From positions 1-26,507 of IMG/VR virus record IMGVR_UViG_3300005541_000020: a DNA stretch of 26,507 nt. One strand, written 5' to 3'. Origin of the DNA: a virus. A model generated the notes under the pieces. It searched no databases. It was not told the DNA's origin and saw nothing but the letters and a program-made list of their open reading frames with translations. Positions 1 to 26,507 of this stretch are shown one piece after another. The position numbers and the translations under genes were made by a program. Positions within the stretch are counted from its first letter, which is position 1; the number at the start of each line of letters is the position of its first letter.

Positions 1-1
1 C

Positions 2-76
2 TGCAGCGTCCCCGTGACCAGGGAGCCGGGTCTCTTGCTGATCCGCCGTGACGCGGTGGCCGGGGTGGTCGTATGA
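2..76 (+). CDS. C-terminal end of an upstream virion gene (partial)
   Basis: The reading frame is open from the window edge and ends in TGA at 74-76. That stop overlaps the ATG of the next gene (ATGA). Nearly all third codon positions are G or C, as in neighbouring genes, and this favours this frame over the other open frame, which ends at 51. Only 24 residues are visible, ending in a Leu/Val/Arg-rich stretch. In P22-like genomes the coat protein gene lies just upstream of this region, so it could be the end of a head protein, but nothing in the visible residues proves that. Confidence 0.5.
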   Translation, partial: CSVPVTREPGLLLIRRDAVAGVVV

Positions 77-285
77 ACGGTCAGGTCACCACCTATCAGG
101 TCTTCGTGACCGACACCGCTGCCGGCCACGAGATCCCGATCGGCCCCCGTGTCGACGTGAAAGATGCGCTGAACGGGTTGGTCGAGCAGACCAACCTTGC
201 CATCATGCGCGGTCGTTTGAAGGGTTGGAAAGACGCTCACATCGTCACCGTCGACCCGTCCGACGGACGCCGGGTGGTCTCATGA
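73..285 (+). CDS. Hypothetical small protein, head region
   Basis: A 70-residue protein whose ATG overlaps the preceding stop and whose TGA (283-285) overlaps an ATG at 282. This is the coupled arrangement seen throughout the window. Beginning MNGQVTTYQVFV, it looks like a small mixed alpha/beta protein with no signal peptide, membrane segment or recognised motif. Its position between the end of a probable head gene and the gp4-like adaptor suggests a minor head or assembly role, but no function is assigned. Confidence 0.6.
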   Translation: MNGQVTTYQVFVTDTAAGHEIPIGPRVDVKDALNGLVEQTNLAIMRGRLKGWKDAHIVTVDPSDGRRVVS

Positions 286-335
286 ACCTATTCAACCTGA
301 AGTTCTTCATCAAAGTTGCCCCAAGGAGAAGCGCC

Positions 336-542
336 ATGAAAGCTGAACTCGAAGCTCAGATCACGGAGCTGCAGGCCAAGCGTGATCAGGTCCAGCAGCA
401 GCTCACTCAAGAGCTGACCGAGATCGACGCTGAGCTGAACGTCGCGGTCGGCAAGATCAACAAGTTGATGGCGGAGATCCCCGTTGAATTTCACAACCTG
501 ACGCAGGACGTCTTCGATAAGCTGAAGGAATTCTTCAATTAA
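336..542 (+). CDS. Small coiled-coil protein
   Basis: A 68-residue, highly charged protein rich in Glu, Gln, Leu and Lys. A heptad-like pattern across most of its length (ELEAQITELQAKRDQVQQQL) suggests a coiled coil, and it ends in a Phe-rich amphipathic tail. The start at 336 is chosen because AAGGAG lies at 323-328, seven bases upstream. An in-frame ATG at 282 overlaps the previous stop and would add 18 residues (MNLFNLKFFIKV...), so a coupled longer form is possible. The role is unknown; a small assembly or scaffold-like factor would fit the location but is not shown. Confidence 0.65.
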   Translation: MKAELEAQITELQAKRDQVQQQLTQELTEIDAELNVAVGKINKLMAEIPVEFHNLTQDVFDKLKEFFN

Positions 543-574
543 GGTCCCTGCCCTTTCACCTTCAGGAGTTTGCG

Positions 575-1108
575 ATGGCGTTCCAAGAATACCCCAAGGC
601 CATGAGTCACCCGAAGTACCAGGCGGCCGTGCTCTCTCGTGATACGATCGACCCCGTTACTCACCAGACGATCAAGGCAGCCCCCGGCCAACCGGCGAAG
701 TTTCCTCCGGTCTACGTGAATAACAAGGACCAAGAGGCTGACTACGCCTCAAAGGGCTACGTGCCAAACGGTGTGTCGGATCCAGACGCCTACCTGTCAT
801 CGATCATGGGTGCGGACAAGCCCACTCACCATACTCACGTCGAGTTCCCGCGCTGGCTCTACACGCGCGATGACGACGAGGGCGACATGGTTATCCTGGC
901 CGAGTCCGGCGAGCACGTGAAGGTGCGCTCGCTCTTGGTCAAGGACGAGGTCGCGCAGGGCAAGCTCATCGGCGCGTGGTACGCAAACCCCGGTGAGGCT
1001 GCCAACGCGTCTGAAGACGGCGACGACGACGAGCCCTCGGGTGATGCGTCGGTTGACGAAGGGACGGAGCAGACCGCCGCGACGGGTCGAGGTAGCAAGC
1101 GGAAGTAA
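575..1108 (+). CDS. Hypothetical virion-region protein with acidic C-terminus
   Basis: A 177-residue protein preceded by CAGGAG at 563-568. The first 140 residues look folded and include a His-containing stretch (PTHHTHVEFPRWLY). The last 35 residues are low complexity and strongly acidic (Glu/Asp/Ser/Gly), ending in a basic GRGSKRK tail. It lies directly upstream of the gp4-like adaptor, so a head-associated or assembly role is plausible. I do not recognise the family. Confidence 0.65.
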   Translation: MAFQEYPKAMSHPKYQAAVLSRDTIDPVTHQTIKAAPGQPAKFPPVYVNNKDQEADYASKGYVPNGVSDPDAYLSSIMGADKPTHHTHVEFPRWLYTRDDDEGDMVILAESGEHVKVRSLLVKDEVAQGKLIGAWYANPGEAANASEDGDDDEPSGDASVDEGTEQTAATGRGSKRK

Positions 1109-1123
1109 TCACGGGAGCAGGTC

Positions 1124-1861
1124 ATGTCAACGGCGCTTCAGCTCATCACCGCTGCGTATCAAATGATCGGCTACCTGGGCGCGAACGAGACGCTGACGGC
1201 TGCTGACTCAGCGCTCGGCCTTCAGCAGCTGAACATGATGCTCGATTCGTGGTCGAACGAGTCGCTGACGTGCTTCGCGATCACCGAACAGAACTTTCCG
1301 TTGGTTGTTGGAAAGAGCTCGTACTCAATCGGCACCAGCGGTGGCGCGGACATTACTCAGCAGCGGCCGATCCGGATCATGGAAGGGCCGGGGGCTGCGT
1401 ACCTGCAGGACTTTAACCAGAACAACTACCGGGTAGACGTGGTTACGCGTGAGCAGTGGAACCAGATCGCGAACCGGGGCCCGACGACGACGTCAGACAT
1501 CCCTGACACGCTGTTCTATGACCCTCAGTTCCCGTTGGGGATCATCAACCTCTGGCCCACGCCGATCATCGGGTACACGCTCTTCTTTGATTCGTATGCT
1601 CAGTTCGGCGATATGGCCAACCTGGTGCAGCAGTTTGCCCTCCCGCCCGGTTACGAGCTGGTGATCGAGTCTAACCTGGCGGTGCTGCTCGGGCCGTTCT
1701 GCAAGAACGCCCTGGTTTCCCAAGATGTGAAGGATATCGCGAGGTGGTCGAAGGCTAACGTGAAGCGCACGAACAAGCGGACGAACGTGGCTCAGTTTGA
1801 CAAGGAGATCACGAAGAGCGGGCAGCCTAACTTCAACATCTACTCAGGGCGCTATCAATAA
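1124..1861 (+). CDS. P22 gp4-like head-to-tail adaptor (packaged DNA stabilization protein)
   Basis: A 245-residue protein. Its start (MSTALQLITAAYQMIG) and following stretch (LNMMLDSWSNE) match the helical N-terminal pattern of P22 gp4-type tail accessory factors, which bind under the portal ring after packaging and close the head. It is longer than P22 gp4 (166 residues) and has a basic C-terminal part (VKRTNKRTNV) that could contact the portal or DNA. The gp10-like gene follows after one small ORF, matching P22 gene order. The family call rests on sequence pattern and synteny; fold and binding are inferred. Confidence 0.8.
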   Translation: MSTALQLITAAYQMIGYLGANETLTAADSALGLQQLNMMLDSWSNESLTCFAITEQNFPLVVGKSSYSIGTSGGADITQQRPIRIMEGPGAAYLQDFNQNNYRVDVVTREQWNQIANRGPTTTSDIPDTLFYDPQFPLGIINLWPTPIIGYTLFFDSYAQFGDMANLVQQFALPPGYELVIESNLAVLLGPFCKNALVSQDVKDIARWSKANVKRTNKRTNVAQFDKEITKSGQPNFNIYSGRYQ

Positions 1862-1927
1862 TGTTTGGCCTCGGTCTCGTCAGCTCGCTCGATCCGTTGG
1901 ATTGGTTAATCATGTTTGGAGCGTACC

Positions 1928-2215
1928 ATGAAAAAGCAAAGTCCCATGAAGATGCGCCAAGCGCCGAAGAACGACAGCAAGGCGTCTATGAACAAGTCCA
2001 CGCGTCGCCCGAAGTCGGCCATGGAGCGGTACGCGGACCAGCGCAACGCGAGCTTGAAGGCCACGTTGGTCCCGACGATCATGGAGCACGACCCGCAGTC
2101 TGACCTCTATCACCTTCAGAAGGCCGCTGAGATTCAGAGCGACAAGCCGCGCCATCGCGCCGCCAAGGCGCACGGCAAGAAGAAGCTGAAGGACCTTCAA
2201 AAGGTTTTGGGGTAG
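1928..2215 (+). CDS. Small basic protein between gp4-like and gp10-like genes
   Basis: A 95-residue, very Lys/Arg/Met-rich protein starting MKKQSPMKMRQAPKND and ending in a basic tail. The ATG at 1928 is preferred because TTGGAG lies at 1916-1921 with a six-base spacer; an upstream in-frame start at 1916 would include that ribosome site in the coding sequence. The composition suggests a disordered nucleic-acid-binding or assembly factor. No family is recognised. The 1862-1927 stretch before it holds no convincing gene. Confidence 0.6.
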   Translation: MKKQSPMKMRQAPKNDSKASMNKSTRRPKSAMERYADQRNASLKATLVPTIMEHDPQSDLYHLQKAAEIQSDKPRHRAAKAHGKKKLKDLQKVLG

Positions 2216-2218
2216 TTC

Positions 2219-3658
2219 ATGGCAAAGACCCCGTTTCTCGGTGGCACGTACGTCGGGCGCTCCCGAGAGCTGGCCTACAACCGGTGCGTCAACCTCTATC
2301 CTGAGCTCGTTGAGACGAAGGAGGGAAAGGACGTTGGTGCGCTTTACAACTGCCCCGGCCTCTCGCTGCTGGCTACGGTCGGATCCGGCCCGATCCGCCA
2401 GGCGTACCTGGCCTCGAACGGGGTGCTGTACATCGTCTCCGGTCCGGCGGTCTACCAGGTAAGCAGCTCGTGGCAAGCGACGGTGATCGGCGCGGTAACC
2501 TCGCTGACCGGCTACGCGAAGCTGGTGGACAACGGTACCCAGCTGCTGATCGTCGACGGTGTAGGAGCCTGGTGCTACGTCTTCGCTACCGCCGCTTACA
2601 CCCAGGTGCTGCCGGGCACGCTTGGGATCACCCCTACCTCGCTCTCGTATCAGGACGGGTTTGGGGTGGTGAACGACGCCGGCACTAACCAGTGGTGGCA
2701 GTCGGACCTGAACGATTTTACCACCTGGTCCGCGCTGAACTTCTCCTCAGCTGATTCCACCCCTGATCAGATCGTCACGATGTTTGATATCCACCGTGAG
2801 GTTTGGCTCTTTAAGCAAACGGTGACTGAGGTGTGGGTCAACGCGGGTCTGCCAGGGTTCGCTTTTCAGCGTCTGCAAGGCGTTCAGATGCCCGAGGGTT
2901 GCGTCGCGCCTAGCTCGATCGCCCGCATGGGTGACACGATCGTCTGGCTGGGTCAAGACGAGCAGGGTCAGGGCGTGGTGTACCAGTCGAACGGGTACAG
3001 CGCGATGCCCATCTCGACCTTTTCAATCAATATCGCGATCCAGAGCTTCAGCACGATCAGCGACGCGATCGGCTACGTGTACCAGGACACGGGCCACGTC
3101 TTCTACGTGTTGACCTTCCCGACCGGTAACATGACCTTTTGCTTTGATGGGGTGACCCGTCTCTGGCACGAGCGCGCGGCGTTTAGCAACGGGCTCTTTA
3201 GTCGGCATCAAAGCAACTGTCACGCTTCGGCTTACGGGGTTCACGTGGTGGGGGACTTCCAGAACGGCAACCTGTATTCATTGAGCACCAACGTCTTCAC
3301 CGATAACGGTGCGCCGCGGAAGTGGCTCCGCAGCTGGCGAGCCCTCCCGCCGGACCAGCAGTCGTTTGACCCGTTGCGTTACGACAACCTGCAGATCGAT
3401 TGTCAGACCGGGATCGGGATCACCCCCGATACCAACCCGCAGTTCATGCTGCGCTACTCGGATGACGGTGGTTACAACTGGTCGAACGAGGAGTGGACCG
3501 ACGGTAACCAGCAGGGCGCAACCGGCGCGCGGGTGCTGTTCCGCCGCATGGGGTCATCGAAGCGCGGCGGCGGGATGGATCGGATCTTTGAACTCTCTGG
3601 CGTCGACCCGGTGCCACAGTGCCTGATCGGGGCCGATCTTGACGTGAGTCCGGCATGA
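2219..3658 (+). CDS. P22 gp10-like tail hub / packaged DNA stabilization protein
   Basis: A 479-residue protein, very close to the length of P22 gp10 (472). It opens with the typical FLGGTYVGRSRELAYNRCVN segment and continues as repeated beta-strand blocks with many Trp, Tyr and Gly residues. These proteins form the hexameric ring below gp4 that carries the tail needle and tailspikes. The stop overlaps the next ATG (ATGA at 3655-3658), so the collagen-like gene is translationally coupled. Family assignment is confident; the tail geometry is inferred from P22. Confidence 0.85.
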   Translation: MAKTPFLGGTYVGRSRELAYNRCVNLYPELVETKEGKDVGALYNCPGLSLLATVGSGPIRQAYLASNGVLYIVSGPAVYQVSSSWQATVIGAVTSLTGYAKLVDNGTQLLIVDGVGAWCYVFATAAYTQVLPGTLGITPTSLSYQDGFGVVNDAGTNQWWQSDLNDFTTWSALNFSSADSTPDQIVTMFDIHREVWLFKQTVTEVWVNAGLPGFAFQRLQGVQMPEGCVAPSSIARMGDTIVWLGQDEQGQGVVYQSNGYSAMPISTFSINIAIQSFSTISDAIGYVYQDTGHVFYVLTFPTGNMTFCFDGVTRLWHERAAFSNGLFSRHQSNCHASAYGVHVVGDFQNGNLYSLSTNVFTDNGAPRKWLRSWRALPPDQQSFDPLRYDNLQIDCQTGIGITPDTNPQFMLRYSDDGGYNWSNEEWTDGNQQGATGARVLFRRMGSSKRGGGMDRIFELSGVDPVPQCLIGADLDVSPA

Positions 3659-4227
3659 CTGCCAACTACGGTGGCCCCAGGTACACCATCCCGCCGTTGC
3701 TGGGGTTGCCGAACCTGTTTACGCCGGAGTGGTACAAGGCCATCGTGCTGATCGCGCAGAACAGCGCGGGGTCGGTGGTCAACGCAGTCGCGCCTCCCGT
3801 GGCGCTAGGGTTTGACGACGCCAACGAGTCGGAGCCGGTGATCGTTCCCGGCCCACCTGGCCCGATGGGTTTTACTGGTCCGATCGGCCCTCCTGGCGCG
3901 ACGGGACCGGTGCTCGTGCTAGACGTTCCCGAGCCCGACGAGCCGCTCGTCAGACCTGGGTTGGTCGTGCCCGGAGGGTGGTACGACGAGAAGGGCAGCG
4001 GCGGCACGTACGGGTTCGCGGCGGGGGTTGACTTTACCGGCGGTACCACGACCAGCCTGACCCTCTCGCAGGGCTACGGTTCCGCGGCGAACCTGATCGT
4101 GGCCTTTGACGCGGGTTGGCAGGGGGCGGACCAGTTCTCGCTGAGTGGTCGGACGCTGACCTTTACCTCAGCGATCCCGTCGGGCATCCAGAAGGTGTAT
4201 GTGAAGGGCTTTATCATGCCCCAGTAA
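3655..4227 (+). CDS. Collagen-like tail protein with beta C-terminal domain
   Basis: A 190-residue protein. Residues 66-85 form about seven uninterrupted Gly-X-Y triplets (GPPGPMGFTGPIGPPGATGP), the pattern of a collagen triple helix and hence of a trimer. Residues 111-185 form a Gly/Ser/Thr-rich beta domain that recurs in the large tail spike at 13874-16204. The N-terminal 60 residues are hydrophobic and could dock to the tail hub. The gene sits right after the gp10-like gene, where P22 encodes its trimeric tail needle gp26. A needle- or fibre-like trimer is therefore a reasonable inference, but no similarity to gp26 was recognised. Confidence 0.7.
   Translation: MTANYGGPRYTIPPLLGLPNLFTPEWYKAIVLIAQNSAGSVVNAVAPPVALGFDDANESEPVIVPGPPGPMGFTGPIGPPGATGPVLVLDVPEPDEPLVRPGLVVPGGWYDEKGSGGTYGFAAGVDFTGGTTTSLTLSQGYGSAANLIVAFDAGWQGADQFSLSGRTLTFTSAIPSGIQKVYVKGFIMPQ
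3985..4209 (+). repeat. Copy 1 of a duplicated beta domain
   Basis: Residues 111-185 of the collagen-like protein. It shares runs such as TSLTLSQ, YGSA, QGAD and KVYVKG, in the same order, with residues 106-183 of the tail spike. Well over half of the positions look identical by eye. Confidence 0.8.
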
Positions 4228-4236
4228 GGAGGTTTC

Positions 4237-4620
4237 ATGGCTTCGAACAAGGTAGATCGGTTTGGCCCCGTGGCGTTGACGACGTCCGCCAACAACCTCC
4301 TGAGCCCGCCTACGCTCTCAGGTGGCGCGGGCCTGCGCGGGGTGACGGCTAACACCTACGTCACCATCCGTCACATGAGGGTGGTGAACAAATCGAACGC
4401 GGCGGCCACGGTGTCGCTCTTCCTGGGTGCGTCGGGTGGCTCGGTGGCCGGTACCGAGGTGGCGTTCAACAGCACCAGCATCCCCGCCAACGGGAACGCT
4501 GGGAACTACGTGGATTGGTACGGACTGCTGCGGCTGGACGTCGGGGATTACCTGACGGGGTTGGCTTCAGCGAACACCTCGCTGACCTGGGAAGCTGAGG
4601 GCGAGGTTGGGGTAGCATAA
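4237..4620 (+). CDS. Small beta-rich virion protein
   Basis: A 127-residue protein with an excellent ribosome site (AAGGAGG just upstream). It is rich in Ala, Ser, Gly, Val and Thr, with alternating hydrophobic residues typical of a beta-sandwich (for example YVTIRHMRVVNKSN). It has no signal peptide or Cys. The location within the tail block suggests a tail or decoration protein. No specific family could be named. Confidence 0.65.
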   Translation: MASNKVDRFGPVALTTSANNLLSPPTLSGGAGLRGVTANTYVTIRHMRVVNKSNAAATVSLFLGASGGSVAGTEVAFNSTSIPANGNAGNYVDWYGLLRLDVGDYLTGLASANTSLTWEAEGEVGVA

Positions 4621-4636
4621 CGGTGAGCAAAAGATC

Positions 4637-5215
4637 ATGAAAAACTTTCTGAGGCTGGGCGAGGGTGTTGACATCGTGCCGCTCCTCTTGGCGGTTCAGC
4701 AAAAGCCGTATCTTTGGGATCAGTACAAGTTGAGGACCACGCACGCTCGCACCCCGCACGCCGAGGTGAGCGACATCTGGTTGCGGTTCAACGACCTGAA
4801 GCCGTTTGAGGGCCGCGACCCGACTGAGGCCCGTGACGAGTTTCTTGACCAGCACGAATCCGTCTGCTACCCCGCTTGGGACGAACTGCCCGAAGCTCAG
4901 CTGATCGTTCATTCGCTCAATGCCAAGGTGAAGGGGTTCAGGATCGGCCGCGTGCTGCTGACGAAGCTCGCTCCCGGCAAGAGGATCTACCGCCACACTG
5001 ACACGGGTGACCACGCGGCCTATTACGAGCGGTTCCACGTGGTGCTCCAGTCCTCGCCCGGCTGCCTCTTCAACGCAGGTGACGAGACCATCTGCATGCG
5101 GACCGGCGAGGTCTGGTGGTTCCAGAACCAGGCCGAGCACGAGGTGATCAACAACGGTACCGATGACCGGATCCACCTGATCGTGGACATTCACACCAAC
5201 CGGGGGCGGCCGTGA
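4637..5215 (+). CDS. 2-oxoglutarate/Fe(II) dioxygenase, Asp/Asn beta-hydroxylase-like
   Basis: A 192-residue protein with the facial-triad pattern of 2OG-Fe(II) oxygenases: H120-x-D122 (YRHTDTGDH), a distal H168 (QAEHEVINNG), and R178 in DDRIHLIVD, which could bind 2-oxoglutarate. The spacing and the EVWWFQNQAEHEV segment resemble the aspartyl/asparaginyl beta-hydroxylase family. Such enzymes hydroxylate a substrate while oxidising 2-oxoglutarate to succinate. The substrate is unknown: a virion protein, a host protein or a modified base are all possible. The stop overlaps the GTG of the acetyltransferase gene (GTGA), implying joint expression. An oxidative enzyme inside a structural operon is unusual. 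Confidence 0.75.
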   Translation: MKNFLRLGEGVDIVPLLLAVQQKPYLWDQYKLRTTHARTPHAEVSDIWLRFNDLKPFEGRDPTEARDEFLDQHESVCYPAWDELPEAQLIVHSLNAKVKGFRIGRVLLTKLAPGKRIYRHTDTGDHAAYYERFHVVLQSSPGCLFNAGDETICMRTGEVWWFQNQAEHEVINNGTDDRIHLIVDIHTNRGRP

Positions 5216-5670
5216 TCACCTATCAGGTCGAGCGCTTCGCTGACACCTATGAGGAGGCGCTGCCGCTCCTGTGCGCTCACTGGGAGGAGGTAGGCGTGAA
5301 CAAAGAGGCCGTGCCCTTTGACCCCGACGTCAAGGGGTACCTGGAGCTCGAGCAGCTTGGCATGTTTCACGTGGTGACGGCCCGTGAGCGCGGTCGGCTC
5401 GTCGGGTACCACGCGAGCTTGGTGAAGACCCACCTGCATTACAACTCCACGCTGGTGGCTTTTACCGACATCTACTACCTGGACCCCGTCCAGCGGGCGA
5501 AACCGAGGGCTGCGCTGAGGCTCTTTCAGGCAACGGAAAAGACTTTGAGGCAACGGGGGGTTCGGCTTATAATCTCTACTACGAAGATCCACCTTGACAA
5601 GAGCAAGTTGTTCTCTTATCTGGGCTATCAGGAAACGGATCGCGTCTTTATGAAGGTTCTCGAGGAGTAA
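5212..5670 (+). CDS. GNAT-family N-acetyltransferase
   Basis: A 152-residue protein with the GNAT layout: an early helix with YEEALPLLCAHW, central strands ending in GYHASLV and AFTDIYYLDP, a helix after the acetyl-CoA-binding position (AALRLFQATEK), and a final YLGYQETDRVFMKVL block typical of the family's end. The classical R/Q-x-x-G-x-G/A loop is replaced by QRAKPRAAL, so cofactor binding should be checked. Family members transfer an acetyl or other acyl group to an amine. It is coupled to the dioxygenase by a 4-base overlap, suggesting action on the same or a successive substrate. Confidence 0.7.
   Translation: MITYQVERFADTYEEALPLLCAHWEEVGVNKEAVPFDPDVKGYLELEQLGMFHVVTARERGRLVGYHASLVKTHLHYNSTLVAFTDIYYLDPVQRAKPRAALRLFQATEKTLRQRGVRLIISTTKIHLDKSKLFSYLGYQETDRVFMKVLEE
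5545..5573 (+). promoter_or_regulatory. Sigma70-like promoter inside the acetyltransferase gene
   Basis: TTGAGG (5545-5550) is followed by exactly 17 bases and a perfect TATAAT (5568-5573). The match is 4 of 6 at -35 and 6 of 6 at -10, with optimal spacing. Start of transcription would be near 5580, about 95 bases before the first ejection-protein gene. A perfect -10 box is uncommon in this GC-rich sequence. Promoter function is inferred. Confidence 0.5.
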
Positions 5671-5675
5671 TCACC

Positions 5676-6485
5676 ATGATTCGTTCCGTAGGCGGTGTTC
5701 CTCTCCGGCTCGGGGCTCTGACCGCGCTGTGGGCCCCGATCATTGGCGGGGCGATCGCAGCTACCGGAGCGATCGGCAGCTCGGTCATCGGCTCGAACGC
5801 GTCATCGAGCGCGGCGAGCGCTCAACAGGCGGCGGCAAACCAGGCTGACCAGACCCAGCTGGCAATGTTTGATAAGACTCAGCAAAACCTTCAGCCGTAC
5901 ATGACGGCCGGGACCAACGCGCTCAGCGCGTTGCAGGGCTTCCTCGGGATCGGCGGTCAGACGTTCGGGAACCAAACGGGTGCTGGCGCACAAAACTTCA
6001 CGTTCAACCCCTCTCAGGATCCCGAGTATCAGTTCATGCTGAACCAGGGTCTGGGCGCGATCACGAACCAGGCCTCAGCGCTCGGTGGCGTGAACTCCGG
6101 GGCGACGCTGCAGGCGCTATCGAACTACGGCCAGCAGTCGGCACAGAGCGCGTACCAGACGGAGTTTAACAACTGGAACACGCAGCTGAACAACATCTTC
6201 AGCCGTCTCACCGGTGTGACCCAGCTCGGTCAGACCTCCGCGGCAGGGGTGGGGAACGCGGCGCTCACGACGGGCCAGGGAATCGCCAGCAACCAGATCG
6301 GCGCGGGCAACGCCCAGGCGGCCGGGATCGTGGGCAGTGCCAACGCGCTCTCGGGTGGTGTGCAATCGTTCTTCGACAGCCCCGCGTTCCTTAGCGCGAT
6401 CTCAGCGACGGGGAACAACGGTGGTTATTCCAGCGCTTTGAGCACCAGCACACCTCAAGATCTTATCGCAGGTTACACGGGGTAA
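5676..6485 (+). CDS. Ejection / DNA-transfer-type virion protein
   Basis: A 269-residue protein rich in Ala, Gly, Gln, Asn and Ser. It has an N-terminal hydrophobic Gly/Ala segment (residues about 18-42, APIIGGAIAATGAIGSSVIG) and a following helix (QQNLQPYMTAGTNALSALQG) that is common at the start of podovirus internal/ejection proteins. These are packaged in the head and pass into the cell envelope to form a conduit for DNA. Its place before two larger Gln-rich proteins parallels P22 genes 7, 20 and 16. GAGGAG lies upstream of the chosen ATG. Confidence 0.7.
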   Translation: MIRSVGGVPLRLGALTALWAPIIGGAIAATGAIGSSVIGSNASSSAASAQQAAANQADQTQLAMFDKTQQNLQPYMTAGTNALSALQGFLGIGGQTFGNQTGAGAQNFTFNPSQDPEYQFMLNQGLGAITNQASALGGVNSGATLQALSNYGQQSAQSAYQTEFNNWNTQLNNIFSRLTGVTQLGQTSAAGVGNAALTTGQGIASNQIGAGNAQAAGIVGSANALSGGVQSFFDSPAFLSAISATGNNGGYSSALSTSTPQDLIAGYTG

Positions 6486-6489
6486 CGTC

Positions 6490-7971
6490 ATGGCCGGTAT
6501 CGATGCTAGCATCCCGCTCTCGTTTCAATTTCCGAAGCTGCCCACGGCTCAGGACGTCCAAGCCTATCAGCAAATGCAGTATCGGAACCAGCTGGCTCAG
6601 CTGCAGGTGGGCCAAGCTCAGGAGCAGGCTCAGGAACAGAACGCGCTGAAGGGGGTCCTGAGCGCGCCAGGAGCTATTGACCCGAGCACCGGGCTTCCGA
6701 CGCCCGCAACCGTGGGTAAGGTGACCCAAGCGAGCCCGGAGGTAGGGCTGAAGCTGCAGAACAGCCTGGCAGAGCTTCAGAAGACGAAGACTGACGCGCT
6801 TACCAACCTCATGCACCAACGGTTGCTGCAGCTGAACATCAACGATAACCAGGCCGACAAGCTCACGGACATCGCGACCCAGGCCCAGGTGCGGTATGAC
6901 ACGTTGGTGAAGCAGGGCACGAACCCGCAAGAGGCCCAGAAGATCGTCAGCGACGAGCGGAACAACGCCATTGACGACGCGGTGAAAGGTGGCACGCTCC
7001 TGCCTGAGCAGGGTCGCACGCTGCGGATCCCGTTTGACCCGAACGTCAACCGGGCGTTCATCGCAGGTTCGAAGCAGTACAAAACCATCCTTCAGGAGCA
7101 GCACCAGGCTGAGCAAGATAGGCTCGCTCAGGATCGCGAGAACCGGATCGCCGACGCCGAGACCGCCCGAGCCGACGCGGCGAAGGAAACGCCGTTCATG
7201 AAAGAGGCGGCCGAGACCTATGGCAAGGATACCCCCGAGTACAGGAAAGCGATCGCGGATCACCTGAAGAAGGAAACGGCAGGTACCGGTACCAGCGGCC
7301 CCATGGGGTCGCGTGAGGCTGTGTACGTGAACCGCGCCCTCTCGTCGGCAGGGCTGGCGGTGCGAGACATCTCAAACATCGCACGCGGTCCGGTGAGCCA
7401 AAGCTCCGGGATCTTCGGTGGTCGTGGCCAAGGCCCCTCGTTGCTTGATGCGACGAAGGAGCAACTGGCGAACAAGGTCACCTCTCAAGAGGCGCAGACG
7501 TACAACGTGAAGATCGCGGGCCTGCAACGGAACCTGGCCACGCTCGAGTCTCAAGGCTTGGCCCCGAGCGGCTCGTTGACGCACCAGATGGACGCGATCG
7601 TTTTCAAGGAAGGTGACACGAACCTGACGAAAGCGTACAAGCTAGCTGAGGCCCGGCAGATCGTGGAAGGTGCTATGGACGTGGTGACGAGTAATGACCG
7701 TGCCCCGCAGAGTGCCAAGGACCTGGCCGAGAAGATCGTCGGCAACGTGAAGAAGTCCGTCCCGTTCACGGTCGAGGACCTAGACAACTTCAGCAACTCG
7801 GGGAAGCCGAATGCAAAAATTGGAGATTTTATCGAAAAGGCTCCGAAAGGTGCTCAAGGTGGCGGAGTAGTTCCGACCGGCCTCCCCTCAGGATCGAAGA
7901 AGATCGGCCGTACTCCGGGTGGTAAAGATGTGTGGCAAGATCCGAATGGTAAGCGTTACGTGGAGAGTTAA
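6490..7971 (+). CDS. Ejection-type virion protein, helical and Gln-rich
   Basis: A 493-residue, mostly helical protein with long Gln/Ala/Glu/Lys stretches (QMQYRNQLAQLQVGQAQEQA near the start; QEQHQAEQDRLAQDRENRIA in the middle). It ends in a compact basic tail (GSKKIGRTPGGKDVWQDPNG). It has no signal peptide. Composition, size and position between two other internal-type proteins fit a P22 gp20/gp16-like ejection protein. The last 120 bases become less GC-rich, at the approach to the foreign segment in the next gene. The next ATG abuts its stop. Confidence 0.65.
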   Translation: MAGIDASIPLSFQFPKLPTAQDVQAYQQMQYRNQLAQLQVGQAQEQAQEQNALKGVLSAPGAIDPSTGLPTPATVGKVTQASPEVGLKLQNSLAELQKTKTDALTNLMHQRLLQLNINDNQADKLTDIATQAQVRYDTLVKQGTNPQEAQKIVSDERNNAIDDAVKGGTLLPEQGRTLRIPFDPNVNRAFIAGSKQYKTILQEQHQAEQDRLAQDRENRIADAETARADAAKETPFMKEAAETYGKDTPEYRKAIADHLKKETAGTGTSGPMGSREAVYVNRALSSAGLAVRDISNIARGPVSQSSGIFGGRGQGPSLLDATKEQLANKVTSQEAQTYNVKIAGLQRNLATLESQGLAPSGSLTHQMDAIVFKEGDTNLTKAYKLAEARQIVEGAMDVVTSNDRAPQSAKDLAEKIVGNVKKSVPFTVEDLDNFSNSGKPNAKIGDFIEKAPKGAQGGGVVPTGLPSGSKKIGRTPGGKDVWQDPNGKRYVES

Positions 7972-10806
7972 ATGGCCTTTCAAGTGTATGAAGGCGACGT
8001 GATTCCAGACGACAGCTCTCAGCTGGGGAACCCTGACGCCTTCAAAAAGGCTTATCGATCGGCCGCTGAGCGAGCAGGAAAAGAACTAGGGATTGATCCA
8101 AATGTGATCTTGGGGCAGTGGGGTGAGGAAACTAATTGGGGGAAGTCCATTATCCCAGGCACGAATAATCTTGGTAATATCAAAGGCTATGGAACGAAAG
8201 CTAAAGATAATCAAACGGGTACTACGGATTCTTATCGTAACTACAGATCTGCTAATGATTTTGCTGATGATTACGTCAAGCTGATTAAGAACAAATATCC
8301 GAGTGCTTTAAACGCCGGAAATGATGCAGCAAAGTTTGCTAGCGCGTTGAAGACAGGTGGTTATGCTGAGGATAAGCAATATGTGACGAAGGTAGTTGCA
8401 GCGTCAACTGCTGCTGCCCCAAAATTCATAACATACTCAGGTGATGTTGTTACGGATGACCAACAGCAACCGTCGCAGCAACCGGCTTCCTCGGTGGCCC
8501 CGCAACCGACCCAAGCTCAGGAGGACCTCCGTGGCCTGGGCCTCGGTGCCCGCGCCACGGTCGCGGGCGCGCTGAGCCCGCTGACGAGCCTCGGTGACCT
8601 GCTGAACACCGGTATCAACTACGGGATCAAAGGAGTCAACGCGCTTGGGGCCCACGTACCTGAGCTCCAGCTGCCGAGCCAGGTGACCCAGAACGCGTTG
8701 ACCTCGATCGGGCTCCCGCAGCCGGAGACCCCGACCGAGCGCGTGCTTAGTGACGTTCAGAGCGGCGCGGCGGGAGCGCTAACCGGAGGCCTGGCGGCAA
8801 GCAGCGCGGCCGAGGTAGCTGCGAGCCCTGCCGTGAAGAATGCACTGACGCAGCTCGGCTCTCACCTGACCGCTCAGACGGCTTCAGGCGCGGCTGGGGC
8901 GGCTTCGGCTGGGGTGACTCGCGAGCTCGGTGGGGGTCCGTTGGCGCAGTTCGTAGCAGGGTTCGCGGGCGGCGCGCTGCCGGCCACGCTCACGGGTTTT
9001 ACCCAATCGACCGACCGGGCAACCCGCAACGCGGGGGTGCTGCTGAAGAAGGCGCTGGCTGACAACTCCCCCGAGGACTGGAACAACGCTCGAAACCTGT
9101 TGACCGAGAGCCAGCGTCAGGGCGTTCCGCTCGTCGGGCCGGAGGCATTCCGTCAGGGTTCGAAGGTTCAGGAACTTGCTAGCCAGGTCTTCGCTTCGCC
9201 GCAGGGCGAGCAGGCCGTAGACGCAGCGCTTCGCGACCGGAACGCTCAGGTCGAGGCCACCGCCCGTCAGCAGGTCGGCAAGGTTGGCCAGAACGTCGGA
9301 GCCCAGGGAGCCGCGGACCAGGCCCAGGAAGCGGCGGAGAAGGTCGTCAAGAACGCTCAGGAGTACCGCACCGAGGCGGCAGGGCCGTACTATCAGGGGC
9401 AGCGCGCGAGCGATCAGGAAGCGGTCAAGCTCAGCGATCAGCTTGACACGCTCCCTGGAAAGATCGTGGACCTGACGAAGAGCGCAAACAGTGCTACCCA
9501 GGTAGCCGGGAAGCTTCACGCGTTCGTGAACGACCAGATCAACCGCATGAACCAATCGATCATGAAGGGCTGGTACAACAAGGATGGCAAGCTGGCGGTG
9601 ACGGACATTCGCGCCCGCCAGGCGGCCCGGTTCGAGGGCACCGCGGATCAGGCGAAGGGTGGGGTGTACGAGGCGATCAACCGGGCGAAGCAGTTACGGG
9701 CCCAGCTTGACGCCTCGCAGCGCCAGCTTGACCAAGCAGCGGACCAGTTGGCTCAGAAGAACCTGCCGGCGATCCAGGGCAAGGTCAACTCGTTCCTCAG
9801 CAACCTTGATCAGGACATCCGGCTGGCGGGGTACACCCAAGAAGGTAAAATCCTGCGCCAGTACCGTGATGAGCTGGCCCCTGGGGGCAAGCCCCTGGTG
9901 CTGCCGTCTCAGCTCGAGAGCGTGTACAAGGCGAACCGCAACAAGGTTTCGTTGAACCTGAACCCCACCGCGGAAGAAAAGACCACGGCAGGGGTGCTGA
10001 AGAACCACGTCAAGCAGCTCGACGGGCTCATCAAGGACGTTTCACCCTCGATCGCAGCCGGTCGTCAGGTTTACGAACAAATTAGCCGTGAGGTCGTTGA
10101 CCCGTTGCTCAAGAGCCCGGTGGGACGGATCGCGGGGCGCGGCGCTGACGCCCAGAAGGAATCAATCGCTTCGCGTGCGTTCGGTGAGCTCTCGAGCAAG
10201 AATGCGACGCCGGAACGGATCAGCTTCCTGGCTGATCAGCTGGGTCAGGTGGATAAGACGGCGTTCCCGAACTTGGTCCGATCGTACCTAGAGCAGAAGC
10301 TGAACGGCGCGCTAAAGACCCAGCGGAGCGGCACGCTGCCGAGCGCCGGGGTCAACTTGCGCGACGCGCTCGAGGGTACCCCGCAGGAACGGACGAACCT
10401 TCGTACCATGATTCAGAAGGTTGCGGAGGCGCAGGGCCAAGACCCGACGGCAACTTACGAGGGCTTCGGCCGCTTCCTCGACGTCCTCGACGCGACCGGA
10501 CGGCTCGGAGCGGTCAAGAAGCCTGCTGTGGACGTCGCGGGTCAAGCGGGGCGCATGGCCGTGGATGCGGCGCTCGAGCTGAAGAGCGCCGGAGCGAAGA
10601 CGGTGCTAAACTTCATGCGAGACTTCACCCGTCGGAAGGCCTATGCCAAGCTCGCTCAGGTGATGACGAGCCCGACGGCGGTTGATGACATGAGGGAGCT
10701 GGCTAACCTGAAGCCTGACGACCCGAAGAAGTATCAGCTCGCTGCAGCGGTGATCCGGTCCGCGCAGCAAGCTTCGAAACCATCTTATCCGGATGACGGA
10801 GAGTGA
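7972..10806 (+). CDS. Large ejection protein with N-terminal glucosaminidase domain
   Basis: A 944-residue protein. Residues about 22-142 match the FlgJ-type glucosaminidase domain: a helix with VILGQWGEETNWGKS (catalytic Glu probably E53), then NNLGNIKGYG, a YRNYRSANDFADDYV segment and a closing GGYAEDKQYVTKVV. This domain cuts peptidoglycan glycan strands, so it would open the wall locally during DNA entry, as T7 gp16 does with its own lytic domain. The remaining 780 residues are Ala/Gln/Leu-rich and helical, with a Gly/Ala hydrophobic stretch around 250-340, as expected for a channel-forming internal protein. The DNA for the lytic domain is markedly AT-richer than the rest of the gene. Confidence 0.8.
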   Translation: MAFQVYEGDVIPDDSSQLGNPDAFKKAYRSAAERAGKELGIDPNVILGQWGEETNWGKSIIPGTNNLGNIKGYGTKAKDNQTGTTDSYRNYRSANDFADDYVKLIKNKYPSALNAGNDAAKFASALKTGGYAEDKQYVTKVVAASTAAAPKFITYSGDVVTDDQQQPSQQPASSVAPQPTQAQEDLRGLGLGARATVAGALSPLTSLGDLLNTGINYGIKGVNALGAHVPELQLPSQVTQNALTSIGLPQPETPTERVLSDVQSGAAGALTGGLAASSAAEVAASPAVKNALTQLGSHLTAQTASGAAGAASAGVTRELGGGPLAQFVAGFAGGALPATLTGFTQSTDRATRNAGVLLKKALADNSPEDWNNARNLLTESQRQGVPLVGPEAFRQGSKVQELASQVFASPQGEQAVDAALRDRNAQVEATARQQVGKVGQNVGAQGAADQAQEAAEKVVKNAQEYRTEAAGPYYQGQRASDQEAVKLSDQLDTLPGKIVDLTKSANSATQVAGKLHAFVNDQINRMNQSIMKGWYNKDGKLAVTDIRARQAARFEGTADQAKGGVYEAINRAKQLRAQLDASQRQLDQAADQLAQKNLPAIQGKVNSFLSNLDQDIRLAGYTQEGKILRQYRDELAPGGKPLVLPSQLESVYKANRNKVSLNLNPTAEEKTTAGVLKNHVKQLDGLIKDVSPSIAAGRQVYEQISREVVDPLLKSPVGRIAGRGADAQKESIASRAFGELSSKNATPERISFLADQLGQVDKTAFPNLVRSYLEQKLNGALKTQRSGTLPSAGVNLRDALEGTPQERTNLRTMIQKVAEAQGQDPTATYEGFGRFLDVLDATGRLGAVKKPAVDVAGQAGRMAVDAALELKSAGAKTVLNFMRDFTRRKAYAKLAQVMTSPTAVDDMRELANLKPDDPKKYQLAAAVIRSAQQASKPSYPDDGE

Positions 10807-10807
10807 G

Positions 10808-10990
10808 ATGGCTAGCCTCAAACCGAAGAAGCTGAAGGTTCCGAAGCAGCAGAAAGCAAAGTCGGCCAAGGTCCTGGCAGCGGCGCAGCGTGGCGGCTTG
10901 GCGAAGGGATCGCTCACCGCGGACCTGAAGCAGGTACGTAAGGAAGCGAAGCCGCGCGCCGGTCGACCGCTCCCTAAGTTTAACTCGTGA
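10808..10990 (+). CDS. Small basic protein
   Basis: A 60-residue Lys/Ala-rich protein starting MASLKPKKLKVPKQQKAKSA. The ATG at 10808 follows GGAG at 10798-10801; an upstream in-frame start at 10793 lies inside the ejection gene and lacks a site. The high positive charge suggests nucleic-acid binding or disorder. No family is recognised. Confidence 0.55.
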   Translation: MASLKPKKLKVPKQQKAKSAKVLAAAQRGGLAKGSLTADLKQVRKEAKPRAGRPLPKFNS

Positions 10991-10998
10991 GGTTTGCC

Positions 10999-11190
10999 AT
11001 GCCGCTCGCCAAGGGTAAGTCGAAGAAGACCATCTCGAAGAACATCTCCGAGTTTCACACCGGCAAGACCTACGCGGCCACGGAGAAAAAGTTTGGGAAG
11101 GCCAAAGCTAACAAGCAGGCCGTCGCCGTGGCGCTGAGCCAGGCCCGTAGATCGGGCGCGAAGATCCAGAAGCAGGGGAAGAAACGATGA
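10999..11190 (+). CDS. Small DUF6496-like basic protein
   Basis: A 63-residue protein with the pattern SKKTISKNISEFHTG followed by KQAVAVALSQARR. This resembles the short bacterial/phage DUF6496 type, usually annotated only as uncharacterised. GTGAGG lies six bases before the chosen ATG at 10999. An in-frame ATG at 10987 overlaps the previous stop and would add four residues. The TGA overlaps the ATG of the next microprotein, so the two are coupled. Function unknown. Confidence 0.6.
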   Translation: MPLAKGKSKKTISKNISEFHTGKTYAATEKKFGKAKANKQAVAVALSQARRSGAKIQKQGKKR

Positions 11191-11267
11191 AACAGGGCTT
11201 CTTTAAGCGGCTCACCTCCTGCGGCCGGTGCGGGCGCGAGGTGTGCAACTGCTATTTGGAGGACTAG
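11187..11267 (+). CDS. 26-residue Cys-rich microprotein coupled to ATP-grasp gene
   Basis: A complete short reading frame from ATG (11187) to TAG (11265-11267). The start overlaps the preceding TGA and the stop abuts the GTG of the ATP-grasp gene. It encodes a basic N-terminal part (MKQGFFKRLTS) and a four-Cys cluster CGRCGREVCNC, then YLED. Cys spacing is C-x2-C-x4-C-x-C, which could bind one zinc or form disulfides. It also carries the GGAGG ribosome site for the next gene. It could be a real peptide, for example a metal-binding adaptor or a substrate of the ligase, or only a coupling leader. Confidence 0.5.
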   Translation: MKQGFFKRLTSCGRCGREVCNCYLED

Positions 11268-12608
11268 GTGAAGGTTCTCATCATCGATCCGGACTGCATG
11301 GGACTCGACCTGGCTTACCGCGCTGCGGAAGCCGGGCACGAGGTGCAGTGGTGGCAGAAGCCAGGCGAGGGCGGGCAGCAGCCCCGCGACGGCGAGGGCT
11401 TCCCTGGCCTCGTAAAGGTCAAAGACTGGCCGAAAGCCATGCTTTGGGTCGGGAAGACCGGGCTCGTGGTGAACATGTTCAACGATCGTGAGGTCACGGC
11501 GAAGCTTGACAAGTGGCGGCCGCTCAGCTGGCGGATCTTCGGCCCGAGCGTTAAGAGCATGGCGTTGGAGCACAACCGTGGCCTCGGCATGAAGCTCTTT
11601 GAGAAGTTTGGCTTCGAGGTCCCGGAGTATCAGACCTTTGCCACGCTCGACGAGTGTCTCAAGTACGCGTGGAAGTGTCAGGATCCCATGGTCCTGAAAC
11701 CCATGGGCGACGAAGAGGATAAGAGCCTGACCTACGTCGCGCACGACCCGGCGGACCTGGTGTCGTTTCTCGAGGCGCTCAAGGCTCGCGGAGCTAAGGT
11801 CAAGGGCCAGCTGATGCTTCAGCAGAAGGTTGACCTGCTGATGGAGCTTGGGGTCTCGGCCTGGCTCGGGCCCAACGGGTTCTCAGCGGCCCACAACGTC
11901 AGCGTCGAGTACAAGAAGCTGATGAACGAGAACTACGGGCCCTCGACCGGTGAGATGGGTGACCTGACGAAATACTACACAGACACGGCTGAGAGCGTCC
12001 TGTCTGACCACCTGCTCAGGTTCGAGGATATGTTGGTCGAGATGGGGCATGTAGGTGATTTTGCGATCGGCGGTGCGGTGACGAAGCAGGGCAAGTATGT
12101 GCCGTTCGAGGTCTCGGCCCGGTTCGGCTACCCTGAGATCTTCGCCTTCCTCCACTGTCACCGGTGCGACCCGATCGAGTGGATGAACGATGTCGTGGAT
12201 GGTCATGACAGCCTCGAAGTTGACGAGCGGCCTGCGATCTGCCTGGTCATGGCGAAGCCGCCCTACCCAGCCCCGACGAAGGATCACACCGAGGCCGTGG
12301 GTTCGGTGATCACCGGGATCGAGGAGGTGTGGGAGTACGTCTCACCCGCCGCGATGATGATCGAGGAGGGCCCGTGCTGGCGGAGCGGGAAGATTGTCAA
12401 AGAACCGGTCTATAAGACCTCGGGTCCGTACGTCTGCACGGTCACGGCGCAGGGTTCTGACGTCCACGACGCGATCGCCGAGGCTTACGCGGTCGCGGAC
12501 CGGATCAAGTACCAGGACCGGATCTTGCGCACAGACATCGGCAGGGACCTCGAGAAGCTCATCCCCAAGGCCAAGGCCCTGGGGTTCAAAGAGCTGCCTG
12601 ACTTTTAA
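11268..12608 (+). CDS. ATP-grasp ligase, PurD (GARS)-like
   Basis: A 446-residue protein with a GTG start preceded by GGAGG. The N-terminus is a Rossmann-like strand-loop-helix (MKVLIIDPDCMGLDLAYRAA). A central ATP-grasp fold follows, with a probable nucleotide-binding Lys (MVLKPMGDEEDKSLTYV, K144) and a distal metal-binding-type segment (VPFEVSARFGYPEIFAF, E281/R285). The latter matches the E-x-N-x-R-F-G-x-P-E motif of phosphoribosylamine-glycine ligases, with Ser in place of Asn. ATP-grasp enzymes join a carboxylate to an amine or thiol via an acyl-phosphate. A role in purine synthesis is doubtful this far from any purine gene; peptide or base modification is an alternative. Confidence 0.7.
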   Translation: MKVLIIDPDCMGLDLAYRAAEAGHEVQWWQKPGEGGQQPRDGEGFPGLVKVKDWPKAMLWVGKTGLVVNMFNDREVTAKLDKWRPLSWRIFGPSVKSMALEHNRGLGMKLFEKFGFEVPEYQTFATLDECLKYAWKCQDPMVLKPMGDEEDKSLTYVAHDPADLVSFLEALKARGAKVKGQLMLQQKVDLLMELGVSAWLGPNGFSAAHNVSVEYKKLMNENYGPSTGEMGDLTKYYTDTAESVLSDHLLRFEDMLVEMGHVGDFAIGGAVTKQGKYVPFEVSARFGYPEIFAFLHCHRCDPIEWMNDVVDGHDSLEVDERPAICLVMAKPPYPAPTKDHTEAVGSVITGIEEVWEYVSPAAMMIEEGPCWRSGKIVKEPVYKTSGPYVCTVTAQGSDVHDAIAEAYAVADRIKYQDRILRTDIGRDLEKLIPKAKALGFKELPDF

Positions 12609-12618
12609 GGAGCGTGTC

Positions 12619-13056
12619 ATGAAATCACTGCTAACCCTCGCCATCCTCTGGTTCGCCGCCGCGTGCCTGTCCCCCGCTCACGCTCAGATGGACGTCGCTA
12701 ACGTTCAGGCGTCGCTCTTCCCCCTGGCCGCTCAAACTGCCACTACGCTGACCTCAAACGATCAACAAAATGCCAGCTGGAAAGGCTTGCATGTCATCGT
12801 CAACGTTACCTCATACACGTCAGGTACCTACACGCCTCATATCCAAGGCGAGGATGAGTACGGCAACTATTATGACATCTTGGTAGGGCCTGCGATCTCC
12901 GCTACGGGCATTACGGTGCTAAAGGTCTACCCAGGTATCGCTACCTTAGCAAACGGCGCAGCCTCTGATCTGCTACCCGCCGTCTGGCGTGTACAGCTGG
13001 TAGGAGCCACCACCCCAAGTATGACCATCTCAGTTGACGCTAACCTGGAGCGTTAA
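12619..13056 (+). CDS. Signal-peptide-bearing protein in tail-fibre region
   Basis: A 145-residue protein with AAGGAG six bases before the ATG. The N-terminus is a clear Sec signal peptide: basic start (MKS), hydrophobic core, and an AHA|Q cleavage site after residue 22. A Cys at 16 is not in a good lipobox. The mature part is beta-rich with many Thr, Ser, Tyr and Val residues and an acidic GEDEYGNYYD segment. It sits directly upstream of a second signal-peptide protein and the tail spike. Export through the host Sec system is inferred; the function is unknown. Confidence 0.65.
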   Translation: MKSLLTLAILWFAAACLSPAHAQMDVANVQASLFPLAAQTATTLTSNDQQNASWKGLHVIVNVTSYTSGTYTPHIQGEDEYGNYYDILVGPAISATGITVLKVYPGIATLANGAASDLLPAVWRVQLVGATTPSMTISVDANLER

Positions 13057-13057
13057 G

Positions 13058-13858
13058 ATGAAAAAATTCCTCGCTCTGCTTGTTCTACTGCCAGCCCTAG
13101 CGCTGGCGCAGGTGAATAACTACAACATCTTGACCACTACGAGCGCTGTCACACAGGGCTTCCTGGATAATTCCACGCTCGTTGCCACGGATGCTTTTGC
13201 TAAGCAGTCGGTCCTTGCCGCCAGCGCTACGATCCCGATCGCCAACCTGACTGGCGGGACGTACAACTTCGCCACGGCAGGCACAGGTGCGCAGATCGTA
13301 GTGATCACCTCTGGTGGGTCGATCTCGGGGGTGCTCACGATCGCGGCCGGCGGCTCGGGCTATCAGGTCGGCGACTGTCTGGTGATGGTGGGCGGCAACG
13401 GCGACGCCATCATGCGCGTCACATCGGTGTCGAGCGGTGTGATCACGGGAGTTGCGGTGGTCTACGGCGGCACGGGCTATGTCGGCAGTCTGCAGCTCAC
13501 TGGCATGGCGCTGCCGCCTGGGAGCCGCACGGGCGCGCTAAGCGGTACGCTGACCAGCAACGCGTTAATCATCATCCCGGCGGGAACGTATCTCCAGGGC
13601 GGTCGTCGCATTGGCTTCCAGAACAACACCACGGGGGCTTTTACCATCACCGTCAAGCTTAGCAACGGCGCGGGCGGTTCGACCGGTACCGGTGTTGTGC
13701 TCCCACAGGGCTCTACCAACAACACCTCTGTGATTCTTTACACGGATGGTGTGAACGATGTCTGGTCAGAGGTCAACGCGTTCCCGAACGGCGTTACCTG
13801 TTCAGGGTCGCCTACCACCAGTTTTGCTACTTCAAACGGTATTGTGACTCACTGCTAA
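13058..13858 (+). CDS. Second signal-peptide-bearing, beta-rich fibre-like protein
   Basis: A 266-residue protein starting at 13058 (GGAG seven bases upstream), one base after the previous stop. Residues 1-17 are a textbook signal peptide with cleavage ALA|QVNN. The rest is a Gly/Thr/Val-rich beta protein with fibre-like repeats (GGSGYQVGDCLVM and a later GGTGYVGSLQLTG), and it ends in Cys. The two Gly-rich repeats resemble those seen in phage fibre shafts. A virion fibre with a signal peptide is unusual; secreted or envelope-anchored variants are possible. Confidence 0.65.
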   Translation: MKKFLALLVLLPALALAQVNNYNILTTTSAVTQGFLDNSTLVATDAFAKQSVLAASATIPIANLTGGTYNFATAGTGAQIVVITSGGSISGVLTIAAGGSGYQVGDCLVMVGGNGDAIMRVTSVSSGVITGVAVVYGGTGYVGSLQLTGMALPPGSRTGALSGTLTSNALIIIPAGTYLQGGRRIGFQNNTTGAFTITVKLSNGAGGSTGTGVVLPQGSTNNTSVILYTDGVNDVWSEVNAFPNGVTCSGSPTTSFATSNGIVTHC

Positions 13859-13873
13859 AAAGAGATAACTACC

Positions 13874-16204
13874 ATGACCTTTAACCTGATGCCTTGGGTT
13901 GAACCGCAGTTCAACCAAAACGGGGTCCCGCTCGCCGGGGGCAAGCTTTTCGTCTATAACGCTGGCACCACGACCAAAGCGACGTCATACACTGACAGCA
14001 CGGGCGCGGTGCCGAACACCAACCCGATCATCCTTGATTCAAACGGTCAGTGCTCGTGCTGGCTGAGCCCCGCCCAGAACTACAAGTTCATCCTCTCGCC
14101 GTCGACCGACAGCGATCCGCCGACCAACCCGTTCTGGACCAAGGATAACGTGTCAGTTCCCACGAACTTCGCGGCCGGGAACATGACGGATGAGAAGGGG
14201 TTGGGTGGAAACTACGGGTTTGTGGCAGGGGCTGACTTTACCGCAGGGGTTAGTACCAGCTTGACGCTCTCGCAGAATTATGGGTCAGCGAACAACCTCT
14301 GGATCGCGTTTGACGGTGACGAGCAGGGCGCTGACACCTTCTCACTCGGCGGGGCCAACAACGAAACATTGACCTTTAACGCTGTGATCCCCCTGGGGAC
14401 GAACAAGGTCTACGTCAAGGGTGGCACCGCGCTAACGATCGGCACGCCCGGCAACGGCGCGGTTACCGACGCTTCGGTGGCGGCTGGCTCGGCGCTCGCG
14501 AACCGGCTGAACTACCTGATGACCGTTCGCGACCCTCGCTTCGGGGCTACCGGCAACGGCACGACCAACGATCAACCCGCGTTCTTGCTGACGAACGGCG
14601 TGTCGGATGACATCCTGGTTCCGCCGGGCACCTACCTGATCAGCTCGAACCTGACGCTGAGCAACCGGTTCATCTTCCAGCCTGGGGCGGTGCTGAAGAT
14701 CGCCGCCGGAGCCACCGTCACCTTTAACAACGGGATTGAAGCCGGGGTCTTCCAGATCTTCAACTGTTTGCCGGTCTCTGGCCCGAACGCGGCGGGCCTA
14801 GTAGTGTTTAACCTCCGGTTCCAGGAGAAGGGTTACCCCGAGTGGTGGGGCGCCGTCACAAATAGCTCATCTACGGATTGCCTGCCATCGATCAATGCCT
14901 GCATCGTCGCATGCCCGATCACCGAATTGCAGCAGGCTGATTATTACGTCTCTGGGCCGGTGCAACTCACGACGCCATATCGGAGCATCCAGGGTCCTCT
15001 GGCATCGCCTACGCTTCAGCAGACCGGAGCAACGGCGCGGATCATTGTCACGACAGGCACGACAGACGTTCTCTTTTGCGGTCTCGCAAGCAATCCAGGA
15101 AGCGTCAATAGCTTTCTCGCCAATTCCGCTATCAAGCGCATAGTGCTCACGCGCAGCGCGACGATTGTCCCGCCAGCGGTCGGCCAAGAGATCAATGGCG
15201 TAGCCGGTCTGCGCCTGCAATACACACTCTCGGCTATCGTTGAAGATGTCTGCGCCGCCGAAAACTCACTCGGCTTTGTTGAAAATGGTTGCGTCAACAC
15301 TCAGTTCATTCGGCCTTATTCATTTCGCAGCCTGCAAGGCACAACAACGACCAATGACATCTTTTGGGCGTTTTTTCAGAATGGCAACGCATCTATTGGC
15401 GAGGCCGGCGGGAATGCATCGAGCTATTACATCGATCCGAGCGCATCTGTAGGCGGCTCACCCGTTCTCACCAACCCGATCGGCTATCTTCTTAACGATG
15501 CACCCGTCGATACATTCCTCATTCGCCCTGCGACTGCCAGTCTAGCGACCGGCATGAACATCACGGGCTCAGGCAGCGAGTTCACCGATCAGGACGTGCA
15601 TGTGATCGGCGGAATCTTCGACGCCTTCACGACTGCCGGCATCTCGATGAATACGCTTGGGGCCAATGCCGCGGTCAGCATCATCGATTGCTATGCGGCG
15701 CCGAGCGGCGCAGCGACATCAGCAAGCGCCTGCTTTCTGTTAAATGCTTGCGATGGCATGGTGAGCCTCACGAATAATCAGGGCGACTGCCAGGCGGGTC
15801 CGGCTGCGGCTAGCCTCATGATCTTGGGCTCTTCGGCCGGCGTTGTGGCGAATGGCAACATGCACAACGGTTCGAAGCAGCCGATTGTGATCGAGAACTC
15901 GGCCAATATCTCGGTCAACGACATCGTGAACAACGGCCAAGTCGTCGCCGGCACTCAAGCTGCGATCTACCTTACGACCGTCGCGCGCACGGTGATTGAC
16001 ACGGTGGTCAAGGGGGCGGCGGGAGCTTTCCCGCAGGGCATCTGGTGCAATGGAACCTCGGTCGTCTCGACGGAATGCCGCATGTCCAAGGTGGACGCGG
16101 GCTGCATTAGCGGTGGCTCGGGCAACAAGCTGCTCTACAACGGCACGCAAATTACATCAGCGGGCGCGTTCGGCGCCAATCTTGCACAGGGGATCATGAC
16201 GTGA
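13874..16204 (+). CDS. Tail spike / tail fibre with predicted beta-helix
   Basis: A 776-residue protein. Residues 1-95 have the widespread phage fibre N-terminus (QFNQNGVPLAGGKLFVYNAG, then TDSTGAVPNTNPIILDSNG and FWTKDNVSV), which usually links a fibre to the virion. Residues 106-183 repeat the beta domain of the collagen-like protein at 3655-4227. From about 220 (DPRFGATGNGTTNDQPAF and DILVPPGTYLISSNL) it shows the start of a pectate-lyase-type right-handed beta-helix. This fold is common in capsule- or LPS-degrading spikes, but no catalytic residues can be assigned. Codon choice drifts after about 14860, consistent with an exchanged receptor-binding part. Confidence 0.8.
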   Translation: MTFNLMPWVEPQFNQNGVPLAGGKLFVYNAGTTTKATSYTDSTGAVPNTNPIILDSNGQCSCWLSPAQNYKFILSPSTDSDPPTNPFWTKDNVSVPTNFAAGNMTDEKGLGGNYGFVAGADFTAGVSTSLTLSQNYGSANNLWIAFDGDEQGADTFSLGGANNETLTFNAVIPLGTNKVYVKGGTALTIGTPGNGAVTDASVAAGSALANRLNYLMTVRDPRFGATGNGTTNDQPAFLLTNGVSDDILVPPGTYLISSNLTLSNRFIFQPGAVLKIAAGATVTFNNGIEAGVFQIFNCLPVSGPNAAGLVVFNLRFQEKGYPEWWGAVTNSSSTDCLPSINACIVACPITELQQADYYVSGPVQLTTPYRSIQGPLASPTLQQTGATARIIVTTGTTDVLFCGLASNPGSVNSFLANSAIKRIVLTRSATIVPPAVGQEINGVAGLRLQYTLSAIVEDVCAAENSLGFVENGCVNTQFIRPYSFRSLQGTTTTNDIFWAFFQNGNASIGEAGGNASSYYIDPSASVGGSPVLTNPIGYLLNDAPVDTFLIRPATASLATGMNITGSGSEFTDQDVHVIGGIFDAFTTAGISMNTLGANAAVSIIDCYAAPSGAATSASACFLLNACDGMVSLTNNQGDCQAGPAAASLMILGSSAGVVANGNMHNGSKQPIVIENSANISVNDIVNNGQVVAGTQAAIYLTTVARTVIDTVVKGAAGAFPQGIWCNGTSVVSTECRMSKVDAGCISGGSGNKLLYNGTQITSAGAFGANLAQGIMT
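14189..14422 (+). repeat. Copy 2 of the duplicated beta domain in the tail spike
   Basis: Residues 106-183 of the spike, starting DEKGLGGNYGFVAGADF. It matches copy 1 at 3985-4209 (DEKGSGGTYGFAAGVDF) almost throughout, with a short insertion before ETLTF. It lies between the fibre N-terminus and the predicted beta-helix. Confidence 0.8.
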
Positions 16205-17226
16205 AACGCTTCCTTTCTCTCATCCTGGCGGCCCTGTCCGCCTCCGTCTTCGGAGCCACGCTGGTTCCGGTTCAGTTGCTTAATCCGACCGGTTCGTCGA
16301 GCGGTCAAGCGATCGTATCGACTGGCTCGTCGAGCGCGCCAGGCTGGAGCACGTTGGGCTTGAGCGGACTCTCCGCGATCTCGGCCAACTCGCTGGTGGG
16401 GAATGCCACAAACTCCAGCGCTAGTCCAACAGCGGTATCGGTGACAGGCTGCAACGGCGCGGCTCAAGCGCTGCAATGGACGAATGGTTCGGGCTTCGGC
16501 TGCAATTCGTCCATCGCGACATCCGGCGCCAATGCGAACATCACGTCAATGACCGGCCTGCAGACGCAGGCGATATCCAATAGTTTGACCTCCGGTGTAA
16601 CGCAGTCCATCAGCTCGACCAGTAACACGGCGACTGGCGCGGCCATTTTGATGACCGGGAACGGCGCCACCACGCCGAGCAAGTACCTGCAGGTGCTCGG
16701 TGGCACGTTCAACATCATCAACAGCGCCGGCTCAGCCGACATCCTGTCGCTCACCGACGGTGGCAACCTGTCCGTGGCGGGCTCCCTGGCCGCGCCTGGG
16801 AACGACGCGCTGCTCTATAGCAACTCAGCCGGTCAAAGCATCTCTAGCGGCACACAGACGACCCTCACCACTTGGACGAAGAACTTCGACCGGGTCAATG
16901 CAAACTTCAATGCCTCGACCGGCACATTCACGGCTCCAGCAACGGATTATTACCAGGTATCCGCTCAACTTTGTTTTGCCTCGCACGTCGGCGTTGTGAA
17001 TGCCCAATATTCTGTGGCTTTCGTGGTGGGCGGTTCCAATGTCTATGTGGGCTCGTTTTACCAAGAATCGACATCCACAGATGCGGTCTGTGTGCCGGCC
17101 TCATCGATCGTGACCATGACTTCCGGGCAGACGCTCGTGATCCAGGCGTTTCAAAATACCGGCGGTTCGGTCTCAATGGCTACCAGCGGTACGGTGAGCT
17201 ATCTGTCAATTAACCGCATCCCATAA
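16201..17226 (+). CDS. Signal-peptide-bearing fibre-like protein with C1q-like C-terminal domain
   Basis: A 341-residue protein whose GTG overlaps the spike stop (GTGA). Residues 1-18 form a Sec-type signal (MKRFLSLILAALSASVFG). The middle is Ser/Thr/Asn/Gly-rich and low complexity, as in fibre shafts. The last 115 residues look like a C1q/TNF-type jelly roll: FTAPATDYYQVSAQLCF, then AFVVGGSNVYVGSFY and a final SYLSINRIP strand. Such heads form trimers and bind ligands. This is the third signal-peptide protein flanking the spike. A chaperone, adhesin or second receptor-binding protein are all possible. Confidence 0.65.
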   Translation: MKRFLSLILAALSASVFGATLVPVQLLNPTGSSSGQAIVSTGSSSAPGWSTLGLSGLSAISANSLVGNATNSSASPTAVSVTGCNGAAQALQWTNGSGFGCNSSIATSGANANITSMTGLQTQAISNSLTSGVTQSISSTSNTATGAAILMTGNGATTPSKYLQVLGGTFNIINSAGSADILSLTDGGNLSVAGSLAAPGNDALLYSNSAGQSISSGTQTTLTTWTKNFDRVNANFNASTGTFTAPATDYYQVSAQLCFASHVGVVNAQYSVAFVVGGSNVYVGSFYQESTSTDAVCVPASSIVTMTSGQTLVIQAFQNTGGSVSMATSGTVSYLSINRIP

Positions 17227-17249
17227 CACAAGCTCAAAACGGGGAAGAA

Positions 17250-17414
17250 ATGGACTGGGACAAGTGGAAAGCAGGGTTAGCGTGGGTTGGGACGATCGTC
17301 GGAGGGTTGACCCTCTCGAAGCTCGTGTTGATCGTTACGTTGGTTTACACGAGCATGCAAGCTTACGTGTTTTGGCGTGACAAGGTCAGGAAGCCACCAC
17401 GCCACCGGAGATAA
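17250..17414 (+). CDS. Holin candidate, single-TM small protein
   Basis: A 54-residue frame with a GGGGAAG site just upstream. It starts MDWDKWKAGLAWVG, has a hydrophobic segment over about residues 9-40 with a Lys at 24, and ends in a strongly basic tail (RKPPRHRR). Size, membrane segment, basic end and the position immediately before the endolysin fit a small class II or III-type holin that permeabilises the inner membrane. The length (shorter than most holins) and lack of a known family match keep this tentative. It fills the gap between 17226 and the endolysin. Confidence 0.6.
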   Translation: MDWDKWKAGLAWVGTIVGGLTLSKLVLIVTLVYTSMQAYVFWRDKVRKPPRHRR

Positions 17415-17417
17415 GTG

Positions 17418-17939
17418 ATGATTGCTACCTTCAGCGACGTCTTTGCTCTCGTGGTCGGTACCGAGGGCACGGCCCTAAGCTCCGACCCCTCGGACCCTGG
17501 CAACTGGGCCTCGGGCGTCGTGGGCCAGGGCCAGTTCATCGGATCTAAGTTCGGGATCTCGGCCGCCACCTTCCCGGGCGTTGACCTCGTGAACCTGACC
17601 TATGGGATGGCCCAGACGCTGGCGAAAACCCGCTACTGGGACCCGTACCAGCTCGACCAGCTCTCGCCGGTGACCGCGTACCCGATCTTCGACGCGGCTT
17701 ACAACGGGTTTGAGCACCTGACTACCACCATCCAGGGCATCGCGGGCGTGGCTCAGGACGGGGTCATCGGAGCCCAGACGATCGCGGCGCTGCGGAACCT
17801 CGCGCCCGCGAAGTTCGCGCTCGCCTTCATGGCAGCCCACCTGAACTACTGGACGAGCTGTGCCAACTGGCCCGCTGACGGGAAGGGTTGGACGCGGCGC
17901 GGCGCGACGGTGCTGGCCAACATCTTTCAAAACGTTTAA
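17418..17939 (+). CDS. Endolysin, glycoside hydrolase family 108-like
   Basis: A 173-residue protein. The N-terminal segment (FALVVGTEGTALSSDPSDPG) matches the GH108 muramidase motif, with the catalytic Glu at residue 16. The C-terminal half (FDAAYNGFEH, then QDGVIGAQTIAAL) resembles the peptidoglycan-binding domain (PG_binding_3) usually paired with it. It would cut the glycan backbone of peptidoglycan at the end of infection. ATG 17418 is preferred over GTG 17415 because GGAG at 17407-17410 is seven bases away. It has no signal peptide, so release depends on a holin such as the gene just upstream. Confidence 0.85.
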   Translation: MIATFSDVFALVVGTEGTALSSDPSDPGNWASGVVGQGQFIGSKFGISAATFPGVDLVNLTYGMAQTLAKTRYWDPYQLDQLSPVTAYPIFDAAYNGFEHLTTTIQGIAGVAQDGVIGAQTIAALRNLAPAKFALAFMAAHLNYWTSCANWPADGKGWTRRGATVLANIFQNV

Positions 17940-17948
17940 GGAGGTAGA

Positions 17949-18122
17949 ATGAACCACTGGCAAAAGATCGTGGTGGGTGTAGGCTGCACCGCCGCACTCA
18001 TCACCATGGACCTGCTGAAGCTCAACGACCCTGAACTCCGCTACGGGCTGATGGGTCTCTTCAGCTTGCTCGTCACCGGCCACGTGGCCGTCAACCTGCC
18101 CACGATCAACGTGGGCCACTAG
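17949..18122 (+). CDS. Small two-TM membrane protein in lysis cassette
   Basis: A 57-residue frame with a strong AAGGAGG site overlapping the endolysin stop. It has two hydrophobic segments (about residues 7-24, IVVGVGCTAALITMDLL, and 33-50, YGLMGLFSLLVTGHVAV) separated by a charged turn (KLNDPELR). This is the layout of a short class II holin or an antiholin. Because another membrane protein lies before the endolysin, one of the two may be holin and the other a regulator; sequence alone cannot decide. Confidence 0.55.
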   Translation: MNHWQKIVVGVGCTAALITMDLLKLNDPELRYGLMGLFSLLVTGHVAVNLPTINVGH

Positions 18123-18132
18123 GAGAAGTACG

Positions 18133-18615
18133 ATGAAACGCTTTGCCCAACTTGCCGCTCTGCTCATCGCCGTGTGCCTGGGCGCTTGCAGCACCGCTCA
18201 GCAGCAGACCGCCACCCAGCTTCTTACCAAGCTTCAGGCTGACGTCGTGGCTGGTTGTCAGGTGATCCAACCCACCTTGCAGTCGGTGGCAGCGCTCGAC
18301 CCGTCGATCACGGCGGTCGCGACCGCCAACGGTCTCTTCTGCACGACCGCGAGCTCGGTGACCGTGACCTCGGTCCAAAGCCTCCTGGCGACCGGTATCC
18401 CGGCGGTCGACGCGGCGATCAACGCCTCGACGCTGATCCCCGCCGCGAACAAGCCGCTGCTCATTGCTGCGATCGGGATCGGTAAGCTGACGATCCAGAA
18501 CGCGCTGGCGGCGTTTAACCAGGCGAGCGCTACGACGAGCGCGCCCGTGCCTGCCTCGGCCCCGGCAGCGGCTCCCGTGGGAGCTTCAGCGCCAGCCTCG
18601 GGGAGCGCGGCGTGA
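18133..18615 (+). CDS. Lipoprotein, possible outer-membrane spanin component
   Basis: A 160-residue protein with AGGAG upstream. Residues 1-19 form a lipoprotein signal with lipobox LGAC (lipidated Cys at 19) followed by Ser, which favours outer-membrane sorting. Residues 20-135 are helical and Ala/Thr/Leu-rich, and the last 30 are a Pro/Ala/Ser-rich tail. Phage lysis cassettes often contain a lipoprotein o-spanin, but those are usually shorter, Pro-rich and nested in an i-spanin gene, which is absent here. Its stop overlaps the GTG of the lipase-like gene, so the two may work together at the outer membrane. Confidence 0.6.
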   Translation: MKRFAQLAALLIAVCLGACSTAQQQTATQLLTKLQADVVAGCQVIQPTLQSVAALDPSITAVATANGLFCTTASSVTVTSVQSLLATGIPAVDAAINASTLIPAANKPLLIAAIGIGKLTIQNALAAFNQASATTSAPVPASAPAAAPVGASAPASGSAA

Positions 18616-19385
18616 CCTTCGCGCTAACGACCGTGCTCGCGGCGGCCGAGCGTGCCAACGCAGCTTATGTGACCGACCAGGCCGCCTCGCAGGCCGCGTT
18701 CGAAGCCCTGGGTCTTCAGTGGCACGGGCTCTACCAGAACAGTGACCATCAGGCGGTGCTGAGCTCCGACGCGTTCGGCCGAACGTATCTCAGCATCTCG
18801 GGCACGCGGTTCAGCGACGGAAAGCTCGGTGACATCTTTGACGACCTCGAGACGGGCTGGGTGAACGTGGGCCAGGGGGCTCAGGTCTTGGCAGGCGCAT
18901 ACAGTGGTTGCCGCGAACTCTTTGGTTGGGCTCAAGGTGTGGCCGGGGTCGGCCCGCTCTGCATCGAAGGTCACTCCCTCGGTGGCTGGCGGGCCAGGTA
19001 CGCGCCGCTCTTCATGGACCCATCCTTGATCGCTCAGCTGCTCACGTTCGAATCGCCGCGGAGCGCCAACGCGTCATACTATGACCGCTTTAAGACGGTC
19101 TTCGGCTCGGTCGCGCTCTCGGTGGTGAACGGTCACGACATCTTCGTCGACTGGCCGTGGCTCTCGAACGAGGCACGTCACCCACCCCAGACGTGGTGGC
19201 ACCTGCTCGAGGACGGCTCGCTCAGCGTCGAGGACCCGAGTGCCTGGCCCGGAGGGCTGAGCCGCGATGATCATGACATCGCGAACGTTGCGGCTAAGCT
19301 CCGCGCCCTCGTCGCCCTTTCGGCCGCAACCGCCGCCGTGCCGCCGCTTGGAACGCCTCCAGCACCGTTGCCGCCCGGTAGCTGA
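18612..19385 (+). CDS. Class-3-lipase-like alpha/beta hydrolase
   Basis: A 257-residue protein with a GTG start in a GTGA overlap. It has the nucleophile elbow GHSLGG (S122), an oxyanion-type SISGTRFSD segment (residues 61-69), a candidate acid in NGHDIFVDW (D176 or D180) and a late His in SRDDHDIAN (H221). Together these are the triad layout of class 3 lipases/esterases. It has no signal peptide of its own. Placed last in the lysis cassette, it may attack outer-membrane or other lipids during lysis, comparable in logic to the LysB esterases of mycobacteriophages but not their homologue by eye. Its last 92 bases overlap the opposing wHTH gene. Confidence 0.75.
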   Translation: MTFALTTVLAAAERANAAYVTDQAASQAAFEALGLQWHGLYQNSDHQAVLSSDAFGRTYLSISGTRFSDGKLGDIFDDLETGWVNVGQGAQVLAGAYSGCRELFGWAQGVAGVGPLCIEGHSLGGWRARYAPLFMDPSLIAQLLTFESPRSANASYYDRFKTVFGSVALSVVNGHDIFVDWPWLSNEARHPPQTWWHLLEDGSLSVEDPSAWPGGLSRDDHDIANVAAKLRALVALSAATAAVPPLGTPPAPLPPGS

Positions 19386-19653
19386 CCTTCGGGAACGGCT
19401 CGAGCTGCCGGAGCCTCGAGTCGCCCACCACGCTCCAGACCCGCTGCGGCCGCGCGGGTCCCCGCCCCTTGACGATGGTCTCCGTCACCCAATCCTCCCC
19501 GAGGTCCTCCAGGGTCTCGAGGAGGAGCGGCTTGTCATCAACCATCGTCAGCCGGTTCGCGATCTCAGCGAGGGTCAGCGGCCCTGCCCGCTCGAGGACC
19601 GCGATGACCCTGGCCGGCAACGGCCGCCTCTCACGGGGTTCGTGGTGGTCCAT
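19294..19653 (-). CDS. Winged-helix DNA-binding protein
   Basis: A 119-residue protein, the last gene of the minus-strand operon. Residues about 13-70 read as a winged helix: a first helix (ARVIAVLERAG), PLTLAEIANRL as the helix-turn-helix, a recognition helix (LLLETLEDLG) and a wing-like segment ending PQRVWSVV. The end is very basic (RRRLRPKGRRGRGA). It could be a transcriptional regulator of the phage or host. The start is uncertain because no strong ribosome site is visible, and it overlaps the previous gene by 23 bases. It converges on and overlaps the lipase-like gene. Confidence 0.55.
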   Translation of the reverse strand: MDHHEPRERRPLPARVIAVLERAGPLTLAEIANRLTMVDDKPLLLETLEDLGEDWVTETIVKGRGPARPQRVWSVVGDSRLRQLEPFPKVSYRAATVLEAFQAAARRRLRPKGRRGRGA

Positions 19654-19822
19654 AGAGGGCTCGGTTGATGTACTCTTCCACCCAGCGTTTATAAGCCACG
19701 TCCATGGTTAGACCGGTTCGGATGTGGCCGCTCCCGTAGACCACCCAGAACGGTGGCTGCGACTCGGTCCCACGCACCTGGCGCGCCTTCGGCTTGACGA
19801 CCTGTAGGTTTTGCTTGATCAT
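19631..19822 (-). CDS. Hypothetical 63-residue protein
   Basis: A small frame whose ATG overlaps the deaminase stop (ATGA). It starts with a basic stretch (MIKQNLQVVKPKARQVRG), followed by PPFWVVYGSG and a probable helix (MDVAYKRWVEEYINRAL). This could be a small beta-helix domain that binds nucleic acid or a partner. No family is recognised. The tight overlap on both sides supports it being a real member of the operon. Confidence 0.5.
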   Translation of the reverse strand: MIKQNLQVVKPKARQVRGTESQPPFWVVYGSGHIRTGLTMDVAYKRWVEEYINRALYGPPRTP

Positions 19823-20334
19823 ACGGGCTCCCGGTAGTGCTCCCAGTCACGGCCCGCTCCGGCCCAAAGCTTGTATGCGGCAGGAGCGGGGTATTCTTCG
19901 AGAAAAACGATCCGCCGGCACGAGGTGTTTAGGAGCAGCTTCGTACAGTGTACGCAGGGCGACGCGGTCACGTAAGCGGTGTCGACCTGCCAGACGTCGT
20001 GACACTGCAGCAGGGCGTTCATCTCAGCGTGGGTTGCGTAGCATTCGTCCAGGGCCGTGCCGCTCGGGGCTTGGGCCCCGGGACACGCGTAGGGGTGCTC
20101 GCTGGTACCAAATCCAACAAAGCCTGGCAGCAACGTGCCACCGTCAAATGAGGCAAACTTTTCCACCTCTTCGTTGCAATGAGGCTGCCCCGCCGCCACC
20201 CCGTTGTAGCCGGTCGCCAGCACGTGGCCCCTAGCGTCAAGCAGCACGCACCCGACCGCGCGACGGAGGCAGGTCGACCGCTGAGCGGTCAGCTTCGCGA
20301 CCCCTAGGGCCCAAGCGTCTCGTGAAGGTCTCAT
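19819..20334 (-). CDS. dCMP deaminase
   Basis: A 171-residue protein of the cytidine/deoxycytidylate deaminase family. Zinc ligands and the catalytic Glu are visible: H102-A-E104 (ATHAEMNAL) and C127-x2-C130 (SPCVHCTKLL). An internal stretch (residues 50-99) with further Cys and His residues resembles the insert that carries a second structural zinc in T4 dCMP deaminase. It converts dCMP to dUMP, the precursor of dTMP. The ATG at 20334 overlaps the stop of the TS-like gene (ATGA); a start 18 bases upstream would lie inside that gene. Confidence 0.85.
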   Translation of the reverse strand: MRPSRDAWALGVAKLTAQRSTCLRRAVGCVLLDARGHVLATGYNGVAAGQPHCNEEVEKFASFDGGTLLPGFVGFGTSEHPYACPGAQAPSGTALDECYATHAEMNALLQCHDVWQVDTAYVTASPCVHCTKLLLNTSCRRIVFLEEYPAPAAYKLWAGAGRDWEHYREPV

Positions 20335-21143
20335 TGGCCGCTCTCCCACCACCGCAAGCGGTCACCCTTCCCGCTCTGCCTCAGCAGCTCGAGCCTGAAC
20401 TTCAGTTGAGTTTCGTTCGTCCAAAGTGGTTCCGGCGTCTCGTACTGAGCGCTGTGAGCCTCGAGCGGGCTCAGGCACGCCAGCGCCTTGAGCCAGTTCT
20501 CCTCATACAGGTGGCTCGAGGCCGCCGTCAGGTAGAGCGTGCCCGGCTCGACGTAGTTCGGGCTCAGCGCCTGATCCGGCGCAGCGGTAGCCCGGTGCTG
20601 GTTCAGCCGGCAACAGACCAGGTGCGCCACCATTGAGAAGCTGAAGACGTCGTACGGCACGCCGAGCCACGCGTCCGACGACCGCATGAAGACGTGCAAG
20701 TTCAGCTTCCCGCCACGGAGCTTAAAGTCCATGGCCACGGTGCAGGGGTAATCCTTCGATGGGCCAGGGTTCCGGTCCCAAAGCGTCAGCACGGCTTGGC
20801 GCGTGTCAGGGTCGTCCAGCAGCTTCTTCACCACGTAGTCGAGCTGCTGGTGGATCCGCGGCCCGTAGGCCCCAGCAAGCGTTACGCCGTCGTCGCTGAA
20901 GTTACGCATCCGTGGCAGGTAGGGCTCGATCTCGACGAGCGCAGACCACCCTGAGAGGATCCAAAACGCCTCTGCGGCCATGCCGGTGTATGAGAGCTTG
21001 CGGCGTGGGTCCGTGAGCACGGGCCTGCGCAGCTCGATCTCGATCGTGGCCTGAGGCAGCTCCTTCGTCAGCTTACCGCGCGGGCTCACCTGGTCCCCGC
21101 CGAGCAGGATCCGGGCGAGCAAGGCACTCCAAACGTGGTTCAT
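20331..21143 (-). CDS. Thymidylate-synthase-family enzyme, predicted dCMP (hydroxy)methylase
   Basis: A 270-residue TS-fold protein with the catalytic Cys in DYPCTVAMDF (C134), phosphate-site Arg in PDTRQ, MRSSDAWLG (R154, D157), E58, and H211/Y213 in SSHLYEEN. The key difference is VPYDVFSFS: where thymidylate synthases have P-F-N, it has Asp (D165). In T4 gp42 and related enzymes this Asn-to-Asp change switches the base from dUMP to dCMP. Cys-Thr after Pro and MRS instead of QRS are also gp42-like. It may therefore hydroxymethylate or methylate dCMP using a folate cofactor. An atypical dUMP enzyme is the alternative. It is coupled to the kinase and deaminase genes. Confidence 0.75.
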   Translation of the reverse strand: MNHVWSALLARILLGGDQVSPRGKLTKELPQATIEIELRRPVLTDPRRKLSYTGMAAEAFWILSGWSALVEIEPYLPRMRNFSDDGVTLAGAYGPRIHQQLDYVVKKLLDDPDTRQAVLTLWDRNPGPSKDYPCTVAMDFKLRGGKLNLHVFMRSSDAWLGVPYDVFSFSMVAHLVCCRLNQHRATAAPDQALSPNYVEPGTLYLTAASSHLYEENWLKALACLSPLEAHSAQYETPEPLWTNETQLKFRLELLRQSGKGDRLRWWESGQ

Positions 21144-22063
21144 CCGAGCAACTCCTTCAAGAGCGTGACCAGTTCGTACGGCTGGCCGTGGTTAAACCGC
21201 TTGATGTACTGCGGGTGGGCCACCGCGTGGTGGTCGTAGCCCAGCTCCACGAGCTTCTTGTGGGCGACATCACCGAGCGCGATCACGTGGTCGTAGGTGG
21301 CAAGATTCGGGCCGCTGGTCCACGGTAACATATCGGCGTTGGCCCAAAAGAGCAACCACTCCGGGATCTCGCCGATGATCAGCTGCTCGGTGAGCCAGCG
21401 GCTGCACCCATGGCCCGAGAACGAGGCGAACGGCCACCGGTAGCTCAGGTCCCCGTCCTTCTGCTCCCCGAAGCTATCGCCGATCAGCGCCACCCTCCCG
21501 CTCCAGTGCCCAGCGGAGGCTACTTCAACCGCGTGCACAGGTGATCGAAAGTTATCCAAGATCTCGGGCAGGTAGAACCCGACCTGCTGGGTGTAGTCAT
21601 AGTCAACGATCGTCAGCTCGGTACGGAGGTCCATACGATAGTAACGGTTCACGTCCTCGACCTCGTCAGCGTGATCAAGGTACTCCTGACCCCTCCGGCC
21701 GAGCCAGTTCGCCACGCAGACCTCAGCGCCGGGGTCACAGCGGATCACCAGCGCCCCGCATGAGAGCGCCAGGCGCTCAAGCATCCGGCGGTGGATCGCG
21801 CCCACGCGGTCGCTGCCGTTCCGGTAGACCGCGCCGTATGGCTGCTCCGAGAGCCAGGAGCGATCCATGACCACGTCCTGATAACCCAGGACGGCCGGCA
21901 GCATGGCCTCGGCGTAGAACCGCGCGAGGCCCCCGCCCACCTGCGGGTAGGGTCCAGAGTGGACGTAGCGCGCGCCGGTGTGCTTCGCAAACGCCTGCGC
22001 CGCCGTGGTCTTGCCAGAGCCGTCGCAGCCCTCGAAGATGGTAACGGTTTTCCGGTTGCTCAT
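21140..22063 (-). CDS. dNMP kinase fused to a uracil-DNA-glycosylase-like domain
   Basis: A 307-residue two-domain protein. Residues 1-160 are a thymidylate-kinase-like P-loop domain: GCDGSGKTT (12-20), a DR pair in VVMDRSWLSEQPYG (D67-R68), and a lid-like LGRRGQEYLD. Residues about 188-290 follow the UDG superfamily order: VALIGDSFGEQ (motif-1-like), PFASFSG, LFWANAD, DHVIALGDVAHKKL, and AVAHPQYIKRF (the late H-P motif). Family-4-type UDGs show GEAPG-x2-E/Q, PF-x-G-x-x-G and HP motifs in the same order. The kinase half should phosphorylate a dNMP, perhaps a modified one. Whether the second half cuts a glycosidic bond or only binds a base is unknown. Confidence 0.7.
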   Translation of the reverse strand: MSNRKTVTIFEGCDGSGKTTAAQAFAKHTGARYVHSGPYPQVGGGLARFYAEAMLPAVLGYQDVVMDRSWLSEQPYGAVYRNGSDRVGAIHRRMLERLALSCGALVIRCDPGAEVCVANWLGRRGQEYLDHADEVEDVNRYYRMDLRTELTIVDYDYTQQVGFYLPEILDNFRSPVHAVEVASAGHWSGRVALIGDSFGEQKDGDLSYRWPFASFSGHGCSRWLTEQLIIGEIPEWLLFWANADMLPWTSGPNLATYDHVIALGDVAHKKLVELGYDHHAVAHPQYIKRFNHGQPYELVTLLKELLG

Positions 22064-22878
22064 CGTTCCACCCCGCCGATTGGGTTCTCAAGCGTATAAT
22101 CCGGGTTCGAACCATCACCGACGTCAGGCCCCAGACCGTGACAATTAGCTCCTAGCGGCGAGACGCCGGGGTTAAGCGCCAGCACGGTGGTCTCCCCACT
22201 GCTCTCGAATGTGCCACCGTTGGTTCGAACCGGCCCCTGGTAAGCCATGATCCCGCTGTCCTCATAATCCTCGTCGCGCCAGCAATGGTCGGGATGGTAA
22301 CCGGCCTCTCGCAGGATCTGGGTCGTCTGTGGCGGTACCCAGCCCTCGGGCTTGCCAACGTCGTGGGTCGTCCCACGGTGCGTAACCTTCGGCACCTTGG
22401 CCAGGTTGGCCCGCTGCACATCCTCCCAGAGGTCACGCCACGGGAGCCCGTACATCACCGCCGTGCCCTTGGCCACGTAGACGAGGTCAATCAGACCATC
22501 CGCGATCTCGTCCATATCATGCTTCAGCACGCCCTTCTCCCACCACTCTTTCAGCTCCTCTTGCATGAACTTGAACCGCTCCTCGGCCAGCCGCAGCGAG
22601 ATGAACGTCGGTTCAAAGTTGACGATCTGGTTGAACTTGGTGTGGAAGTGCCGGATGTCCAAGAACTCGGGGTCCTGGGTCCGGGCCGGAATCCCGATCG
22701 GGGTGCAGACGGCGTCCTCGGCGTACCAGCGCTTGCGCTCTTTGAGCGCGTTGCCATAGGCCACGATCACGTTGGCGGCGAACGCGGCCAAGATGAAGTC
22801 AGGGGTGTTGCTGTCCTGCTCGGCTGAATGCTTGTTGATCACGAGAGCGAGGTCATCGACGAAAGCTTGGGTTATCAT
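22060..22878 (-). CDS. MazG-like nucleotide pyrophosphohydrolase
   Basis: A 272-residue protein. Residues 15-52 match a small domain common in phage proteins (NKHSAEQDSNTPDFILA). Residues 95-150 carry the all-alpha NTP-pyrophosphatase signature: E108-x2-E111 (QEELKEWW) and E124-x2-D127 plus D131 (DEIADGLIDLVY), which bind magnesium. Members hydrolyse (d)NTPs to monophosphates; T4 dCTPase gp56 belongs to the same superfamily. In this operon a dCTP or dUTP substrate would make sense, but it cannot be read from the sequence. The last 90 residues (from about 180) are an unrecognised Gly/Pro-rich tail. Confidence 0.75.
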   Translation of the reverse strand: MITQAFVDDLALVINKHSAEQDSNTPDFILAAFAANVIVAYGNALKERKRWYAEDAVCTPIGIPARTQDPEFLDIRHFHTKFNQIVNFEPTFISLRLAEERFKFMQEELKEWWEKGVLKHDMDEIADGLIDLVYVAKGTAVMYGLPWRDLWEDVQRANLAKVPKVTHRGTTHDVGKPEGWVPPQTTQILREAGYHPDHCWRDEDYEDSGIMAYQGPVRTNGGTFESSGETTVLALNPGVSPLGANCHGLGPDVGDGSNPDYTLENPIGGVER

Positions 22879-23159
22879 ACGGGTATCCTTGGAGAATATA
22901 GGACTACTTCGGTTACAGAAAATTCACTGAACGTTGAACCCTTCACCGGGCAGCGAGCCGCCCACTTGGCAAGCTGTTGGCAATAGGCTTCGTACGCTTC
23001 ACCGGTGAAGGGGGTCCCGGGAGAGAGCTGCGGCTTCCGGCTACTGTGAAGTTGCAAACGCACCATGAGATGCTCAGCGTCCTCCTGGCGCTCGTACGCT
23101 CGGATCGGGTACGTCTGCTCGAACGGCTCACCACCTTCGACCAGCCAGATGGTTCTCAC
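22875..23159 (-). CDS. Hypothetical 94-residue protein
   Basis: A small protein with a GTG start overlapping the methyltransferase stop (GTGA) and a stop overlapping the MazG-like ATG (ATGA). It begins MRTIWLVEGGEPFEQTYPIR, followed by a helix (ERQEDAEHLMVRLQL), a Pro-rich linker and a second helix with two Cys. Short proteins with this YPIRAY...DAE pattern are frequent in phages without known function. The coupling ties it to the DNA-modification operon. Confidence 0.6.
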   Translation of the reverse strand: MRTIWLVEGGEPFEQTYPIRAYERQEDAEHLMVRLQLHSSRKPQLSPGTPFTGEAYEAYCQQLAKWAARCPVKGSTFSEFSVTEVVLYSPRIPV

Positions 23160-24223
23160 CAGAGCTCCTCCTCGCGCGCGTGCTCATCAGGGCCCTTCGA
23201 GAGGTCAACCAGCCGGTACTGCGGAGCCTTCAGCGGTCGTTGCTTTAAGCCCTCGGCCACGGCGGTCGCAAGCCAGCGGCCGACGGGCGGCATGACGGCG
23301 CGAGAGAGCTCAGCTGTGGTTGTAGAGAGCGAACTAGACGACGGAACCCAATCGACCGGAGCGCCGCAAAGCCTGAGATACTCAGCGTAAGTCAGGTATC
23401 GCGGTTCCGTGGGGTGCAGGGTTATAAGTCCACCCAAGATCACCTTAGACGGTCTGTCAGTACGAAGCTTCTTGACCAAGAACGACGGCGCGCCGCGGCC
23501 GGTGCGTTCGCGAAACGCTTGCTGATCCTCCCCCGAGAGGCCGTGAAACGCATGAAAGAGGTCGCGACCGTTGCCGGCAGCTTCCCAGAGCATCTTCAAA
23601 TCATCGTCGAGGTATTGCTTTTCGCTTTCTTTAGGCTTCAACCCCTTTAGAGCCTGGCCCACGGTTACTGGTTCCGTAAGCTCTGGCCAGACCAGCGGGT
23701 GCTTATGAGCGATCAGGAACATCCGCGGACGGATTTGCGGCACGCCCAGATACATGTTGTTCTGCAGTAAAACCGTCGCTGAGTAGCCGGCGTTAGCCCA
23801 CTTCTGAGCTTGCTCGATGACGAACTCATGACCATGCCGCCAGGCGTTGGTCACGGACTCCCAACACCAGGCTTTGGGTTGGATTACGAGCCCCGCTTCG
23901 ATCAGGTCAGGAGCCCAGCTTAACCTGGGATCTGGAGACTGCCACGCAGCCTTCGGCTTACCACGAGCCTGGCTCCAAAGCGCGCATGGCGGGTTCGTGA
24001 ACATGAAGTCCACCTTGCCGGTGTAGCGCGACGCGGGGCCGTCAGCACCCCAGTCGGTGACCTTGAGGTGCTGCTCGACCTCCGGGTGGTTCAGGCGCGC
24101 GGTCTTCGCCCCGTAGTCGGTATGCTCTAAGGTTCCCAGCACCTTGAACCCGGCCTGCTTGACCCCAGCGGTAAAGAGCCCCGCGAAGACGTCGCCCGCG
24201 AGAGCGGTGAGTTGCTTAGTCAT
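23156..24223 (-). CDS. C5-cytosine DNA methyltransferase
   Basis: A 355-residue protein with the ordered Dcm-type motifs: motif I (GDVFAGLFTAGVKQAGF), motif IV with catalytic Cys (TNPPCALWS, C80), motif VI (WCWESV, 120-124), motif VIII (GVPQIRPRMFLIA, 160-172), a short recognition region, motif IX (HPTEPRYLT) and motif X (SRAVMPPVGRWLA). It transfers a methyl group from SAM to C5 of cytosine in DNA. Motif VI has Ser where nearly all relatives have Asn (ENV). ATG 24223 is chosen over TTG 24226 because AGGAGG lies four bases upstream. No restriction enzyme gene adjoins it, so self-protection or base hypermodification is likely. Confidence 0.8.
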   Translation of the reverse strand: MTKQLTALAGDVFAGLFTAGVKQAGFKVLGTLEHTDYGAKTARLNHPEVEQHLKVTDWGADGPASRYTGKVDFMFTNPPCALWSQARGKPKAAWQSPDPRLSWAPDLIEAGLVIQPKAWCWESVTNAWRHGHEFVIEQAQKWANAGYSATVLLQNNMYLGVPQIRPRMFLIAHKHPLVWPELTEPVTVGQALKGLKPKESEKQYLDDDLKMLWEAAGNGRDLFHAFHGLSGEDQQAFRERTGRGAPSFLVKKLRTDRPSKVILGGLITLHPTEPRYLTYAEYLRLCGAPVDWVPSSSSLSTTTAELSRAVMPPVGRWLATAVAEGLKQRPLKAPQYRLVDLSKGPDEHAREEELW

Positions 24224-24807
24224 CAATCCTCCTGTATCATGAAAGCAGCGCGGTGCAGCAACCCCACGCCGGTGGTCATGTCAAAATCCGGGCCGCCCGC
24301 GTACCAGTGAGTACACTTGCTCCCGTCCTGGTCGACCAGCCTGATCGCGATCACCCCGACCCTCAGGTTCTGGTAATCAGGGTCGCCAGAATCGATCGTG
24401 CGTAGCAGATCAACCAGCGCGTCGCGGACCGAGCGTAGACTCGCACGGTTCTCGCGCTCTGCCCGCCGCTCCCCGAAGCTCTGAGGTATCCCTGCATAGC
24501 CGGGTTCGGCCTGGCGCTTAACGTCCTCCGCCAGGGCTTGGGCCACCGCTACGCCGACCAGTTGCTGAAGGTGAGTTTTGGAATAAAGCTCCAAGCTCAG
24601 GTTCAGATCGGCCATCGGAATCTTTCTAGCTACCGGTTCATGGGTGTCTAGCTTAATGATGAGCTCGCCCTCATCGGTTAAGAGGTCGTACACGCCGTTA
24701 GAGAGCCTGAAGGGCCGGCAGTAGTTCGCCAACGTCAGCAAGCGCTCGCACTCGGTTACCACCTGTGAGAAGGTCATCGAGTTGTGACGGGGTGGATAGA
24801 GGCTCAT
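24223..24807 (-). CDS. Hypothetical protein in modification operon
   Basis: A 194-residue soluble protein with an ATG overlapping the previous stop (ATGA). The N-terminal half is helix-rich (MTFSQVVTECERLLTLANYC) with a beta stretch (GVYDLLTDEGELIIKL). A charged helix follows (ERRAERENRASLRSVRDALV), then a beta-rich end with a single Cys and a YAGGPDFD motif. No known domain was recognised. It lies between the SAM methyltransferase and the C5-methyltransferase, with overlaps on both sides, so it is expected to be co-expressed with them. Confidence 0.6.
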   Translation of the reverse strand: MSLYPPRHNSMTFSQVVTECERLLTLANYCRPFRLSNGVYDLLTDEGELIIKLDTHEPVARKIPMADLNLSLELYSKTHLQQLVGVAVAQALAEDVKRQAEPGYAGIPQSFGERRAERENRASLRSVRDALVDLLRTIDSGDPDYQNLRVGVIAIRLVDQDGSKCTHWYAGGPDFDMTTGVGLLHRAAFMIQED

Positions 24808-25598
24808 AGGGCAGGCTTCCTACAAACCCACACGTTGTTCCGAGCGTGGTCAGGGTAGAGGGGCCCAAAGATGTTCGAGAGCGCGTCGTTGTCGTAATAC
24901 CGGGCCAACGCTTCCTTAACCCGCTTGATCGCGTCGCGCTCCTCCGGCCCTTGCGGGTACATGGTCGACTCCACCTTTCCGATGTGCTTCACATCCATGA
25001 AGGTTCCAAAACGTTGCTCAAGCTTGAACCTCGCTTTCTGCACCATCGCCTGCAGCTCCGGTACCACGTACTCGTGGATGTGGTTGGCTGCGTGGTGCTT
25101 GCCGTCGTAGACCGGCGTGCTCATGAGCATCATGCCGCCTGGCTTGAGCGCCTTGAAGCAGTTCGAGAGCAACTTCTTGCCGGCTTCAACCGGCATGTGC
25201 TCGATGATCTCAAAGTGCACCACGACGTCGAACCCCTCCGGGTGGCCGTCGAGCACCTTCCGATAGCCCCCGTTCGAGGCGAAGTCCGTCTCACCGTGCA
25301 ACGTCACGTGCTGGTTACCCTGCGGTTTCAGCTGGTTCAGGTCAACCCCGGTGTAGCTTGCCGCCAGCGGGCCGCCCGCGCTCTCGAAGAGGATCCGCTT
25401 CAGCGGTTGATCGACCCCGCAGCCTAGGTCAAGGACGTGGTCAGTCTTTTTGATAAGTCGCCGGGCGAATGACCAACGAAAGAAGTGAGCGGTGAAGTCC
25501 CTGTGAAGGGTGCGGGCAGCCCCGCCGTTTAGCCGGAGCGAGGTCTGGTCGAACTCGTCCGCGTCGCGCTTCTTCGCCCTGGTACCGTTGACGGGCAT
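24804..25598 (-). CDS. Class I SAM-dependent methyltransferase
   Basis: A 264-residue protein. Motif I HVLDLGCGVDQP (residues 54-65) and the acidic strand-2 end YTGVDLNQ (D86) form the SAM site. HFEIIEHM (128-135) and LKPGGMMLMSTP (151-162) are post-motif strands of the Methyltransf_11 type. An aromatic/His-rich N-terminal region (LHRDFTAHFFRWSFARRLI) precedes it. The substrate is unknown and need not be DNA. ATG 25598 is chosen because GGAGG lies just upstream; a TTG 12 bases earlier would absorb that site. It is the first gene of the overlapping minus-strand operon after a hairpin. Confidence 0.7.
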   Translation of the reverse strand: MPVNGTRAKKRDADEFDQTSLRLNGGAARTLHRDFTAHFFRWSFARRLIKKTDHVLDLGCGVDQPLKRILFESAGGPLAASYTGVDLNQLKPQGNQHVTLHGETDFASNGGYRKVLDGHPEGFDVVVHFEIIEHMPVEAGKKLLSNCFKALKPGGMMLMSTPVYDGKHHAANHIHEYVVPELQAMVQKARFKLEQRFGTFMDVKHIGKVESTMYPQGPEERDAIKRVKEALARYYDNDALSNIFGPLYPDHARNNVWVCRKPAL

Positions 25599-25609
25599 GT
25601 GAACCTCCA

Positions 25610-25639
25610 AAGTTAGAAAGGGGAGCCAGCCCGCTCCCC
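25610..25639 (-). terminator. Rho-independent-type terminator hairpin
   Basis: On the minus strand, just after the stop at 25666, a 7-bp stem (GGGGAGC / GCTCCCC, 25633-25639 with 25620-25626) encloses a 6-base loop. It is followed by a T-rich stretch (TTTCTAACTTT). It would separate the H1-like gene from the methyltransferase operon, perhaps only partly since no promoter is obvious between them. Confidence 0.55.
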
Positions 25640-25665
25640 GTTCGGTGCGCTACCCCGAGCGGGGC

Positions 25666-26061
25666 TTACGCGGCCTTCTTGGCTTCCTTTGCGGCGGGCG
25701 GGTTCTTGCCCTTCTTGGCCAGATAGTTACGGTACCAGGCGACGTAAGAGCGCTTCTCATCGGAAAGCCCAAACTCTTTCTTGACCGCCGCGAAGATCTC
25801 GTCGTCAGTCAGCTTGCCCTCCATGATCAGCTCCTGGAAGCGGCTCGAGGCCGAGGGCCCACGCGGCACGGGGACCTTCTTCGCCGCCGGACCGGCAGCC
25901 GCCTTCTTCGCCGCCGGAACCTTCACTGCCGGCTTCTCGGCCGCAGCGGGCTTGGTCGTCGCCTTCTTCGCCGCCGGAGGGGCCGAGGCCTTTCCCGCAG
26001 CGTTCTTGACTGCTGGGGTCGGCTTCTTCGTACCTTCGGTCACGGGCTTGGCAGTAGCCAT
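25666..26061 (-). CDS. Probable internal in-frame product (131 residues) of the H1-like gene
   Basis: ATG at 26061 (MATAKPVTEGTKK) is preceded by AAGGAG with a six-base spacer, a better ribosome site than most in the window, yet no stop separates it from the upstream frame. It would produce only the Ala/Lys/Pro tract and the C-terminal helical domain. It may be the true gene, with the upstream reading frame running into it, or a nested second start. The sequence cannot distinguish these. Confidence 0.45.
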   Translation of the reverse strand: MATAKPVTEGTKKPTPAVKNAAGKASAPPAAKKATTKPAAAEKPAVKVPAAKKAAAGPAAKKVPVPRGPSASSRFQELIMEGKLTDDEIFAAVKKEFGLSDEKRSYVAWYRNYLAKKGKNPPAAKEAKKAA

Positions 26062-26507
26062 GTCATACTCCTTCTTGGTGATGTTAACGAAACGGCCCAG
26101 CTCTTTGAGGGCCTCAGGGGTAGCTCCGAGGTGGAGCGAAAACTGCACGTAGAGCTGAGCCGCCTTGGCGACGGGGTAGTCAGGCATCACGTGCAGAAAC
26201 TCTTCTTCAAACGTCTCAACGCCCGCCGTGAGGACGTCAAGCGAGCCATCGCTGAGCGGGATGTACCGGACCGTCGTTTCGGTGCGTCCCAGCTCCAAGC
26301 AGGTGTGGCGGTAGTAATCGGCGCGCACGACCGCGCCCTCCGTGGCAGGTTTCTTCGGTTCTTTCACGGTGACCTCGGTCAGGGTCGGTGGTTGGTCCAG
26401 GTAACGCTCGAGAGCGACGGCAACGTCTTTATCAGCCTTGGTCGCGATCGTGCGTAAGGTGTTTCGGAGCTGCAACGCCTGCTTCTCGGCTGTCGCGTCA
26501 GCACGAA
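25666..26507 (-). CDS. Protein with histone H1-like Ala/Lys/Pro tract (5' partial)
   Basis: The frame is open to the window edge, so the N-terminus is missing; 280 residues are visible. The first half (from ALERYLDQPPTL onwards) is a mixed, acidic, probably folded region. Then comes a low-complexity tract of Ala, Lys and Pro with AAKK repeats, like AlgP or histone H1 tails. The tract is followed by a small helical domain (FQELIMEGKLTDDEIFAAV, then AWYRNYLAKKGK) and a basic end. The C-terminal domain could bind DNA, with the tract as a linker. An internal ATG at 26061 has its own AAGGAG site, so a shorter second product is likely. Confidence 0.6.
   Translation of the reverse strand, partial: RADATAEKQALQLRNTLRTIATKADKDVAVALERYLDQPPTLTEVTVKEPKKPATEGAVVRADYYRHTCLELGRTETTVRYIPLSDGSLDVLTAGVETFEEEFLHVMPDYPVAKAAQLYVQFSLHLGATPEALKELGRFVNITKKEYDMATAKPVTEGTKKPTPAVKNAAGKASAPPAAKKATTKPAAAEKPAVKVPAAKKAAAGPAAKKVPVPRGPSASSRFQELIMEGKLTDDEIFAAVKKEFGLSDEKRSYVAWYRNYLAKKGKNPPAAKEAKKAA
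25875..25978. repeat. Three 17-bp direct repeats in the H1-like tract
   Basis: The sequence ccttcttcgccgccgga occurs exactly at 25875-25891, 25902-25918 and 25962-25978. On the coding strand each copy encodes the PAAKK-type unit. The identical DNA, beyond what the protein needs, suggests recent repeat expansion by slippage or recombination. Confidence 0.8.

Follow-up and report, generated by a model that had tools for sequence, protein, structure and literature searches.

A phage nucleotide kinase fused to a UDG-superfamily domain within a probable cytosine-replacement cassette

Introduction

Phages that have swapped cytosine for another base across the whole genome need to retain the correct modified pyrimidine and to shut out cytosine, uracil and deaminated by-products, and the policing of the uracil-type by-products is hardly known. 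The 26,507-base IMG/VR virus record analysed here, called the window over its whole length, raises the question of why a phage that probably belongs to this group should place nucleotide activation and base recognition on one polypeptide, as it encodes a dNMP kinase fused to a domain of the uracil-DNA glycosylase (UDG) superfamily.

The architecture is already in public records, where it is named 'thymidylate kinase' (gp315 of Bacillus phage G, gp29 of Stenotrophomonas phage AXL3) or left unannotated, and this label hides the UDG domain in dozens of phages, phage G included. Phage replication enzymes with an attached UDG domain are also already known, and no paper on a fusion with the kinase was found in the open-access literature. 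The statement of an earlier note on this DNA that no characterised protein of this kind was known still holds, therefore, within the open literature searched.

Results and discussion

One open reading frame encodes both domains

The fused gene spans positions 21140 to 22063 on the minus strand of the window as a single open frame of 307 amino acids, with an ATG start and zero internal stops, in the place and on the strand where the earlier note had put it. The kinase motifs quoted in that note were located at residues 12-20 (GCDGSGKTT) and 67-68 (DR), and those of the C-terminal part at residues 195-201 (GDSFGEQ), 211-217 (PFASFSG), 238-243 (LFWANA), 260-271 (VIALGDVAHKKL) and 282-290 (AHPQYIKRF). 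A C-terminal domain was likewise present, whereas the extent first given for it (21194-21502) proved too short, as the strands of the model begin at residue 183 and the domain thus covers residues 183-307 (21143-21517, minus strand). An assembly error or frameshift as the source of the fusion was ruled out, since the fused frame is likewise unbroken in about 40 independent phage contigs and isolates. The AlphaFold model of the full fused protein reached a pLDDT of 93.2 and a pTM of 0.92.

The gene overlaps both of its neighbours by four bases (ATGA): the stop of a MazG-like gene at 22060 overlaps the kinase start at 22063, and the kinase stop at 21140 overlaps the start of a TS homologue at 21143. 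These overlaps upstream and downstream suggest translational coupling within one operon.

The N-terminal part is a phage dNMP kinase

Residues 1-175 (21539-22063, minus strand) matched phrog_761, thymidylate kinase, with an E value of 4.6e-13. The P-loop, the DR motif and the TMPK-like fold place this part among the thymidylate kinases and phage dNMP kinases. In an alignment of 34 relatives, E11, G12, D14, G17 and K18 at the P-loop GCDGSGKTT (residues 12-20; 22004-22030, minus strand) were invariant, as were D67-R68 of the DR motif (21860-21865, minus strand; 34/34) and Y76, R81 and G83. The nearest solved relative in a profile search was YorR of the SPbeta prophage (2axp/3kb2; E 3.6e-10), and the Foldseek matches of the full-length model were thymidylate and deoxynucleoside kinases. 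Pfam Thymidylate_kin matched the window kinase weakly (19.2 bits, under the cut-off), and the dTMP kinase equivalog TIGR00041 gave 27 bits against an NCBI cut-off of 83.25. Judged by its sequence, this part is a phage dNMP kinase, with a substrate that the sequence does not fix.

The C-terminal part belongs to the UDG superfamily

When the C-terminal domain of the window was searched alone, it matched zero UDG models and nothing in Pfam or PHROGs, so that searches with a single sequence miss this domain. A profile built from 29 relatives and run against 177,635 PDB sequences retrieved 27 chains of family 4 UDG and UdgX with E values of 0.0012-0.014, and the first non-UDG chain appeared only at E 0.43; with 27 UDG chains ahead of any other PDB protein, this profile result is not a matter of chance. 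Pfam UDG (PF03167) was matched singly by 10 of the 29 relatives (best E 5.8e-6). Its cut-off of 24.3 bits was passed by the fused relative L049 (29.3 bits) and by phage G gp315 (48.2 bits), with no match for the window sequence, and L049 also passed the Pfam cut-offs for a P-loop kinase-type domain (AAA_28, AAA_33). A profile-profile comparison with the UDG domains of phage polymerases and of phage G gp315 gave a probability of 93%.

A fold search with the full-length model was filled by kinase matches, so the C-terminal domain was modelled separately with AlphaFold (pLDDT 87.4). All 34 PDB fold matches of this isolated domain at E<=0.001 were family 4 UDG or UdgX, and the next match beyond that set was a uracil-DNA glycosylase too. 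The TM-scores (TMq 0.55-0.62) and the large rmsd reflect a reduced form of the UDG fold, with about 125 amino acids compared to 190-210 in family 4 and with the loop region after the base-reading Asn lost. In six close pairs of relatives, dN/dS was about 0.03-0.15 over both domains and about 0.06-0.15 in the UDG domain, similar to the kinase, which points to purifying selection and argues that the UDG part is not decaying. The profile and structure comparison proposed in the earlier note thus led to family 4 UDG and UdgX, and profiles, predicted fold and intermediate sequences together support its claim of a dNMP kinase joined to a UDG-superfamily domain. The alternative reading of 'GDSF' as an SGNH-hydrolase motif was ruled out, as fold and profile matches were all UDGs and divergent members carry GEQP or GEAP.

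The neighbouring genes point to cytosine replacement

The TS homologue downstream of the fusion (20331-21143, minus strand; Pfam Thymidylat_synt E 4.1e-17) retains the Cys and is a putative hydroxymethylase or methylase of dCMP, being of the type that accepts this nucleotide. Its Asp165 (20649-20651, minus strand) stands at the position of E. coli N177 and was Asp in 58 of 58 aligned homologues. Asp at this position sets dCMP as the substrate (PMC8670742, PMC5175136) and, when a metagenome was selected for modified cytosine, told phage contigs with the modification from those without it (PMC8670742); the dUMP hydroxymethylase of SPO1 has Asn in the N177 region (PMC5175136). The Asp/Asn choice could not be used to tell cassettes with the fusion from those without it, as Asp was present in all. 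The product of the TS homologue would be either hydroxymethyl- or methyl-dCMP, two options that its sequence does not separate. In one record (L044, about 7290-8060), an in-frame intein-like insert, starting with CLAGSTEIW and ending with AHN, splits the TS homologue just before the catalytic Cys.

The window further encodes a dCMP deaminase (19819-20352, minus strand; Pfam dCMP_cyt_deam_1 E 3.7e-19, phrog_174 E 5.7e-40), a MazG-like NTP pyrophosphatase (22060-22878, minus strand; PRA-PH E 9.9e-12, phrog_671 E 4.6e-22) and a class I SAM methyltransferase (24804-25610, minus strand; Methyltransf_23 E 4.7e-11), the last of which is syntenic at about 50-66% identity in most relatives. Across records the fusion adjoins the Asp-type TS homologue, and the dCMP deaminase and MazG-like pyrophosphatase are mostly present too; some records without a MazG-like match carry a gene of the dUTPase_2 type. 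The order in nearly all relatives is conserved protein, SAM methyltransferase, in some the C5 methyltransferase, MazG-like pyrophosphatase, kinase-UDG, TS homologue and dCMP deaminase. ThyX was detected in 12 of 40 records, AXL3 and PW916 among them, and where it is present the TS homologue can be given over to dCMP. A trimeric dUTPase was found in none of these 40 records and dUTPase_2 in eight, and neither clearly sorted the cassettes by presence of the fusion.

T4 gp1, gp42, gp56 and cd are the dNMP kinase, dCMP hydroxymethylase, dCTP pyrophosphatase and dCMP deaminase of one pathway. The window cassette corresponds to this set, although the sequence families differ, and T4 gp1 has, to our knowledge, no UDG domain. 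AXL3 holds the same cassette as the window, at 43-60% identity. Only two of 37 restriction enzymes cut AXL3 DNA, both at sites made of A/T only, whereas the other 35 failed, every enzyme with G/C in its site among them (PMC7504290). The dCMP-type TS homologue, the cassette genes and the restriction resistance of AXL3 make cytosine replacement very likely, and the gene set is very probably a T4-like cytosine-replacement cassette in which the kinase would serve as (hydroxy)methyl-dCMP kinase. The supposition of a modified-dNMP context for the fusion is thus backed by the adjoining TS homologue and by the DNA of AXL3.

Other genes of the window deserve mention. A protein without assigned function (25666-26475, minus strand) accompanies the cassette in most relatives, as does the SAM methyltransferase, and both are candidates for a further base modification. 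A C5 cytosine DNA methyltransferase (23156-24226, minus strand) is present in a minority of relatives, though the cassette should already fill C5. Among the virion genes lies one whose product, judged by eye, looks like an ATP-grasp, GAR-synthetase-like protein (11268-12608, plus strand).

Distribution of the fusion

The fusion was found in forty-odd phage records, about 40 of them IMG/VR contigs. Full-length relatives with a name were AXL3, Pseudoxanthomonas phage PW916, ctUtU524, Actinomycetia phage DSL-LC01 and, remotely, gp315 of Bacillus phage G. Bacterial genomes gave one full-length relative, on a contig of a Gallionella MAG, and three kinase-only matches, and plasmids gave zero relatives. 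AXL3 gp29 and the proteins of PW916 and ctUtU524 resemble the window protein over their full length (43-45% identity) and lie in the same gene order; the genes of PW916 and ctUtU524 are unannotated, and the UDG domain of gp29 is absent from the AXL3 paper (PMC7504290).

Phage G gp315 is also one protein, of 331 amino acids, and passes the Pfam cut-offs for both parts (Thymidylate_kin 28.9 bits against 27, UDG 48.2 bits against 24.3). Encoded beside it are an alpha-glucosyltransferase, a dCMP deaminase and a TS homologue that has Asp where E. coli has N177. It differs from the window protein in its remote sequence relation, in an AQNPG motif 1 and in a domain that looks closer to ordinary UDG. 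The region of phage G at 229500-236500 (L077) has the appearance of a compact cytosine-modification cassette, comprising alpha-glucosyltransferase, kinase-UDG, dCMP deaminase and Asp-type TS homologue; we are not aware that modified cytosine has been reported from phage G.

The same cassette with a kinase without UDG domain was found in close relatives (L036, L039-L041, L047, L048 and L054), so these work with the kinase alone and the UDG domain is dispensable. The kinase tree, which has many long branches and a bootstrap not fully settled, calls for about ten changes of the UDG state in total, at least three of them on well supported branches. Judged from this tree, gain or loss of the UDG module has occurred repeatedly. 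No separate UDG-like ORF was found with the family profile in the kinase-only phages, and three of 14 kinase-only records carry a UDG domain fused to DNA polymerase A (L078, 1013-3541; L079, 613-3138, minus strand; L080, 353-2911, minus strand). In 29 records, PF03167 gave no second UDG beyond the fused gene, with most fused genes themselves falling below the sensitivity of this model. AXL3 gp55 (L082; AXL3 41742-42221) belongs to DUF1643, which we take to be a family with a UDG-like NPS motif, and it may be a second UDG-like protein.

A UDG-superfamily domain is likewise attached to a phage DNA-synthesis enzyme in SPO1 gp31 and PaBG gp205, where, in contrast to the window, the partner is DNA polymerase A instead of a nucleotide kinase. 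Such a domain on DNA polymerase A has been reported for PaBG (PMC7412058), and SPO1 is an hmU phage. This recurrence on polymerases, together with the repeated gain or loss, would agree with a module that docks to DNA or the replisome and positions the kinase at the fork, without any base chemistry. We consider that decidedly improbable, as docking alone leaves the conservation of F212, N242 and H283, described below, unexplained.

Pocket residues are kept and catalytic features are missing

The window protein shares with family 4 UDG (Tth UDGa) and UdgX the fold, the motif order, the Phe/Asn/His pocket and the motif 2 Arg, and it differs from both in being compact and kinase-fused and in lacking the Fe-S cysteines, N89, K83/K94 and the R-loop His of UdgX. 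The uracil pocket of Tth UDGa consists of E41, G42, E47, F54, N80 and H155, with the water positioned by N89 (PMC5387724), and the residues used by UdgX are E52, F65, N91, K94, H178, R184 and H109 (PMC10359453, PMC10776899). In the alignment of 34 relatives, motif 1 (GDSFGE in the window, 21464-21481, minus strand; GExPG in family 4) showed Gly at 195 in all 34 and Glu or Asp at 196 in 31. The base-stacking Phe of P211-F212 (21428-21433, minus strand; F54 of Tth UDGa, F65 of UDGX) was kept in 33/34 and the base-reading Asn, N242 (21338-21340, minus strand; N80 and N91, respectively), in 32/34. Motif 2, HPQYIKR (21197-21217, minus strand), includes H283 (H155/H178) and R289 (R184 of UdgX), with His in 33/34, Pro in 34/34 and Arg in 32/34. 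The Phe, Asn and His of the family 4 pocket are hence present as F212, N242 and H283 in 32-33 of the 34 sequences, and the pocket residues are kept in relatives down to about 20% identity. Divergent members have GEQPN (L049), GEAPN (L043) or GEQPH (L028) as motif 1. We infer that the domain still binds a pyrimidine.

Other features of family 4 were absent. Its GE(A/G)PG motif 1 is GDSFG in the window protein, with the Pro replaced by Phe; K202 stands in place of Glu47, N89 has no Asn equivalent, and K83 corresponds to M245. Family 4 UDGs require four Cys for their Fe-S cluster, and residues 183-307 contain a single one. Similarly, compared to UdgX, motif 1 is GDSFG instead of GEQPG, and no R-loop with the nucleophilic His109 was seen, the region being shorter. 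The Lys next to the base-reading Asn (K83/K94) is replaced by Met or Gln in the phage family; in UDGX, K94A is inactive (PMC10776899). One fused relative (L028, 5947-6918), that with GEQPH, has Asn instead of the motif 2 His (DNPRTHRR) and is possibly catalytically dead.

Proposed role of the UDG domain

The reading that we prefer, to which we give slightly less than an even chance, is that the cassette replaces cytosine, the kinase acts on (hydroxy)methyl-dCMP and the UDG domain is a uracil-type quality-control glycosylase. The kinase domain would, like T4 gp1, phosphorylate the hydroxymethyl- (or methyl-) dCMP made by the TS homologue, and the MazG-like pyrophosphatase would lower dCTP and perhaps dUTP. 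The UDG domain might then bind uracil-type bases, either uracil or deamination-derived hydroxymethyl-uracil, as by-products of the pathway, and might excise them from freshly synthesised phage DNA, cleaving the N-glycosidic bond via H283, in such a way that the supply of the modified nucleotide and the removal of the wrong pyrimidine could lie on one chain. A glycosylase was chosen for two reasons. The Asn that reads uracil, the catalytic His and the Arg that contacts DNA are all retained, the last being the counterpart of R184, which helps DNA binding in UdgX (PMC10359453), and similar domains occur on phage polymerases. It was kept below an even chance because of the missing catalytic features: N89, K83/K94 and the motif 1 Pro are gone, and the domain is in addition small and dispensable.

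The combination of a conserved pocket with the loss of N89, K83/K94 and the motif 1 Pro is also what might be seen in its main rival, a sensor that no longer cleaves but regulates the kinase on binding a pyrimidine ligand, be it a base or a nucleotide (dUMP, dTMP or the hmdC product). The fixed fusion to a metabolic enzyme and the modelling of both domains together at high confidence fit such a sensor, which we nevertheless regard as rather unlikely, given that the His (33/34) and the Arg (32/34) are kept and neither is obviously needed by a sensor.

Mononucleotides could alternatively be the substrate. The dCMP deaminase of the same operon can supply dUMP, perhaps hmdUMP, beside a broad dNMP kinase, in phages where the trimeric dUTPase is lacking from all 40 records, and the domain could hydrolyse dUMP or hmdUMP and thereby leave the kinase to supply the correct pyrimidine alone, as a UDG-fold counterpart of DNPH1. 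The same chemistry is performed by DNPH1 on hmdUMP and, at a slow rate, on other dNMPs (PMC10483697), a structure of UdgX with dUMP exists (6ajp), and the residue that blocks C5 in Tth UDGa, E47, is Lys in the window protein. We hold this editing role to be improbable: R289 suggests DNA, and a phage in which the deaminase feeds ThyX could not do without dUMP. UDG enzymes, moreover, act on DNA and are not known to act on mononucleotides, and the fold of DNPH1 is unrelated.

The bases that enter the pocket may extend beyond uracil. With K202 at the position of E47, which blocks C5 substituents, there may be room for a pyrimidine substituted at C5. Brig1 and Brig3 have been described as divergent UDG-superfamily members that act on hmC-type phage DNA (PMC13160076); these differ from the window protein in serving bacterial defence, with modified phage DNA as their target, and in having no kinase fusion. 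Since Brig3 is reported to read 5hmC (PMC13160076), hmC itself may be the ligand of the phage domain.
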